From NCBI RefSeq assembly GCF_002216795.1, contig NZ_CP022316.1, forward strand, positions 248,001 through 312,000: a stretch of DNA of 64,000 nt. Direction: 5' to 3'. Source of the DNA: Brachybacterium avium. GTDB lineage: Bacteria; Actinomycetota; Actinomycetes; Actinomycetales; Dermabacteraceae. Positions 1-64,000 of this stretch are shown here, piece by piece; position 1 is the stretch's first letter, and each line of letters opens with the position of its first letter. The translations under genes were made by a program, and so were the position numbers. The notes beneath the pieces were generated by a model, which was given only the letters and a program-made list of their open reading frames with translations, searched no databases and had not been told where the DNA came from.

Positions 1-762
1 GACGGCGACCAGATGAGAGATCCCTGCTCGCCGCATGATGTCCTCGGTCCTCTCCCCCATGCCCCGGGTGTCGCCCAGGACCATCCCGCGCACCAGTGCT
101 GCTTCGTCGCCGGGGAGGTGGGAGGTGGCCTGCCGGGCCTGCCGGCGCAACGCGTGGCGAGCGGACTGGGCACGGCCCGCGAGACCCGCCGATGCCACCG
201 GTCGCACCTCGGTCGCGCGCACGATGACCAGGGACCCGCTGAGGACGACCCGCCCCCGCAGGTGCGCGAGATCGCCGTCCCGCACCCGGGACAGATCCTG
301 CGACGGTTCGCCGGAGGCACGTACCAGGACCGGCAACGAGGCGGGCAGCGAGACGACATCGCGGCCCACCCGAGCCGGACCGCGCACCGTCCGTGCCCGC
401 ATCTGCTGGCCCTGACGGGCCCACGACGGTCCGCCGCCCGGCGGGGCAGGATCTGCCGCGGCGACGACGGAGAGCTCCACCACCAGCCCCTGCTGCGCCG
501 CCTCCTCCAAGGTCGTGTCGGTGCTTCCGTGCCGCTGCAGCGCCGGGAACAGCAGCGCCCCGGCCAGCACCACGACGCCCAGGTGGGCAAAGAGGCTGCG
601 CGACGTGCGCGGTGAGCCGGTGAGAGTGACAGCGCTCAGCGCGAGGGCGACCAGCACGGCGCCACCGGCGACGGCCGCCGCGGTGCCGGCGGTGACGCCG
701 AGCACGGCCAGCGCCCAGACACAGGTCGCGCCGGGCAGCAGGCGCAGATCTGCCCGGGTCAT
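1..762 (-). CDS. comEC: ComEC/Rec2 competence DNA channel, N-terminal part (cut by window edge)
   Basis: Reading the minus strand from an ATG at 762 gives an open frame that runs off the left edge, so only about 254 N-terminal residues are visible. They start with two hydrophobic stretches (about residues 10-60), followed by a soluble region and then a segment with DEAALVRGMVLGDTRGM and RRAGISHLVAV. These are typical of the DUF4131/OB-fold part and the start of the Competence domain of ComEC, the inner-membrane channel that passes single-stranded DNA during natural transformation. The start codon overlaps the comEA stop in an ATGA, so the two are co-transcribed and probably translationally coupled. 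The C-terminal metallo-beta-lactamase-like part lies outside the window and cannot be checked. Confidence 0.85.
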   Translation of the reverse strand, partial: MTRADLRLLPGATCVWALAVLGVTAGTAAAVAGGAVLVALALSAVTLTGSPRTSRSLFAHLGVVVLAGALLFPALQRHGSTDTTLEEAAQQGLVVELSVVAAADPAPPGGGPSWARQGQQMRARTVRGPARVGRDVVSLPASLPVLVRASGEPSQDLSRVRDGDLAHLRGRVVLSGSLVIVRATEVRPVASAGLAGRAQSARHALRRQARQATSHLPGDEAALVRGMVLGDTRGMGERTEDIMRRAGISHLVAV

Positions 763-1559
763 ACGGTCGCCCGACCGCGGATCTCCTCGAGGGTGGCGGG
801 CCCGATCCCGGAGACCTCCAGCAATCCGTCCACCGCCTGGAAGGGGCCGTTCTTCTCCCGATGCTCCACGATGCGCTGGGCGATCGCCGGTCCCACCCCG
901 GGCAGCTCCTCGAGCTCGGCGGCGCCGGCGGTGTTCAGATCGATCAGCGCCCCGCCGTCGGGCTCCTCCGCCCCGCCCGTGGACGCGGGTCCTCCCGCCA
1001 TGGCGGGGCGGGGCTGCTCCCCCGGCACCGGGACGTGGATCTGCTCGCCGTCGGCGAGCGGTCGGGCCAGGTTCACCACCGAGAGATCGGCATCTCCCGT
1101 CGGGCCGCCGGCGGCGCGCAGGGCGTCATCCACCCGGGCATCACCCGGCAGCTGCACCACACCGGGGGCCGCCACCGCCCCGGAGACGTGGACGACGATC
1201 TCGGAGGAGTCGGTGGCTGCGGAGGCCGACGGGACGGACGTCGGCTCGGGCGCCCCGGCATCGCTCGCGGCGTCGGTCGCGTGTTCCGAGGAGGCGGCCT
1301 CGACACCCTGATCGTGGGCTGTCGGAGCCGGCTCCACCGGCACAGCGGAGCCCGACCCGGACAGATGCACGACCCCGACCGCGATCAGCACCAGCACTGC
1401 GAGACCCACCAGCGCCGATGGCGACGGTGCGGGCAGCGTCAGATGACGAGTCCGCTGCGGTGCGGAGTGGTCGCGCCGCGCGATGAGCGCCTGACCCGAT
1501 CGGCGGTGCCTCCCGGCGCGACCGCGCCGCGGCCCCTCGGATCCGGTGTGTGCTCCCAT
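759..1559 (-). CDS. comEA: ComEA helix-hairpin-helix DNA receptor
   Basis: This 266-residue protein has a basic cytoplasmic N-terminus, one membrane segment at about residues 48-68, a Pro/Ala/Thr-rich linker, an SLBB domain (from about residue 120, VVHVSGAVAAPGVV) and two C-terminal helix-hairpin-helix motifs (LNTAGAAELEELPGVGP and VSGIGPATLEEI). That is the layout of ComEA, the surface receptor that hands DNA to ComEC. It sits directly upstream of comEC with a 4-nt overlap. The ATG lies 7 nt after a TAGCGT -10 hexamer, so the message is probably leaderless. The length is normal for actinobacterial ComEA. With comEC it suggests the organism keeps the late transformation machinery, although no pilus genes are visible here. 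Confidence 0.92.
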   Translation of the reverse strand: MGAHTGSEGPRRGRAGRHRRSGQALIARRDHSAPQRTRHLTLPAPSPSALVGLAVLVLIAVGVVHLSGSGSAVPVEPAPTAHDQGVEAASSEHATDAASDAGAPEPTSVPSASAATDSSEIVVHVSGAVAAPGVVQLPGDARVDDALRAAGGPTGDADLSVVNLARPLADGEQIHVPVPGEQPRPAMAGGPASTGGAEEPDGGALIDLNTAGAAELEELPGVGPAIAQRIVEHREKNGPFQAVDGLLEVSGIGPATLEEIRGRATV

Positions 1560-1566
1560 GACTGCG

Positions 1567-1572
1567 ACGCTA
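1567..1572 (-). promoter_or_regulatory. Putative leaderless -10 element for comEA
   Basis: TAGCGT on the minus strand is followed by 7 nt and then the comEA ATG. No Shine-Dalgarno sequence precedes the ATG. Confidence 0.5.
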
Positions 1573-1695
1573 GGTCGCCGATCATGTCGACTTCTACGGA
1601 CGGATCGTCGTTGGGGACGGCCGCCCGCTGGGGAGGAACGGTCGGCTCCACCTCGTCACCGAGCCACCACCGTTCGCGATCCCCTGACCCATCGC

Positions 1696-2391
1696 TCAGG
1701 ACAGGCCCAGCATCACCAGCCACTGCTGCCGGAACATCAGGGCGATCACGACGATCACCATCAGGTACCACAGCAGCGTCAGCACCACCCACCGTCGCAG
1801 CAGGCCCGCCAGCGGTGCGGGCACGCGCAGATCGCCGCTCTCGATGGTGTGGGCCAGGGTGGCGAAGAACATCGGCGCCGTGACCGACCAGATCACCATG
1901 CACCACGGGCACAGCGCGCCGATCACGAAGATCGTGGAGGACGCCAGGAAGTGCACGTAACCGAACGCGAAGGTGATCCCGCCCAGCCGGGCCCAGCGGA
2001 ACCAGGTGGGCAGCGGGGTGCCGGACGCCATCAGCGCACCGAGCGCGCCCATGATCGCGAAGCCCCCCAGACCGATCGCCATGTTCGGGATCCCCAGTGC
2101 GGAGGACTGCCAGGTCATCATCACGTTGCCGCAGGAGATGAAGGGGTTCACATCGCAGGCCAGGCTGGAGCCCGGGTTGGCGAGCAGGAACTCCTTGCCG
2201 ACCTGCAGCTCGAGCGAACCGATCCAGCCGACCAACGCACCGATCAGCAGCACCAGCCCGGTCACCCGCTGCCCGGCGCGCGCCTTCGCGGAGCGCTCGG
2301 CGGCGAGCTCGGCGTCGATCTCGGCCAGCAGGGTCGCGTCGTCGTGCGCGGGTTCCGTGCCTGCCGGGTCCGTGGTGGGGCTCTCGTTCAT
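1696..2391 (-). CDS. Vitamin K epoxide reductase (VKOR) family membrane protein
   Basis: This 231-residue protein has a charged N-terminus and about five membrane helices. The VKOR signatures are visible: a loop Cys pair region (GSSLACDVNPFISCGNV), the motif SALGIPNMAIG, and the active-site CPWC in IGALCPWCMVIWS. Bacterial VKOR re-oxidises a DsbA-like thiol oxidase and passes the electrons to menaquinone, so it drives disulfide formation outside the cytoplasmic membrane in actinobacteria. No DsbA partner is present nearby. It lies downstream of oleD on the same strand with a 50-nt gap, and 136 nt before comEA, so it is probably its own transcription unit or a distal ole gene. Confidence 0.92.
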   Translation of the reverse strand: MNESPTTDPAGTEPAHDDATLLAEIDAELAAERSAKARAGQRVTGLVLLIGALVGWIGSLELQVGKEFLLANPGSSLACDVNPFISCGNVMMTWQSSALGIPNMAIGLGGFAIMGALGALMASGTPLPTWFRWARLGGITFAFGYVHFLASSTIFVIGALCPWCMVIWSVTAPMFFATLAHTIESGDLRVPAPLAGLLRRWVVLTLLWYLMVIVVIALMFRQQWLVMLGLS

Positions 2392-2441
2392 TCGATGACC
2401 GTGCTCTTCCGTGCGGGGGGACGGGGCGTCAGGAACAGCTG

Positions 2442-3434
2442 TCAGACAACGGGGTGCTCGCGGAACCAGGCCGCGAGGAGGGCGTTGCCCTCGTCCATGC
2501 TCACCCGGGGCGTCCAGTGCAGCCGCTCGCGGGTGCGGCGCTGGTCGAACCAGTGCGCCGTGGACATCTGCTCGGCGAGGAACTCCGTCATCGGCGGCTC
2601 GTCATGGCCGGGACGCTTCTCCCAGATCCGCTCGATCACGCGACCGGCGAAACGGGCCGCGGAGCCGGGGACGCGAAGAGTGGGTACGGGTACCCCGGCG
2701 GCCTCGCACCAGCCGGCGAACACGTCGCGGACCGTGCGGGGCTCACCGTTGGAGACCACGAAGCTCTCCCCGTGCACCTCGTCGATCCGATCCAGCCCCG
2801 CGACGATCGCCTCGGCGGCATTGGTGACGTAGGTGGTGTCGATCAGTGCCATGCCGTCGTCCAGCAGCGGCAACCGGCCGCGGCGAGCACGATCGACGAT
2901 CCGGCCCACCAGCTGGGTGTCGCCGGGGCCCCACACCACGTGGGGACGGATCGAGGTGACCTGCAGTCCGTCTGTGCCATCCGCCTCCATGGCCAGCAGC
3001 TCGGCCGCCGCCTTGGTACGGGCGTAGGGGCCGCGGGCCATCGAGGGGTCGGCGGGGGTGGCATCCGCACCGACGATCGCCCTGCCCAGGTGGGCGACCG
3101 ACGGGGAGGAGACGTTCACCAGCGCGCCCCCGCCCTGGGCGCGCAGCGCCTCGACCACATGGCGGGTGCCCTCGATGTTGATCGCCCGGTACTCGTGCTC
3201 GGGCCCGGAGATGGAGACCTTCGCGGCGAGGTGGACCACCGCATCGACGCCCTGCACTGCACGGCGCACATCGTCGGCCTCGGTGAGGGAACCGGTGAGG
3301 TCCTGGACCCCGTCGATCCCGGCGGGACGGCGCTGGAAGGCGCGCACCGACGCGCCCTGGTCGCGCAGGGCGGTTGCGACCGCCCCGCCGAGCATGCCGG
3401 AGGCCCCGGTGACCAGGACGATCGGCGCACTCAC
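2442..3434 (-). CDS. oleD: OleD, NAD(P)H-dependent 2-alkyl-3-ketoacid reductase (SDR)
   Basis: This is an extended short-chain dehydrogenase of 330 residues. It has the N-terminal Rossmann motif VTGASGMLGGAVA, the VSS serine and the catalytic YARTK (Tyr-x-x-x-Lys). OleD reduces the 2-alkyl-3-keto acid made by OleA to the 2-alkyl-3-hydroxy acid. I chose the GTG at 3434 because it overlaps the oleBC stop as GTGA and places the Rossmann strand at the very N-terminus. The same frame stays open upstream, but that part is low-complexity and antisense-like. The assignment to OleD rather than a generic 3-beta-HSD-like reductase rests on its place as the last gene of oleA-oleBC-oleD. Confidence 0.88.
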   Translation of the reverse strand: MSAPIVLVTGASGMLGGAVATALRDQGASVRAFQRRPAGIDGVQDLTGSLTEADDVRRAVQGVDAVVHLAAKVSISGPEHEYRAINIEGTRHVVEALRAQGGGALVNVSSPSVAHLGRAIVGADATPADPSMARGPYARTKAAAELLAMEADGTDGLQVTSIRPHVVWGPGDTQLVGRIVDRARRGRLPLLDDGMALIDTTYVTNAAEAIVAGLDRIDEVHGESFVVSNGEPRTVRDVFAGWCEAAGVPVPTLRVPGSAARFAGRVIERIWEKRPGHDEPPMTEFLAEQMSTAHWFDQRRTRERLHWTPRVSMDEGNALLAAWFREHPVV

Positions 3435-6133
3435 AGGGCCTCCGCCCGCTCCCCGGCCAGGGTCTGCGCGGACCAGCGCGACAGCGCCGCTCGATCGATC
3501 TTCGAGTTGTGGCGGATGTCGGTGGGCAGCGCGCTGGTGGTGAACACCGCGACCACCTCGGCTCCCGAGCGGTCCCGCACGGCGCGGCGCACGGCCTCCT
3601 GCAGGGAGGGCTCGGCGGGACGGGGGCGACCGGGCCTGCCGGGACGGTAGCCGGACTCGGTCTCGAGGATCACCACCACCTGCTGGGTGCCGCGGGGGCC
3701 GACGGCGGCGGCGCCGGCACGGCGCACCGTGGGCACGGACTCCGCGGCGTCCTCGACCTGGACGGGGGTGAGCAGGCCGGAGGCGGTGGCGAGCACATGC
3801 GCCGCACGGCCCTCGACCCACAGCCGACCGTCCTGGTCGAGATGGCCGACATCACCTGTGGCATGCCAGCCCTCAAAGCGCATCGCGGTGTGGGTGGTGC
3901 CCCAGAGCATCAGGTACCGGTCCCGCACATGCGGGGCGCGCACGAGAATCTCGCCACGTCGCCCGGCGTCCTGGGTGATCTCCCCGGTGGTGGTCCCCAG
4001 CTCGTCCATCACGGCGATCGCGATCTCGACGCGCGGCACCGGACGGCCGACGCACACGCCGGAGCCCTCGCCCGCGGCCTCGATGCCCTCGAGGTCGATC
4101 GCGGCCACGGCCAGGCACTCGGTCATGCCGTACGGGGTCAGCGCCCGCGCGCTGGGCATCAGCGTGCGCAGCTCGCGCAGCAGCTGCGCGGGGATCGGCG
4201 CGCCGGCGGAGAAGAAGCTCGCCGCCTGGGCCATCGCGGCACGGCCGGCCTCGTCGAGCTGGTCAGCGGTGTCGATGATGTTGCGCAGCGCCGCAGGCGC
4301 GGTGAACACGGCCGGGCTGCCGAGGGCGGCGATCGCCGCCGCCAGGGCCGGGGCGGTGAGGTCGCCGGGACGCATGATGTCCATGTCCGGCACCACCGTC
4401 GGCGCTCCGAGCGCCGGACCCAGCAGGGCGAAGGTGGCGAAACCGGCGACGAGTCCGCGCTCCGGGGCGAGGTCCAGGGTGTCCCCCACCGCGGTGAACA
4501 TGGCGCCCAGCTGGCGGTGGGTGAGCACCGCGCCCTTGGCGGGGCCGGTCGAGCCGGAGGTGAACAGGATCGCGGCGTCCGCATCGGGCTCGGGCCAGGG
4601 CGCGTTCAGCGGCGCGCCGAGTTCCCGCATCATCGCCCCGGAGCGGGCGAGCTCGGCGATCGACGTCTCCACGCCCAGGGCTGCACGATCCACGGTCGGC
4701 AGCTGCTGGACCGAGAGACGACGGCCGGGCCAGCCCAGCGCCCGTGCGCCGATCAGTGCCTTCGTGATGCCGATGAACCAGTCGGGGTGGGAGCCGATGA
4801 CCGCGCGGGTCAGGCCTGCCGTCCCCAGGCCGGCGTCGGCCACGACGGCGACAGCACCGATCCGGAAGCAGGCGTAGAGCACGCCGGTGAGGTCTGCGCC
4901 GGGCGTGATCAGCAGGCTCACGCGGTCCCCGGGCCTCACCCCGTGGGCGAGGAGCCCCGCGGCGATGTCATCGACGCGGCGGTTCAGCAGTGACCAGGAG
5001 ATCTCCCGATTCTCGCCGTCCTCGCCGCCCAACTCCACCACGGCGGCGCGATGGGCATGGCGGGGATCGGCGGCCAGCTCGGCGATCGACGCGCCGATGT
5101 GCCGCTGCGGAGCCTGCTCGGCATGGGCGGAGACGGGCTGCCAGGCAGGTGCTGAGCTGCGGGGCTGCTCGGCGGTGCCGAAGGTCGTCTCCAGCCAGTC
5201 GGCGACCAGTCCGGCGACGTCGGCGTCCTCCCACACCAGGTGGGAGGCGCCCTCGAAGCGGTGCACGTCGGCGTGCGGGACCCGCTGGATGAGGTCGCGC
5301 AGGAAGCGGTCTGAGAAGGTGATGTCCCGTGGGCCCCAGGCGAACAGGGTGGGGACGTCCAGCTCGGTGATGCCGCTCGCGACCCGTTCGAGGGTGCTGC
5401 GGGAGGGGTGGTCAGCGGCGGCCGGGATGTCGGCGACGAACTGATCGATGCCCCGTCGGCGGGCACGTCCCCGGTACGGGGCGAGATAGGCGTCCTGGAC
5501 CTCGCGCGGCAGCGACGGCTTCGACAGGGCCAGCGTGGTGCGCAGGAAGGTGTCGGTCACAGAGGTCGAGGGGGTGCGGAACCAGGGCGCGGTCGCCAGC
5601 TGCAGCGCTCTGGGCAGGGCCTCTTCGAGCTTCTGATGAACCCCGGTGTTGGTGAGGATCATCCCGGCCAGGTCGTGACGGTTGTCCAGCGCCCAGCCGG
5701 CGGAGATCAGGCCGCCCCAGTCATGGCCGACGGTCACCACCGGTCCGCGCAGGGACAGGGCATCGGTCAGCATCGACAGATCCGTGATGCGGTCCTGGTA
5801 GCGACGCTTCAGCCCGGTGCGCTCGGAGTAGCCCATCTCGAGCTGGTCGACCGCGATCAGCCGCCAGGGGATGTCCTCCCGCACCAGAGAACGGAAGAGG
5901 AAGGAATAGGTGGGGTTGCCGTGGACGGCCAGCAGGGTGCCACGGGGGGTGATCCCGCGCTCGGCGAGCAGCGGGCCGGAATCCAGCAGATGCCAGCGGC
6001 GCGGCTCGCCGGTGTGGTCGCGGACCTCGAGGGTGCGGTGCAGGCGCGGATCCACGCCGGGCTGGTCCGGGATCTCGGGGCCTGCGGGGGACGACGCCCG
6101 TCGGCGGCCCGGGCTGCGGGCGGGGTTCACCAC
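3431..6133 (-). CDS. oleBC: OleBC fusion: beta-lactone decarboxylase plus beta-lactone synthetase
   Basis: This 900-residue two-domain enzyme carries an alpha/beta hydrolase of the haloalkane-dehalogenase type in about residues 30-320. It has HGNPT (71-75), nucleophile Asp138 in GHDWGG, acid Asp270 and His298 in GASHLVWED. A short linker leads to an AMP-binding domain (about 345-900) with the P-loop FTSGSTGPAKG at 524-534. In the ole pathway the OleC part closes the beta-hydroxy acid into a beta-lactone using ATP, and the OleB part decarboxylates the lactone to a cis-alkene. The fusion is known from some actinobacteria such as Micrococcus luteus. The gene overlaps oleA by 7 nt and oleD by 4 nt, so the three are one operon. 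Both active sites look intact. Confidence 0.93.
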   Translation of the reverse strand: MVNPARSPGRRRASSPAGPEIPDQPGVDPRLHRTLEVRDHTGEPRRWHLLDSGPLLAERGITPRGTLLAVHGNPTYSFLFRSLVREDIPWRLIAVDQLEMGYSERTGLKRRYQDRITDLSMLTDALSLRGPVVTVGHDWGGLISAGWALDNRHDLAGMILTNTGVHQKLEEALPRALQLATAPWFRTPSTSVTDTFLRTTLALSKPSLPREVQDAYLAPYRGRARRRGIDQFVADIPAAADHPSRSTLERVASGITELDVPTLFAWGPRDITFSDRFLRDLIQRVPHADVHRFEGASHLVWEDADVAGLVADWLETTFGTAEQPRSSAPAWQPVSAHAEQAPQRHIGASIAELAADPRHAHRAAVVELGGEDGENREISWSLLNRRVDDIAAGLLAHGVRPGDRVSLLITPGADLTGVLYACFRIGAVAVVADAGLGTAGLTRAVIGSHPDWFIGITKALIGARALGWPGRRLSVQQLPTVDRAALGVETSIAELARSGAMMRELGAPLNAPWPEPDADAAILFTSGSTGPAKGAVLTHRQLGAMFTAVGDTLDLAPERGLVAGFATFALLGPALGAPTVVPDMDIMRPGDLTAPALAAAIAALGSPAVFTAPAALRNIIDTADQLDEAGRAAMAQAASFFSAGAPIPAQLLRELRTLMPSARALTPYGMTECLAVAAIDLEGIEAAGEGSGVCVGRPVPRVEIAIAVMDELGTTTGEITQDAGRRGEILVRAPHVRDRYLMLWGTTHTAMRFEGWHATGDVGHLDQDGRLWVEGRAAHVLATASGLLTPVQVEDAAESVPTVRRAGAAAVGPRGTQQVVVILETESGYRPGRPGRPRPAEPSLQEAVRRAVRDRSGAEVVAVFTTSALPTDIRHNSKIDRAALSRWSAQTLAGERAEAL

Positions 6134-7158
6134 TGGACCTCCATCATCGCCGTGTTCAGTCCTGAGCCGACCCCCATCAGCAGCACGCGCTGACCTGGTT
6201 CGACATCGTCCTGGATGTGCGCGAGCGTCATCGGCACCGCCTCGGCGGCGACGTTGCCCCAGTCCGCGAGGGTGACCGGGATGCGTTCCATCCCCACCCC
6301 CGTGATCTTCGAGAAGTTGCGGATGTAGACCGACGAGACCTGGTGCGGGATGACGAGGTCGAGGGTCTTGAAGTCATAGCCGGCCTCGTTGGCGCCCTTC
6401 CAGGTGTCCAGGATGAGCTGGATCCCGTTCTCGAGCAGTCCGGCGGAGTCGGTGCGCATGTCCTGCATGTTCGCCACGCACAGCTCGTGGTGCTCGGTGC
6501 CGGCGCGAGCCTGGGTGTGCTTCAGCCGGTGCCCCTCGGGATGCACATCGGCGGGGCCGAGGACCGCGGCGGCGGCCCCGGATCCCAGGGTCAGGGACGC
6601 GAACTGGTTGTTGAAGTCCGCACGGGTGGAGGTCTTGGAGTTCAGGCGGTCGATGGTGCCGCGCTGGACCTGCTCGACGTCCTCCGCACCGACGACCAGG
6701 GCGTACTGGATCTGCCCGGAATCGATCATGCTCGCCGCCATCGTCATCGCATTGACGAAGCCGAGGCAGGCGTTGGTGATGTCGAAGTTCATGCAGCTGG
6801 GGGGCATGCCCAGGGAGTGGTGGATCCCGGTGGAGACGGCCGGTTCCAGGTGCTGGCGGGAGACGGAGGCGTTGATCAGCAGACCGACCTGGTCGCGCAT
6901 GATGCCGGCCTTGGCCATCGCCCGCTCGGCGGCGAGCACGACACCCTGCTTCCAGCCCGTGTCCCGGTCACGCCACCAACGACGCTCGTAGACGCCGGCC
7001 ACCCGTTGCAGCACACCCTTGGGCAGCCGCAGTCGCTTGCGTGCCGGGGAGAGCATCTCGTCGATCTCATCCGAGGTCACCGTGACCTGCGGGAGGCTCA
7101 TCTCGATCGCGAGCAGGCTGGTGTTCCTGTGGACGATCCCTGTGTTCCCGTTCCCCAT
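6127..7158 (-). CDS. oleA: OleA, thiolase-fold acyl-CoA head-to-head condensing enzyme
   Basis: This 343-residue protein belongs to the ketoacyl-ACP synthase III family. The nucleophile Cys131 lies in ITNACLGFVNAM, the His in VIPHQVSSVY and the Asn in ADWGNVAAEAVP. A glutamate in HLEPAVST (Glu105) corresponds to the OleA-specific catalytic glutamate that ordinary FabH enzymes lack. OleA joins two fatty acyl-CoAs to a 2-alkyl-3-keto acid, the first step of long-chain olefin synthesis. It is the first gene of the operon, 107 nt after the preceding gene on the same strand, and no strong Shine-Dalgarno is seen before the ATG. The following oleBC and oleD make the assignment firm. Confidence 0.93.
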   Translation of the reverse strand: MGNGNTGIVHRNTSLLAIEMSLPQVTVTSDEIDEMLSPARKRLRLPKGVLQRVAGVYERRWWRDRDTGWKQGVVLAAERAMAKAGIMRDQVGLLINASVSRQHLEPAVSTGIHHSLGMPPSCMNFDITNACLGFVNAMTMAASMIDSGQIQYALVVGAEDVEQVQRGTIDRLNSKTSTRADFNNQFASLTLGSGAAAAVLGPADVHPEGHRLKHTQARAGTEHHELCVANMQDMRTDSAGLLENGIQLILDTWKGANEAGYDFKTLDLVIPHQVSSVYIRNFSKITGVGMERIPVTLADWGNVAAEAVPMTLAHIQDDVEPGQRVLLMGVGSGLNTAMMEVQW

Positions 7159-7265
7159 CAGAGTGCGTTACCTCGTCGTTCCGTGTCGCTGTCGTCGTCG
7201 CATGGCGGCCAGGACCGGCCCGAGACATGCGTTCGTCATTGTCACACCTGCACCTGGGGACCACC

Positions 7266-8252
7266 TCACGGCGTGGTGGATCCCACGTCGCCTGCGGCGC
7301 TCCCGTCGTCGTCCCCGTCCAGATGATGACCGAGATGGTGGCGGGCGAAGGCGAGGCTCTGGCGCAGCGTGCGCTCACGGGCCTCGGCATTGCTGCTGGT
7401 GGTGACCTCGAGCAGCACCGAGCCCTCCCAGCCGCGGTTGGCCAGGCGCCGCAGCACCTCGGCGCAGGGCTGATTGCCCTCACCGGGCGGCAGGTGCTCG
7501 TCCTTGGTGGTCTTCCCGGAGCCGTCCGTCAGGTGCAGGTGGGTGAGGCGGTCGCCGAGCCGCTCGATCATCTCCAGCGCGTCGTCACCTGCGGTCGCGG
7601 CATGGGAGAGGTCGACGGTGACGTGGGCGTACTCCTCGTCGGTCGGATCGTGGTCGGGGAAGTAGTTCAGCAGCTCCCGCACCCCGAGCCTCCACGGATA
7701 CATGTTCTCGACCGCGATCGCGATGCCGTGCTCCTCCTCGAGCGCGGCGACGCCCTCGACGAAGCCGTGCGCGTACTTCCCCTGCCAGCGGAACGGGGGA
7801 TGCGCCACGATCGTGGGGACCCCGAGCTCCTTGGCGATCTCGATGGTGCGCTCGATCTTCACCCACGCATCACGGCCCCACAGGCCCTGCAGGAAGAACA
7901 GGGTGGGGGCGTGGAGGGAGAGGATCGGCAGCTCGTAGCGTTCGGAGTAGGCGCGCAGGAGGTCGGGGTCCTGACTGTCCTTGGGGTAGGAGACCATCAC
8001 CTCCATGCCGTCGTAGCCGATCTCGTGGGCGAGTCGGAAGGACTCCTCGACCCCGGCGGGGAAGACGGAGGAGGTGGACAGCCCCACCGGGATCCTCCGC
8101 TGGGGGTGCTGGTCACTGCGCGGATCGCCCGCCGAGAGTCGCTTGGAGAGCTTCTCGCGGGCCGTGCGATGCGCGCTGCTCGGCCGGGTGTAGGGCTTGC
8201 GGGCACCGTTGCGCGGCGCATCCGTGGAAGGACGATCACGGCGTGGGCTCAC
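7266..8252 (-). CDS. Sugar phosphate isomerase/epimerase-like TIM-barrel protein
   Basis: This 328-residue protein belongs to the xylose-isomerase-like TIM-barrel (AP_endonuc_2) superfamily. Strand-end motifs include GYDGMEVMV, LSLHAP, IVAHPPFRW, IAVENMYPW, VTVDLSHA and HLHLTDGSG, which carry the His, Glu and Asp that bind a divalent metal in this fold. The GTG at 8252 was chosen because GAGGAG lies 5 nt upstream. The N-terminal 50 residues are basic and disordered-looking, and the barrel starts at about residue 48. The substrate cannot be read from the sequence. It is divergently oriented to the acetyltransferase gene, with a 66-nt shared promoter region. Confidence 0.82.
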   Translation of the reverse strand: MSPRRDRPSTDAPRNGARKPYTRPSSAHRTAREKLSKRLSAGDPRSDQHPQRRIPVGLSTSSVFPAGVEESFRLAHEIGYDGMEVMVSYPKDSQDPDLLRAYSERYELPILSLHAPTLFFLQGLWGRDAWVKIERTIEIAKELGVPTIVAHPPFRWQGKYAHGFVEGVAALEEEHGIAIAVENMYPWRLGVRELLNYFPDHDPTDEEYAHVTVDLSHAATAGDDALEMIERLGDRLTHLHLTDGSGKTTKDEHLPPGEGNQPCAEVLRRLANRGWEGSVLLEVTTSSNAEARERTLRQSLAFARHHLGHHLDGDDDGSAAGDVGSTTP

Positions 8253-8305
8253 GACATCTCCTCTGGGCTGGACAGGCCTGGTCAGTATGCAACAAGCCTG
8301 CGCCC

Positions 8306-8311
8306 TAGACT
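8306..8311 (+). promoter_or_regulatory. Putative leaderless -10 element for the Eis-like gene
   Basis: TAGACT ends 7 nt before the ATG at 8319. There is no Shine-Dalgarno. Confidence 0.55.
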
Positions 8312-8318
8312 CTTCCGC

Positions 8319-9563
8319 ATGCCCGTTCGAGATCTCACCGCCGCGGACTTCCTCAGCTATCGGACCATGGCCTCCGGCGCTTTCGGTGGAGGGGTCGACC
8401 CGGCCTCCCCCGCCGCTCCCCAGGATTTCTCCCCCGGCCAGATCCCGCTGGGCATCGATGCCTCGACGCTGCCGGGCGGGCCGCGCGGCGTGATCGCCGC
8501 AGGCGCCCGGATCCGCCGCGACCAGGTGGTGCTGGGCGGTGGGGTCGCCGGCTGCGGCGGTGTCGCGGGACTGGCGGTCCATCCTGCGTATCGCGGGGAG
8601 GGTCTGTTCGGGACGCTGCTGACCGCCGTCATCGCCCGCTGCGGTGTCGAGGGAATGGCGCTGTCGATGCTGTATCCCTCGAACCCGTCGATCTATCGCC
8701 GCTACGGCTACCAGGTGGTCGCGCGGGGGCAGTCGCTGATCGTGCCGCTGGTGGATCTGCAGCGGATCCCCGCAGTCCCGGGCCGGCGCCTCGTCCCCGT
8801 CACCGCCGAGTCGATGCCGCGGCTGCGCCGCCTCCATCACCAGCTGACCGCCGGCGACAACCTGATGCTGCGCCGCGAGCCGCCGCTGTTCCCCGAGGCC
8901 ATGCCCGCCCATCCCTGGTCCGCGCTGCTGCTCGAGGACGAGTCCGGCACCGCGCACGGCTATATGTCCTGGACGCGCCGCCCCGGCGACGCGGACGGCG
9001 TCGGCCTCGAGGTGCACGAGCTCCTCGGCCGCTCCCGCTCGGACCGGCAGGCGCTGCTGCGCTCCCTGGGCTCCTGGTCCACGGTGAGCGAGCAGGTGCG
9101 GCTGCGGCTGCGCACCGAGGATCCCGTCCTGGACGTGCTTCCCGGCGGCGGGGCCCGTCCCGATCCGTCACCGCAACCGCTGGTGATGATGCGGGTGATC
9201 GACACGGAAGCGACCCTGCGCGCCCGCCGCGCCCCTGCCGGCCTGGACGGCACGCTCCGGCTCGTCGTCGAGGACGACACCGTCCCCGCGGGCACCTGCC
9301 GCGCCGGGGGCACCTACCTGGTCTCCGCGCACCACGGCGACGTCACTGCGGCGGCGGAGGACGTTCCTGCGGGCGCAGCACCGACGGATGTGCTGGGCAC
9401 CTGCCGGTTGGACATCCACTCCGCCTCGCTCCTGCTCGTCGGAGGCCGCACTCTCGCCGACGCCCGCCGTCTGGGCCTGCGCGCCGAGGCGGAGCCGGCG
9501 GGCGAGTCCTTCCTGGACGCGCTGCTGGCCGGTCCTCGGCCCAGCGTCCTGGACGCCTTCTGA
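8319..9563 (+). CDS. Eis-like GNAT N-acetyltransferase
   Basis: This 414-residue protein has the Eis layout. It starts with a GNAT domain whose acetyl-CoA site reads GLAVHPAYRGEGLFGTLL, followed by SIYRRYGYQ with the conserved Tyr used as general acid. A second GNAT-like half comes next, and then a sterol-carrier-like C-terminal domain (about 310-414). The chain ends in Phe, as in Eis of Mycobacterium, where the terminal carboxylate is the catalytic base. Family members acetylate aminoglycosides or other polyamines, but the natural substrate here is unknown. The start is fixed by TAGACT 7 nt upstream. Thymidine kinase follows 47 nt later on the same strand. Confidence 0.87.
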   Translation: MPVRDLTAADFLSYRTMASGAFGGGVDPASPAAPQDFSPGQIPLGIDASTLPGGPRGVIAAGARIRRDQVVLGGGVAGCGGVAGLAVHPAYRGEGLFGTLLTAVIARCGVEGMALSMLYPSNPSIYRRYGYQVVARGQSLIVPLVDLQRIPAVPGRRLVPVTAESMPRLRRLHHQLTAGDNLMLRREPPLFPEAMPAHPWSALLLEDESGTAHGYMSWTRRPGDADGVGLEVHELLGRSRSDRQALLRSLGSWSTVSEQVRLRLRTEDPVLDVLPGGGARPDPSPQPLVMMRVIDTEATLRARRAPAGLDGTLRLVVEDDTVPAGTCRAGGTYLVSAHHGDVTAAAEDVPAGAAPTDVLGTCRLDIHSASLLLVGGRTLADARRLGLRAEAEPAGESFLDALLAGPRPSVLDAF

Positions 9564-9610
9564 TCCCTTCTGTCGACCTGTTCCTCTCCCCCGACCCCCG
9601 GAGCATCCGC

Positions 9611-10219
9611 ATGGCCAAGCTGCATTTCAAGTACGGAGCGATGAACTCCGGGAAGTCCGACACCCTGATCAAGACCGCCTACAACTACGACGAGCGGGGG
9701 CTGGCCACCCTGACCGTGAAACCGGCGCTGGATACGAAGGGGGAGGACTGGGTGGTCGCCCGCGGAGGTGCGCGGCGGCGGGTGGATGTGCTCGCGGTCA
9801 TCGGCGATGACCTGCGCGCCCTCGTCGGCTCCACGGCCGATGACGGCGGACTGCGCCCGCTGCACTGCGTCCTGGTCGATGAGGCGCAGTTCCTCGAGCC
9901 GCACCAGATCGACGATCTCTTCCGGATCGCGAAGCTCGATGGGGTCTCGGTCATCTGCTACGGGCTGCGCACCGATTTCCGCACCGCGATGTTCCCCGGC
10001 GCCGCGCGCCTGTTCGAACTCGCGGACAACATCGAGAAGCTGCCGACCATGTGTCGCTGCGGCTCGCAGGCCGAGTTCAACTGCCGCGCCGTCGACGGCC
10101 GCTTCGTCTTCGAAGGAGCGCAGGTCGCGATCGACGGCGAAGCAGTGACCTACATGTCGCTGTGCGGCTCGTGCTTCATGCAGGAGCAGGAACGCGCCGG
10201 GGTCACCGTCCTGGGGTGA
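9611..10219 (+). CDS. tdk: Thymidine kinase, type II
   Basis: This 202-residue protein is a zinc-containing type II thymidine kinase that phosphorylates thymidine to dTMP in the salvage pathway. The P-loop GAMNSGKS is at residues 10-17, the Walker B is DEAQF, and the C-terminal lasso has TYMSLCG. Cysteines in MCRCGS and LCGSC fit the structural zinc site. The length is normal for the family. A GGAG lies upstream of the ATG. The gene faces the YtxH-like gene, and the last codons can fold as GTCACC/GGTGAC, which may help end transcription. Confidence 0.94.
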   Translation: MAKLHFKYGAMNSGKSDTLIKTAYNYDERGLATLTVKPALDTKGEDWVVARGGARRRVDVLAVIGDDLRALVGSTADDGGLRPLHCVLVDEAQFLEPHQIDDLFRIAKLDGVSVICYGLRTDFRTAMFPGAARLFELADNIEKLPTMCRCGSQAEFNCRAVDGRFVFEGAQVAIDGEAVTYMSLCGSCFMQEQERAGVTVLG

Positions 10220-10249
10220 CACCGGCGCGTCCCTGCGCTGAGTGGGGGC

Positions 10250-10636
10250 TCAGGAGCTGAGCGGGCGATCCTCGCCGACCTCGGCGTCACCGCCGGCGTG
10301 GGCGCTGTCCGCGGAGTTCTCGTCCACGGCTGCGGCCTCGTCGTCCAGCTCGTCGGAGGAGTCGCCGGCGAGGCGCTCCTTGGCGGAGTCCGCGGCCCCG
10401 GCTACCGCCTCCTGCGCCCTGGCGGCGACCTCCGGGCCCTTCTCCTTGACCGCCCCGGCGGTGTCCTGCGCGACCCGCGACGCGGTCTCCCTCGCCTGCG
10501 CGGCGCGACGCTGCACCTCGGGGTCCTCGGCGACCCGGTGGGCCGTGCGCTCGAGGGAGTCGTAGGGTCCTCGACCCATCCGCGAACCGACCACGAAACC
10601 GATCGCCAGCCCGGCTACGAAAATGAACCTCTTCAT
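10250..10636 (-). CDS. YtxH-like small membrane protein with acidic tail
   Basis: This is a 128-residue protein with one N-terminal membrane segment (about residues 4-18) followed by GSRMGRGPYDSLE, a stretch of amphipathic helix rich in Ala, Arg, Glu and Gln (about 28-92), and an acidic C-terminus. This is the layout of YtxH-domain envelope or stress proteins of unknown mechanism. The ATG at 10636 has AGGAGG 5 nt upstream. The frame is open much further upstream, but that part is antisense to putA. It is divergent from putA and convergent with tdk. Confidence 0.75.
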   Translation of the reverse strand: MKRFIFVAGLAIGFVVGSRMGRGPYDSLERTAHRVAEDPEVQRRAAQARETASRVAQDTAGAVKEKGPEVAARAQEAVAGAADSAKERLAGDSSDELDDEAAAVDENSADSAHAGGDAEVGEDRPLSS

Positions 10637-10916
10637 CACTGCCTCCTGCATCGTCGGGTATGTGCCCTGCATCGTGCCACAGCCGGGCGCCGCCCCGATG
10701 ACGGGCCGACCGAGCGGTCCCGGACGCCGCCCTGCCCGCTCGTCCCCCTTTGGTCCCACTTCGGTCACACAACCTCCACGAACCGGCTCCGATCGCGGTA
10801 TCGGCGGGACGCGCGAGGTCTTACGATCTAGGGACGGGGACACCGGTCGCGCCGACCCTCCTGTCGCCCGCTCCACAGCACCGTCGCCGTGATCCATGAA
10901 CGAGGAGAGAGCTCCG

Positions 10917-13900
10917 TTGTCCCCTGTGAACCCCTCGCAGTCCCCGCTCGATGCCGCCCCTGCCGTCCCGACCCTCGATGAGGTCTCGGCGCAGGTCCGC
11001 ACCTGGGTGCACGCCGCCGCCACCCGTCCCATACCGGGACCGGCGAAGATGCTCTCGGATCTGCTGCAGGACCCGAAGGGCCTGGAATTCACGCTGGCCT
11101 TCGTGGACCGCGTGATCCGGCCGGAGGATCCGCGCGCCGCCGCCGTCGAGCTGCACCGCCTCGCCCAGGATCCGCCGGCCTTCCTCCCCGCACCGCTGCG
11201 CCGCGTGATCGCCCTGGGCGGCGCCGCGTCCACCCTCGCCCCGTCACTGGTGGTGCCGACCGCGCAAGCGGCGATGCGTCGCATGGTCGGCCACCTGATC
11301 CTCGATGCCCGCCCCCGGCCCCTGAGCAGTGCGATCCAGCGGCTCACCGCCGACGGCACGGCACTGAACCTCAACCTGCTGGGCGAGGCCGTGCTCGGTG
11401 CGCAGGAGGCCGATCGCCGTCTCCAGGGCGTGCGAGAGCTGGTGGCCCGGAATGATGTCGACTACGCCTCGATCAAGGTGTCCTCGATCGTGGACCATCT
11501 GCCGCTGTGGGCGGCGGAGGAGACCGTCGACCACATCGTCGAGACGCTGCTGCCGCTGTACCTCGAAGCCGCTCGCGGCGAGAACCCCACGTTCTTGAAC
11601 ATGGACATGGAGGAGTACCGGGACCTCGAGCTGACCCTGCAGGTCTTCGAGAAGCTCCTGGACCGCCCCGAGCTCGCCTCCCTGCATGCCGGGATCGTGC
11701 TGCAGGCCTACCTGCCGGACGCCCCGTCCGCGATGGCTCGCCTGCGCCGCTTCGGCGAGCGGCGGGTGGCCGCGGGCGGGGAACCGATCAAGGTGCGTCT
11801 GGTCAAGGGCGCGAACCTGGCGCTGGAGCAGGTCGACGCCTCGGTGCACGGCTGGACCCAGGCGCCGCTGCTGTCGAAGGAGGAGACCGACGCGCAGTAC
11901 AAGCGCATGCTGCTGGAGGCGCTGGACCCCGCCAAGCTCGCGGCCGTCCACCTCGGTGTGGCCGGCCACAATCTCTTCGATGTCGCCTTCGCCCATCTGC
12001 TGATGCAGGGCCGGGGCATCCCGGCCGGTCCCGGGCATGGCGTCGAGTTCGAGATGCTCGCCGGGATGGCGCCGGGACAGCAGGCAGTGGTGCGCGAGGC
12101 CACCGGCACGATGCGCCTGTACGTGCCGATCGTGCACCCCCGCCACTTCGACGTCGCCGTCTCCTACCTGGTGCGACGCCTGGAAGAGAATGCTTCCTCG
12201 CAGAACTTCCTCTCCGCGGCCTTCGAGCTGGACAGCTCCGAGGAGCTCTTCGCCCGTGAGCGGCAGCGCTTCTCCCGGGCGCTGGAACGTGCGCTGCAGG
12301 AGACCTCGCTGCCCACCCACCGCGACCAGGACCGCGGTGCGGAGGCTGCGGACGGCCAGGGCGCCCTGCAGCTCGGGTCCCCGGCGGTGCCGGCGGTCCC
12401 CGGTAATTTCCGCAACACTCCCGACACCGATCTTTCGACGCCGATGAACCAGCAGTGGGCGGCCGGGATCACCCACCGCATCCGCGGCTCGCAGCTCGGC
12501 GTCGCGGAGGTCCGCGCCGCCCGGCTCAAGACGGTCGAGGCCGTGGACTCGACCATCTCCGACGCCCTCGCGGCGCAGCCGGCCTGGGAGGCGCTGGGGG
12601 TCGAGAAGAGGGCGATGATCCTGCGCCGTGCCGCCGGGACGCTCGCCGCTCACCGCGGTGAGCTGCTGGAGGTGATGGCCTCCGAGACCGGCAAGACCTT
12701 CGAGCAGGGCGATCCGGAGGTGAGCGAGGCGATCGACTTCGCCCTCTACTACGCCGAGCAGATCGAGCAGCTGGCCGGCCTCGAGGACGTGCGCGCCCGG
12801 GCGCGGCCGCTGACCCTGGTCACTCCGCCCTGGAACTTCCCGGTCGCGATCCCCACCGGCGGTGTCGTCGCCGCCCTGGCCACCGGCAGCGCGGTGATCA
12901 TGAAGCCGGCGCCGCAGTCCCGTCGCTGCGGCGCTCTGATCGGCCGGCTGCTGCACGAGGCCGGGGTGCCCGAGGGCGTGTTCACGCTCGTGGACGTGCC
13001 CGAGAACGAGGTGGGCCGGGCACTGATCTCCGATCCCCGGATCTCACAGCTGATCCTCACCGGCGCCTCGGACACGGCCGCGCTGTTCGCCTCCTGGCGT
13101 CCCGAACTGCGGATCCTCGCCGAGACCAGCGGCAAGAACTCGATCATCGTCACTCCGCAGGCCGATCTCGACCTCGCCGCGCACGATGTCGCCGCGAGCG
13201 CCTTCGGCCACGCCGGTCAGAAGTGCTCGGCCGCCTCGCTGGTGATCACGGTCGGGTCGGTCACCACCTCCCGCCGGTTCTCCGCACAGCTGGCGGACGC
13301 GGTGCTGAGCCTGCATGTGGGCCGCCCGACGGATCCGACGGTCCAGATGGGGCCGGTCATCGAGCCGCCCGGCGAGAAGCTGCGCTCCGGGCTCACTGAG
13401 CTCCGCGAGGGGGAGGCATGGCTCTCGCGCCCTCGTCAGCTCGATGAATCGGGCACGGTGTTCTCTCCCGGGGTCCGCACCGGGGTCGAGGAGGGCTCGC
13501 CCTTCCATCTCACCGAATACTTCGGTCCGGTGCTCGGAGTGATCCACGCCGAGTCCCTCGAGGAGGCGATGCGGATCCAGAACGGCACCGCCTTCGGCCT
13601 GACCGCCGGGATCCATTCGCTGGAGCCCACGGAGGTCGCCTGGTGGACCGAGCATGTCGAGGCCGGGAACCTGTACGTCAACCGCGGCATCACCGGCGCG
13701 ATCGTGGAGCGCCAGCCCTTCGGCGGCTGGAAGCGCTCGGCGATCGGGCAGACCGCGAAGGCGGGAGGCCCGAACTACCTGGTGCACCTGATGGACTGGT
13801 CCGACTCCGACGGGGCTCCCGACCGCGGGCAGGATGCGGAGGCCTGGCTGGACGCGGCACGTCACAGCGACCGCGAGCACTGGGCGAGCACCTTCATCCC

Positions 13901-14390
13901 GCGCGATGCACAGCAGCTCCACGGCGAGATCAACGTGCTGCGGTACCTGCCGCTGCCGGTGATGATCCGCGCCGCCGAGGGCACCACGGCGCAGGAGCTG
14001 ACGCGGGTGCTGCACGCCGCGGCGACCGTCGACTCCGAGGTCGAGGTGTCCGTCCCCTCCGCAGAGCTCGCCAGCACGGCCCGGGAGTCCGGGCTCGCCG
14101 AAGCGGCCGTGCAGGTCCAGGACGCCACCGCTTTCGCCGCGCGGATCCCCGACCTCGAGCAGTCACGGATCCGCCTGCTCGGCCAGAGCGATCCCGCGCT
14201 GCGCGCCGCGATCGCGGATCGCATCGAGGTGGCGCTGTTCACCGGCGAGGTGGTGGTCGACGGACGGGTGGAGCTGCTGCCCTTCGTGCATGAGCAGGCG
14301 ATCAGTGCCACGAACCATCGCTACGGGAACCCGCTGCCGGAAGAGCTGGACCTCACCGGCGGTCAGGGCTGGGCCCGCGGCCGGCTCTGA
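10917..14390 (+). CDS. putA: PutA, bifunctional proline dehydrogenase / glutamate-semialdehyde dehydrogenase
   Basis: This protein of about 1157 residues oxidises proline to glutamate in two steps. Residues about 80-440 form the FAD proline dehydrogenase barrel, with KVRLVKGANL and the late motif HPRHFDVAVSYLVRRLEEN. Residues about 520-1000 are the NAD aldehyde dehydrogenase, with TPPWNFPVAIPTGG, the glutamate in LAETSGKNS and nucleophile Cys770 in GQKCSA. About 150 further residues follow, with no DNA-binding domain visible. I chose the TTG at 10917 because GAGGAGA lies 8 nt before it; an ATG at 10896 in the same frame has no such site and would add seven residues. The acyltransferase gene follows 16 nt later, perhaps co-transcribed. 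Confidence 0.9.
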   Translation: MSPVNPSQSPLDAAPAVPTLDEVSAQVRTWVHAAATRPIPGPAKMLSDLLQDPKGLEFTLAFVDRVIRPEDPRAAAVELHRLAQDPPAFLPAPLRRVIALGGAASTLAPSLVVPTAQAAMRRMVGHLILDARPRPLSSAIQRLTADGTALNLNLLGEAVLGAQEADRRLQGVRELVARNDVDYASIKVSSIVDHLPLWAAEETVDHIVETLLPLYLEAARGENPTFLNMDMEEYRDLELTLQVFEKLLDRPELASLHAGIVLQAYLPDAPSAMARLRRFGERRVAAGGEPIKVRLVKGANLALEQVDASVHGWTQAPLLSKEETDAQYKRMLLEALDPAKLAAVHLGVAGHNLFDVAFAHLLMQGRGIPAGPGHGVEFEMLAGMAPGQQAVVREATGTMRLYVPIVHPRHFDVAVSYLVRRLEENASSQNFLSAAFELDSSEELFARERQRFSRALERALQETSLPTHRDQDRGAEAADGQGALQLGSPAVPAVPGNFRNTPDTDLSTPMNQQWAAGITHRIRGSQLGVAEVRAARLKTVEAVDSTISDALAAQPAWEALGVEKRAMILRRAAGTLAAHRGELLEVMASETGKTFEQGDPEVSEAIDFALYYAEQIEQLAGLEDVRARARPLTLVTPPWNFPVAIPTGGVVAALATGSAVIMKPAPQSRRCGALIGRLLHEAGVPEGVFTLVDVPENEVGRALISDPRISQLILTGASDTAALFASWRPELRILAETSGKNSIIVTPQADLDLAAHDVAASAFGHAGQKCSAASLVITVGSVTTSRRFSAQLADAVLSLHVGRPTDPTVQMGPVIEPPGEKLRSGLTELREGEAWLSRPRQLDESGTVFSPGVRTGVEEGSPFHLTEYFGPVLGVIHAESLEEAMRIQNGTAFGLTAGIHSLEPTEVAWWTEHVEAGNLYVNRGITGAIVERQPFGGWKRSAIGQTAKAGGPNYLVHLMDWSDSDGAPDRGQDAEAWLDAARHSDREHWASTFIPRDAQQLHGEINVLRYLPLPVMIRAAEGTTAQELTRVLHAAATVDSEVEVSVPSAELASTARESGLAEAAVQVQDATAFAARIPDLEQSRIRLLGQSDPALRAAIADRIEVALFTGEVVVDGRVELLPFVHEQAISATNHRYGNPLPEELDLTGGQGWARGRL

Positions 14391-14406
14391 GGACAGAGGG
14401 AGATCC

Positions 14407-15528
14407 ATGACCGACGCCGATCCGAGCCGACCGCGCCCGGCGAGCAGCACGAGGACGGCCGAAGGCGAGGATCTGCCGCCAACGGCCCCTGCGAAGAAGG
14501 TCCGTGACCCGTTCCTGGACAACGCCCGCGGACTCCTCATCACGCTCGTCGTGATCGGGCACACGCTGGAGAGCTTCGAGGCCAATTCGGGAGCGGTCGG
14601 GGACTCGATCTACACCTGGATCTATTCGTTCCATATGGCGGCCTTCGTGGCGATCTCCGGCTACCTCTCCCGCTCCTACCGCAATGAGCCCCGCCAGGTG
14701 CGGCGCCTGCTGACCGCGATGCTCGTGCCCTATCTGATCTTCCAGCTGCTCCACGAGACGGCGAAGACGCTGCTGCTGGGACACGAGTTCCATCTGGAGC
14801 TCGTCTCCACGGCGTGGACGCTGTGGTTCCTGCTGGCACTGGTGATGTGGCGCCTGGTGACCCCGGTGCTGCGGGCACTGCGCTATCCCCTGGTGTTCAC
14901 CGTGGCGGTGGCCGTGATCGCGCCGCTGGACCAGAACCTCGACGGGACCCTGTCGCTGGGGCGCTTCATCGAGATGCTGCCCTTCTTCACGCTGGGCCTG
15001 GTCACCACCCCGGCGCTGCTGCAGAAGCTCAAGACCCTGCCGCACCGGGTCTGGATCGGCGGGGCGGTCCTGGCCTTCGCACTGGTGGTCTCCTTCGCCA
15101 CCCACGAACATCTCTCGGCCGCCCGCTTCTTCCTCCGCGGCTCCTACGCCGACGGCCCCTACGAGACGTGGCTCGCGATCATCGTGCAGTTGATGGTGCT
15201 CGCCGCCGGCATGATCGGTGCCCTCGCGCTGCTGCTGATCACCCCGCTCGGTCAGACCGTCTGGACGGCGATCGGCGCCCGCTCGCTGACGATCTACCTC
15301 CTGCACCCGCTCGCCCTGCTCCCGATCCGCTACCTGGAGGAACCCTTCGCCTGGGCCGACTCCTGGTGGGCGCCGTTCCCGCTGATCCTCATCGCCCTCG
15401 CGCTGACCGCGGTGCTCTCCCGCGGCGTCGTCGGCACGCTCACGCGCTGGGTCACCGATCCCCCGATCGGCGACCTCCTCGTCAGGCCGGAGGACTCGCC
15501 CGCCCGGGCGCCCCGCACCTCCGCCTGA
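14407..15528 (+). CDS. Acyltransferase 3 family membrane protein
   Basis: This 373-residue integral membrane protein has about ten hydrophobic segments. After a 30-residue polar N-terminus comes RDPFLDNARGLLITLVVIGH, with the conserved Asp-x-x-Arg and the His of the acyltransferase 3 (AT3/OafA) family, then FHMAAFVAISGYLSRS and a late ARSLTIYLLHPLALL. Family members move acetyl, succinyl or longer acyl groups onto cell-surface sugars or lipids. There is no SGNH domain, so it is the membrane-only type. The ATG has GAGGGAGA upstream and lies 16 nt after putA, but no functional link to proline is evident. Confidence 0.85.
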   Translation: MTDADPSRPRPASSTRTAEGEDLPPTAPAKKVRDPFLDNARGLLITLVVIGHTLESFEANSGAVGDSIYTWIYSFHMAAFVAISGYLSRSYRNEPRQVRRLLTAMLVPYLIFQLLHETAKTLLLGHEFHLELVSTAWTLWFLLALVMWRLVTPVLRALRYPLVFTVAVAVIAPLDQNLDGTLSLGRFIEMLPFFTLGLVTTPALLQKLKTLPHRVWIGGAVLAFALVVSFATHEHLSAARFFLRGSYADGPYETWLAIIVQLMVLAAGMIGALALLLITPLGQTVWTAIGARSLTIYLLHPLALLPIRYLEEPFAWADSWWAPFPLILIALALTAVLSRGVVGTLTRWVTDPPIGDLLVRPEDSPARAPRTSA

Positions 15529-15540
15529 CGCGGCAGCGCC

Positions 15541-16929
15541 TCAGCCGGCGGCTGCGGTGCCGACCCGGGCGCCCTCGGGCACCTCTCCGCCCTCCTCGCC
15601 GAGCACCGCGTCACCGATCACGGAGACATCGGCCCCGAAGGTCCAGTCGCCCTGCACGTCGAGGCGCACGGCGTCCTTGAGCGAGGGCACGCCGTAGGGG
15701 AAGCGCGGCTCGAAGTCCTGGATGAGCTTGTACGAGTCCGCCTGCAGCGACACCGTCGGCAGCGTCTCGATCTGCTGCACGAGCGCCGAGCGGTGATCGA
15801 GGGCGTAGGCGTCCGAGCGCACCAGCAGCAGGTCGCTGGTGGCCTTGACCGGCAGGAAGCGGTCGCGGCCCACGACGATCGCGGTCGCGCCGTCGAACAC
15901 CTCGATCGCGGCCCCCATGGCGGATTCGAGCTGATAGACGGGCGTGCTGGTCTTGTCGGCCGGGTCCACGGTCTTCTCGTTGCGGATCAGCGGCAGGCCC
16001 ATGATGCCGCCGCGCTCCTCGAGCACCGCGGCCATCTTCTCGAGGTCGAACCAGAGGTTGTTCGTGTGGAAGAACGGATGGCGGTGCTCGTCGGTGAAGT
16101 AATCCATCTCTTCGGCCGGGGTCTGCGCGGTGTCGCGCAGGATCAGCCGGCCGTCGGACTTGCGCACCGCGAGGTGGCCGCCCTTGCGGTCCGCGGGGGT
16201 GCGGCGGCACAGCTCGGCGGCGTAGGGGGCGCCGGAGGCCGCGAACCAGGAGGCGATGACGGGGCTGGGGACGGTGCCGAGGTTGTCCGAGTTGGAGACC
16301 GAGGCGTACTTGAAGCCGGCGTCGAGCAGCTGCTGGAGCAGGCCCGAGGTCTGCAGGGCCGTGTAGATGTCACCGTGGCCGGGCGGGCACCACTCCAGGG
16401 CGGGGTCCGCGTCCCAGTCGACCGGCGTGAGGTCGTCGGTGCGGAGCTTGGGCTCCTTGTTCTGCAGGAAGTCCAGCGGCAGGTCGCCGACGGGCAGGTC
16501 CTCGTACTTCGCGAGCACCTCGAGGGTGTCCTCGCGGGTGCGGAAGGAGTTCATGAAGATCAGCGGCAGGCGGGAGCCGGTGCCGCGGCGCGCGGCCAGG
16601 ACCTGCTCGACGATGAGGTCCAGGAAGCTCTTGCCATCGCGCACCGGCAGCAGCGACTTGGCCTGGTCCAGGCCCATCGAGGTGCCGAGCCCGCCGTTGA
16701 GGTTGATGATCGCGAGCTGATCGAAGACCTGCTTGGCATGACCGGGGTCGATCGAGACGTCATCGAGCTGCGGCGGGTCGAGGTAGGGCTCGATCGTGTC
16801 CTCGGGGATGGTGCCGGTGACCCCCTCCTCGAGCTGACCGTAATAGTGGGAGAAGACGTCGATCGCGGTCTGCGCGACCCCGTCGTCCGCCATCTTCTGC
16901 TGCGCTGCGGCAAGTCCTTCAATGCTCAT
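15541..16929 (-). CDS. UTP-glucose-1-phosphate uridylyltransferase, eukaryote-type (UDPGP family)
   Basis: This 462-residue enzyme has the UDPGP-family nucleotide signature [21 protein letters not shown] and [11 protein letters not shown], with a C-terminal parallel beta-helix-like part ending in [11 protein letters not shown]. It makes UDP-glucose from UTP and glucose-1-phosphate, for wall glycans and exopolysaccharide. Most bacteria use the unrelated GalU; some actinobacteria such as Bifidobacterium carry this type. The ATG at 16929 lies 6 nt after TACCCT, so translation is probably leaderless. The next upstream ATG in frame adds 17 unconserved residues. It is divergent from metG with a 118-nt gap. 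Confidence 0.92.
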
Positions 16930-16935
16930 GGCACC

Positions 16936-16941
16936 AGGGTA
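16936..16941 (-). promoter_or_regulatory. Putative leaderless -10 for the UDP-glucose pyrophosphorylase gene
   Basis: On the minus strand TACCCT is followed by GGTGCC and the ATG at 16929. Confidence 0.5.
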
Positions 16942-17033
16942 TCGGGACGGCCGGGTGCTCTGCGCCGTCCACCGTCGCACGTCCTGTCCGGGGACTCACC
17001 CGCACTCGCGTCGGGCTGCGGCCCCGACTCCCC

Positions 17034-17039
17034 TAGAAT
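17034..17039 (+). promoter_or_regulatory. Putative leaderless -10 for metG
   Basis: TAGAAT lies 8 nt before the metG ATG. No Shine-Dalgarno is seen. Confidence 0.55.
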
Positions 17040-17047
17040 CGACTGCT

Positions 17048-18859
17048 ATGAGCACAGTCCTGTCCGCGGTCGCCTGGCCGTATGCCAATGGTCCCCGCCA
17101 TATCGGTCATGTCGCCGGCTTCGGCGTCCCCTCCGACGTCTTCTCCCGTTACATGCGGATGGCCGGGAACGACGTGCTCATGGTCTCCGGCACCGATGAG
17201 CACGGCACCCCGATCCTGGTCTCCGCCGACGCCGAGGGCATCTCCGCCCGCGAGCTCGCGGACCGCAACAACCGCCTCATCGTCGAGGACCTGGTCGCGC
17301 TGGGTCTCTCCTACGATCTGTTCACCCGCACCACCACCCGCAACCACTACCAGGTGGTGCAGGACATGTTCGTCACCGTGCGGGACAACGGGTACATGGT
17401 GGAGAGGACGACCTCCGGGGCGATCTCCCCGTCGACCGGCCGCACCCTGCCCGACCGCTACATCGAGGGCACCTGCCCGATCTGCGGAGCGGGCGGAGCC
17501 CGCGGCGACCAGTGCGACAGCTGCGGCAACCAGCTGGATCCCACGGACCTGATCGACCCGGTCTCGCGGATCAACGGCGAGACGCCGGAGTTCATCGAGA
17601 CCTCGCACTGGTTCCTGGACCTGCCGTCCCTGGCCGGGGAGCTGGGCCGCTGGCTCGACGAGCGCGAGGCGACCGGGCTGTGGCGCCCCAACGTGATCCG
17701 CTTCAGCCAGAACATCCTCGATGACATCAAGCCCCGGGCGATGTCCCGCGACATCGACTGGGGCATTCCGGTGCCGGGTTGGGAGGATCAGCCGAACAAG
17801 CGCCTGTACGTCTGGTTCGACGCGGTGATCGGCTACCTCTCGGCCTCGATCGAGTGGGCCCGCCGCTCCGGCGATCCCGAGGCGTGGCGGAAGTGGTGGA
17901 ACGATCCCGAGACCCTCGCCTACTACTTCATGGGCAAGGACAACATCGTCTTCCATTCCCAGATCTGGCCTGCGGAGATGATCGCCCAGAACGGCCAGGG
18001 CGACAAGGGCGGCGAGCCCGGCCGCTTCGGCGAGCTCACGCTGCCGACCGAGGTGGTCTCCAGCGAGTTCCTCACCATGGAGGGCAAGAAGTTCTCCTCC
18101 TCCAAGGGCGTGGTGATCTACGTGCGCGATGTGCTCGAGCGCTACCAGCCCGACGCGCTGCGCTACTTCATCTCCGCCGCGGGACCCGAGCACCAGGACT
18201 CCGATTTCACCTGGACAGATTTCGTCTCCCGCACTAACAACGAGCTGGTCGCCGGCTGGGGCAATCTGGTCAACCGCACCGCCGCCATGATCGCCAAGAA
18301 CGTCGGGGAGATCCCGGCGGCGGGTGAGTTCGAGGAGATCGACCAGGCCCTGCTGGACCAGCTCCGTGAGGGCTTCACAACCGTCGGCGGCCTCATCGAG
18401 GCGCACCGCCAGCGCGCCGCGATCGCCGAGATCATGCGCCTGGTGGGCGAGGCGAACGCCTACGTCTCCCGCACCGAGCCCTTCAAGATGAAGGCCGAGG
18501 AGCAGCGACCGCGCCTGCTGACCGTGCTGCACGTGCTCGCCCAGGCCGTCACCGATCTCAACACGATGATGGCGCCCTTCCTGCCGCACTCGGCGAACGA
18601 GGTGGAGAAGGCGTTGGGCGGGGACCGCCAGATCGCGCCGATGCCGCAGATCGTGGAGGTCGAGGATCTCGACGGCGGTCCCGGCTACCCGATCATCACC
18701 GGCGACTACACGGACGTCCCGGCCTGGGAGCACCACCCGGTGGGCGTGGGCCAGAGAGTCGTGAAGCCCACCGGCATCTTCGCCAAGCTCGACCCGACGA
18801 CCGCCGCGATGGAGCTCGAGCGCCTCGAGGTGGCCGCCGAAGGTGAGCCGGAACTGTGA
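17048..18859 (+). CDS. metG: Methionyl-tRNA synthetase
   Basis: This 603-residue class I aminoacyl-tRNA synthetase charges tRNA-Met. The HIGH box is PRHIGHVAG near residue 20, the KMSKS box is KFSSSKG, and a four-Cys zinc knuckle is present in [32 protein letters not shown] is typical of the family. It lacks the C-terminal tRNA-binding (EMAP-like) domain found in longer bacterial MetRS. The ATG at 17048 follows a TAGAAT -10 by 8 nt, supporting a leaderless start. Divergent from the UDP-glucose pyrophosphorylase gene. Confidence 0.96.
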
Positions 18860-18872
18860 CTCCTCCCCGACT

Positions 18873-18904
18873 GTAGTAACACTTTCGGAGCAAAGTGTTA
18901 CTAC
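18873..18904. promoter_or_regulatory. Perfect 13-bp inverted repeat overlapping the fic promoter
   Basis: The arms GTAGTAACACTTT and AAAGTGTTACTAC are exact reverse complements separated by CGGAGC. The right arm runs into the -10 hexamer TACACT (18902-18907), which lies 6 nt before the fic ATG. A repressor bound here would block the promoter. The dyad also lies just after the metG stop and could form an RNA hairpin, but no T-run follows, so I favour an operator. The binding protein is unknown. Confidence 0.7.
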
Positions 18905-18907
18905 ACT
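18902..18907 (+). promoter_or_regulatory. Putative leaderless -10 for fic
   Basis: TACACT is followed by GGTGGT and ATG. It overlaps the right arm of the dyad at 18873-18904. Confidence 0.55.
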
Positions 18908-18913
18908 GGTGGT

Positions 18914-20130
18914 ATGGGACCCCTTCCGGCACGACGACCGCTGTCCGTGTCGCCCGTCGAGCGACGGGCGGGACACTGGACCGTCGCCGACGACGGCCTC
19001 GCCTCCCGCTCTGCGCGCTCCCGGGGACCGGCGCCTATGAGGCGACGCTCCCCGCGGCGCTCGGCGCCTCCGAGATCGATCTGCCCGGGGAGCTGGCGGC
19101 CGACGTCGCCGATGCGGAGACCGCTCTGGCGGCGTTCGACGCTCATGCTGCGGTACGCCTGGGCGCCGACAACCCCGCACTCGGCCCGATGAGCGCAGTG
19201 CTGCTGCGCACCGAGTCCGCCTCCTCCTCGCAGATCGAGGACCTCACCGTCGGCGCACGACAGCTCGCCCTCGCCGAGCTCGAGGAGTCGCGCAGCCACA
19301 ACGCCCGCGCCGTCGTCGCCAACGTCCGCACGATGGAGGCGGCGCTGCGCCTGGCCGCGGAACTCGATCTGGAGGCGATCCTCGCGATGCACGCAGAACT
19401 GCTGGCCGGTGCGGAAGACGCCGGCCGCCTGCGGGGGCAGCTGGTGTGGGTCGGCCGCAGCGGGCTGAGCCCGCTGGGTGCCGTCCACATCGCCCCCGAG
19501 GCCGAGGACGTGCTGCCCGCTATGGAGGACCTGCTCGCGTTCCTCGTCCGAGACGACCTACCCGTCCTCGTCCACGCGGCGCTCGCCCATGCCCAGTTCG
19601 AGACCATCCACCCCTTCACCGACGGCAACGGTCGCACCGGTCGCGCGCTGGTGCACGCGCTGCTGAGCGGCAAGGGCCTGCTGACCACCACCGCCCCGGT
19701 CTCGGCCGGACTCCTGACGGACCTCGAGGCGTACACCGCAGCATTGACCGCCTTCCGCGCCGGCGACGCCCGCCCGATCGTGGAGGAGTTCGCCCGGGCC
19801 GCGCGGTATGCCGCGGCCACCGGCAGCCGACTCGTCGATGACCTCGCCGGACAGCTCGAGAGGGACCGGGAGCGACTGTCCGGGGTGCGCCGGCATGCTC
19901 TCGCATGGTCCGTGCTGCCTCTGCTCATCGGTCAGCCGATCGTCAACGCCGCGTACCTCCAGCGCACACTCGAGGTGCCGGCGATGACGGCCCAGCGGGC
20001 TCTCGCCCAGCTCACCGACTCCGGCATCCTGCGGGAGGCGACCGGTCGCTCGCGGAACCGCGTCTGGCAACATACCGGGATCCTCGGCCTGCTGGACTCC
20101 TATGCCGCCGAGGTCCGCCGAGCGTGCTGA
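18914..20130 (+). CDS. Fic family AMPylase-like protein (apparent single-base frameshift)
   Basis: The protein has an N-terminal Fic_N region, the catalytic Fic motif HPFTDGNGRTGRAL and a C-terminal winged-helix part (about the last 90 residues). Fic proteins transfer AMP to target proteins. A helix with SSSQIED upstream resembles the class II inhibitory motif, with Asp where Gly or Asn is usual. Most of the gene is in the frame that opens at a GTG at 18895, but that GTG lies inside the dyad. The ATG at 18914, 6 nt after TACACT, encodes a better N-terminus in another frame. Adding one G to the GGGG at 19023-19026 joins them as SARSRGTGAYEATLP and gives 406 whole codons. Sequence error, phase variation and inactivation are all possible. 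Confidence 0.8.
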
Positions 20131-20213
20131 CCGCCTGGCCCGTCAGCCCCCGCCCGACGGTGAGAAGGGTTACGGTGGCCGCCCGAGATCTTCGGCAAGG
20201 AGGCGGTCCCGTC

Positions 20214-21674
20214 ATGGCACCATCCGCAGCTCGCTCCGGTGCGGACCCCGCACCCACCCAGCATCTGAACGCGAAGGTCGTCGGCATCTCGATCGCCGCC
20301 GCCGTCGGTGGTTTCCTCTTCGGCTTCGACACCTCAGTGATCAACGGTGCCGTGGGCGCCCTGTCCGAGGAGTTCTCCCTCGGGGCGGCGCTGACCGGCT
20401 TCGCGGTCTCCTCGGCGCTGCTCGGCTGCGCCATCGGCGCCTGGTTCGCCGGCGGCCTCTCCAACCGCTACGGCCGCATCCCGGTGATGGTGATCGCGGC
20501 GATCCTGTTCTTCGCCTCAGCGCTCGGCTCGGGCCTCGCCTTCGGGGTCTGGGACCTCATCGCGTGGCGCGTGGTCGGTGGCCTGGGCGTCGGCGCCGCG
20601 AGCGTGATCGCCCCCGCCTACATCGCGGAGGTCGCACCCGCGAAGTTCCGCGGCCGGCTGGGCTCTTTGCAGCAGCTGGCGATCGTGCTCGGCATCTTCG
20701 TCGCGCTGCTGTCCAACGCGCTGATCGCGGACTCGGCCGGAGGCTCCTCGGAGACCTTCTGGTTCGGGGTGGCCGCATGGCGCTGGATGTTCATGATCGA
20801 GGCGGTGCCGGCCGCGGCCTACGGGATCATGGCTCTGTTCCTGCCGGAGTCGCCGCGCTACCTGATCCGGCGGAACCAGCTCGATCGCGCCTCGAAGGTG
20901 CTCTACGACTTCACGGGCGAGCCCGACGTGAACCTCAAGATCCAGCAGATCCGCACGACGCTCGAGCGGGAGGACAAGGAGAGCCTCCGCGACCTGCTGG
21001 GCGAGCGGTTCGGGCTCAAGCCCATCGTCTGGCTCGGCATCCTGCTGTCGCTGTTCCAGCAGCTGGTGGGCATCAACGTCATCTTCTACTACTCGACCAC
21101 GCTGTGGCAGTCCGTCGGGTTCGACGAGTCCCAGGCGCTGCTGACCTCCACGATCACCTCGATCATGAACATCGTCGCGACGATCATCGCGATCGTGCTG
21201 GTGGACCGGGTGGGTCGACGGATCATGCTGCTGGTGGGCTCGGCCGGGATGACGATCTCGCTGGGACTGATGGCGCTGGCGTTCTCCTTCGGCGAGGTCA
21301 CCGCGGGCAGCGATGCCGTCTCGCTGCCCGATCCCTGGTCGACGATCGCGCTGATCGGCGCGAACGCCTTCGTGATGTTCTTCGGAGCCACCTGGGGCCC
21401 GCTGGTGTGGGTGCTGCTGGGCGAGATCTTCCCCAACCGGATCCGTGCTTCGGCCCTCGCGGTCGCGGCCGCCGCGCAGTGGGCGGCGAACTGGACCGTT
21501 TCGGCCTCCTTCCCCACTCTGTCGAACATCGGGCTCACCTTCGCTTACGGCCTCTACGCCGCCTTCGCGCTGCTGAGCCTGATCTTCGTCTACCTCTGGG
21601 TCCCGGAGACCAAGGACCGCGAGCTGGAGGACATGGACAGCCTCGAGCTGGGGCGGCGCCGCCGGGACGGATGA
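20214..21674 (+). CDS. MFS sugar porter (sugar:H+ symporter type)
   Basis: This 486-residue transporter has 12 membrane segments. The sugar-porter signatures are GGFLFGFDTSVINGAVG at the first helix, NRYGRIP, PESPRYLIRRN before the central loop, QQLVGINVIFYYSTTLW in helix 7, DRVGRR, and PETKDRELEDM after helix 12. It is close to the XylE/GlcP/IolT group that imports xylose, glucose, arabinose or inositol with protons; the exact sugar cannot be read. AAGGAGG lies 10 nt before the ATG. It is convergent with transketolase across a hairpin (GCCCC/GGGGC), and that pairing of sugar uptake with the pentose pathway may be meaningful. Confidence 0.9.
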   Translation: MAPSAARSGADPAPTQHLNAKVVGISIAAAVGGFLFGFDTSVINGAVGALSEEFSLGAALTGFAVSSALLGCAIGAWFAGGLSNRYGRIPVMVIAAILFFASALGSGLAFGVWDLIAWRVVGGLGVGAASVIAPAYIAEVAPAKFRGRLGSLQQLAIVLGIFVALLSNALIADSAGGSSETFWFGVAAWRWMFMIEAVPAAAYGIMALFLPESPRYLIRRNQLDRASKVLYDFTGEPDVNLKIQQIRTTLEREDKESLRDLLGERFGLKPIVWLGILLSLFQQLVGINVIFYYSTTLWQSVGFDESQALLTSTITSIMNIVATIIAIVLVDRVGRRIMLLVGSAGMTISLGLMALAFSFGEVTAGSDAVSLPDPWSTIALIGANAFVMFFGATWGPLVWVLLGEIFPNRIRASALAVAAAAQWAANWTVSASFPTLSNIGLTFAYGLYAAFALLSLIFVYLWVPETKDRELEDMDSLELGRRRRDG

Positions 21675-21691
21675 CGTCCCGTCGGCGGCCC

Positions 21692-21709
21692 GCCCCGTCG
21701 GGGCAGCGG
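21692..21709. repeat. Short hairpin element at a convergent junction, copy 1
   Basis: GCCCC-GTC-GGGGC hairpin followed by AGCGG, between the sugar porter and transketolase genes. The 16 bases CCCGTCGGGGCAGCGG occur again at 34185-34200 at another convergent junction, so this may be a reused terminator. Confidence 0.4.
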
Positions 21710-23581
21710 TCAGCCCTCGAGCGCGGCGCGCGCGGCGTCGGCGATGTGCTCGGCGTCGATCCCGGCCCAGCCGAGCAGCTCCTCGGTGGTGCCGGAGCCC
21801 GGCACGCCGTCGACGGCCAGATGCCGCAGGTGCAGGTCGGTGACCGGTTCGGAAGCCAGCGCCGCGAGGACCGCGGCCCCCAGCCCGCCCTCGGCATGAT
21901 GATCCTCCGCGACCACGACGCGCCCGCCGGTCGCGGCGACCGCCGCCCGGATGCCCGCGCCGTCGAGCGGCTTGATCGAGTAGGCGTCGATCACGCGGGC
22001 GCGCACGCCGTCCTCGGCCAGGGCGTCCGCGGCGGCGAGCGCCTGGTGGAGCGTCACGCCGGCCCCGATGAGGGTGACGGCGTCGTCCTCGGAGCTGCGC
22101 AGCGTCTTCGACCCGCCGACGGGGAAGCGCTCCTCGGAGCCGTAGAGGACCGGATAGGCCCCTCGGGTGGTCCGCAGGTAGCTCACGCCGGACAGCTCGG
22201 CCATCTCCGCCACCAGCGCCGCGGTCGAGGTCGCATCGCTGGGGTACAGCACGGTCGAGCCCTGGGTGGCGGAGATCATCGCTAGGTCCTCGAGCCCCAT
22301 CTGGGAGGGACCGTCGGCGCCGATCTCGACGCCCGCATGGGAGCCGACCAGTCGCAGATCGATCCGGGAGACCGGAGCCATGCGGATGAAGTCGGCGGCG
22401 CGGGTGAGGAAGGCCGCGAACGTCGAGGCGAAGGCCAGGTACCCGCGGGAGGAGAGGCCGGTCGCGGCGGCGACCATCTGCTGCTCGGCGATGAACATCT
22501 CGAAGAAGCGCTCCGGATGCGACTCGACGAAGTCGGCGACGCCGGTGGAGTTCGAGACCTCGCCGTCCAGGGCGACTACCCGCGGGTCGACCTCCGCGAG
22601 GGCGGTGAGCGCCGGGCCGTAGGCCTTGCGGGTCGCGACCTCCTCGCCGGGGGTGAAGGCGGGCAGCTCGATCTCCCCGCGCGGGGAGTGCGGAGCCGGC
22701 TCGACGGAGGGAGGCATCGGTCCGCGCACCTGCAGCGAGCGCTCGCCGCCGAGGGCGGTGATGGCCTCCTCGGCCTTGTCCTCGGGCATCGGCTTGCCGT
22801 GCCAGCCGTTCTGGTCCTCGATGCCGGGGATGCCCTTGCCCTTGACGGTGCGGGCGAGGATCACCAGGGGCCGATCCAGCTCGCCGTCGGCCACCGCCAG
22901 CGCCTCGTCGATCGCGTCCAGGTCGTGGCCGTCGATGACCACGGCCCGGGCGCCGAAGGCCTCGACCCGGGCGGCGTAGGTGTCCATGTCCCAGCCGAGC
23001 GCGGTCTCGCCCCGCTGGCCCAGACGGTTCACGTCCACCATCGTGACGAGGTTCGTCAGCTGGTAGTGCGAGGCGGTGGCGAGGGCTTCCCACATCGAGC
23101 CCTCCGCGAGCTCACTGTCCCCGGTGAGGACCCAGACCCGGTACGGAGACTTCTCCAGGTACTTGCCGGCGAGGGCGATGCCGACGCCGTCGGGCAGTCC
23201 CTGACCGAGCGAGCCGGTGGCGACGTCGACCCAGGGCAGCACCGGGGTGGGATGCCCCTCGAGCCGCTGGTCGAAGCGCCGGTAGCCCTCCATCAGCTCC
23301 TGCTCGGAGACCACGCCGGCGGCGCGGTAGACGGAGTACAGTAGCGGCGAGGCATGCCCCTTGGAGAAGACCAGGTGGTCGTTGCCGGGGGCCTCGGGCT
23401 CATCCCAGTCGTAGCGCAGGTGGCGGGCCATCAGGGTGGCCAGCAGGTCGGCGGCGGAGAGGCTGGAGGTGGGGTGGCCGGAGCCGGCGCTGGTCGAGGA
23501 GCGGATCGAGTCGACCCGCAGCTGGGCCGCGAGCTCGGGCACCTGGTCGAGATCGAGCCTGTCGTGCATGGACGTGGTCAT
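21710..23581 (-). CDS. tkt: Transketolase
   Basis: This is a thiamine diphosphate enzyme of about 623 residues. The ThDP/Mg motif is GDSELAEGSMWEAL through VDVNRLGQ, and HASP and HPTP occur earlier. The pyrimidine-binding half follows with FIAEQQMVAAATGLSSRG. Transketolase moves two-carbon units between sugar phosphates in the pentose phosphate pathway. It is shorter than the 660-residue Escherichia coli type and resembles the animal/TKTL-like branch that some actinobacteria carry. Two ATGs are adjacent; I chose the second because AAGGAG lies 5 nt before it and only 2 nt before the first. The gene faces the sugar porter. Confidence 0.9.
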   Translation of the reverse strand: MTTSMHDRLDLDQVPELAAQLRVDSIRSSTSAGSGHPTSSLSAADLLATLMARHLRYDWDEPEAPGNDHLVFSKGHASPLLYSVYRAAGVVSEQELMEGYRRFDQRLEGHPTPVLPWVDVATGSLGQGLPDGVGIALAGKYLEKSPYRVWVLTGDSELAEGSMWEALATASHYQLTNLVTMVDVNRLGQRGETALGWDMDTYAARVEAFGARAVVIDGHDLDAIDEALAVADGELDRPLVILARTVKGKGIPGIEDQNGWHGKPMPEDKAEEAITALGGERSLQVRGPMPPSVEPAPHSPRGEIELPAFTPGEEVATRKAYGPALTALAEVDPRVVALDGEVSNSTGVADFVESHPERFFEMFIAEQQMVAAATGLSSRGYLAFASTFAAFLTRAADFIRMAPVSRIDLRLVGSHAGVEIGADGPSQMGLEDLAMISATQGSTVLYPSDATSTAALVAEMAELSGVSYLRTTRGAYPVLYGSEERFPVGGSKTLRSSEDDAVTLIGAGVTLHQALAAADALAEDGVRARVIDAYSIKPLDGAGIRAAVAATGGRVVVAEDHHAEGGLGAAVLAALASEPVTDLHLRHLAVDGVPGSGTTEELLGWAGIDAEHIADAARAALEG

Positions 23582-23676
23582 CATGACTCCTTCCGTGGCG
23601 GATCATGCGTGATGCCTCCACCGTAGGAGCCTGCGGCCGCTGTCGGCAACGAACCGCGACCAGCCGGTCGGGTCCC

Positions 23677-24408
23677 TCAGAGGTCGAAGACCCGCAGCAC
23701 CACGGCGTGCTCGCTCCCGGCGGCCTCTCCCCCGGCCCGCAGGATCTCGGGGATGAACTCCTCGGGCAGCGGATGTCCCTGGACGTGGTCGAGGTAGGCC
23801 TCGTGCGCCTGCAGCGATCGGACCGCCGCCCGCACTTGCTCGGCCGCGACCTGCTTTGCGTGGGTGGGCTGCGGATGACCCGCCACCAGCAGGGCGCGGA
23901 CGCGCCACGGGGCGAGGCCCTCGACCTCGGCGAGCTCGCGGAACACCCAGGGGTTCGCCGCATCGCGGGTGCCGTCGACCGCGGCCAGTCCCGCCACCCG
24001 ATGATCGGCCTGGTTGAGCCCGCCATAGGCCTCGACCTCGAAGTTCGCGGTCAGCACCAGGTCCGGACGCACCTGGCGCACCACGCGGGCGATATCGCGC
24101 CGCAGCGGGAGCCCGCTCTCGAGCATCCCGTCGGGGTGGTCGAGATAGCGCAGGTGCTCGACGCCGACGCGTGCGCAGGCCGCTCGCTGCTCCCGCTCCC
24201 GCAGCGGGCCGACGACCGCCGGGTCCTGCGCCATCCCCGCCTCGCCGCGGGTGAGCAGCAGATAGCACACCTCGATCCCGGCCGCGGTCCAGGCGGCGAC
24301 GGCGGCCGAGGCGCCGTACTCCATGTCGTCGGGATGGGCGACGATGCACAGCACGCGCCTCACCCCGTCCTCGGGCAGCGGTGGCAGCGGGGCGGGAGAG
24401 GTGCTCAT
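23677..24408 (-). CDS. PIG-L family deacetylase
   Basis: This 243-residue zinc-dependent N-acetyl-sugar deacetylase has the family motif AHPDDMEYG near residue 24 and the later LNQADHR, which supply zinc ligands. Related enzymes deacetylate GlcNAc-inositol (MshB) or the mycothiol conjugates (Mca), or act on lipid-linked sugars. At this length and without MshB-specific context the substrate is open. The ATG at 24408 follows TAGGCT by 7 nt, so it is probably leaderless, although GGAGAG also lies in that gap. It lies between metY and transketolase, all on the minus strand, but has its own promoter. Confidence 0.85.
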   Translation of the reverse strand: MSTSPAPLPPLPEDGVRRVLCIVAHPDDMEYGASAAVAAWTAAGIEVCYLLLTRGEAGMAQDPAVVGPLREREQRAACARVGVEHLRYLDHPDGMLESGLPLRRDIARVVRQVRPDLVLTANFEVEAYGGLNQADHRVAGLAAVDGTRDAANPWVFRELAEVEGLAPWRVRALLVAGHPQPTHAKQVAAEQVRAAVRSLQAHEAYLDHVQGHPLPEEFIPEILRAGGEAAGSEHAVVLRVFDL

Positions 24409-24415
24409 GCTCTCC

Positions 24416-24421
24416 AGCCTA
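24416..24421 (-). promoter_or_regulatory. Putative leaderless -10 for the PIG-L deacetylase gene
   Basis: TAGGCT on the minus strand ends 7 nt before the ATG at 24408. Confidence 0.45.
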
Positions 24422-24470
24422 GGTGGGAACGATCCGTACGGACGGTGCGGGCTCCGGTCAGCGCCACTGT

Positions 24471-25775
24471 TCACGCCGCGGCGGAGAGCTCCTCCTCCAC
24501 GGTGCGCGCAGCGTCCAGGGCCTGCTCCAGATCGGCCCAGAGGTCCTCGAGGTCCTCCAGCCCGACGCTGAGACGCACCGTGCCGGCGCGCACCCCGCAT
24601 GCCGCGCGCTGGGCGTCGGTGAGGTGGGAGTGGGTGGTGGTGCCCGGATGGCAGACCAGGGATCGGGCGTCGCCGATGTTCACCGCGATGGTCCACAGCG
24701 CGAGCGCATCGCAGAACGCGGCGGCGGCGGCCTCGCCCCCGGTCAGCTCCACGGAGAACACGCCGGAGGTGCCGCGCGGGAAGTCGCGGTCGGCGAGCTG
24801 CGCATCCGGACGGCCGGGGATGGTGGGATGCTCGACCTGGGCCACTCCGGGCAGCCCGTGCAGACGGGCGGCGAGGGTGGCGGCGTCGGCGCTGACCTTG
24901 TTCATCCGCAGGTCGAGGGTCTCGATCCCGACCAGGATCTGCTGGGCGCCGGCGGCGGACAGAGTGGTCCCGAAATCGGTGACGTACTTGGCGCGGGCGT
25001 ATCCCAGCAGCCCGGAGCCGCCGCGGGCGTACTCGTCCGCGAAGGTGACGCCGAAGCGCCGGTTCCTCTCGGTCAGCCGGGGCCAGCGCTGCGGATATCG
25101 CCGCGGGTCGAAGCGCCCGGTGTCCACGATCAGTCCGGCGATGGTGGTGCCGTGCCCGCACAGGTACTTGGTCGCGGAGTGGACCACCACGTCGGCACCG
25201 TGCTCGCCGGGCCGGTACAGAGCGGGGCTCGCCAGGGTGGAGTCGACGACGACGGGCACGTCGCGGGCGTGGGCGATCGCGCTGAGCGCCGGCAGGTCCA
25301 CCACCTGTGCGCCGGGGTTCGCGATCGATTCGACGATCGCCGCCCGGGTGTCCTCGGTGAACGCGGCCTCCCAGGCCGCGAGGTCCCAGGGGTCGACGAC
25401 GGTGCAGCGCACCCCCACCTCGGCGAGCGTGTCGTCCAGCAGCTCGGTGGTGCCGCCGTAGAGGCGCGAGGAGGCGACGATATGACCCCCCGGGGCGGCC
25501 AGCGCGTACAGGGCGATGGTGGTCGCCGCCTGACCCGAGGCGACCGCGATCGCACCGATCCCCTGTTCGAGGGCGGTGATGCGCTGTTCCAGCACGGCGG
25601 TGGTGGGGTTGCCGGAGCGGGAGTAGGCGTAGCCGTCACCGCGCCGCTGGAACAGTGCCTTGAGCGAGTCGTGGGAGGTGTGGGCGTAGGCGCTCGCCGT
25701 GTGGACGGGTGGGGTGAGGGACCCGTGCCCGTCGGCAGCCGCGTCCCATCCTGCATGGATCGCTGCGGTGCTCAT
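24471..25775 (-). CDS. metY: O-acetylhomoserine sulfhydrylase-like PLP enzyme
   Basis: This 434-residue enzyme belongs to the Cys/Met metabolism PLP family. The start IHAGWDAAADGHGSLTPPVH and YSRSGNPTTAVLEQRI are typical of MetY, and the PLP lysine is in SATKYLCGHGTT. It would make homocysteine from O-acetylhomoserine and sulfide. Its length and the long ANPGAQVVDLPALS to ERNRRFGVTF region favour MetY over cystathionine gamma-synthase, which is about 380-400 residues. GAGGAG lies upstream of the ATG. No S-box or SAM riboswitch fold is visible in the 68 nt before it. It follows tag on the same strand. Confidence 0.88.
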   Translation of the reverse strand: MSTAAIHAGWDAAADGHGSLTPPVHTASAYAHTSHDSLKALFQRRGDGYAYSRSGNPTTAVLEQRITALEQGIGAIAVASGQAATTIALYALAAPGGHIVASSRLYGGTTELLDDTLAEVGVRCTVVDPWDLAAWEAAFTEDTRAAIVESIANPGAQVVDLPALSAIAHARDVPVVVDSTLASPALYRPGEHGADVVVHSATKYLCGHGTTIAGLIVDTGRFDPRRYPQRWPRLTERNRRFGVTFADEYARGGSGLLGYARAKYVTDFGTTLSAAGAQQILVGIETLDLRMNKVSADAATLAARLHGLPGVAQVEHPTIPGRPDAQLADRDFPRGTSGVFSVELTGGEAAAAAFCDALALWTIAVNIGDARSLVCHPGTTTHSHLTDAQRAACGVRAGTVRLSVGLEDLEDLWADLEQALDAARTVEEELSAAA

Positions 25776-25843
25776 CGCTGCTCCTCGCCCTGGGTGGTGC
25801 TGACCGGTTCATCCTCCGGCCGCACCGCCGCCTCTGGCGAGGT

Positions 25844-26482
25844 CTATGACGGAGTGTGGCCGTCCGCGACGGGTCGTCCGTCCGCCGCCCAGACACCGGA
25901 GGTGCCTCGGCGGTGGGAGCCGATCAGGTGGGTGTCCACCACGCCGAGTGCCTCCATCAGAGCGAACATCGTGGTGGGGCCGACGAAGCGGAAGCCGCGG
26001 CGTTTGAGCTCCTTGGCCAGTGCCACAGATTCGGCGCTGGTGGTGGGGACGTCCGCGGCCACCACCGGCATCGGGGTGCGGGCGGGCCGGTAGGACCACA
26101 CCAGGTCCGCGAGGGTAGTGCCCGGGCCCCGCTGACCGCGCAGCTCGATGGCCGCCCGGGCGTTGCCGATCGTGGCCTCGATCTTGCCGCGGTGACGGAT
26201 GATGCCCTCGTCGGCGAGCAGCCGGTCCACCTCCGCCGGTCCGAAGGCCGCCACGTTGTCGACCTCGAAATCGGCGAAGGCGCGGCGGAACCCCTCGCGG
26301 CGGCGCAGGATCGTGGCCCAGCTCAAGCCGGACTGGAAGCCCTCCAGGGCGAGGCGTTCGAACATCCCCCGCTCGTCCCGCACCGGCATGCCCCACTCGG
26401 TGTCGTAGTACTCGCGCAGGTCGTCGTGGACGGACGCCCAGGCAGGCCGGGCGAGCCCGTCCTCGCCGGTGCACAGGTCCAT
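25844..26482 (-). CDS. tag: DNA-3-methyladenine glycosylase I, with altered zinc-snap residues
   Basis: This 212-residue base-excision enzyme removes 3-methyladenine from DNA. It keeps the family core: YDTEWGMPVRD, the catalytic Glu47 in LALEGFQSGLSWATIL, RHRGKIEATIGNA and GFRFVGPTTMFALMEALG. The zinc snap of the Escherichia coli enzyme (Cys4, His17, His175, Cys179) looks incomplete: Cys4 is present, the His17 position is Tyr26, His185 remains, and the Cys179 position is Ser189. It may not bind zinc. It starts 2 nt after the stop of the siderophore-interacting gene, so the two form one operon. Confidence 0.92.
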   Translation of the reverse strand: MDLCTGEDGLARPAWASVHDDLREYYDTEWGMPVRDERGMFERLALEGFQSGLSWATILRRREGFRRAFADFEVDNVAAFGPAEVDRLLADEGIIRHRGKIEATIGNARAAIELRGQRGPGTTLADLVWSYRPARTPMPVVAADVPTTSAESVALAKELKRRGFRFVGPTTMFALMEALGVVDTHLIGSHRRGTSGVWAADGRPVADGHTPS

Positions 26483-26484
26483 GC

Positions 26485-27336
26485 TCAGTCGTCGATCTTC
26501 CCGATCGGCTCCCGCTTCTCGGCCTGGAACTGGTCCTCGATGCGGCCCAGCGCCCAGTAGGCGGAGATCGAGATCTGGGGTCGGGGGATGCCGGCGTCCT
26601 TGACCAGCACCCGGCGCAGCTGCTTGGTGGTGGCCCGCTCGACGTGGCAGAACACCTGCAGGCCCTCGGGGTCCTCGAGGTCCAGTGTGCGCACCGTCTC
26701 GACCAAGGCCTCCCGCGGGCCGATCACCCAGCGCAGCTCCACCCCGGCGGGGCGTTCGAGCTCCAGGCGGTCCTCCTCGTCCTCGAGCTGGATGATCGCC
26801 AGGCCGGAGGCGTCCGCCTGCATCGACTCCAGCGCCGCGGCGATCGCAGGCAGGGCGGCATGGTCGCCGATCAGCAGGTGGTGGGTGGTCTCGGGGAGCG
26901 GCGTGTAGCCGCCGCCGGCGCCGTTCATGGCGATGAGATCGCCGGGCTGCGCCTCATCGGCCCAGCGTGCGGCGATGCCGTTCTCCTCGCCGTCGCCGTG
27001 CAGGACCACGTCGACGTCGAGCCGCTGGTTCTCGTCGTCCCAGTGGCGCACGGTGTAGGTGCGGCGAGCGGGCAGCAGCTCGGGGCTGTGCTCGCGCAGC
27101 GCATCCATGTCGTAGGGCGGGTGCAGGCCGGAGGCGGGATCGGCCAGGAGGAACTTGACGTAGGCGTCGGCGTGGTGGTTGCGGTTCAGCGCGCTGTAGC
27201 CCTCACCGCCGAGGGTGAGGCGCAACAGGCGCGGCGAGATCCGAGTCTTGCCCAGCACCTCGAGCACGGCCTGCCTCTTCGCGGGGCGCTTCGCGGGGGC
27301 GTCTGCGGGCGGGGACTGATCGGTGGCGGTCTGCAT
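26485..27336 (-). CDS. Siderophore-interacting FAD-binding reductase (SIP family)
   Basis: This 283-residue cytoplasmic flavoprotein has an N-terminal FAD-binding barrel with RRTYTVRHWD (the Arg-x-Tyr-Thr flavin motif) and a C-terminal NAD(P)H-binding SIP domain ending in SAYWALGRIEDQFQAEKRE. Family members such as ViuB/FscN reduce ferric siderophores to release iron. The gene is divergent from the FAD oxidoreductase gene at 27412 and is followed by tag. It may act with the ferric-chelate importer at 34233-40313, but it is not in that operon. No clear DtxR-type iron box is seen upstream. Confidence 0.9.
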   Translation of the reverse strand: MQTATDQSPPADAPAKRPAKRQAVLEVLGKTRISPRLLRLTLGGEGYSALNRNHHADAYVKFLLADPASGLHPPYDMDALREHSPELLPARRTYTVRHWDDENQRLDVDVVLHGDGEENGIAARWADEAQPGDLIAMNGAGGGYTPLPETTHHLLIGDHAALPAIAAALESMQADASGLAIIQLEDEEDRLELERPAGVELRWVIGPREALVETVRTLDLEDPEGLQVFCHVERATTKQLRRVLVKDAGIPRPQISISAYWALGRIEDQFQAEKREPIGKIDD

Positions 27337-27399
27337 ACCCCCACATTACGCTACGTCCCTGTTCCGTAAATGTTCGAGGGGGCGGCGTCGCCTCTGACC

Positions 27400-27405
27400 T
27401 AGGCT
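27400..27405 (+). promoter_or_regulatory. Putative leaderless -10 for the FAD oxidoreductase gene
   Basis: TAGGCT, then GAGCGG, then the ATG at 27412. This hexamer marks the ATG as the native start although the frame shifts soon after it. Confidence 0.5.
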
Positions 27406-27411
27406 GAGCGG

Positions 27412-28909
27412 ATGAGCGTGCATCCCGCCCCGAGGTCGACGTGGTCATCGTGGGCTCCGGCCCCAACGGGCTCGCCGCCGCGGTGACCCTCGCTCGTGCG
27501 GGACTGGGCGTGCAGGTGCTCGAATCGGAGAGCACGATCGGCGGCGGGGCCCGCACCCTGGACCTCGGCCTCGCACCCGGGATCGTGCACGACATCTGCT
27601 CGGCGGCCCATCCGCTGGCGCTCGCGAGCCCCTTCTTCACCGCCTTCGATGTGCAGGCGCGGGGGGTGCGCGCCATCGCCCCCGCCGCCTCCTATGCCCA
27701 GCCGCTGGATGACGAGCCGGCCGCGATCGCCTGGCGCGATGTGGAGCGCACGGCCGACGGGCTCGGGCGGATGGCCGCGCCTGGCGGTCGACGCTCGGCA
27801 CGCTGTCCCGCCATCAGGACCTGGTGGTCGCGCTCGCCCTCGGCGACAAGCGCTCCCTCCCTGTCGCCCTGCTGGACCCGGCGATCCTCGCCGTGGCACC
27901 GCTGTTCGGTGCCCTCATCGGGGCGCAGGGCACCCCTGCCTGGGGGGTGCCCTTCCGCACCGAGCGGGCCCGGGCGCTGTTCTCCGGCGTGGCGGCGCAC
28001 GCGATCGGGACGATGCCCTCCCTGGCCATGGCGGGGACCGCCGGTCTGCTGGGCACGATCGCCCACGGCGTCGGCTGGCCGCTGCCCGTCGGCGGCTCCC
28101 AGTCGATCATCGACGCCCTGGTGGCGGATCTGCGTGCCCACGGCGGGAGGGTGCAGACGGACCATCACGTGCGCAGCTGGCGGGATGTGCCGCCCGCCCG
28201 CGCAGTGCTGCTGGACACCCCGGCCCCCGCTGCGGCCGATATCCTCGGCTCCCGCCTGCCGGCCTCGCTGGAGCGGGCGCTGCGCCGCTTCCCGCACGGC
28301 GACGGGGCGGCGAAGGTCGACTTCGTGCTCTCCGGCCCGGTGCCGTGGCGCGATCCCGAGGTCGGGGAGTCCGGCACCCAGCATCTCGGCGGCACCCGGG
28401 CGCAGATGGCCCACGCCGAGGCGGAGGTCGCTGCGGGCAGGGTGCCGGCGCGGCCGATGACCCTGGTCAGCGACCCGTCGGTGGTCGATCCCGGGCGGAT
28501 CCAGAACGGCCTGCGGCCGCTGTGGGCATATGCGCACGTGCCCGCCGGCGACACGAGCGATCCCACCGAGCTGGTCACCGCGCAGATCGAGCGCTTCGCC
28601 CCCGGGTTCCGCGATCTGATCGTCGCCGCCCGCGGCATCCCCGCCTCGCAGATGGCCGCCCACAACCCCGCACTCGTCGGCGGCGACATCTCGATGGGCC
28701 GGGTCACCATGGCCGGGATGATCGCCCGCCCCACCGCGCGCTGGGACCCGTACCGGCTGGGCGGGACCGGCTGGTACCTGTGCTCCTCGGCGACACCTCC
28801 GGGACCGGGGGTGCACGGCATGTCCGGCTGGCATGCCGCCCGACGCGTGCTCGAGCACGAATTCGGCATCACGACGATGCCGGACCTCTCCCCCGCTCGA
28901 TCTTTCTGA
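27412..28909 (+). CDS. Phytoene desaturase-like FAD oxidoreductase, two apparent single-base frameshifts
   Basis: The protein is an NAD(P)/FAD-dependent amine-oxidase-fold enzyme of the phytoene desaturase-like group. It has the N-terminal dinucleotide motif VVIVGSGPNGLAAAV, then ESESTIGGGART, and a C-terminal flavin motif GPGVHGMSGWHAAR. As written it is broken into three frames. Adding one C to the CCCC at 27428-27431 gives MSVHPAPEVDVVIVGSG, and adding one G to the GGG at 27765-27767 gives GLGADGRAWRSTLG. The repaired gene is exactly 500 codons. Pieces can be read from GTG codons at 27441 and 27824. There are no carotenoid genes nearby, and the substrate is unknown. Confidence 0.8.
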
Positions 28910-28990
28910 CACCTGCCCGGGAGACTGGCTTCTCACACCTCGCCGCTCCACGTTGAAATCACGCTCTCTGATGTCCCAGCATTGCTCCTC

Positions 28991-30523
28991 GTGAACTCCC
29001 CCGAGACCCCCGATCACCGTCCGAGCAGGTCCGAGCGCCCCGCTGCCGGCGGCGGGGTCGCCGCGCCGACGCTCGCGCCGGATGCGCACAACCCCTCCGG
29101 ACGCACCTTCCTGGGTCAGCCCGGTCCGCTCGCGAACCTGTTCAGCGTGGAGCTGTGGGAGCGCTTCAGCTTCTACGGCATGCAGGGCATCCTCGCGATC
29201 TACATGTACTTCGCGGTCGCCGATGGCGGCCTGGGGATCGACGAGAGCGCCGCGCTGGGCATCGTCGGCGCCTACGGCGGCTCGGTGTACCTCTTCTCGA
29301 TCCTGGGCGCGCTGGTCTCGGACCGGCTGCTGGGTGCCGAGAGGACGCTGCTGGGCAGCGCCGTGATGATCATGCTGGGTCACATCGCGCTCGCGCTGGT
29401 GCCCGGGATCCCCGGCCTGATGGCCGGCCTGCTGCTGGTGGGGGTCGGCTCCGGCGGGCTGAAGTCCACCGCCGCGACCCTGGTCGGCTCCCTCTACTCG
29501 CGCGATGACCCGCGACGGGATGCGGGCTTCTCGATCTACTACATGGGCATCAACATCGGCGGCCTGCTGGGACCGCTGATCACGGGCTTCGCGCAGCAGC
29601 AGTGGGGATTCCACCTCGGCTTCGGTCTCGCCGCGATCGGCATGGCGGTGGGCCTGACCCAGTACGTCCTGACCCGCAAGGGTCTGCCGGAGAGCGTCCA
29701 CGCCGTCCCCGACCCGCTCCCCCGCCGCCAGTATCCGCTGTGGGCCGGCCTCGGGGCCGGCGCCGTCATGCTGGTGCTGGTGCTGGCGCTGACGGGCGTG
29801 CTGAACGCGCACAACCTCGCCACGGTCGTCGCGGCTCTCGCGGTGCTCGGCGCGATCGCGATCTTCGCCCTGCTGCTGACCTCGAAGAAGCTGGATCCCG
29901 AGGAGCGCTCCCGAGTGGTCTCCTTCATCCCGCTGTTCGTGGGCACCGCGGCGTTCTTCGCCCTGTTCCAGCAGCAGTTCACGGTGATCACGCTGTACTC
30001 GGACACCCGACTGGACCGTGAGGTCCTGGGCTGGGAGATGCCGATCTCCTGGGTGCAGTCCTTCAACCCGTTCTTCATCATCGTGCTGGCGCCCCTGTTC
30101 GCGGCGCTGTGGACGAAGCTCGGCCCCCGCCAGCCCGGCACCCCGCGGAAGTTCGGTGTGGGCATCATCCTGATGGGTTCCGCGTTCCTGCTGTTCCTGC
30201 CGATGGCCTCCGTGGTCTCGGTGCCCGTGCTGTGGATCGCGATGATCATGATGGTCGCCACCATCGGCGAGCTGTGGCTCTCCCCCGTCGGCCTCTCCCT
30301 CGCCACCAAGCTGGCGCCGCGCGCCTACCCGGTGATGATGATGGCGCTGTACAACCTGGCGGTGGCGCTGGGCACCTCGCTCTCCGGTGCGCTGGCGACC
30401 TTCTACTCCTCCGAGACCGAGGTCGCCTACTTCGGCGCGCTGGGTGCGATCACCATCTCGATCGGTCTGGTGATGCTCATGATCGCCAAGCCCGTCGGGC
30501 GGGGCATGCGCGGGGTGCGCTGA
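28991..30523 (+). CDS. POT/PTR family proton-coupled oligopeptide transporter
   Basis: This protein of about 510 residues has 12-14 membrane segments. The POT proton-coupling motif E-x-x-E-R appears as VELWERFSFYGMQGILAIYM in the first helix, and the PTR2 signature region is FSIYYMGINIGGLLGPLITG. It imports di- and tripeptides, like DtpT. A GTG at 28991 and a TTG at 28982 are both possible starts; neither has a good Shine-Dalgarno and I chose the GTG. The first 40 residues are polar. The gene faces the unknown gene ending at 30533 with only 9 nt between them. Confidence 0.93.
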   Translation: MNSPETPDHRPSRSERPAAGGGVAAPTLAPDAHNPSGRTFLGQPGPLANLFSVELWERFSFYGMQGILAIYMYFAVADGGLGIDESAALGIVGAYGGSVYLFSILGALVSDRLLGAERTLLGSAVMIMLGHIALALVPGIPGLMAGLLLVGVGSGGLKSTAATLVGSLYSRDDPRRDAGFSIYYMGINIGGLLGPLITGFAQQQWGFHLGFGLAAIGMAVGLTQYVLTRKGLPESVHAVPDPLPRRQYPLWAGLGAGAVMLVLVLALTGVLNAHNLATVVAALAVLGAIAIFALLLTSKKLDPEERSRVVSFIPLFVGTAAFFALFQQQFTVITLYSDTRLDREVLGWEMPISWVQSFNPFFIIVLAPLFAALWTKLGPRQPGTPRKFGVGIILMGSAFLLFLPMASVVSVPVLWIAMIMMVATIGELWLSPVGLSLATKLAPRAYPVMMMALYNLAVALGTSLSGALATFYSSETEVAYFGALGAITISIGLVMLMIAKPVGRGMRGVR

Positions 30524-30532
30524 TCCTGACCG

Positions 30533-31894
30533 TCACCCCAGGCTGAAGCCGCTCTGCTCGCCCCGCTCCTTCATCAGCGCGACCAATGCCGCCAGCACCG
30601 CGGCGGATCCCGTGTGGTGGCGTCCGTGCCGGTGGAGGATCCCGAGGTCGACGAGGTCGTCCAGGTCGCGGGTGACGGCGACCAGCCGGTGCAGCTCAGC
30701 CCGGTCCCATTCACCGGTGCTCGGGTCGAGCGGGACCGGCAGCTCCGCAGCGTCCGGTGACAGCAGATCCGGCATCACCAGTCCCTCCGGGCCGCATGCC
30801 ACCAGCAGGGCGGCGATCGTGTCGGGCATGCCGCGGAACCCGCCGTCCTGGGCGTCCCGGGCATCTTTCCCGAACAGGCATGCGGACAGCAGCGCGTGGC
30901 CGAACTCGACGAAGCCCTCGCCGCCGGCGGCGAGGGGAACGTACGGCACCGGGCCCGCCAGCGGATGCACCATGCCTGAGGTGACCTCCAGCCAGCCGCC
31001 GTCCAGCAGCGTCACCCAGGGACCTGCCAGCTCCGGACGCTCCCACATGGTGCGCAATGACGGACGCATCCCCAGCGCCTCGAGCACCTCCGCGGAGTCG
31101 GCCCGGTTCAGAGCACCGGTGCCGGTGACCTTCCGCGGCTGCCCGCCCAGGTGCTCCAGCAGTGCGGCGGCCCGTTCCACGAAGTCGTTCGCCGCATAGA
31201 CGGCGGCGTCCTCGGTGAGGGCTCCCTCGATGAGCACGGTGCCCTCCGCGGCCTCCGGACCGGGCAGGAACCAGGGCCATGAGCTCGTGCCCTGGTCCTC
31301 CGCCTGCGCGGCCCGGAGTGAAGCGTCCCGGTCGTACGGGGTCTGCGGGCGTTCGATCCGGCCCGTCTCACTGAGGGCGAGCCGCTCGTCGTCGGGCAGG
31401 GAGTTGTACCAGTTCATGAAGGCGGCGAGCTCGTCCTCGTCCTCGAGGTCGACGCCCAGGGCCATGCCGTACCCGAGGATGTTGGTGGAGAAGGAGCGAC
31501 GGGAGGGGTCGTCGGCCGCTTCGAGGGCCGCGAACTCGAGGCCCGAGAGCATCCCCGGTGCCTCGGTGGCGCTCATCGCTCCCGGATGCCAGCGCCCGGT
31601 CTCCCGCAGGTAGGTGACGAAGCGGATCAGGGTGGGCACCAGGTCCATCACGTGCTCGCGCGGCTGGATCACGGTGCGCGGCACCACGACGGTGAGCAGC
31701 TCGATGGCCAGCTCCTCGGTCCACAGACCGGGATCCGGGCTGCCCTGCTGCTCGGCCTTGAGCCGGAGCAGGGTCTCCAGGGTGCGGATCTCCTCGGCGA
31801 CGGGCGCGTCCTCGTCCCCGGTGAGCCGCCAGGTGCCGTACTCGGACAGCACCTGCTCGCGTTCGAGCCGCTGGGCTCCCTGTTCGTCCTCCAT
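30533..31894 (-). CDS. Hypothetical protein, soluble, 453 residues
   Basis: I do not recognise this family. The protein is acidic and soluble, without signal peptide or membrane segments. The N-terminus (about 1-90) is a Glu/Leu-rich helix-forming stretch with TLETLLRLKAEQQ. The middle holds FSTNILGYGMALGVDLED and a Trp/Pro-rich segment, and the last 60 residues (RLVAVTRDLDDLVDLGILHRHGRHHTG) look like a small winged-helix-type fold. The ATG at 31894 is chosen from coding character; GGAGGG directly abuts it, so a nearby alternative start is possible. It is divergent from the HNH nuclease gene (129-nt gap). Codon use and GC look native. Confidence 0.65.
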   Translation of the reverse strand: MEDEQGAQRLEREQVLSEYGTWRLTGDEDAPVAEEIRTLETLLRLKAEQQGSPDPGLWTEELAIELLTVVVPRTVIQPREHVMDLVPTLIRFVTYLRETGRWHPGAMSATEAPGMLSGLEFAALEAADDPSRRSFSTNILGYGMALGVDLEDEDELAAFMNWYNSLPDDERLALSETGRIERPQTPYDRDASLRAAQAEDQGTSSWPWFLPGPEAAEGTVLIEGALTEDAAVYAANDFVERAAALLEHLGGQPRKVTGTGALNRADSAEVLEALGMRPSLRTMWERPELAGPWVTLLDGGWLEVTSGMVHPLAGPVPYVPLAAGGEGFVEFGHALLSACLFGKDARDAQDGGFRGMPDTIAALLVACGPEGLVMPDLLSPDAAELPVPLDPSTGEWDRAELHRLVAVTRDLDDLVDLGILHRHGRHHTGSAAVLAALVALMKERGEQSGFSLG

Positions 31895-32023
31895 CCCTCC
31901 AGCATGCCTCAGGATGCATCGCCCGGGGTGATGCCGGGGCCCGTGCCGCAACCGGGCATTCGCAGGAAATCGATGGCCGCACCGGTGGTGTTCGGCGACA
32001 CTGGGGGCGGAAGAGGTGACGAC

Positions 32024-32557
32024 ATGGCACAGGTCAGGGTCTTCAACCTGGGATACGACCCGGAGACGGGGATCGGCGAGCTCCTGCACACCACGACGGT
32101 GCGCCATGCCTTCGGGATGATCCGTCGCGAGGTCGCGGACCCGGTCGAGCTGACGATGCTCGGGGACCGCATCGTCCCCACCGCCCTCGAGCTCACCCGC
32201 GAGCTGAGCGGGGCCTGGGTGGAGGGTGCCGGCCAGCGCTCAGTCGGCTTCTCCTACCGGGCGGTCCACGAACGCGATCACTGGACCTGCGCGTACTGCG
32301 GTCGCAGCGTCTCGAAGACTCCTTCCTGCGAGGGCCTGCTGGCGACGGTCGACCACATCCTTCCCTCCTCCCGTGGCGGCGCCTCGAGCTGGACGAACCT
32401 GGTCTCGGCCTGCAAGGAGTGCAACAACCGCAAGGCGGATCGCACCCCCGAGGAGGCCGGGATGCTGCTGCGTGCGGAGCCCTATGATCCAGCCCACTCG
32501 TTTCGGGTGGCCGGGTATGCGCAAGGGCTTCCGCTCCTGATCCGCGGAGGAGCCTGA
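32024..32557 (+). CDS. HNH endonuclease
   Basis: This 177-residue protein has a C-terminal HNH nuclease domain with CAYC and KECN as the two zinc-binding Cys pairs, and the core TVDHILPSSRGGASSWTNLV with the His-Asn metal-binding residues. The N-terminal half (about 1-75) starts MAQVRVFNLGYDPETGIG and resembles the N-terminus of the widespread actinobacterial solo HNH proteins, in which a role in DNA repair or housekeeping is suspected but not shown. AGAGGTGA precedes the ATG. No restriction or phage genes adjoin it. Confidence 0.88.
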   Translation: MAQVRVFNLGYDPETGIGELLHTTTVRHAFGMIRREVADPVELTMLGDRIVPTALELTRELSGAWVEGAGQRSVGFSYRAVHERDHWTCAYCGRSVSKTPSCEGLLATVDHILPSSRGGASSWTNLVSACKECNNRKADRTPEEAGMLLRAEPYDPAHSFRVAGYAQGLPLLIRGGA

Positions 32558-32607
32558 CCGGCCGCTCCAGCGCAACGTGAGGATCGACGCACCGACTCTC
32601 ACCTGTA

Positions 32608-32628
32608 GTTATCTCATCTGTGAGTTAC
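32608..32628. promoter_or_regulatory. Imperfect dyad at the start of the XRE-MurA gene, candidate autoregulatory operator
   Basis: The core CTCA-TCTG-TGAG is symmetric and is flanked by GTTAT on the left and TTAC on the right, giving near-symmetric arms of 8-9 bases. It runs into the -10 hexamer at 32626-32631. The downstream protein has its own helix-turn-helix domain, so self-repression is plausible. Confidence 0.45.
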
Positions 32629-32631
32629 GGT
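32626..32631 (+). promoter_or_regulatory. Putative leaderless -10 for the XRE-MurA gene
   Basis: TACGGT lies 6 nt before the ATG at 32638. It favours that ATG over the in-frame GTG at 32620. Confidence 0.5.
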
Positions 32632-32637
32632 CTCGAT

Positions 32638-34173
32638 ATGACTGAGAACGAGGACTACCTGGCACGGATCGGCACCCTGATCCGGGACGCCCGTCAGCAC
32701 TCCGGCCTCACCCAGGCTCAGCTCGCCACCGAGCTCGGCACGAGCCAGAGCGCGGTGAACCGCATCGAGAAGGGCCAGCAGAACCTCACGCTGGAGACCA
32801 TCTCCAAGATCGGCTCCGCCCTGGACTCCGAGCTCGTGGGGCTGGGCGGCCCTGGCCCCAGCCATCTGCGGGTCCACGGCGAGACCACCCTGTCCGGAGC
32901 GATCGACGTGAAGTCCTCGAAGAATGCGGGGGTCGCGCTGCTGTGCGCCTCGCTGCTGAACACCGGGACCACGGTGCTGCGCAAGGTCGCGCGCATCGAG
33001 GAGGTCAACCGGCTGCTCGAGGTGCTCACGTCCATCGGGGTGAGGGCGACCTGGCTGAACTCCGACAACGACCTCGAACTGCGCGTCCCCGCCACGCTCG
33101 ACCTCAGCTCGATCGATGCCGCGGCCGCCCGGCGCACCCGCTCGATCATCATGTTCCTGGGACCACTGCTGCATCGTGCAGGAGAGTTCCAGCTCCCCTA
33201 CGCCGGCGGCTGCGATCTGGGAACCCGCACCGTCGAGCCGCATCTGTCGGCTCTGCGTCATTTCGGGCTCGATGTCGTCGCGACCGATCACAACTACCAG
33301 GCCACCACCTCCGCGGTGACCGGGGCTCGGCGCCCGATCATCCTCACCGAGCGCGGTGACACCGTCACCGAGAACGCGCTGCTGGCGGCGGCGCTGTACG
33401 AGGGCGAGACCGTGATCCGCAACGCCAGCCCCAACTACATGGTCCAGGACCTGTGCTTCTTCCTCGAGAAGCTCGGAGTGGCCATCGAGGGCATCGGCAC
33501 CACCACCTTGCGGGTGCAGGGCAGGGCGCGGATCTCCACCGATGTGGACTACGCCCCCAGCGAGGACCCGATCGAGGCGATGAGCCTGATCTCCGCCGCG
33601 ATCGTGACCCGCTCGAGCATCACCGTGCGCCGGGTGCCGATCGAGTTCATGGAGATCGAGCTGGCGCTGCTGGAGGAGATGGGCCTGCGCTATGACTGCT
33701 CCGCGGAGTACATGGCGGAGAACGGCAAGACCCGCCTGGTGGACGTCACCACCCATCCCTCGGATCTGAGAGCGCCCATCGACAAGATCCACCCGATGCC
33801 CTTCCCCGGGCTGAACATCGACAACCTCCCGTTCTTCGCGGTGATCGCCGCGACCGCAGAGGGGCAGACGATGCTGCACGACTGGGTGTACGAGAACCGG
33901 GCCATCTACCTCACCGAGCTCACCAAGCTCGGAGCCAACGTGAAGCTCATGGACCCGCATCGGGTGCTCATCGAGGGCCCGACCCGGTGGAGCGGCGCCG
34001 AGCTGGTGTGCCCGCCGGCGCTGCGCCCGGCGGTGGTGATCCTGCTGGCGATGCTCGCCGCGAAAGGCACCTCCATGCTGCGCAACGTCTACGTCATCAA
34101 CCGCGGATACGAGGACCTGGCGGCGCGGCTGAACAAGCTCGGCGCGCGGATCGAGACCTTCCGGGACATCTGA
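32638..34173 (+). CDS. XRE helix-turn-helix domain fused to a MurA-type enolpyruvyl transferase
   Basis: This 511-residue fusion has residues about 8-65 as an XRE-type HTH (LTQAQLATELGTSQSAVNRIE), followed by an EPSP-synthase-fold domain (about 78-511) like UDP-GlcNAc enolpyruvyl transferase. Key MurA residues are visible: Lys-Asn in SSKNAG, the fosfomycin-target Cys and the following Arg in GGCDLGTR, and the late Arg in PPALRPAV. The general-acid Asp region (FPTDMQ in Escherichia coli) reads FPGLNIDNLPF, so that part has diverged. It may be a regulated second MurA or an enzyme with a changed substrate. Proteins of this architecture occur in other actinobacteria; I know of no settled function. 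Confidence 0.85.
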   Translation: MTENEDYLARIGTLIRDARQHSGLTQAQLATELGTSQSAVNRIEKGQQNLTLETISKIGSALDSELVGLGGPGPSHLRVHGETTLSGAIDVKSSKNAGVALLCASLLNTGTTVLRKVARIEEVNRLLEVLTSIGVRATWLNSDNDLELRVPATLDLSSIDAAAARRTRSIIMFLGPLLHRAGEFQLPYAGGCDLGTRTVEPHLSALRHFGLDVVATDHNYQATTSAVTGARRPIILTERGDTVTENALLAAALYEGETVIRNASPNYMVQDLCFFLEKLGVAIEGIGTTTLRVQGRARISTDVDYAPSEDPIEAMSLISAAIVTRSSITVRRVPIEFMEIELALLEEMGLRYDCSAEYMAENGKTRLVDVTTHPSDLRAPIDKIHPMPFPGLNIDNLPFFAVIAATAEGQTMLHDWVYENRAIYLTELTKLGANVKLMDPHRVLIEGPTRWSGAELVCPPALRPAVVILLAMLAAKGTSMLRNVYVINRGYEDLAARLNKLGARIETFRDI

Positions 34174-34184
34174 GCCGGGCCCGG

Positions 34185-34200
34185 CCCGTCGGGGCAGCGG
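34185..34200. repeat. Short hairpin element at a convergent junction, copy 2
   Basis: CCCGTCGGGGCAGCGG is identical to 21694-21709. It sits between the convergent XRE-MurA and FAD-protein genes, next to a CCGGGCCCGG palindrome. Confidence 0.4.
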
Positions 34201-34232
34201 CTGTCGGTTCCCTCATCGCGGTCGGGGAAGCC

Positions 34233-36146
34233 CTACGCCCCGACCTCCACCCGCGTCCGCGCCAGGATCTGCTTCGCCGCGACGTCCGCGCCGGCCAGCA
34301 GCGGGGAGGGCACGCCCGGGGTGGCCCCGATCGCGGAGCCGGGCTGTGTCGAGGCAGCAGGGATGCCGAGCACCACCACGGACTCGTCCACGCTGCCGTC
34401 GGCGGCGATCAGGTTGTGGCCGCTGGTCACGTCCTCGGAGAGCTCGGCCCGGGTGGCCTCCATGCTGTGGGTCTGCACGCCGTCGACGGTGTGGATGCGG
34501 GCCCGCCCGGTCTCCAGCAGTGCGCGCAGCAGCGGGTCGCCGGTGCGCGGGATCTTCCCCTTGGACATGCGGGTCTCCAGCAGCACGGCCGAGGTGACCA
34601 CGCGGCCGGTCAGCGGTGAGGCAGCCCGGAAGGCTCCCGCGGATTCGTCGGCCTCGATCACCATCTCGGGACCGATCAGCTCGATGATCCCGGCCTCGAT
34701 CAGGGCCAGGACCAGCCGCACCCGGTCGGCGGGCGGGCCGGAGGCGAGCGCCAGGGAGTCGCCGTCGAACCAGCCGAGCACGTCGCGGGCGAGGGACGCT
34801 CCGGTGAACGCGCCGCGGCCGGTCAGCCGCCCGACACGTCGGCGCAGTGCCCCCATCGCGCCGTTGACAGCGGCGCGCGGGTGCCGCCAGGGGTCGGACA
34901 GCGAACCCAGCTCATCGGCGATCAGTCGCCGCACCAGGCGGGCCCAGTCCCGTGCGGAGACGGGCCGGCCGCGGGTGGGCCGGTGCAGCTCCTCGAGCGC
35001 CCAGCGCCAGCGCGGGTCGATGATCGACCGTTCGAGGACGATGTCGACCTCGTCGGCCGTGATGGCCGCATCGAGTCCGGCGAACCAGTCGCCGTGCACG
35101 GACTCCGGGGCGAGCTCCTCCAGGGCCTCGAGGTAGGCGCGGGCGAACTCACGGGCGAGGATCGGCCACACCTCCTCGGCGAAGTCCACGTCGGTGCGCT
35201 GCTCGAGCTCGGCGAACCACTCATCGCGCGCCCAGGCGGGGGCGAAGGGCCGCACCGAGCGGCCGCCCTCAGGCTTGGCACGGTACGGGATGCCCCGCCG
35301 GGAGCCGACGACCAGCTGCGGCTCGCGGCCGCTGGGCAGGTAGCGCAGGCGCCCGTGAGGGTCTCCCTCCACCGGTGCAACGCTGCCACCCCAGTCGGCG
35401 ACCAGCTGCCCGATGACGTCGAAGAAGTTCGCCCCGAGGCCGCGCACCAGCACCGTCTCCCCCGCCGGCAGTCCCGTGTACTCCCGCTCGGCGGGCATGC
35501 CGGGCTCTGCGTAGCGCAGCGAGAAGCGCTCGGCGAACGCCGCCAGCGCCGAGACGTCGGCGTCCCGTTCGGACTGGACCATGCCCTGGGCGAGCACCAC
35601 GGTGGGTGCGGCGAGTCGGCGACCGTCCTCGAGGACCACCGCGGTGTCCTCGCCGTCACGGTCGAGGTCGACGGCGCGGGCCACGATCTCGGTGAGCTCG
35701 ACCCTGCCGCTCGCGATCGCGGCGTCGAGCTGGTCGCGGAAGTACACGCCCTGCAGTCGGCGGGTGGGGAAGTCGGCGCCGGTCAGTGCCGAGGCCTCCT
35801 GGAGCACCCACTGACCCGCCGGGTGCCCGCCGTCGGCCCGGACCTGGCGGGCCCAGTCCACCAGGTCCGGGCCGGGCGCGGCGGGGCCGCTCATCGGGGT
35901 GGAATCGTCGGGGTGGACGGTGGTGGCATCGGCCTGGGTGTTGTTGAGGTACTGGGCGGGCTGATCGAGGCGCCAGGTCGCCCCGGGGCCGATCGCGAGG
36001 GCGTCGATGATCACCAACCGCATCGGGGCGCCGCCGAGTACGGCGCTGCGGGCAGCGGTGCGCAGCACGGTCGCCACGCCGCGAGGACCACCGCCGACGA
36101 TGACGGCGTCGAAGTGCGCAGCCTCCGAAGGAACCGTCCCGTTCAT
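34233..36146 (-). CDS. FAD/NAD(P)-binding protein of the metal-chelate operon
   Basis: This 637-residue soluble protein has the N-terminal motif FDAVIVGGGPRGVATVLR, typical of the FAD-NAD(P)-binding family (PF13454-like) that is related to N-hydroxylating and Baeyer-Villiger monooxygenases. GPGATWRLDQPAQYLNN follows, and VLVRGLGANFFDVI may be the second nucleotide-binding site. The C-terminal 200 residues carry no motif I know. The substrate is not known. It is the last gene of the importer operon and overlaps the ATPase gene by 4 nt (ATGA), so it is probably made together with the importer. It may reduce or oxidise the imported chelate, or help synthesise one. Confidence 0.8.
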   Translation of the reverse strand: MNGTVPSEAAHFDAVIVGGGPRGVATVLRTAARSAVLGGAPMRLVIIDALAIGPGATWRLDQPAQYLNNTQADATTVHPDDSTPMSGPAAPGPDLVDWARQVRADGGHPAGQWVLQEASALTGADFPTRRLQGVYFRDQLDAAIASGRVELTEIVARAVDLDRDGEDTAVVLEDGRRLAAPTVVLAQGMVQSERDADVSALAAFAERFSLRYAEPGMPAEREYTGLPAGETVLVRGLGANFFDVIGQLVADWGGSVAPVEGDPHGRLRYLPSGREPQLVVGSRRGIPYRAKPEGGRSVRPFAPAWARDEWFAELEQRTDVDFAEEVWPILAREFARAYLEALEELAPESVHGDWFAGLDAAITADEVDIVLERSIIDPRWRWALEELHRPTRGRPVSARDWARLVRRLIADELGSLSDPWRHPRAAVNGAMGALRRRVGRLTGRGAFTGASLARDVLGWFDGDSLALASGPPADRVRLVLALIEAGIIELIGPEMVIEADESAGAFRAASPLTGRVVTSAVLLETRMSKGKIPRTGDPLLRALLETGRARIHTVDGVQTHSMEATRAELSEDVTSGHNLIAADGSVDESVVVLGIPAASTQPGSAIGATPGVPSPLLAGADVAAKQILARTRVEVGA

Positions 36147-36958
36147 GAGGCCACGAGCTCCCCGAGCCGGGTGCCGGTGCGGGTGATGCCGGCCTCGTCC
36201 ACGCGGGGCCGGACCTCGACGGCGCCGTCGCGGGCCGCGACCTCGACATCGACCTCGTACACGCCGCGCAGCATCTCGGCACGCAGTGCCTCCGCCGGGG
36301 TGCCGTCGGCGACGAGATGCCCGCCGTGCAGGACGATCACCTGGTCGCAGTAGCGAGCGGCGTGGTTCAGATCGTGGATCGCGATGAGGGCGCTGATGCC
36401 CTCCTCGCGGGTGATCTGGCGGACCAGCTGCAAGGTCTCGATCTGGTAGCGCAGATCCAGCGCGGAGGTGGGTTCGTCCAGCAGCAGCAGCCGGGTGTCC
36501 TGGGCGAGGGCCCGGGCGATGAGGGCCCGCTGCTGCTGCCCCCCGGAGAGCTCCGACATGGACTGCTCGGCGATCTCCGCCAGCCCCATCCGCACGATCG
36601 CATCCTCCACGGTGGCGCGGTCCTGTGCCCGGGGAGCGAGCCCGAAGTGCGGGGTGCGGCCCAGCATCACGGCCTCGCGGACGGTGAGGTCGAAGGGCGC
36701 ATCCCCGGCCTGCGGGACGTAGCCGACCACCTTCGCCAGCTCGCGGCGGCCCAGCGAAGCGGTCCTGCGACCCTCGACGGTCACGGTGCCGGCCTTGGCG
36801 CGGTGCACGCCGGCGATCGCCTTGACCAGGGTGGACTTGCCGGAGCCATTGGGGCCCAGCAGGGCGCAGAACGTCCCGGAGGCGACCTCGAAGCTGACCT
36901 CATCGAGGATCCGGCGGGTCCCGTAGGCAAAGGAGAGGCGGTCGACGGTGAGGCTCAC
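36143..36958 (-). CDS. ABC transporter ATPase, ferric siderophore type (FecE/FepC-like)
   Basis: This 271-residue ATPase energises import of an iron-chelate or cobalamin-like compound. Walker A is GPNGSGKS at 35-42, the signature is LSGGQQQRALIARALAQD, Walker B is LLLLDEPTSALD, and the H-loop is IAIHDLNHAARYCD. VVGYVPQAGDAPFDLTVREAV is typical of the FepC/BtuD group. It overlaps the permease gene by 4 nt (ATGA) and the FAD-protein gene by 4 nt, so all three are coupled in translation. Confidence 0.95.
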   Translation of the reverse strand: MSLTVDRLSFAYGTRRILDEVSFEVASGTFCALLGPNGSGKSTLVKAIAGVHRAKAGTVTVEGRRTASLGRRELAKVVGYVPQAGDAPFDLTVREAVMLGRTPHFGLAPRAQDRATVEDAIVRMGLAEIAEQSMSELSGGQQQRALIARALAQDTRLLLLDEPTSALDLRYQIETLQLVRQITREEGISALIAIHDLNHAARYCDQVIVLHGGHLVADGTPAEALRAEMLRGVYEVDVEVAARDGAVEVRPRVDEAGITRTGTRLGELVAS

Positions 36959-38054
36959 TTCAGGGTGTTCCTTCGGGTCAGGATGAGGTAGATGAACACG
37001 GGGCCGCCGATGAAGGCGACCACGATGCCGACGGGGACCACGGCGGGGGCGAGGACCGTGCGGCCCACCGCGTCGGCGACCAACAGCAGCAGTCCACCGG
37101 ACAGCGCCGCGAAAGGCAACAGATGGCGGTGATCGGCGCCGATCGCGAGGCGTGCGATGTGGGGGCCCACCAGGCCGACGAAGCCGATGATCCCGCAGAA
37201 GGAGACGACCACTGCGGCGAGGGCGACGGCCAGGGCGATCAGACCGATCCGCACCGGGCCCACGTTCACGCCGAAGCTGCGGGCCGCGTCGTCACCGGCG
37301 AAGGCGATGGCGTTGAGGTCCTTGGAGAAGAACAGCGTCACCGGGATCGCCAGCAGGGTGATCACCCCGACGATCAGCACATCGGACCACAGCGCGTCGT
37401 TCACCGACCCGAAGGTCCAGCGGATGATCGCCTGCAGGGTGTTCTCGTTCGCGGTGAACTGGAGTGCGGAGGTGAGGGCCTCGAAGATCTGGGTCATCGC
37501 GATGCCGAGCAGCAGCAGGGTGGCCACTGCCATGCGGCGGGCGGTGGCGATCCCGAGCACCACGGCGGAGACGGCCAGTGCCATGACCATGGCTCCGGCG
37601 ATGGTCGCCCAGGCCGGGAGCTGCTGGGTGCCGGCCAGGGTGATCACCAGCGCCGCGCCGAAGGCGGCGGCCGGGGAGACCCCGAGGGTGAACGGGCTGA
37701 CCAGGGGGTTCCGCAGCAGCCCCTGCATGAGCACACCGGAGACGGACAGCGCCGCTCCGGCGGTGAAGGCCAGCAGCACCCGCGGCAGCCGCAGCTGGGT
37801 GATCACCGCGTAGGTGGAGGCGAACTCGGCGCTGATGGTGCCGCCGAGCAGGCTCACCCGCAGCGAATGGAGCACGTCGCCCATCCCCACCCCGGCGGTG
37901 CCGATCGTCACCGCTGCGACCAGGGCCAGAGCCGACAGCACGAGTCCGGCGGCGAGGACGAGGAGCTTGCGGCGCTCATGGGCGCGGACGGTCCGGGCGC
38001 CGTTGCTCTCGGGGCCTCGGGCGCGGGAGCGGGACGCTCAAGGGTGGCGGTCAT
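36955..38054 (-). CDS. FecCD-family permease of the metal-chelate importer (apparent single-base frameshift)
   Basis: This inner-membrane permease has about ten helices and the family motifs GVLMQGLLRNPLVSPFTLGVSP, FAGDDAARSFGVNVG and FCGIIGFVGLVGPHIARL. The main frame begins only at a GTG at 37941, inside what should be the first membrane helix. The native start is the ATG at 38054, which overlaps the substrate-binding protein stop as ATGA, but it is in another frame. Adding one base to the four-base run at 38011-38014 joins them as PAPAPEAPESNGARTV and gives 367 whole codons. One polypeptide probably serves as a homodimer, since no second permease gene is present. Confidence 0.88.
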
Positions 38055-39118
38055 GAGGACGGACCCTGCACATAGTCGGTCGGGGCGGACAGCTCGGTGT
38101 CCTGGAACTCGGTGACCCAGCGGGTGAGGTACGCCTCGGGATCCACGCCGTCCATCTCCTGGGGGTGCAGCCAGGTACCGAGGTAGAGAGCGCCGATCGA
38201 CTTGCCGAGCGCACTGGTGGCCCAGCCGTTCGCGATCGCGACGTTCCCCTGGGCCAGTGCGGTCATGCCGTCCCAGCCGGGCCGATCGGCGATATCCGTG
38301 CGGAGGGCGTCGAAGCGGTCGACGGGCTCGGCGGAGGGCTCGAACTCGTGGAACACGAACTGCGGATCACGCAGCACCACCTCGGCGGGGTCGACGGTCA
38401 GCTCCTCCTGGGCGTCGCCGCCCGCGGCGTCCTCGAAGATGTTCGCCCCGCCGGCGGCCAGGATCATCGCGTGGAAGCCGGAGCCGGGCAGGGTGGTCAG
38501 GTAGGGCTCGACGGTCTCGAGATAGACGGGGACCGGCTCGACGTCCGCAAGCCGCTCCTGCAGGATCCCTGCGATCTCGCCGCGGAAGTCCAGCACGGTC
38601 TGTGCGGTGTCCTCCTGGCCGAACACCTGGCCGAGCAGGGTGAGGGTCTCCTCGACGACCTCGGTGTCCCAGGCGGTGGCGACGATCAGCGGGATGCCGA
38701 AGGCCTCGAGCTGCTCGGCGGCCTCCTGCCAGACGGCGTTGCGCGGCATCACGACGACGTCGGGCTCGAGCTCGGCGATCGCCTCGTAGTTCAGCTGGTC
38801 CAGGCCTTCGGCGATGATCTGGTCCTCGCCGAGGTCGAGGTAGGGCAGGCGTTCCAGCGAGGCCCGGTCCACGCCGACGACGCGGTCGCCGGCGCCGATG
38901 GCGCGCAGGAACTCGTTGGTGTAGCTGTTCAGGACGACGGCCTTCTGGGCAGGGCCGGGCAGGACGACCTCGCGGTCCTGGTCGTCGATGATCGTCAGCT
39001 GCTCGGCCGCCTCGGCCTGGCTCTCAACGGTGACGTCTCCGCAGGCGGCGAGGCCGAGGACGGGCAGGGAGGCGAGGGCAGCGCCGAGCACGGTGCGGCG
39101 GCGGAATGCAGTGGTCAT
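38051..39118 (-). CDS. Iron-chelate ABC transporter substrate-binding lipoprotein
   Basis: This 355-residue protein has a lipoprotein signal: RRR at 6-8, a hydrophobic stretch, and the lipobox LGLAAC with Cys26 as the lipid-attached residue. The RRRTVLG start also resembles a Tat signal. The mature part is a FecB/FhuD-like periplasmic-binding fold with ITIIDDQDR-type and PDVVVMPRN segments and the long central helix. It captures a ferric siderophore or similar chelate outside the membrane for the permease. The stop overlaps the permease ATG, and the CMD-like gene lies 19 nt upstream. Confidence 0.92.
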   Translation of the reverse strand: MTTAFRRRTVLGAALASLPVLGLAACGDVTVESQAEAAEQLTIIDDQDREVVLPGPAQKAVVLNSYTNEFLRAIGAGDRVVGVDRASLERLPYLDLGEDQIIAEGLDQLNYEAIAELEPDVVVMPRNAVWQEAAEQLEAFGIPLIVATAWDTEVVEETLTLLGQVFGQEDTAQTVLDFRGEIAGILQERLADVEPVPVYLETVEPYLTTLPGSGFHAMILAAGGANIFEDAAGGDAQEELTVDPAEVVLRDPQFVFHEFEPSAEPVDRFDALRTDIADRPGWDGMTALAQGNVAIANGWATSALGKSIGALYLGTWLHPQEMDGVDPEAYLTRWVTEFQDTELSAPTDYVQGPSS

Positions 39119-39137
39119 GGGAACCTCGTTCGGGGGA

Positions 39138-40313
39138 TCAGGAGTCGTCGGGGAGGGAGGGGTCGCCGAGGCTGAGCATCAGGCGGTTCGCCCAGGCGAA
39201 GAAAGCGGCCGCACCCAGCAGGTCGGCGATCTCCGGGTCGGAGATCCCCAGTGCGCGCAGAGGCGCGATCGGCACTGCCGACGGACGGGGGCGCGAGAGC
39301 TCCGCGGCGGCGGTGACCAGCGCGGACCAGCGCTCGTCCTGCCCGGCCGCGAGCGGGGTGAGATCGACGGCGATCCAGTCGGTGTCGCGCTCGAGCACGG
39401 CGGCCAGCAGAGCGTCCACCTCGACGTCGCGCTTGGCGAAGGCGGCGGCTTTGCGGGCATGCACGGAGGCGCAGTAGATGCAGTCGTTGACCTTGCTGGT
39501 CACGGCGGCCGCGAGCTCCCGCTCGGCCTTCGGCAGGCCGTCACGCGGCAGGAAGATCGCATTGTCCAGCTCGCTGCGAGCCCGGGTGATGTTCGGGGTG
39601 AGCGAGAGCATCCGGAAGTAGACGCTGTTGGTGCTCGCCTTGGAAGCGAAGGAGCCTCGCTGCTCGGGGGTGAGCGCCGCCTCGGAGGGCACCTCGATCC
39701 AGGGTTCCCACTGCAGCTGCTCGCGGGTGAAGGCCGAGGGGCGGGTGCGTCCGCCCGGGGTGGTGCCGCCGTGCTGCGCGGCGCGGCCGCGGGTGCGGGG
39801 AGCACGGACCGGCGCAGCGGCCGACGGCACCGCGAGGCCGCGCAGGGCGGCGAGCCCCGCGACCAGGCGCTGGAGGTAGCTCTCGAAGGCGACGAGCTGG
39901 CTGACCAGCACCGCGGTGCGAGCATCGTGGCCGGCCGCGGTGAGACGTGCCTGGTCCGCCGGGGTCACCAGCGCCGGCGAGAAGGAGAGCAGATCCACGT
40001 GATCGCGCAGCGCTGCCAGGCCCGGATCCTCTGTGTGCGGGTCGGCGGCCGTCAGCGCCGCGGAGGCACCCTGGGCCCGGTGCCAGTCGGCGAGCGGTCC
40101 GCTGCCCTGCCAGTCTGCGGTGACCGCGGCCAGCGCATGCAGCACGGGGATCGACAGCGCCTGCGGCTCCCGGTAGAGCGCGTCGTAGGCGGCGCGAGTG
40201 TGGGCCAGCACCTCGGGCCGGAGCACCTCGAGGGCGGCGCGACCCTCGGAGGAATCAGTGAGCAGGGCGTCCAGCAGCAGCTGGGCATCGGCGGGAGCGA
40301 CCAGAGTAGCCAT
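39138..40313 (-). CDS. Two-domain CMD/alkylhydroperoxidase-like protein heading the metal-chelate operon
   Basis: This 391-residue protein consists of two AhpD/carboxymuconolactone-decarboxylase-like halves joined by a basic linker (about 165-195). The second half has the redox-type CxxC in VNDCIYCASVHARKAAAF. The first half lacks a CxxC. The halves resemble the paired CMD and alkylhydroperoxidase families known as Avi_7170 and Avi_7169, which are separate neighbours elsewhere; here they look fused. AhpD-like proteins reduce peroxides or act on thiols. It starts an operon with an iron-chelate importer and an FAD protein. The ATG follows TAAGAT by 6 nt, so it is probably leaderless. Confidence 0.8.
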   Translation of the reverse strand: MATLVAPADAQLLLDALLTDSSEGRAALEVLRPEVLAHTRAAYDALYREPQALSIPVLHALAAVTADWQGSGPLADWHRAQGASAALTAADPHTEDPGLAALRDHVDLLSFSPALVTPADQARLTAAGHDARTAVLVSQLVAFESYLQRLVAGLAALRGLAVPSAAAPVRAPRTRGRAAQHGGTTPGGRTRPSAFTREQLQWEPWIEVPSEAALTPEQRGSFASKASTNSVYFRMLSLTPNITRARSELDNAIFLPRDGLPKAERELAAAVTSKVNDCIYCASVHARKAAAFAKRDVEVDALLAAVLERDTDWIAVDLTPLAAGQDERWSALVTAAAELSRPRPSAVPIAPLRALGISDPEIADLLGAAAFFAWANRLMLSLGDPSLPDDS

Positions 40314-40319
40314 ATGAGT

Positions 40320-40325
40320 ATCTTA
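40320..40325 (-). promoter_or_regulatory. Putative leaderless -10 for the metal-chelate operon
   Basis: TAAGAT on the minus strand, then 6 nt, then the ATG at 40313. TTAGGGGCCACCAA overlaps it but does not match the spacing of a DtxR box. Confidence 0.5.
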
Positions 40326-40429
40326 GGGGCCACCAAAGCAGTTGTTGGCTGTGTGACGAAGTGTGGACGCTCACCCCCACGCCGACGCTGCATCGCCTAC
40401 CGAGTGCCGCAGCGCGCCCACGCATGACG

Positions 40430-40491
40430 AGAGGCCCGTGGTCCACCGCGACGACGATCCACATCGTCATCGCAGTGATCCACGGGCCTCT
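40430..40491. other. Long nested inverted repeat (possible bidirectional terminator or small RNA)
   Basis: The outer arms AGAGGCCCGTGG (40430-40441) and CCACGGGCCTCT (40480-40491) are perfect 12-bp complements. Inside, GCGACGACGAT and ATCGTCATCGC pair with one G-U around a CCAC loop. The whole 62-nt element lies in the 262-nt gap between the DUF6131 gene and the divergent side of the CMD gene. No T-run follows either arm. Confidence 0.55.
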
Positions 40492-40575
40492 GCACGCGGT
40501 GGCACCTCCGGCATGCCTCAGCCGTCGGGCCGTTTCAGCGGCCTGCTCTCACCCCTGGCGGCGCGACAGGTGCCG

Positions 40576-40731
40576 TCAGAACCAGGTCTTGCGGCCTCCC
40601 ACGGCGCGGCCGAGGAAGCCGAGGACCGTCAGGACGATGCCGATCACGACGAGCAGCCCGCCGAGGGCGTAGAGGAAGGACAGGTCGGTCAGCGCGCCGA
40701 CGATCAGCAGAATGACACCGAGAATGATCAT
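40576..40731 (-). CDS. DUF6131 family two-helix membrane micro-protein
   Basis: This 51-residue protein consists of two membrane helices (about residues 2-18 and 22-42) and a basic tail GRAVGGRKTWF. It matches the small actinobacterial DUF6131 family, whose function is unknown. GAGG lies about 7 nt before the ATG. It stands alone between the nested inverted repeat and the DUF1846 gene. Confidence 0.75.
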   Translation of the reverse strand: MIILGVILLIVGALTDLSFLYALGGLLVVIGIVLTVLGFLGRAVGGRKTWF

Positions 40732-41062
40732 GGAGAACCTCGCTAGGCTGGGACGGGCACCGCAGGTGTACCTGGGCGCCTTCGTGGTCACCGCTGTCCC
40801 GGGACGGGTGGGAACCCGCATGATTCGTGGGACAGCACTGGCCGGTAAGAGTCTCAACGATACCTGAACGTCGGGCCAGGACGATGCCTATCAGGGCGCG
40901 CCCAGCCCTCGCGCCGCCTCCGCCGGAAGGTGCTGTGACCAGCGGTCCCGTGCAGTGGGGGGAAGCGTCCGGGTGCTGGGTTACCACCCGGTCCGTCCCA
41001 CACCGACCCGCGAGCCCTCGCGAACGCCCGCCCAGGCGCGTCAGCGGTGCTAGCGTGCCGGA
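40732..41062. other. Intergenic region upstream of the DUF1846 gene
   Basis: No gene is supported in this 331-nt gap. It holds a 7-bp perfect hairpin, CCGGGTG (40969-40975) and CACCCGG (40985-40991), about 70 nt before the DUF1846 start, and the leaderless -10 at 41051-41056. Confidence 0.5.
41051..41056 (+). promoter_or_regulatory. Putative leaderless -10 for the DUF1846 gene
   Basis: TAGCGT, then GCCGGA, then the GTG at 41063. Confidence 0.55.
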
Positions 41063-42616
41063 GTGACCGACTCGGATTCCCGCTCCCCCGCCTCGACCGC
41101 CTCCAGTGCCCGGGAGGCTCGGGGAGGTGGCGCGATCGGCTTCGATCGCGAGCAGTACATCGAGCTCCAGTCCCGCCACATCCAGCACCGCCGTGAGGAG
41201 ATCGGTGGGAAGCTGTACCTGGAGATGGGCGGGAAGCTCTTCGACGACCACCATGCCGCTCGGGTGCTGCCGGGTTTCACCCCGGACAACAAGATCGCGA
41301 TGCTGCATCGGCTCAAGGATGAGCTGGAGATCCTGGTGTGCCTGAACGCGAAGGATCTGGAGCGGCAGAAGGTCCGTGCGGATCTGGGCATCCCGTATGA
41401 GGACGACGTGCTGCGGCTGATCGACGTGTTCCGCGAGCACGACTTCCTGGTCGAGAACGTGGTGCTCACGCAGCTGGAGGAGTCCAACCACGTCGCGCAC
41501 GCCTTCATCGAGCGTCTGCAACGGCTGGGGCTGACCGTGGCGCGGCACACCGTGATCCCCGGATACCCGCAGGACACCGCGCGGATCGTCTCCGAGCAGG
41601 GCTTCGGGGCGAACCAGTACACGCAGACCACGCGCGACCTGATCGTGGTGACCGCACCCGGGCCGGGCTCGGGCAAGCTCGCCACCTGTCTCTCGCAGAT
41701 CTACCACGACCATCAGCGCGGGATCAGCGCCGGATACGCGAAGTTCGAGACCTTCCCGATCTGGAACCTGCCGCTGGAGCACCCGGTGAACCTCGCCTAC
41801 GAGTCCGCGACCGCGGATCTGGACGACCTCAACCTCATCGACCCCTTCCACCTGGCGGCATACGGGCAGCAGGTCACCAGCTACAACCGGGATGTGGAGG
41901 TGTTCCCGCTGCTGCGCACGCTGCTGGAGCGGCTCACGGGCTCCTCGCCCTATGCGTCTCCCACCGACATGGGCGTGAACCTGGCCGGGGACTGCATCGT
42001 GGATGACCAGGTGTGCCGGGAGGCCTCACGGCAGGAGATCATCCGCCGCTACTACAAGGCCCTCATGCACGAGCGGATCAACGACGAGGACGATGTCGTC
42101 TCCCAGCGGATCGGGATGATCATGTCCAAGGCGGGATGCGTGCCCGACGACCGTGCCGTGGTGCAGCCGGCCCTGGCGATCGAGGCCCGCACCGGGGAGC
42201 CGGGAGCGGCGATGCAGCTCGCCGACGGCACACTGATCTCGGGGAAGACCTCACCGCTGCTGGGCTGCTCGGCAGCGATGCTGCTGAACGCCCTGAAGCA
42301 TCTGGCCGGCCTCGAGGATTCCGTGCAGCTGCTCTCGCCGTCGTCGATCGAACCGATCCAGACCTTGAAGACCGAGCATCTGGGCTCCCGCAACCCGCGT
42401 CTGCACACCGATGAGGTACTGATCGCGCTGTCGGTCTCCGCCTCGAGCGACGAGAACGCCCGGCGTGCTGTGGAGCAGCTGCGCAATCTTGCCGGCTGCG
42501 ATGTCCACACCACCACGATCCTCGGTACCGTCGACGAGGACATCTTCCGCAACCTGGGGATCTCCGTGACCTCCGAGCCGCGGTTCCTGCACAAGGCGCT
42601 CTACCACAAGCGCTGA
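41063..42616 (+). CDS. DUF1846 family protein
   Basis: This 517-residue soluble protein belongs to DUF1846. After a 25-residue Ser/Ala-rich N-terminus comes [15 protein letters not shown], then [25 protein letters not shown] and [22 protein letters not shown], a glycine-rich nucleotide-type loop, and a C-terminal half with [25 protein letters not shown]. Family members have known structures, but I know of no established function. A GTG start is supported by TAGCGT 6 nt upstream. The length is normal. The lipoprotein gene follows 18 nt later. Confidence 0.9.
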
Positions 42617-42634
42617 GAGACCCGGAGGTCCGTC

Positions 42635-42880
42635 ATGCGTCGCTCGCTCTTCGCTCTCCTCGCCCCGCTGCTGCTGCTCGGCCTCGCCGCCTGCGGGCCG
42701 GACGAGACTCCCGGGGAGGAGACCGCGACCCCGACGACCGACGCGGAGACCACTGAGACATCACCCCCGGTGGAGGTCTCGGACGGCGGCGGAGAGCTCG
42801 GGGACGATGACGACGAGGTCGTCCAGCCGACGGAGACCACGCACTACGAGGAGCAGGGCGAGGGGACCGACGGCGAGTAG
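42635..42880 (+). CDS. Small acidic lipoprotein
   Basis: This 81-residue protein has a signal peptide (RRSLFALLAPLLLLG), the lipobox LGLAAC with Cys20 as the lipidation site, and a mature part made almost only of Asp, Glu, Thr, Pro and Gly. It would be an anchored, disordered, highly acidic tail outside the membrane. GGAGG lies before the ATG. No family is recognised. It is probably co-transcribed with DUF1846. Confidence 0.8.
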   Translation: MRRSLFALLAPLLLLGLAACGPDETPGEETATPTTDAETTETSPPVEVSDGGGELGDDDDEVVQPTETTHYEEQGEGTDGE

Positions 42881-42905
42881 GCGTCGTTGCGGCCCCCGCC
42901 GACAC

Positions 42906-43658
42906 TCACCCCATCGCGTGCAGGGTCAGTGCGGCGAGGAACCCGAGGGTCGCCAGCAGGCCCGTGTACAGGGAGTCCTTCGAGAAGGCCTCGGGGATCA
43001 TGGTGTCGGTGATCATGGCGAGGATCGCGCCGGCGGCCAGGGCGTTGACCACTGCGAGGGTGGCGGGAGCCGCACCGTCGAGCAGCAGGAATCCGGCGAG
43101 CGAGGCGAGCCCGGAGGCCAGGGCGATCGCGCTCCAGATCCCGAACACGTATCGCCTGCTGCGGCCGGCGTTCTTCCAACCGGCGCTGCTGGAGAGCCCT
43201 TCGGGGACGTTGGAGATGAACACGGCGGCGAACATCGGCACGCTCAGCCCGGGACCGACGAGCACGCTGAGCCCGAGCACCATGGATTCGGGGACCCCGT
43301 CCAGCAGGGCGCCGATGGCGATCGCTCCCCCGCTGCCGCTCTGCTCCTGCTCGGAGGGCTGCTCGGTGCCGGAGCGCTTGCGGTGCCTCGCTCCGTGGCG
43401 GGCCAGCAGGATGTTCAGCCCCACGTAGATGACCGCTCCCGCGAGGAAGCCTCCGCTGGTAGCCAGCAGTCCACCCTGGTCCATGGCGTCCGAGACCAGC
43501 TCGAGGGTGAGGGCGGAGATCAGCACTCCGGCGCCGAAGGCCATGATGGCGGCGACGACCGCGCCGGGGACCTTCACGAACCAGGCGATCGCGCTGCCCA
43601 GCAGCAGGGCACCACCGGCGACCGATCCGGCCAGCAGGGCGAGCAACCAGGGTTCCAT
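42906..43658 (-). CDS. ZIP family metal transporter with altered metal-site motifs
   Basis: This 250-residue membrane protein has about eight helices and a cytoplasmic loop (about 88-108) rich in His, Arg, Ser and Glu. The family's paired H-N/x-x-P-E-G motifs in helices 4 and 5 read LLDGVPESMVLG and ISNVPEGLSSS here, so the usual histidines are Asp and Ser/Asn. It belongs to the ZIP/COG0428 group, but the metal, if any, may differ from zinc. GAGGAG lies before the ATG, and TAGAGT at 43696-43701 is a plausible -10. Confidence 0.83.
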   Translation of the reverse strand: MEPWLLALLAGSVAGGALLLGSAIAWFVKVPGAVVAAIMAFGAGVLISALTLELVSDAMDQGGLLATSGGFLAGAVIYVGLNILLARHGARHRKRSGTEQPSEQEQSGSGGAIAIGALLDGVPESMVLGLSVLVGPGLSVPMFAAVFISNVPEGLSSSAGWKNAGRSRRYVFGIWSAIALASGLASLAGFLLLDGAAPATLAVVNALAAGAILAMITDTMIPEAFSKDSLYTGLLATLGFLAALTLHAMG

Positions 43659-43695
43659 CTCAGCTCCTCGACCCCGACGATGCGATGTGGTGGCG

Positions 43696-43701
43696 ACTCT
43701 A
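43696..43701 (-). promoter_or_regulatory. Putative -10 for the ZIP-like gene
   Basis: TAGAGT on the minus strand, 37 nt before the ATG at 43658, leaving room for a short leader with GAGGAG. Confidence 0.35.
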
Positions 43702-43722
43702 GCTCGCCGCTGCCGTGCGGTG

Positions 43723-44601
43723 TCAGTGCAGCTCTAGCAGCGCCTGCACGGCGGCGTGGTCGGAGTGGGCACGGACGTCCGTGCCGGCAGTGACGATCGC
43801 GGCCTGCAGCGCAGTGAGGTCCGGAGTGGTGAGGATCCAGTCGATGCGCTCACCGTCCGCGATCGGCGGGAGGTAGTCGGTGAAGGTGCCCCAGGCGGGG
43901 GTGAGTCGTTCGTGGGCGGAGTCCCAGCTGTCCAGCATCGGTCCGTCGGTGACGAGGCTGGAGTAGGCCCGGGAGGCCCGCGCGGCGGCGTTGAAGTCGC
44001 CGGTGAGGATCGTGGGGCGGGAGTTGTTCGCGACCAGGTCGGCGAGGAGTTGGGCGGCACGCTGTCGGGCGGTCTCGGACTCGTGGTCGAGGTGGGTGTT
44101 CAGGAGGGTCAGCTCCCGGCCGGTGATCCGGTCACGGAGGTCCGCGCGGACCACGATCCGGGTGACGGTGTGCCCCCAGGTGACCGAGCCGATCACCTTC
44201 GGGGTGTCCGAGAGCCAGAACTGGTCCCAGGCGATCACCTCGAAGCGTTCGGGATCGTAGAGGATCACGGCGTGCTCGCCCCGGCTGCCACCCTCGCGGC
44301 CGAAGCCGAGGCGGCGATGGCCGGGCAGCGCCTCGTCCAGCGCGGAGAGCTGGCCCTGCAGCGCTTCCTGGACCCCGAGCAGATCCGGCCGCTCCCGGGC
44401 GAGCAGCTCGATGAGCAGGGGCCGGCGCTCGGGCCAGTGATCAGGATCGCCGGGACGCGTGCCGCCGTCCACGGAGCGGTCGCAACGGATGTTCGTGCTC
44501 ATCACATGCAGCTGCTCAGGGGTCGTGGGAGTCAGAGCGGGAGGTGTCACCTCCGCGTCCCGGAGGGACGACGGGAGATGGCGTTGCGGCCTGGGCTTCA
44601 T
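43723..44601 (-). CDS. Endonuclease/exonuclease/phosphatase family protein
   Basis: This 292-residue protein belongs to the EEP superfamily. It has TNIRCDRS at the start of the fold, LLGVQEA with the metal-binding Glu, LLNTHLDHES, LTGDFNAAARA (Gly-Asp-x-Asn) and the terminal HSDHAAVQALLEL. It would hydrolyse phosphodiester or phosphomonoester bonds; nucleic acid, lipid and sugar phosphates are all possible. No signal peptide is seen. The ATG at 44601 has GGAGGAG upstream and overlaps the preceding membrane-protein stop as ATGA, so the two are coupled. Confidence 0.88.
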   Translation of the reverse strand: MKPRPQRHLPSSLRDAEVTPPALTPTTPEQLHVMSTNIRCDRSVDGGTRPGDPDHWPERRPLLIELLARERPDLLGVQEALQGQLSALDEALPGHRRLGFGREGGSRGEHAVILYDPERFEVIAWDQFWLSDTPKVIGSVTWGHTVTRIVVRADLRDRITGRELTLLNTHLDHESETARQRAAQLLADLVANNSRPTILTGDFNAAARASRAYSSLVTDGPMLDSWDSAHERLTPAWGTFTDYLPPIADGERIDWILTTPDLTALQAAIVTAGTDVRAHSDHAAVQALLELH

Positions 44602-45866
44602 CGCGCCTCCTCCGTCCATGTGACCTGTGCGCAGCCGTGGCGTTCGGCCCACGTCGCCAGAGAGACCGTGTCCGTCGACGGTGGATAGGTCAGCTCGGCG
44701 GTGCCCGCCGGCCTGCTGACCCGGAGTGAGGTGTGCACGTTCGCGCTCCACGTCGGCCGGCGTCGGTCGGTGTGGTCCGGCCGCTCACCACCGAGCGTCA
44801 GGTCGTGATCTCTCGGCGCACACGGGAGCAGGACCACGGTGACGACCCGAGCGTGGACCTCGATCCGGTCGATCTGCTCCCAGGGGATCAGGCGCCTGCC
44901 GTGGTGGATGTCGAACCACCCCAGCTCCGTCGCGCCCGCGAGCGGCCGTGTCGACCGCAAGGACGTGACGATCCGCGGGAGGAAGACGGCCAGCCCCACC
45001 ACCGGCATCCAGCCGAAGAGCACCACCAGCCACCAGGGCGCCTCCCCCGTCGCGATGCCCCAGACGAAGATGCCTCCGAAGCCGGCCAGCAGCACGCTGC
45101 CCCAGGCGTAGAAGACCGACCGGCGGAGGCGCTCGTGCAGCGGGGTGACGTCGGCTCGCGGATCCGGCGACCACGCGGGGTCCAGGCCGAACCGTCTGGT
45201 CTCCTCGAACGTCGGCGAGAAGCCGTCAGCCGCCCAGCGCCGGACCGCCTCCTGGGCCCCGGGTCGCCAGCGCACCCCAGGGCCGAGCCCGGCCCCTGCC
45301 CCCGCCGGCAGGGACCGACCGACCTCCCGGTCCAGCCCCACCCAGCGCAGGCCCTCGATGGGCACCTGGCTGTCGCCTCTGCCGCCGTGCCCGGTGACGA
45401 TCATCCCGCCGGGGCAGATGGCCACCGTGCCCTGGTTCGAGGACCACGCCCGGCTCAGGCGTGGCAGCACGGTGGCGAGAGTGACGCCGGCTGCGGCCAG
45501 GGCACCGGAGAGCACGATGAGCCGGGCGGAGTCCTCGACACCGAGGAGGGCCCCGAAGCCCACCGTTCCCAGCACCGCTGCGACCAGCCCGGCCCAGGAC
45601 AGCACCATGGCCCCGCGCCGGGGCCGCCACGCGATCAGCACGGCACCATCCGGGCGACGCGGCGGGCGCAGGTCCCGCAGGAAGCCGTCGAGGGTCATCA
45701 CCCAAGGGAGCGCGGCGAAGAGGACGATCACCACGATGACGACCAGCTTCAGCCCCGGGTCGTCCACCTCGGGATGGGTCGCGATGCTACCGATCAGGCC
45801 CACGGCTCCCAGGGAGAATCCGGCCTTCACCGGCGGGGACTCCATCAGACGCTGCGTCGCACTCAT
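44598..45866 (-). CDS. Uncharacterised membrane protein, paralogue A
   Basis: This 422-residue protein has two N-terminal membrane helices (about 15-65), two more at about 90-140, a soluble domain with SPGG-like and VRWRPG turns (about 145-245), a second pair of helices (about 255-305) and a C-terminal domain starting LGWFDIHHGRRLIPWEQIDRIEV, which looks like a PH-like fold. The family is unknown to me. Its clear paralogue lies at 52310-53585. The ATG at 45866 is chosen because GGAG lies 6 nt upstream; an earlier ATG at 45908 is possible. It follows nadS by 57 nt and overlaps the phosphodiesterase gene. Confidence 0.75.
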   Translation of the reverse strand: MSATQRLMESPPVKAGFSLGAVGLIGSIATHPEVDDPGLKLVVIVVIVLFAALPWVMTLDGFLRDLRPPRRPDGAVLIAWRPRRGAMVLSWAGLVAAVLGTVGFGALLGVEDSARLIVLSGALAAAGVTLATVLPRLSRAWSSNQGTVAICPGGMIVTGHGGRGDSQVPIEGLRWVGLDREVGRSLPAGAGAGLGPGVRWRPGAQEAVRRWAADGFSPTFEETRRFGLDPAWSPDPRADVTPLHERLRRSVFYAWGSVLLAGFGGIFVWGIATGEAPWWLVVLFGWMPVVGLAVFLPRIVTSLRSTRPLAGATELGWFDIHHGRRLIPWEQIDRIEVHARVVTVVLLPCAPRDHDLTLGGERPDHTDRRRPTWSANVHTSLRVSRPAGTAELTYPPSTDTVSLATWAERHGCAQVTWTEEAR

Positions 45867-45923
45867 CTCACGCTCCGTATACACCGCAGTGCGGCGGGTG
45901 GGGTCCATAGAAGACAGGTCACT

Positions 45924-47078
45924 CTAACCGGCCCGGACCGCCTTCCGCCCCCGGGAGAGGACCTCGGCGATCACGGTCGCGGCCTCCTCCACCTCGGCGG
46001 CGGTGGTCCTCGGGCCGAGTGTGAAGCGCACGGCGGTCTGCGCGACCTCGTGCGGGATCCCCAGGGCGAGGAGCACGTGGGAGGGCTCGTCGCTGCCGGC
46101 GGCGCAGGCCGAGCCGCTGGAGGAGATCACGCCCTGTTCGGCGAGGTCCAGCACGATCGACTCCCCGCTGCGGCCGGGGACGCAGAAGGAGGCGTGGCCG
46201 GGCAGGCGCGCTCCGGGCCGGTCGACGTCCGCCCCGGTCAGCAGCATGTCCTCTCGCGCTTCAAGCACCAGGCGGACCAGGAGGTCGCGCAGCGGTCTCA
46301 GCCGCTCCGTCGCCTCGATCCGCTCCGTCTCGGCCAGCTCGAGCGCGGTCGCGAGCGCGACCGCGAAGGCGACGTTCTCGGTGCCGGAGCGTCGGCCGTT
46401 CTCCTGACCGCCGCCGTGCACGAGCGGCTCCACCGGCAGTCTGCCGCGGATCATCGCCAGGCCGCTCCCTTTGGGCGCGCCGAGCTTGTGGCCGGACAGG
46501 GTCAGGGCGTCTGCTCCGAGGCCCCGCAGCTCGAGCCAGCCGGCGGCCTGCACGGCGTCGGTATGCAGGAGTGCGCCGGAGGCGTGAGCGACCTCGGCGA
46601 GCGCGGGGATGTCGTGGACGGTGCCGATCTCGTTGTTGGCCAGGGCCAGGGAGACCAGAGTCGTGTCCTCGCGCAGCGCCTCGCGCAGCGCCTCGGGGCT
46701 CACGGCGCCGTCGGGCGCCACCTCGAGGAACGTCACCTCGAAGCCGTGGACGCGGTGCAGGTAGTCGATGCTCGCCAGCACCGCGTCGTGCTCGGTGGCG
46801 GCGGTGACCAGATGCTTCCCGCGAGGTGAGGCGAGGGCGAGCCCCTTGATCGCGAGGTTCGCCGCCTCGGTGCCTCCGGCGGTGAAGGCGACGTCGCTAC
46901 GGCGCACGCCGAGCACGGCGGCAGCACGGGCTCTGGCATCCGCGAGCCCGGCGGCGGCGGCCTCCCCCACCGGGTGGTGGCTGGAGGGGTTGCCGAAGGT
47001 GCCGGTGAGATACGGCCAGGCGGCTTCGAGCGCCTCCCGGCGGACAGGGGCAGTGGCGGCGGTGTCGAGGTAGATCAT
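45924..47078 (-). CDS. nadS: Cysteine desulfurase of the nad operon (NadS-type)
   Basis: This 384-residue class V aminotransferase-fold enzyme takes sulfur from cysteine. The PLP lysine is in LSGHKLGAPKGSG and the catalytic Cys in SSGSACAAGSDEPSHVL. LDTAATAPVRREAL and FTAGGTEAANLAI are typical of the IscS/NifS group. As the last nad gene it most likely builds the [4Fe-4S] cluster of NadA, as NadS does elsewhere. It starts 9 nt after the nadC stop. Its name is assigned from context, since sequence alone would also fit a general IscS. Confidence 0.88.
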   Translation of the reverse strand: MIYLDTAATAPVRREALEAAWPYLTGTFGNPSSHHPVGEAAAAGLADARARAAAVLGVRRSDVAFTAGGTEAANLAIKGLALASPRGKHLVTAATEHDAVLASIDYLHRVHGFEVTFLEVAPDGAVSPEALREALREDTTLVSLALANNEIGTVHDIPALAEVAHASGALLHTDAVQAAGWLELRGLGADALTLSGHKLGAPKGSGLAMIRGRLPVEPLVHGGGQENGRRSGTENVAFAVALATALELAETERIEATERLRPLRDLLVRLVLEAREDMLLTGADVDRPGARLPGHASFCVPGRSGESIVLDLAEQGVISSSGSACAAGSDEPSHVLLALGIPHEVAQTAVRFTLGPRTTAAEVEEAATVIAEVLSRGRKAVRAG

Positions 47079-47087
47079 CGGCGGCGC

Positions 47088-47975
47088 TCAGGCGGTGACG
47101 GTCATGTCGAGGCCGAGGTCCAGGTGGCGGGCACTGTGGGTGAGGGCGCCGGAGGAGATGACATCCACGCCGGTGCGGGCGATGTCGGCGACCGTCTCGA
47201 GGGTGACGGTGCCGCTGGCCTCGATGATCGCGCGGCCGGCGACGATCTCCACGCCGCGGACGAGGTCCGCCGGCGCGAAGTTGTCGAGCATGATCACGTC
47301 GACCCCACCGGCGAGCACGGGCTCGATCTGCTCGATGCGGTCCACCTCCACCTCGAGCGTGGTGGTGTGGCCGAGGCGGGAGCGTGCCTGCTGGATCGCC
47401 TCGGTGAGGTCCAGGCCCTGCTGCTGGATCACGGCGAGGTGGTTGTCCTTGGCCATCACCGCGTCGGAGAGGGAGAAGCGGTGGTTGACTCCACCGCCGC
47501 ACCGCACGGCATGGCGCTCCAGGGCTCGCAGGCCCGGGGTGGTCTTGCGGGTGTCGGTGATCGAGGCGCCGGTGCCTTCGACCGCATCGACGAACCGGCG
47601 GGTGAGGGTCGCGATGCCGGTCATCCGCTGGAGGAGGTTCAGGGCCACCCGCTCGGCCTGGACCACGGCGCGGGCCGGGCCGGTGACGGTGGCCAGCACC
47701 TCCCCGATATCGAAGCGGTCGCCGTCGGCCCTGTGCGCACGGACCTGCACCGCGGGGTCGGTGAGGCGGAAGGCGGCGGCGAAGACCTCGATCCCCGAGA
47801 GCACGCCAGGTTCGCGCGCGGTGAGCTCGGCGGTGGCCACAGCCCCGATGGGCAGGAACACCTCGCCGGTGAGGTCTCCCCAGGGCGCGTCCTCGGCGAG
47901 CGCGGCGGAGACCACGGCCTCGATCCGGGCGGCCGGGAGCGTGGGGGCGGTGGCGGTGGCGGTGGCGGTCAGCAT
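47088..47975 (-). CDS. nadC: Nicotinate-nucleotide pyrophosphorylase (carboxylating)
   Basis: This 295-residue quinolinate phosphoribosyltransferase makes nicotinate mononucleotide from quinolinate and PRPP. The family motifs are LAEDAPWGDLT near the N-terminus, ERVALNLLQRMTGIATLT, TRKTTPGLRALERHAV, NHRFSLSDAVMAKDNH, EVEVDRIEQ and VIMLDNF. The ATG at 47975 has AGGAGG 7 nt upstream and overlaps the repaired nadB stop by 7 nt. The open frame continues upstream, but that part is nadB read out of frame. Confidence 0.95.
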   Translation of the reverse strand: MLTATATATAPTLPAARIEAVVSAALAEDAPWGDLTGEVFLPIGAVATAELTAREPGVLSGIEVFAAAFRLTDPAVQVRAHRADGDRFDIGEVLATVTGPARAVVQAERVALNLLQRMTGIATLTRRFVDAVEGTGASITDTRKTTPGLRALERHAVRCGGGVNHRFSLSDAVMAKDNHLAVIQQQGLDLTEAIQQARSRLGHTTTLEVEVDRIEQIEPVLAGGVDVIMLDNFAPADLVRGVEIVAGRAIIEASGTVTLETVADIARTGVDVISSGALTHSARHLDLGLDMTVTA

Positions 47976-49566
47976 GCGTGGTCCTCCTGGACGGGGGCGG
48001 CGGGGGCGTCGAGACGGTGGTGGGCACCGAGTGAGTCGGGGTTCGCGCCCGGGCACAGGCGACGAGCAGGCGGGCGAGATCGAGGAGGTTGCGGTCCTCG
48101 AGCGCGGCGACGGTGGTGGGGGCGGCGGGATCGACTGCCTGCCAGGTGGCGAGGACGTCAGCGGCCTCATCCAGCTCGGCGCCGGTGCGCAGCAGTCCGG
48201 CACGGCTCCACATCAGCTGCTGGAGATCACCCCGGGTCCAGGCGGCGCCGGCGGTGGGAGCTCGCTGCACGGCGGGCAGGCGCGACGGCGCCGGGCCCGC
48301 ACCCGGTCCGGGCCCGGCGCCGCGAGCGGCTGCGGCCTCCCCTGCCCGGGCACCGAACACGGCACCCTCGAGCAGGGAGTTCGAGGCCAGCCGGTTCGCT
48401 CCGTGCACCCCGGTGCGGGCGCACTCCCCCGCCGCGAGCAGCCCGGGCAGCGAGGTCGCGCCGTCCAGAGCGGTGCGGATGCCGCCCATCCAGTAGTGGG
48501 CGGCGGGGGTGACGGGCACCGGTGTGCGGGTCCAGTCGATCCCGCACGCGTGCAGCTGGGCGTCGATGCTCGGGAAGCGCCGCCGCAGCCGTGCTCCCCC
48601 GATCCCGGTGGCGTCCAGCAGCACCGGACGGCCGGCCTGGATCCGCATCACCCTCGCGATGGCGCGGGCGACGACGTCGCGCGGTGCGAGTTCGGCCCGT
48701 GGGTCGAGGGTGGGCAGGAAGCGCCCGCCCCGCTCGTCGCGCAGCAGCGCGCCCTCGCCGCGCACCGCTTCCGAGATCAGGAAACTGCCCGGGCCGGCGA
48801 GCGCGGTGGGGTGGAACTGGAAGAACTCGAGGTCCTCGAGCTCGGCCCCTGCGCGCCACGCGGCGGCGATCCCGTCACCGGTGGCGGCGGCGGGGTTCGT
48901 GGTGTGGGCGAAGAGCTGACCGGCGCCGCCGGTGGCCAGCACGGTCGCTCCGGCACGGAGTGCGAAGCGGGTCCCGTCGGCCCCGAGCAGCTCGGCACCG
49001 ACGACCCGGCCGGACTCGCACAGCAGGTCCACCAGGGTGGTGTGCTCATGTACGAGGAGGCTCCCGGGGCCGTGGACCGAGCGCGCGGCGCGCGCTGCTG
49101 CCCGCACCAGCGACTCCTGGATCGCTCGCCCGGTCGCATCGCCGCCGACGTGGAGGATGCGCGCACGCCCGTGGGCACCCTCCAGGCCCAGGGCGTACGG
49201 GGACCCGGTTCTGCCGGGGCCGGTGACGTCCCGGTCCCGGTCCCGGTCGAAGGCGACCCCGTGGCCGATGAGCTCGTCGATCGCCTCCGGCCCCTCCTCG
49301 CACAGCACCCGCACCGCCTCCGCCTCGCAGTGACCGGCCCCGGCCCCGCAGGTGTCCCGGGCATGCTGAGCGGGACTGTCCTCGGGACCCACGGCGCCGG
49401 CGATCCCGCCCTGGGCGCAGGCGGTGGCGCCGTCGCCGAGCGCCCCCTTGGTCACCAGCCGCACATGAGCGGTGCGGGAAGCCCGCAGCGCCGCCGTCAG
49501 CCCTGCGATGCCGGAGCCGATCACCAGCACCTGCGTGCCGGCGCCGCGTACCTCGCGTCCGGTCAT
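47969..49566 (-). CDS. nadB: L-aspartate oxidase (apparent single-base frameshift near the end)
   Basis: This FAD enzyme oxidises aspartate to iminoaspartate for NadA. It has the N-terminal GSGIAGLTAAL, ACAQGGIAGAV, QFHPTAL, the active-site region SEAVRGEGALL and AGECARTGVHGANRLASNSLLEG. The frame is intact to about residue 510. It then lacks a stop and reads through nadC out of frame, while another frame encodes DSLGAHHRLDAPAAPVQEDH and stops at 47969. Adding one base to the run at 48038-48041 joins them and gives 533 whole codons with the stop overlapping the nadC start, as expected. It lies 2 nt after nadA. Confidence 0.9.
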
Positions 49567-49568
49567 GT

Positions 49569-50876
49569 TCAGCGCTCCGCGGTGGTGCGGGCCGGGGCGG
49601 GCTTCACCTCGAGCATCCGCTCCAGGGCGAGCCGGGCCGGCTCAGCGACGTCCTGGCCCACGGTGATGCGGTTGACCACCTCGCCGGCCAGCAGGGACTC
49701 CAGCACCCAGGCCAGATAGCCGGGGTGGATGCGATACATGGTCGAGCAGGGGCACACCACCGGGTCGAGGCAGAAGATGGTGTGCTGCGGGTGCGCAGCG
49801 GCGAGGCGCTGGACCAGATTGATCTCGGTGCCGATCGCGAAGGTCGTGGGCTCCTCGGCCCCTTCGATCGCGCGGCGGATGAAGTCGGTGGAGCCGGATT
49901 CGTCGGCGGCGTCGACCACGGGCATGGGGCACTCGGGGTGCACGATCACCCGCACCCCGGGGTGCTCGACGCGGGCCTTGTCGATCTGTGCGGTGGTGAA
50001 GCGCTTGTGCACGGAGCAGAAGCCGTGCCACAGCACCACCTTCGCCTCCTGCAGGCCCTGGGCGTCGTTGCCACCCAGCGGTCGGTGCGGGTTCCACATC
50101 GGCATCTGCTCCAGGCCGATTCCCATCGACTTGGCGGTATTGCGCCCGAGGTGCTGGTCGGGGAAGAAGAGCACCCGTCGTCCCCGGGCGAAGGCCCAGT
50201 CCAGGACCGCGGTCGCGTTGGAGGAGGTGCACACGATCCCCCCGTGCCGGCCCACGAACCCCTTGAGCGCGGCGGCGGAGTTCATGTACGTGACCGGGAT
50301 GATCGGCAGCAGCCCGTCGGCGTCCTCGCTCTCGCCGCCGTAGACCTCCATCAGCTGCTCCCAGGCTTCCTCGACCTGGTCGATATCGGCCATGTCCGCC
50401 ATCGAGCACCCGGCAGCCAGGTTGGGCAGGATCACGGTCTGCTCGGGGGCGGAGAGCAGGTCCGCGGTCTCGGCCATGAAGTGCACGCCGCAGAAGATGA
50501 TGGCTTCCGCCTCGGTGCGGGACGTCGCGGCGGTGGCGAGCTGGAAGGAGTCGCCGACGTAGTCCGCGTACTGCACCACCTCGTCGCGCTGGTAGAAGTG
50601 CCCCAGCACCACCGCGCGGTCGCCGAGCTCGGTCTTCGCCGCGAGGATGCGACGGTCCAGCTCCTCGGCGCTCGCGTCGCGATACTCCTGGGGGATCTCG
50701 CCCTGGGCCGGTGCGCCGGCGGGGATCGGATCCGCCATCGAGGCTCCGGGGCCGTAGCCGGGATCGGTCGCATCGACGTCCCAGGGGGCATCCAGCAGAC
50801 GGGTCGAGCAGCTGGCGTCCGCGGTGCCGCGGGTGCTGAGGTCACGCAGGGTCAGGTCGACGGAGGCGGTGGTCAT
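49569..50876 (-). CDS. nadA: Quinolinate synthase A
   Basis: This 435-residue [4Fe-4S] enzyme condenses iminoaspartate with dihydroxyacetone phosphate to quinolinate. The cluster cysteines lie in IIFCGVHFMAET, in the SAAALKGFVGRHGGIVCTSSNA region and in the C-terminal FCLDPVVCPCSTMYRI; the additional C-P-x-C pattern is common in actinobacterial NadA. LGHFYQRDEVVQYADYVGDS is the family start motif. An extra N-terminal 60 residues precede the core. AGGAGAACCC lies directly before the ATG. It follows nrtR by 27 nt in the same operon. Confidence 0.95.
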   Translation of the reverse strand: MTTASVDLTLRDLSTRGTADASCSTRLLDAPWDVDATDPGYGPGASMADPIPAGAPAQGEIPQEYRDASAEELDRRILAAKTELGDRAVVLGHFYQRDEVVQYADYVGDSFQLATAATSRTEAEAIIFCGVHFMAETADLLSAPEQTVILPNLAAGCSMADMADIDQVEEAWEQLMEVYGGESEDADGLLPIIPVTYMNSAAALKGFVGRHGGIVCTSSNATAVLDWAFARGRRVLFFPDQHLGRNTAKSMGIGLEQMPMWNPHRPLGGNDAQGLQEAKVVLWHGFCSVHKRFTTAQIDKARVEHPGVRVIVHPECPMPVVDAADESGSTDFIRRAIEGAEEPTTFAIGTEINLVQRLAAAHPQHTIFCLDPVVCPCSTMYRIHPGYLAWVLESLLAGEVVNRITVGQDVAEPARLALERMLEVKPAPARTTAER

Positions 50877-50903
50877 GGGTTCTCCTGAGGGTCGGGGCTG
50901 AGG

Positions 50904-51590
50904 TCAGCGTTCGGTGAGAGGGCCGTTGTCGGAAAGCTGGATGGAGCGGTCGTGCCGGTACAGGCGGGCGGGGCGGTGACGGCCTCCGGTGCGATAGGCG
51001 TCGGTGGCCACGAGCCGTCCCGAGGCCTCGATCTGCCGGCGGAAGTTCGAGGGTTCGAGGGAGCGCTGGAGCACCGCTTCATGGACTCCGCGCAGCTCGG
51101 CGAGGGTGAAGCTCTCACCGAGGAAGGCGGCGGCGATGCGGGAGTACTCGACCTTGTTGCGCAGTCGCCACAGCGCGTACTCGACGATCAGCGAGTGGTC
51201 GAAGGCGAGTTCGGGCAGCTCGTCGGCGACGAACCATTGGACATTCACGCCGACGGCGCCGGCGTCGGCCTCCTCCGGCCGCACCAGCGCCCAGTAGACG
51301 ACTGAGACGGTGCGCTCGGCGGTTGTCGGCGCCCGGTCCGTACCGCCGAAGGCGTAGAGCTGTTCGAGGTATCGCGGGCTGAGCCGGGTGGTCTCCTGCA
51401 GGGTCCGGGCGGCCGAGGCCGCCAGGCCCTCGTCCGCGCCGAGCGGTCCCCCGGGAAGTGCCCATCGTCCCTGGTGCGGCTGCCGGATACGGCGCACCAG
51501 GGGCACCCACAGCACCGGCAGCCGTGTCCTGGGGTGCGGGCGCAGCGCGAAGATGACGGTCGAGACCGCCAGGGAGAGCGAGCCTTCCAT
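50904..51590 (-). CDS. nrtR: NrtR-type NUDIX transcriptional regulator of NAD synthesis
   Basis: This 228-residue protein has an N-terminal NUDIX-like domain (about 8-145, RWALPGGPLGADEGLAASAARTLQETTRL) and a C-terminal winged helix (about 150-228, with FTLAELRGVHEAVL and SNFRRQIEASGRLVA). That is the NrtR layout, in which ADP-ribose or a related NAD metabolite binds the NUDIX fold and releases DNA. The usual NUDIX box REXXEE is altered (TLQETT), which fits a sensor without hydrolase activity. The ATG has AGGAGG 7 nt upstream. It heads the operon nrtR-nadA-nadB-nadC-nadS. Confidence 0.92.
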   Translation of the reverse strand: MEGSLSLAVSTVIFALRPHPRTRLPVLWVPLVRRIRQPHQGRWALPGGPLGADEGLAASAARTLQETTRLSPRYLEQLYAFGGTDRAPTTAERTVSVVYWALVRPEEADAGAVGVNVQWFVADELPELAFDHSLIVEYALWRLRNKVEYSRIAAAFLGESFTLAELRGVHEAVLQRSLEPSNFRRQIEASGRLVATDAYRTGGRHRPARLYRHDRSIQLSDNGPLTER

Positions 51591-51604
51591 CACAACACCT
51601 CCTG

Positions 51605-51625
51605 TTAAGGTCAATGGGACCTTTA
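51605..51625. promoter_or_regulatory. Candidate NrtR operator
   Basis: TTAAGGTC-AATGG-GACCTTTA is a dyad with arms AAGGTC and GACCTT, 15-35 nt upstream of the nrtR start. NrtR genes are usually controlled by a dyad at this place. The rest of the 310-nt gap (51591-51900) shows no gene. Confidence 0.6.
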
Positions 51626-51900
51626 CTCGTGACGAGGAGGTTAGTTTCATCTCGACCAGAAGACCGGCCTTCGCGCATGAGGTGTGAGCGGCGTCACGTG
51701 GATGCTGACATTAACTCCTCACCGGAACGGCGCTCCACAGCCGCGGCGAGCTCGCGCACGCCCCGAGCGCCGCGGGCATCACCCGGACCGACCTAGGAGT
51801 CCGCGCCGATGAGGGCTACGGTCGGCCTCAGAGCGCTGCCACCGGGCAGAGTTCTCTTACCCTGCCGTGCCCGTGCTCGGCGAGGAGCTGGAGGCGCACG

Positions 51901-52287
51901 ATGACCACCGACCGCCCCGACCGTCTCCGCATGACCCGTGAGCAGGCTCTGGCGTGGAATCCCGCCTGGTCCGCCGCGGACGTCCGCCTGCTCGAGGAGA
52001 ATCTCGACCGGCTCGAGGTGCGCGCCTTCTATCGCACCCGTTCCAACGGCAGCGTCACCGCGCAGGACGCGGACGGGCTGTCGGTGATGTACCTGTCCCC
52101 GGGATACGTGGAGTTCCGCAAGGGCCTCGCGCCGACCGATCGCCCGGATCCGGCTTGGCACGGTCTCGCCCTGTCGTGCTTCCGACCCCGCTCGAGGGAT
52201 GTGGGGACCACGGACGAGGGCCCCGCCATCTGTCCGTCCTGCTTCATCGCGCTGCCCGCCACCGGCGTCTGCGACGACTGCGGGTGA
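51901..52287 (+). CDS. Hypothetical protein with C-terminal zinc ribbon
   Basis: This 128-residue protein has an N-terminal part (about 1-85) with SAADVRLLEENLDRLEVRAF and VMYLSPGYVEFRKGL, and ends in CPSC...CDDC spaced 15 apart, a zinc-ribbon pattern. GGAGG lies 7 nt before the ATG. I do not recognise the family and see no catalytic motif. It is divergent from nrtR and convergent with the membrane-protein paralogue B. Confidence 0.7.
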   Translation: MTTDRPDRLRMTREQALAWNPAWSAADVRLLEENLDRLEVRAFYRTRSNGSVTAQDADGLSVMYLSPGYVEFRKGLAPTDRPDPAWHGLALSCFRPRSRDVGTTDEGPAICPSCFIALPATGVCDDCG

Positions 52288-52309
52288 TCACCGGCATGCT
52301 GCGGGGCCG

Positions 52310-53585
52310 TCACCGATCCCGCAGCACGTGGGCCCTCCCCTGCCTCTCCACCTCGCCGACCAGGGTGAATGCCCCGGACTCGGGGGATAGGGCAACTGGT
52401 GCGGACCGACCTCGCGGAACAGCGGGCCGGCGCTGCGCACCTGCACCGAAGACCGGCTCAGCCACCGCTCGAGGCGATGATTCACCCGGTTGCCGAGGTC
52501 GCGATCGATGAAACGAGGTGCATCTGCACGGGCGGTCACCAGGGTGTGCTGCCCCCGCACCTCGACCGACTCGATATCCTCCCAGGCCACGAGCCCCTGG
52601 CCATGCAGATGGTCGACCCATCCGGCGGGGCTCAGCTCCGCCGGTCGGGTCACGTCGGTGCGCAAGGTGCGCAGCAGGCGCGGGGCGAGGATCGCGACGC
52701 CGAGCAGCGGTGCCCAGCCGAGCAGCAGCAGGATCCACCACGACGCCTCACCTGTCGCGACCGCCCAGATCATCGCTCCGGCCAGGAGCGCGCAGCCGAG
52801 CGTCGCCCAGCCCTGGAGGGCGATCAGCCCCAGCGGTCGGCCCGGGAGGATCGCACCGTCGACGGATCCGAGGACCACTCGGGGTCCAGGTGGAGGGAGC
52901 GTGCCTCCTCGGCGGTCGGGTCGAAACCCTCTGCGGCCCAGCGCGCGACGGCCGCGCAGGTGCCGGGTCGCCACCGCACACGCCCACCGAGCCCGCATCC
53001 CCGCACGGCCGGCAGCGACCCCTCCGGCGATGACGACGGCAGGACCGTCCCGAGCTCCGTCCACGGGATCGTCATGTCCTCACCGCCTCGCGCAGGGACG
53101 ATCTGCAGCCCGCCGGGAGAGGCGGCCACCCGCCCGGCGCCATCGGCGTACCAGCGGCTGAGCCGCGGCAGCAGCGAAGCGACCGGAAGCGCCACGAGGA
53201 AGGAGAGCATGCTGAGCAGGAGTGCGACATCGCTCAGCTCTGCGGCCGCCAGCAGACCGAAGGACAGCCCGCTGAGGATCACCACCGCCAGCGATGCCCA
53301 GGACAGCACGCGCGCTAGGCGCCGCGGACGATTCGCGAGGACGACCGCATCGCCCAGGCACCGGGGTTCCCGCACGTCGCGCACGAATCCGGAAAGCGTG
53401 GCGCCCCAGATGACGGTGCCGAGCATCAGCACGACCACGACCATGACGATCCGCGCCATGGCCCCCAGCTCCTCGTCGTCAAAGCCGGGCACTGCAGTGA
53501 CCAGGACCAGGAACAGCACTGAGGCGAAGCCCCGCATCGGTGGCAGGGACAGCAGGAACGTCGCGGAGCTCGGATTCATGGCCAT
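52310..53585 (-). CDS. Uncharacterised membrane protein, paralogue B (two apparent single-base frameshifts)
   Basis: This is a paralogue of the membrane protein at 44598-45866, with the same order: N-terminal helices, SPGG turn, RVRWRPGTCAAVARWAAEGFDPT, a second helix pair (MIWAVATGEASWWILLLLGWAP) and WVDHLHGQGLVAWEDIESVEV. As written it is in three frames. Adding one base to the run at 52828-52831 gives SRADRWGLIALQGW, and adding one at 52382-52386 gives LPYPPESGAFTLV, after which the chain ends at 52310. The repaired length of 425 residues matches paralogue A (422). The family is unknown to me. Confidence 0.7.
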
Positions 53586-53750
53586 CTCGAGATCAGCGTC
53601 GTCCCGGGGCCGTCCAGGGTGAACCCAGGGGCGAGATGGTCACGGCGCATGGCACCACCCTAGACCCCGTCCCGGATACCGCGCCCCGCCCCGGAGCCGC
53701 TCGTTATCCTGAGACCACCAGCGATGATGCGAAGCGCGCCAGGAGCCGTC

Positions 53751-55400
53751 ATGCCGATCACCCACCCGGACACCCCCGATTTCGCTTCGGCGGCCGAGCA
53801 GACTGTCTGGGAGCATCTGAGTGCCCAACTGCCGCACGACGCCGTGCTGATCGCCGGCCAGCGCGTCACCCGGGACGGCACGGAGGTCGAGGCGGACCTG
53901 CTGGTGCTGTGGCCGGGGAGCGGCGTGGCGGTGATCGAGATCAAGGGCGGGCGGATCTCTCTGCGTGAGGGCCGCTGGTACCAGGCCGACCGCTCCGGGG
54001 AGCGGGAGCTGAAGAAGTCCCCGATCGATCAGGCGCAGACGGCGAAGCATCACCTGATCGCCTACCTCAACAATGCCGCCTCGACACCCATCGGCCGTGC
54101 CGTGCACCTGGTGGTGCTCCCGTACACCGAGCTGCCGAGGAGCTGGGATCCGCCGGAGGCCCCTCGTGCGATCACGCTGGACTCGACCGACCTGCCGTAT
54201 CTGACCGAGCGGATCGTGCACGCCCTGAACGCACAGACGCGCCCCGGGTACGTGCCGCTGGACGCCCTCCAGTGCGCCTACGCGGTGAAGGTCCTGCGGC
54301 GCACCCATCGCGCTATCGAGAACCATCAGCTGCTGGCCCGGGAGATCGCCGACGAGGGCAATGCCCTGACCCATGAGCAGCAGCGGGCGATGGCACTGCT
54401 GCGATTCCAGGACCGGGCACAGATCATCGGCGGTGCCGGTTCCGGCAAGACGCATCTGGCGATGATCAAGGCCCGGAACCTGACCCGTCGCGGTGCCCGG
54501 ACCGCCCTGCTGTGCTATTCCCGGGGTCTGGCCCGCCACTTCCAGCTGCTGACCTCGACCTGGCCCGTCGAGGAGCGGCCCGCTTATGTAGGGCTGTTCC
54601 ATGATCTTCCCGTGCGCTGGGGCGCCGAGACCGAGGATGAGTTCGACGGGGCCGTCGTCGCCTACTACGAGCAGCACCTGCCCCGTCGCCTCGCCGAGCT
54701 CGCCCAGCATCAGGATCCGAGTGAGCTTTTCGACGCGATCGTGGTGGATGAGGCACAGGATTTCGCGGACATCTGGTGGGACTCCCTGCAGCCCTGCCTG
54801 CGCGATCCCGAGCAGGGAGTGCTGTTCGTGTTCACTGACGAGCACCAGACGGTGTTCGACCGCGAGGGCCGCGCCCCGATCACCCTGAACCCGTTCCCGC
54901 TGGACGACAACCTGCGCAACACCAGCACCATCGCCCGGACCTTCGCGCCGCTCGCGCCCCTGGAGCAGAATGCCCGGATGGAGGAGGGCGCCCCGGTGCG
55001 GTACGTCGCGAGCACCGCGCAGGAGGCGGTCGCCGCCGCCGACGACGTGATCGAACAGCTCCTCGTCGAGGGATGGGCTCCCGGAGACGTGGCCCTGCTC
55101 ACCACCCGCAGCCGCCACCCCGAGCAGAAGGAGCGGATCGAGCACTTCGGGTACGACGGGTACTGGGATGAGTTCTTCGCCGAGGAGGACGTCTTCTACG
55201 GGCACGTGCTGAACTTCAAGGGGCTCGAGCGGCCCGTCGTGGTCCTCGCGGTCAACGGCTTCGGTTCCGCCGAGCGCGCACCGCAGCTGCTGTACGTAGG
55301 GCTCTCCCGCGCACGGTCGCTCCTGGTGGTGGTCGGTGACGGCGGCGAGATCTGGGACGCCGGCGGCGGTGTGGTGTGGGAGCGGATCAGCCAGCGGTGA
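53751..55400 (+). CDS. NERD nuclease domain fused to a superfamily 1 helicase
   Basis: This 549-residue protein has a NERD domain (about 15-125), with the PD-(D/E)xK-like residues Asp49, Glu63 and Lys65 in EVEADLLVLWPGSGVAVIEI, followed by a UvrD-like helicase core. The helicase has Walker A GGAGSGKT at 227-234, Walker B IVVDEAQDF, motif III/IV-like FTDEHQTVFD and the C-terminal VNGFGSAERAPQLLYVGLSRAR. The family is thought to process nucleic acids, perhaps in repair or defence; the target is unknown. AGGAG lies 6 nt before the ATG. No partner defence genes are present. Confidence 0.85.
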   Translation: MPITHPDTPDFASAAEQTVWEHLSAQLPHDAVLIAGQRVTRDGTEVEADLLVLWPGSGVAVIEIKGGRISLREGRWYQADRSGERELKKSPIDQAQTAKHHLIAYLNNAASTPIGRAVHLVVLPYTELPRSWDPPEAPRAITLDSTDLPYLTERIVHALNAQTRPGYVPLDALQCAYAVKVLRRTHRAIENHQLLAREIADEGNALTHEQQRAMALLRFQDRAQIIGGAGSGKTHLAMIKARNLTRRGARTALLCYSRGLARHFQLLTSTWPVEERPAYVGLFHDLPVRWGAETEDEFDGAVVAYYEQHLPRRLAELAQHQDPSELFDAIVVDEAQDFADIWWDSLQPCLRDPEQGVLFVFTDEHQTVFDREGRAPITLNPFPLDDNLRNTSTIARTFAPLAPLEQNARMEEGAPVRYVASTAQEAVAAADDVIEQLLVEGWAPGDVALLTTRSRHPEQKERIEHFGYDGYWDEFFAEEDVFYGHVLNFKGLERPVVVLAVNGFGSAERAPQLLYVGLSRARSLLVVVGDGGEIWDAGGGVVWERISQR

Positions 55401-55418
55401 CCGGGCGCGCCACGCCGT

Positions 55419-56802
55419 TCACAGCGACACGATCAGCAGCGTCCCCGCGAACACCAGCCCGGAGGCGACCAGCACGATGGTGGTGTAGCCGAGGATGTCG
55501 CGCATCTTCAGACCCGCGATCGCGAGCAGCGGGAGCGCCCAGAACGGCTGGATCATGTTCGTCCACTGGTCGCCGTAGGAGACGGCCATGATGGTGATCG
55601 CCGGATCCACGCCGAGATCGGCGCCGGCACCCAGCATGATGGGTCCCTGCACCGCGAACTGTCCGCCGCCGGAGGGCACGAAGAAGTTCACCAGCCCCGA
55701 GGCGAGGAACGCGAAGAGACCGAAGGTGGTGGTGGTCGAGATCGAGACGAAGGCGTCGGAGAACACCTGGACCAGCCCGGAGCCGACCATCATGCCCAGG
55801 ATCCCGGCGTACAGCGGGAACTGCAGCAGGATCTCGCCCACGTTGGACGCGGCGCTCTTGGTCAGGTGGATCAGCTCGAAGGGATTCTTCACCAGCAGCA
55901 GGATCAGGGCGAGGAAGGACCAGTTCACGGTATCCAGCGTCAAGGTGCCGCCGCCCACGAAGTGCAGCACCAGGTACGCCACCAGCGCGAGTCCGATCAG
56001 ACCGGTCACGATCCGGCTGGCGTCGAGCCGGTCGGCCGGGGTGATGATCTCCTCCTGGAGGTCCTCCACCTGCTCGCGGGCATCGACGGTGAGCTCGGTG
56101 ACCCGGTCACCGCGCCGGGGGGGCCACCAGGTAGAGCGCGAGCGCGACCACGAGGATCGTCACTGCGGCAGCACTCATGTTCCAGGCGGAGAAGACGGTC
56201 TCGGTGATCGGGATCGGCTGCCCGCCGAGAGAGTCCATGAGGAAGGAGTCCTCGGTGGCGGCGGTCAGCGGGCCGGACGCCGAGTAGCCCATGTGCCAGA
56301 CCACGAATCCGCCGAAGCCGGCTGCCACCAGCATCGGGAAGTGCAGCTTCAGCCCGCGCTCGCGACCCTGGTAGGCGACCTCGCGCGCCAGCAGGCCACC
56401 CACCACCAGTCCCAGGCCCCAGGTGATGAGGGAGGCGATCGCGGCGACCACGAACACGAAGACGTAGGCGGTCAGCTCGGTCTTCGGGACCGACGCGAGG
56501 AAGGCCAGGATCCTCCGCACCGGCCCGGTGTTGGCCAGCATGTGCCCCAGCAGCAGGATGAGCGCCATCTGGGTCATGAAGGCCAGCAGCCCGGAGAGTC
56601 CATCACCCCATTGCACGACCAGGTCTGCGGGGCCGGTATCGGTGAGGATCAGACCCAGGGCTGCGACGATGAAGGTCAGGACGATCGAGAAGACGAGGGC
56701 GGAGGGGATGAATCGCTCCACCAGGTGGTTCAGAGGGCGCATGGCGCGTGAGATCGCCGTGCCCTCCTTCCGTGCGGTGCGGGGTTCGGGCGCGCTGGAC
56801 AT
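55419..56802 (-). CDS. AtoE-type short-chain fatty acid transporter (apparent +1 base in a G7 run)
   Basis: This membrane transporter has about 11-12 helices. The family motifs are LNHLVERFIPSALVFSIVLT, GLSGLLAFMTQMALILLLG, ATEDSFLMD, NPFELIHLTKSAASNVGEIL and FFVPSGGGQFAVQGPIML. It imports acetoacetate or other short-chain fatty acids. As written it breaks after YLVAPPAR; removing one base from the seven-base run at 56117-56123 joins it as YLVAPRRGDRVTELTV and gives 461 whole codons. This is the one case where the run is too long, not too short. It is divergent from the drug exporter gene. Confidence 0.85.
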
Positions 56803-57030
56803 GCAGTGGACTCCTCAGGGATGAGGCCGGTCCGCACGACGTCGTGCGAAGGACCAGGGCCTGAACTGATGTGACTGTCGCCACCATAGGACGGATCCTG
56901 TCGTGACGTGGCGCAATGGCTCCGCCAGGCGTTCTCGTTCCTCGAAGCCGCTGTCGCTGTCTCTCGGCGCGTAATCTTGCTGGGCCGCTCCCGCAGGAGC
57001 CGTGCCCGCCCGCACCGAAGGATCCGCCTC

Positions 57031-58608
57031 ATGTCCCCCACCGATCGCCCCTCCCCATCTGCCGCGGCAGGAGCCGATCATGACCCGCGCCTGGGACGGC
57101 CCTGGCCGGCGCTGTGGTCGATCGTGCTGGGATTCTTCATGATCCTGGTGGACACCACCATCGTCACCGTCGCGATCCCCCGCATGCAGGAGGACCTGGA
57201 CACGGACCTGCCGTCTCTGCTGTGGGTGACCAGTGCCTATCTGCTCGCCTATGCCGTGCCGCTGCTGATCACCGGCCGCCTGGGCGACCGCTTCGGGATG
57301 AAGTCGATGTACATGGCGGGGCTGGCGGTGTTCACGGCCTCGAGCCTGTGGTGCGGGCTGTCCGGGAGCGTGGAGATGCTGATCCTGGCACGAGTGGTGC
57401 AGGGGCTCGGCGCCGGGATGATGACCCCGCAGACGATGTCCATGATCACCCGGATGTTCGCCCCTGCCGATCGTGGACAGGCCCTGGCCCTGTGGGGCGC
57501 GACCGCCGGGGTCGCCACGCTGGTGGGGCCGATCGCGGGCGGCCTGCTGGTGGACGGGCCCGGCTGGGAGTGGATCTTCTTCGTCAACGTGCCCGTCGGC
57601 GTGATCGGCCTGCTGCTGGCCGGACGGAACGTACCCCGCTTCGCGCGCCGCGTGCACTCCTTCGACTGGCTCGGTGTGGTGCTCTCCGCGGTCGGGCTGT
57701 TCCTGCTGGTCTTCGGCATCCAGGAGGGAACCTCCTACGACTGGGGCAGGATCACCGACTCCCTCACGATAGGCCCGCTCGAAACCCATGTGCCGGTCAG
57801 CGTGCCCGGGCTGATCATCGCCGGGGCCGTGATCATGGCGGCGTTCGTCGCCTGGCAGGCGCTGAACCGTCGGGAACCGCTGGTGCCGCTGGGCCTGTTC
57901 CGTGACCGGAACTTCTCGGTCGCGAACATCGCGATCGCGATGATGGGTGCCATCGTGCTCACGCTGTCCTTCCCGATCACCCTGTTCTTCCAGCGGGTGC
58001 TGGGGATGTCCCCCACCGAGGCGGCGCTGATGACCGCGCCGATGGCGGTGGTCTCCCTCGTCCTCGCGCCGGTGGTGGGCAAGAACATGACCCGCTACGA
58101 CCCGCGGTGGATGGCCGTGGGCGGTTTCGCCTCGCTCGCCGCCGGGCTCGCGTGGCTCGCCGTCCTGATGCGGCCCGACGCCTCAGTGGCACTGCTGCTG
58201 GTGCCGTTCGTGCTGGTGGGCCTCGGCAATGCACTGATCTGGGGACCGCTGTCGCTGACGGCCACCCGCAACCTGGCACCGTCCCAGGCCGGCGCCGGTT
58301 CGGGCGTGTACAACGAGACCCGGCAGATCGGCTCCGTGCTGGGTTCGGCGGGCATCGCGACGGTGATGAACGACCGCATCGGCGTGCGGATCACGGAAGC
58401 GTTCCAGGACGCCCCCGCCGCGGCCGGGTTCGGCGGTGAGCGTTCCCTGCCCACCGACGGAGACCTGCCCGCGTTCCTGCACGCGCCCTTCGCCGCCGCC
58501 ATGGCCGACGCGATGCTGTTGCCGGTGGCTCTGTCGCTGGTGGGCGTGCTCGCCGCGCTCTTCATCGGCCGTCCGGTGGACTCCGGGGCGTGGGCCGAGG
58601 ACGCCTGA
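57031..58608 (+). CDS. MFS drug exporter, DHA2 (EmrB/QacA) family
   Basis: This 525-residue transporter has 14 membrane segments. The family motif FFMILVDTTIVTVAIPRMQ is at helix 1, GRLGDRFGMKSM after helix 2, VQGLGAGMMTPQTMSMI at helix 4 and WRxxF-type NVPVG after helix 6 (WIFFVNVPVGVIGLLL). Such proteins export drugs, dyes or metabolites with protons. No TetR/MarR regulator adjoins it. The ATG at 57031 was chosen at the start of the coding character; there is no strong Shine-Dalgarno. Confidence 0.9.
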   Translation: MSPTDRPSPSAAAGADHDPRLGRPWPALWSIVLGFFMILVDTTIVTVAIPRMQEDLDTDLPSLLWVTSAYLLAYAVPLLITGRLGDRFGMKSMYMAGLAVFTASSLWCGLSGSVEMLILARVVQGLGAGMMTPQTMSMITRMFAPADRGQALALWGATAGVATLVGPIAGGLLVDGPGWEWIFFVNVPVGVIGLLLAGRNVPRFARRVHSFDWLGVVLSAVGLFLLVFGIQEGTSYDWGRITDSLTIGPLETHVPVSVPGLIIAGAVIMAAFVAWQALNRREPLVPLGLFRDRNFSVANIAIAMMGAIVLTLSFPITLFFQRVLGMSPTEAALMTAPMAVVSLVLAPVVGKNMTRYDPRWMAVGGFASLAAGLAWLAVLMRPDASVALLLVPFVLVGLGNALIWGPLSLTATRNLAPSQAGAGSGVYNETRQIGSVLGSAGIATVMNDRIGVRITEAFQDAPAAAGFGGERSLPTDGDLPAFLHAPFAAAMADAMLLPVALSLVGVLAALFIGRPVDSGAWAEDA

Positions 58609-58623
58609 GGGGCGGGATCCCGG

Positions 58624-60153
58624 TCAGCGCTCTCGTCGCAGGCGGGAGACAGTATCGGTGATGCGTGTCGGCAGCCGCACGGCTCGTCGGGAGCGGTCGT
58701 CCGCCTCGACCACCTGGCGGGTGACGGTGCGCAGTCGCTTCTCCATCGATTTGCGTCGCTTCTCGGCCGTCGCGGCGCGCTCCTCCGCTGCATCCGCCCT
58801 CTGCAGCGCCTCCTCGAGACGCTTCTCCACGTCCTCGATCCGCTGGCTGAGCCCGGTGAGCTGTTCCCGGGTCCGCTTCTGCCGTGCGGCGCCCTCCCGC
58901 CGGGTCGCGGACTGGGTCTGCTTGCGGCGGACCTCCCGGTCCTGGAGCACGGCATGACGGTGCGTCGTCTCCGGCGACTCCCCGATCCAGGTGGGCCGGA
59001 CTGCGGGCGGGAAGGACACCTCCTGAATCCTCTGCTCGTACTCGCGACGGGCCGACTCCTGGCCCGGGTCGTAGATGTGCTCGAAGCCGTTCTCGTGCAG
59101 GAAGCTGCTCAGGGTGTCGAAGCGTTCGGCATGGCCGCGGTTGAACTCCGTGAAGTCGGCTCGGGCGTACAGCTCCTCGACAGTCCCCGGAACCTCGTCG
59201 CGCCCCCACGTCAGGTACGGGATGCCGTGATAGCGCGCCAGCTCCAGGGTCCGGGAGTCGTGCGCCAGCATGACGCTGGGTGTTCCCGCGAGCACGGCAG
59301 CGATGTTTCCGTGCGCTCGGGCTCCGAAGGAGAAATCCATCTGTGAGAGACGGTCGATCCACGGATAGGCATCGATGAACATCTCGGCCCGCGCCGCCGT
59401 GAACTGGGAATGCGACCGCTCCAGCGGCAGGCGCGGATCCGCGGTCTCGTAGGGAGAGGTCGCCCAGAGCATCAGTTCCAGGGTGCCGTGCTCCTGTGGG
59501 ACGTAGGTGGCCCGGTAGTGCTGCTCCGCATCCGCGATGAGGTCCCCGCCGAAGGGGTCCTTCGTCTCCATGTTGTAGGCCACCTGGGCCCCGGCCTCGA
59601 GCGCCTCGGGCATCTCGACCCGATGGCCGGGGCCATGGAGGGTCAGGGACGGGCAGCCAACGACGAGCACGTCCTTGAATCCCAGGGAATGCAGGTAGTC
59701 CGCGGTCATCTCGCCTCGCACGGTCAATGCACTGGAGCCATTCAGGACCGCCCGGGCGAACCGCTTGACCGTCGGCTCCATCGCCTTCAGCTCCGACGGG
59801 TCGCCGTCCAGAGGCAGCTGCGCCCCACCGGAGAGCATCACGAAGGGGATCGTGAGCCGCTCGAGGAAGTCCGCCGTGCGTCGCAGCTGATCCTCGAAAT
59901 TCGGGCGGAAGGCATTGGCCAGCGGCAGGATGAACCCGTCGTACTCGGCGTTCACCTCGGCGGCATAGGCGCCGTTGATGCGGTAGTGGTTGGGCTCGAC
60001 GACCGTGTCTCGGGTCGAGAACAGTTTGTGGGCGGCAGCCCCGTAGATCAGGTTCCCGCTGTTCGTGCCGAGCAGGTTGTGATCGAGCGTATGGAAGGCA
60101 TCGGCGACCTCGAACGGCGATTTGCCGAGCCTCATCAGATACCGCTTGGTCAT
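58624..60153 (-). CDS. Polysaccharide pyruvyl transferase family protein with coiled-coil tail
   Basis: This 509-residue protein has an N-terminal polysaccharide pyruvyl transferase-like domain (about 25-350), with NLLGTNSGNLIYGAAAHKLF, MLSGGAQLPLD, GFKDVLVVGCPSLTLHG and FSFGARAHGNIAAVLAGTPSV, followed by about 90 residues of Glu/Arg/Lys/Ala-rich coiled coil (about 420-490) and a basic end. It would add pyruvate ketals to a surface polymer, or act on a similar substrate. The first 26 codons occur again at 61421-61498. It faces away from the MDR oxidoreductase gene. Confidence 0.82.
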   Translation of the reverse strand: MTKRYLMRLGKSPFEVADAFHTLDHNLLGTNSGNLIYGAAAHKLFSTRDTVVEPNHYRINGAYAAEVNAEYDGFILPLANAFRPNFEDQLRRTADFLERLTIPFVMLSGGAQLPLDGDPSELKAMEPTVKRFARAVLNGSSALTVRGEMTADYLHSLGFKDVLVVGCPSLTLHGPGHRVEMPEALEAGAQVAYNMETKDPFGGDLIADAEQHYRATYVPQEHGTLELMLWATSPYETADPRLPLERSHSQFTAARAEMFIDAYPWIDRLSQMDFSFGARAHGNIAAVLAGTPSVMLAHDSRTLELARYHGIPYLTWGRDEVPGTVEELYARADFTEFNRGHAERFDTLSSFLHENGFEHIYDPGQESARREYEQRIQEVSFPPAVRPTWIGESPETTHRHAVLQDREVRRKQTQSATRREGAARQKRTREQLTGLSQRIEDVEKRLEEALQRADAAEERAATAEKRRKSMEKRLRTVTRQVVEADDRSRRAVRLPTRITDTVSRLRRER

Positions 60154-60170
60154 GGAGTCCCCACTCTGGA
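60075..60170. repeat. Direct repeat, copy 1 (start of the pyruvyl transferase gene)
   Basis: These 96 bases cover codons 1-26 of the gene on the minus strand and the 17 bases upstream. The copy at 61420-61515 differs at seven positions, all in the start-codon-proximal half and leader; the first 48 bases are identical. Confidence 0.8.
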
Positions 60171-60316
60171 ACGGAACCGGGCTCTGCCACGGCGGACCAC
60201 GATCGGGTCCCAGGATCAAGGCTACTGGTCGAACCGCCGGAGTCGGGCTGCGGCACGGGACAGTCGCCGGCACTGGCCGGTCCGCCGACCGCCCGCATCG
60301 ATCGCGGCCCCGACGG

Positions 60317-60322
60317 TACGAT
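60317..60322 (+). promoter_or_regulatory. Putative leaderless -10 for the MDR oxidoreductase gene
   Basis: TACGAT lies 6 nt before the ATG at 60329. Confidence 0.5.
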
Positions 60323-60328
60323 CACGTG

Positions 60329-61323
60329 ATGATCTGTCGCGAAGTGCAGTTGACAGCCGTGCCGGACGGAGCCGTCCGCGCGGAGGATTTCGGAGTGTTC
60401 GAGAAGGAGGTGGGGCCCCTCCGCGACGGGCAGGTTCTCGTGGAACTGCGACGACTCGGTCTGAACGCGGGTCTCGCCCACCGTCTCGGCGGTGAAGGCA
60501 CCGCCTACGGGCCGGGCATCGGCGTGGGTGACGTCCCCTCCAGCGACGCCGTGGTCGAGGTGCTCAAGTCTGCGGTCGAGGGTCTCTCCCCGGGGATCTC
60601 GCCGTCGCCAAGGTGCCGTGGTGCACGGCAGCTGTCCTCGAGGCGGACGAGCTGAGGATGATCGATGGTCAGACGCAGGATGTGGACCTCGAGGCGTATC
60701 TGACAGTCCTGGGCCACGTCGGCTTCACCGCCTACACCGGCCTGGTCCACATCGGCGAGGTCCGACCGGACGACATCGTCTACGTGTCCGGAGCGGCCGG
60801 CGGCGTGGGCAGCTGCGTCGTGCAGTTCGGGAAGGCGCGGGGAGCGACCGTTATCGGCGTCGCGGGCTCCTCGGACAAGGTCGCGCTCCTCACGGACGTG
60901 CTCGGCGCCGACCGGGCCGTCAACCGTCACGACGGGCCCGCGGTGGACCTGCTGCGCGATGCCGCGCCCGAAGGCATCGACCTGTACTACGACAACGTCG
61001 GCGGGGAACAGCTCGAGGCAGCGCTCGAGGTCCTGAGGTTCGGCGGCCGTGCGGTGATCTGCGGTGCGGTCGCAGCCGGTTCCGGCGGACCGGCCAACTA
61101 CCGCAGGATGATCTACCAGGAGCTCACCATGCGCGGGTTAACGGTCACCGCGCACGAGGATCTGCGGGCACAGTTCGAGTCCGAGGTCGGCCGCTGGGTG
61201 CGGGAGGGCGCGGTGCGCAGCCTGCACACCGTCTTCGACGGCATCGATAGGGTTCCCGAGGCCTTCGCCTCGCTCCTGGCCGGTGGCAGCTCCGGCCGGG
61301 TGATCGTCGCGATCAACGGGTGA
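60329..61323 (+). CDS. MDR-family NADP-dependent oxidoreductase (apparent single-base frameshift)
   Basis: This medium-chain dehydrogenase/reductase is of the zinc-free quinone-oxidoreductase/leukotriene B4 12-hydroxydehydrogenase type. It has VYVSGAAGGVGSCVVQFGKARGATVIG as NADP-binding site (two motifs: the AAGGVGS loop and the following strand) and YYDNVGGEQLEAAL. The frame breaks after VEGLSPG; adding one base to the CCCC/GGGG run at 60588-60595 joins it as SPGDLAVAKVPW and gives 332 whole codons. It would reduce an activated double bond; the substrate is unknown. It lies between the pyruvyl transferase gene and a copy of that gene's start. Confidence 0.8.
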
Positions 61324-61419
61324 TCGACCGCCAGCCGGGGCGAACGGCGTCCCCGCCCCGGGAACGCATCTCAGCTGAACCGCGAGATCATGCATGGGAC
61401 GGACGCGGTCCAGACCTGC

Positions 61420-61515
61420 GGTTGTGATCGAGCGTATGGAAGGCATCGGCGACCTCGAACGGCGATTCGCCGAGACTCATCAGGTAGCGCTTGGTCATGG
61501 AATCCCTACTCCGGA
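61420..61515 (-). pseudogene. Truncated copy of the pyruvyl transferase gene start (direct repeat, copy 2)
   Basis: On the minus strand an ATG at 61498 opens MTKRYLMSLGESPFEVADAF and continues six more residues as in the full gene, then diverges. The upstream leader is also conserved. It is a remnant of a second, similar gene, in the same orientation. Nothing else is supported in the 306-nt gap 61324-61629. Confidence 0.75.
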
Positions 61516-61629
61516 ATGTCGCTGTGCAGTGCACGGCGGGCCGCACCCGGGCGCTGTCCCCGGGGCTGCCGGTCGCACCGCGGGCTGCGACCTCGAGTCG
61601 CAGCCCGCCGGCATCCGGTCATCCGGGGA

Positions 61630-62819
61630 TCATTCGATCTTCTGCAGAGCTGAGAAGGTCGCGATGTAGTCCGGGGAGTCGATCGACATCACCTCGGTGA
61701 GGTTCGAGGCGTAGTAGCAGGCGTCATTGCCCTCGCTGCCGGTCTTGAGCGTCCCGGAGAACTTCACCATGTCCCCGGGAGCGAGCTCGAGCGCGGAGTC
61801 GTAGAGCGGATCGCCCTGCTCGATGAGCGTGTTGTCGCTGATGTCCGAGAAGGCGTTGTTCCAAGTGCCGATCTCGATGTCATCCTCGATCGAGACGACC
61901 ACCACGGCCTTGCCCTCGCCGTTCGCGTCGACCGTCTTCACGGTGCCGATCCAGTCCTGCACGATGCCGTCGGGCACCGTCTCGCACATGGTCTCGCTAC
62001 GCACATTCAGGACGTTGGCGCGCTGCAGGTCGGTTTCGGCGTCCTCGGCGTCCGTGCGTCCTTGGTCAACCGCATCTGCCATGGCCTGCTGCGCCGCCGG
62101 GAAGTCGGCGGCTGGCGCCTCCTCGACAGCCGGAGCCTCTTCAGCGGGCTTCTCCTCCGGTGCATCCTCGGCAGGAGCGTCCTCGACCGGCGCCTCGTCT
62201 GCGGACTCCTCCTCCACAGGCTCTGCCACGGCCTCGTCGACGACCTCGTCCTCGATCTCGGCCGGGGCGGCGGAGACCACCTCATCGGGCTCGGGAGCGG
62301 CCACTTCGCCCCCGCTGGTCGCGGCATTGACGCTGCTGAAGATCATGCCGAGGACCAGGACGATCGGGGTGACGATCCAGGCGATCTTCTTGCTCTTGTC
62401 GTAGCCGGCCAGCTGCTGTCCGGTGCTGTCGCGGCCACCGGTGAAGATGATGATCAGCAGATCGATCAATGCCCAGACCCCGGCTCCACCGCAGGTGACG
62501 AGCTTCAGGATGCCCAGACCGATGAATCCGCGATAGAAGCGGTCGATGCCCAGGAAACCGAGGAACAGTGCCAGCAGCCAGGCCACGACGAAGTCCTTCG
62601 GGGGCTTCTGGGCCGGGGCGTACTGGCCGGGACCACCCTGGTACGCACCGGGACCGGACTGCTGCTGCGGCTGCCATCCGCCGGGCTGCTGCGGCTGCTG
62701 CGCGCCGTAGCCGGGGCCCTGTGGCACGGGTGGGAAGGGCGAGCCCTGTCCCGGGTTCTGCGGACCGACGCCCGGTTGCTGGGGGATGCGCCGTACGGCG
62801 GAGGGACGGACGAAGACAT
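61630..62819 (-). CDS. TM2 domain protein with acidic linker (apparent single-base frameshift)
   Basis: The protein has a Pro/Gln/Gly-rich N-terminus, a TM2 domain (FVVAWLLALFLGFLGIDRFY through AGVWALIDLLIIIFTGG), another membrane helix (IAWIVTPIVLVLGMIFSS), a long Glu/Ala/Pro linker and a soluble C-terminal domain with two cysteines (ETMCETVPDG, DACYYASNL). The ATG at 62819 has AAGGAG 6 nt upstream and encodes MSSSVPPPYGAS; adding one base to the GGGGG at 62781-62785 joins it to PQQPGVGPQNPG and gives 397 whole codons. The outer domain may be a secreted sensor or adhesin part; the function is unknown. Confidence 0.78.
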
Positions 62820-63144
62820 GGATGCTCCTTGGGTGATCAGGCAGACGAACTCCGCCTGAGAAAGGGATGAGGGCCCAGCCGGTCGGTCCTCCAATGAGGC
62901 GCCGCCCCTGCGAACGGGCTGACTGAATCATCAACAACGGGTCCGACAGACGAACTCGGGGTCAGCGAGTTCCGAGGAGGTCTCCACGAACGAGACGAGG
63001 ATCTTCACACCGGAACCTCTGGCATCGGGGGCCTGCGCGGTTTCGGCAGACGTCCGGCACGGCTGCGCCTCCGGCAGCTCCCGTCATCCACAGCCGTTAC
63101 GCCCCGCTCGCGGCCCGTCGGCTCGCCCGCCTACAGTGGTCTTC
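62820..63144. other. Intergenic region between the TM2 and recQ genes
   Basis: No gene is supported in this 325-nt gap. It contains a perfect 7-bp hairpin, GAACTCG (62952-62958) and CGAGTTC (62966-62972), with loop GGGTCAG, and the recQ promoter at its right end. Confidence 0.5.
63132..63137 (+). promoter_or_regulatory. Putative leaderless -10 for recQ
   Basis: TACAGT lies 7 nt before the ATG at 63145. Confidence 0.5.
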
Positions 63145-64000
63145 ATGAGCACCCCGCCTGCCGCCGACCCGATCTCCGCGCTCCGCGAGGGCGATGCCGG
63201 GCAGGCCGAACGGGCCCTCGAGATCCTCTCGACGGTCTTCGGCTATGACGCCTTCCGCGGTGATCAGGCCGAGATCATCCAGCAGGTCGCCTCCGGCGGC
63301 GACGCGGTGGTGCTGATGCCCACCGGCGGCGGCAAGTCGCTGTGCTATCAGATCCCCTCCCTGCTGCGCGCCGGCACGGGGATCGTGGTCTCCCCGCTGA
63401 TCGCGCTGATGGCGGACCAGGTCGCTGCGCTCGAGGGCGTCGGCATCCGCGCCGCTTACCTCAATTCCACCCTGGACCTCGACCAGGCCCGCGCTGTCGA
63501 GCAGCAGCTGCTGGCCGGGGAGCTGGACCTGCTGTACATGGCACCGGAGCGGTTGGTCCTCCCCCGCACCCAGGAGCTTCTGGGTCGCGTCCGGCTGGCG
63601 CTGTTCGCGATCGATGAGGCGCACTGCGTCTCCCAGTGGGGCCATGACTTCCGCCCCGACTACCTGGGCCTCTCGGTGCTCGCCGAGCGCTTCCCGGAGG
63701 TGCCGCGGATCGCGCTGACCGCGACCGCCACCGAGACGACCCACCGCGAGCTCACCGAGCGCCTGCAGATGCAGGAGGCGAAGCACTTCGTCTCCAGCTT
63801 CGACCGCCCCAACATCCAGTACCGGATCGAGCCCAAGGCCACCCCGCGCGAGCAGCTGCTGAAGCTGATCACCAGCGAGCACGAGGGAGAATCCGGGATC
63901 GTCTACTGCCTCTCGCGCAAGAGCGTCGAGCAGACGGCCGAGGCGCTCGTGGCGCGTGGGATCCCCGCCCTGCCCTACCACGCGGGTCTGGACGCAGGCG
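63145..64000 (+). CDS. recQ: ATP-dependent DNA helicase RecQ, N-terminal part (cut by window edge)
   Basis: About 285 residues are visible before the right edge. They contain the RecQ motif 0 region ([14 protein letters not shown]), Walker [28 protein letters not shown], the DEAH box [20 protein letters not shown], motif III TATAT and the start of the second RecA domain ([15 protein letters not shown]). RecQ unwinds DNA in recombination and repair. The zinc-binding and HRDC parts lie outside the window. The ATG at 63145 follows TACAGT by 7 nt. Confidence 0.94.

Follow-up and report, generated by a model that had tools for sequence, protein, structure and literature searches.

MurA catalyses the committed step of peptidoglycan synthesis and is the target of fosfomycin, and its residues Lys22, Asn23, Arg91, Cys115, Arg120, Asp305, Arg331 and Arg397 (Escherichia coli numbering) have catalytic roles. 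In ‘trigger enzymes’, among them PutA, BirA and NadR, an enzyme and a DNA-binding repressor reside in one polypeptide chain; to our knowledge, none acts at the committed peptidoglycan step. NikO, an enolpyruvyl transferase of Streptomyces tendae, shares the MurA fold and is a diverged relative with another substrate and no helix-turn-helix (HTH). On the side of DNA recognition, a point of comparison is HipB, an antitoxin and autorepressor that is a free small protein of the XRE fold, whose operator is TATCC-N8-GGATA (PMC3376134; like the other papers cited by PMC number for their content, drawn on here in excerpt).

In Streptomyces, one MurA gene, murA2 (SCO5998), adjoins SCO5999 (AcnA) and is a predicted DmdR1 target (PMC12161575); BldM-WhiI also targets it and leaves a footprint there (PMC4125116), it plausibly belongs to the WhiI-specific targets (PMC11005364), and it is SigB-dependent (PMC8346170). 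As argued below, this is the same gene as the one described here, and in the excerpted sources it figures so far only as a MurA and as a target of regulators. The terms ‘helix-turn-helix’, ‘XRE’ and ‘HTH’ are absent from the main texts of these four papers, and the excerpts of PMC4255298 and PMC9739823 contain nothing on the gene. A survey of titles and abstract openings gave no account of an HTH fusion or operator of MurA2, although most subscription journals lie outside its scope and a report elsewhere is possible. What was already known is thus murA2 as a MurA and as a target of other regulators; what is new is the HTH fusion with a candidate self-operator, in the manner of a trigger enzyme.

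The locus was found in a window of 64 kb, by which is meant the whole stretch of Brachybacterium avium DNA analysed. A profile search places two domains in one frame, HTH_3 (residues 15-66, E 2e-14) and EPSP_synthase PF00275 (residues 80-495, E 2e-45), which confirms the fusion of an XRE HTH to a MurA-type enzyme proposed in an initial annotation of the letters. That annotation began the feature at 32608; it starts at 32610 with the dyad and the protein at 32638 (Table 1), an alternative GTG start at 32620 falling within the dyad.

Table 1. Features of the HTH-MurA locus, in positions of the window
Feature	Position	Strand	Description
Candidate operator dyad	32610..32627	.	TATCTCATCTGTGAGTTA; family consensus TATCTCA-N4-TGAGATA
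-10 box	32626..32631	+	TACGGT (TANNNT); its first TA is the last TA of the dyad; ends 6 nt before ATG
HTH-MurA gene	32638..34173	+	511 aa and stop; ATG start at 32638
XRE/HTH_3 domain	32671..32835	+	residues 12-66; HTH_3 profile match 15-66, conservation, predicted helices in 6-62
Recognition helix		+	residues 35-42, TSQSAVNR; within the XRE/HTH_3 domain of HTH-MurA
Linker	32827..32856	+	residues 64-73; pLDDT <50
MurA-type enolpyruvyl transferase domain	32866..34170	+	residues 77-511; profile, alignment and fold matches

The HTH head reaches 53.8 bits, above the PF01381 gathering score of 23 bits, and stays below the couple_hipB TIGR03070 cut-off (54.1 against 71.65 bits), for which reason a toxin-antitoxin reading of its HipB matches was rejected; a HipA was not noticed either. 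The likeness to HipB in XRE fold is only distant (E 2e-5) and HipB membership is not claimed, but the operators, TATCC-N8-GGATA and TATCT-N8-AGATA, have the same layout; HipB is free, whereas the HTH described here is fused to an enzyme. The enzyme part passes the PRK09369 cut-off of the MurA subfamily (330.8 against 297 bits), falls short of the TIGR01072 cut-off of the MurA equivalog (315.8 against 392.7 bits) and remains below the TIGR01356 cut-off of AroA (69.2 against 287.25 bits). An AlphaFold2 model (pLDDT 84.5, with 41 sequences as input) consists of HTH helices in residues 6-62, a low-confidence linker at 64-73, predicted on this basis to be flexible, and a MurA-like body. When compared with known structures, the body resembles MurA (Z 39-44) and NikO (Z 38.9) more than AroA (Z at most 36). 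In sequence, NikO is the poorer match, at 93.9 bits compared with 182.1 for the top-scoring MurA. With HTH-free MurA, the protein has in common the fold, the catalytic residues and a score above the PRK09369 cut-off, and it differs by its N-terminal HTH, its candidate operator, an altered Cys loop and the replacement of Asp369 by Ala.

Upstream of the gene in B. avium, at about 31958-32557 (+), lies an HNH endonuclease gene of the HNH/HNH_5 type (E 6e-13), the HNH part of which also matches IscB/Cas9 models far below their cut-offs. The convergent downstream neighbour (34233-36146, -) encodes an FAD-NAD(P)-binding protein (NAD_binding_9, E 1.3e-32), and the region beyond it (36143-39118, -) looks, as judged by eye, like an iron-type ABC importer.

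A survey of 296 genomes sampled from the class finds HTH-MurA in 86 of them (E <= 1e-100), spread over 20 of 114 genera. Since 85 of the 86 matches start at query residue 1-9, the HTH is included in them; the remaining one (G567) is a fragment covering 208-511, and one match (G139) stops at 389 because the gene is frameshifted. No complete member without an HTH was found among the 86 carriers, and the fusion represents an ancient family within the actinobacteria. The best 80 named loci, taken from a larger number, include Brachybacterium, Aeromicrobium, Nocardioides, Mumia, Streptomyces, Kitasatospora, Actinacidiphila, Nonomuraea, Piscicoccus and Pedococcus; the closest proteins among these 80 are from Brachybacterium (96, 90 and 87% identity), and the Streptomyces orthologs, at 72-74% identity, lie beside aconitase. 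In loci of the Streptomyces type, the divergent neighbour of HTH-MurA is aconitase, as named by sequence and synteny, which identifies the Streptomyces ortholog as murA2, SCO5998 (also vnz_28735 and sven5810). No neighbour cluster is common to the HTH-MurA loci of all genera, and a conserved operon partner was discarded; the clusters read, with gene names assigned by eye, are not the same in loci of the Nocardioidaceae type as in those of the Streptomyces type. An origin from phages was likewise set aside, all 41 phage records showing <60% identity; in the 20 phage matches listed, the alignment begins no earlier than about residue 61-79 and leaves the HTH out. As for plasmids, 2 of 138 records reach 60-80% identity, both on replicons of 2.8 and 11.9 megabases where the gene is unannotated, and this origin was also rejected.

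The near-symmetric site that the initial annotation had placed over the -10 element corresponds to the dyad of Table 1, which overlaps TACGGT by its TA. At a threshold of at least 12 of 14 positions, TATCTCA-N4-TGAGATA lies a short way ahead of the start codon in 95/96 orthologs (own gene counted), the only one without it being the frameshifted L019. Of the TANNNT -10 box, the TA, common to the dyad end, is present in 95/95 and the final T in 94/95 orthologs, and in 88/95 a gap of 6-7 nt separates the box from the start codon; because the box ends so close to the start codon, the mRNA is probably leaderless. The -35 element is weak, at least 4 of 6 positions of TTGACA being found in 21/95 loci compared with 7/95 at a control place. 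Thirty further loci outside the consensus set, some of which may belong to the same species as named loci, all display the dyad, with at least 11 of its 14 positions matched, and a TANNNT box (30/30 each). In three related Streptomyces loci (L069, L072 and L076), a second dyad of the HTH-MurA type, AATCTCATATCCGAGATA (12/14), is seen ~150 nt upstream of the HTH-MurA start, between acnA and murA2.

Chance as the origin of the dyad is ruled out by shuffled controls and by background positions. The window was searched with TATCTCANNNNTGAGWTA at up to 2 mismatches, a pattern whose W allows the local variant, and 32610-32627 was its sole match, with 0 matches in 100 dinucleotide shuffles; 200 shuffled dyads recovered 0 loci, and of the 946,970 remaining positions in the first locus set, 33 had 12 matches and none had 13-14. 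In the complete genome of B. avium, the dyad before HTH-MurA is the best site (1 mismatch to the family consensus), followed by four places with 2 mismatches, of which the three examined sit inside long open frames. An exact copy of the dyad is found in 18 of the 296 class genomes, once in each and in all 18 directly upstream of the HTH-MurA gene; all 18 are among the 86 carriers (hypergeometric P 5e-11, uncorrected for kinship), and many carriers are absent from this count because their dyads are near-exact. When 1 mismatch was allowed in 19 genomes, 11 had a site only at the HTH-MurA gene, five had extra sites too, one (G139) had only other sites and two (G008 and G182) had none. A wider regulon was rejected after these searches, and the link between dyad and HTH-MurA gene is near-exclusive.

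Which protein reads the dyad can be approached through the recognition helix, where T35, S36, Q37, S38, A39 and R42 are each conserved at 99% or more in 94 orthologs. A single helix is changed at 36 as well as at 39 (S36T/A39V, giving TTQSV); it belongs to L039 from Aeromicrobium sp. Root495, the dyad of which is the only one altered alike in both halves (TATCGCA/TATCGCA). Among the 30 further loci, the sole two T35S helices (L216 and L223, from one family) coincide with the sole two AACTCA left arms. At L019 (genome G139), the helix has diverged and the dyad is absent. The HTH-MurA gene at L019 is frameshifted, with matches to 5-389 and 372-511 in different frames, reflecting either decay of this copy or an artefact of sequencing. 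All cases of covariation agree in indicating that MurA reads the dyad through its own HTH, though they are few and partly related.

Regarding the enzyme, Cys192 and Asp395 of HTH-MurA correspond to Cys115 and Asp305 of E. coli MurA, and Ala461 to Asp369, at an overall identity of 27% to the E. coli protein and 31% to the own MurA1. The eight catalytic residues listed at the outset are kept in 94/94 orthologs. The initial annotation had described the catalytic Cys and Arg as kept and the general-acid loop as changed: Cys115 and Arg120 are kept and the Cys loop does differ from that of E. coli MurA, at 116, 117, 119, 121 (Pro121 to Thr), 123 and 124, but Cys115 itself stands. Asp369 is replaced by Ala and Val163-Gly164 by Asp-Thr in 94/94 orthologs, and Ser162 by Gly in 93/94, so that the substrate contacts should be unlike those of E. 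coli MurA; a change at 369 is tolerated in E. coli, where Asp369Asn is reported from clinical isolates (PMC4790336). In 14 MurAs of other bacteria (L020-L033), the Cys115 site is occupied by Asp throughout, and the HTH-MurAs and the own MurA1 keep Cys.

The second, HTH-free MurA that the initial annotation had suggested looking for exists in the B. avium genome: L002 retains Cys115 and scores 418.7 against the TIGR01072 cut-off of 392.7, and the AroA of the genome is L001 (TIGR01356, 350.3 bits). The situation is different in a Nocardioidaceae-like family, where 48 of 51 genomes carry HTH-MurA, a few as contig-end fragments, the three others being fragmented assemblies of 82-93% completeness. 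A second MurA-type match is found in 13 of these 48 carriers and none in 35, eight of which (G214, G448, G481, G489, G659, G670, G679 and G694, each a single contig of 97-100% completeness) have exactly two PF00275 genes. The other PF00275 gene is an AroA above the cut-off in the five genomes tested, namely G214, G448, G679 and G670 of the eight, plus G461; the sole MurA of G214 scores 300.4 with TIGR01072 (below the cut-off) and 317.6 with PRK09369 (above it). Among 16 named genomes, four from Brachybacterium have three PF00275 genes, four others have four, and eight have only two: Aeromicrobium sp. Root344, A. sp. 9AM and A. piscarium, together with Nocardioides sp. Soil774, N. potassii, N. 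sp. SLBN-35, N. halotolerans and Piscicoccus intestinalis. MurB_C is present in 19/19 genomes, namely in that of B. avium and in 18 that have two PF00275 genes. Being the sole MurA homologue found in the eight single-contig genomes, HTH-MurA is probably catalytically active, and with no other homologue found in many genomes it is hardly a mere sensor.

The explanation that fits best, and which is considered likely, is that of a working MurA joined to an HTH that represses its own, probably leaderless, transcription via a dedicated 18-bp operator. The MurA part would convert UDP-GlcNAc and PEP into enolpyruvyl-UDP-GlcNAc, and the XRE head, on its flexible linker, would bind the single 18-bp operator, presumably as a dimer. 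Since the dyad runs into the -10 box, such a dimer should exclude RNA polymerase, hence autorepression. Control of the own gene, also part of the initial annotation, is well supported at the sequence level by a dyad at the promoter, exact copies found only there in 296 genomes and helix covariation, and HTH-MurA thus very probably governs its own production; DNA binding, dimerization, repression rather than activation and enzyme activity are what we infer. Weighing against this explanation are the score below the MurA equivalog cut-off, the replacement of Asp369 and of Ser162-Val163-Gly164, a related dyad before aconitase in Streptomyces-type loci, the extra sites in five of 19 genomes, the weak -35 element and the small number of covariation cases.

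Several rival explanations have to be weighed against this autorepressing MurA. The dyad might be read by another regulator, for instance a TamR-like member of the MarR family or an unfused protein of the XRE/HipB type, with the HTH of MurA used otherwise. In loci of the Streptomyces type, a related dyad, TATCTCGATGTCGAGATA, lies 27-149 nt upstream of aconitase, and its two outer hexamers, TATCTC and GAGATA, are those of the HTH-MurA dyad; it precedes acnA in 26/26 loci that have it on the read strand (in the range L062-L112; L011 and L154 are one place), and we take it to be a TamR site. Another regulator could therefore read similar sites, TamR is reported to repress aconitase in S. coelicolor (PMC5487221), and BldM-WhiI footprints exist on murA2 (PMC4125116). 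However, position 7 is A in 95/95 HTH-MurA dyads and G in TATCTCGATGTCGAGATA, and a search of the B. avium genome at up to 2 mismatches from the HTH-MurA family consensus found no site of the latter type, so that TamR is no explanation for the family-wide dyad; the restriction of exact dyads to the HTH-MurA gene over 296 genomes and the covariation of helix and dyad also speak against a foreign reader, which is judged unlikely, TamR cross-talk in Streptomyces being possible. A slightly less probable proposal still is a pseudo-enzyme, whose non-catalytic MurA fold binds a UDP-sugar or PEP on behalf of the HTH. It would account for the changes at Asp369 (to Ala), Ser162-Val163-Gly164 (to Gly-Asp-Thr) and Pro121 (to Thr), for the score below the MurA equivalog cut-off and for the regular MurA in the own genome, but it conflicts with the eight catalytic residues kept in 94/94 orthologs, with the many near-complete genomes in which HTH-MurA is the only MurA homologue found and with the tolerance of a change at 369 in E. 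coli (PMC4790336). That the protein is a MurA isozyme of the usual kind whose HTH is a mere vestige, as its MurA fold (Z 39-44) and the second MurA of Streptomyces and Brachybacterium could suggest, is very improbable given a nearly invariant recognition helix and a dyad kept across genera.

The remaining question is whether the autorepressing MurA responds to ligands. Plain autorepression without ligand control, in which the HTH only holds the amount of enzyme constant and DNA binding is independent of the active site, is a narrower version of the best explanation and stands just short of an even chance: only one conserved target operator is evident and the low pLDDT of the linker predicts flexibility, but the obligate fusion (no complete HTH-free member in 86 carriers) suggests coupling without proving it. 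The wider version, held slightly more tentatively, is that HTH-MurA may be a ligand-responsive transcription factor, in which occupancy of the active site by UDP-GlcNAc and PEP, by UDP-MurNAc with the PEP-cysteine adduct or by fosfomycin would switch the HTH on or off the promoter. An effect of occupancy on DNA binding is only proposed here, and putative control by a UDP-sugar, PEP, UDP-MurNAc or fosfomycin is plausible. Because MurA structures with UDP-MurNAc and the PEP-cysteine adduct (3swd, 3su9 and 8d84) are among the matches to the body of the model, product feedback via the active site is a natural proposal; another UDP-GlcNAc sensor is GlmR (PMC6171935).

For the family, the dyad kept from Brachybacterium to Streptomyces adds an unrecognised candidate operator to the studied murA2 promoter of Streptomyces. 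If HTH-MurA is indeed its own repressor, one protein and one short DNA fragment could test the balance between wall-precursor supply and demand, and inhibition of the enzyme could directly alter the expression of HTH-MurA. Under ligand control, flux through the first step of wall synthesis would set the amount of the enzyme, also in those organisms where HTH-MurA is the only MurA.
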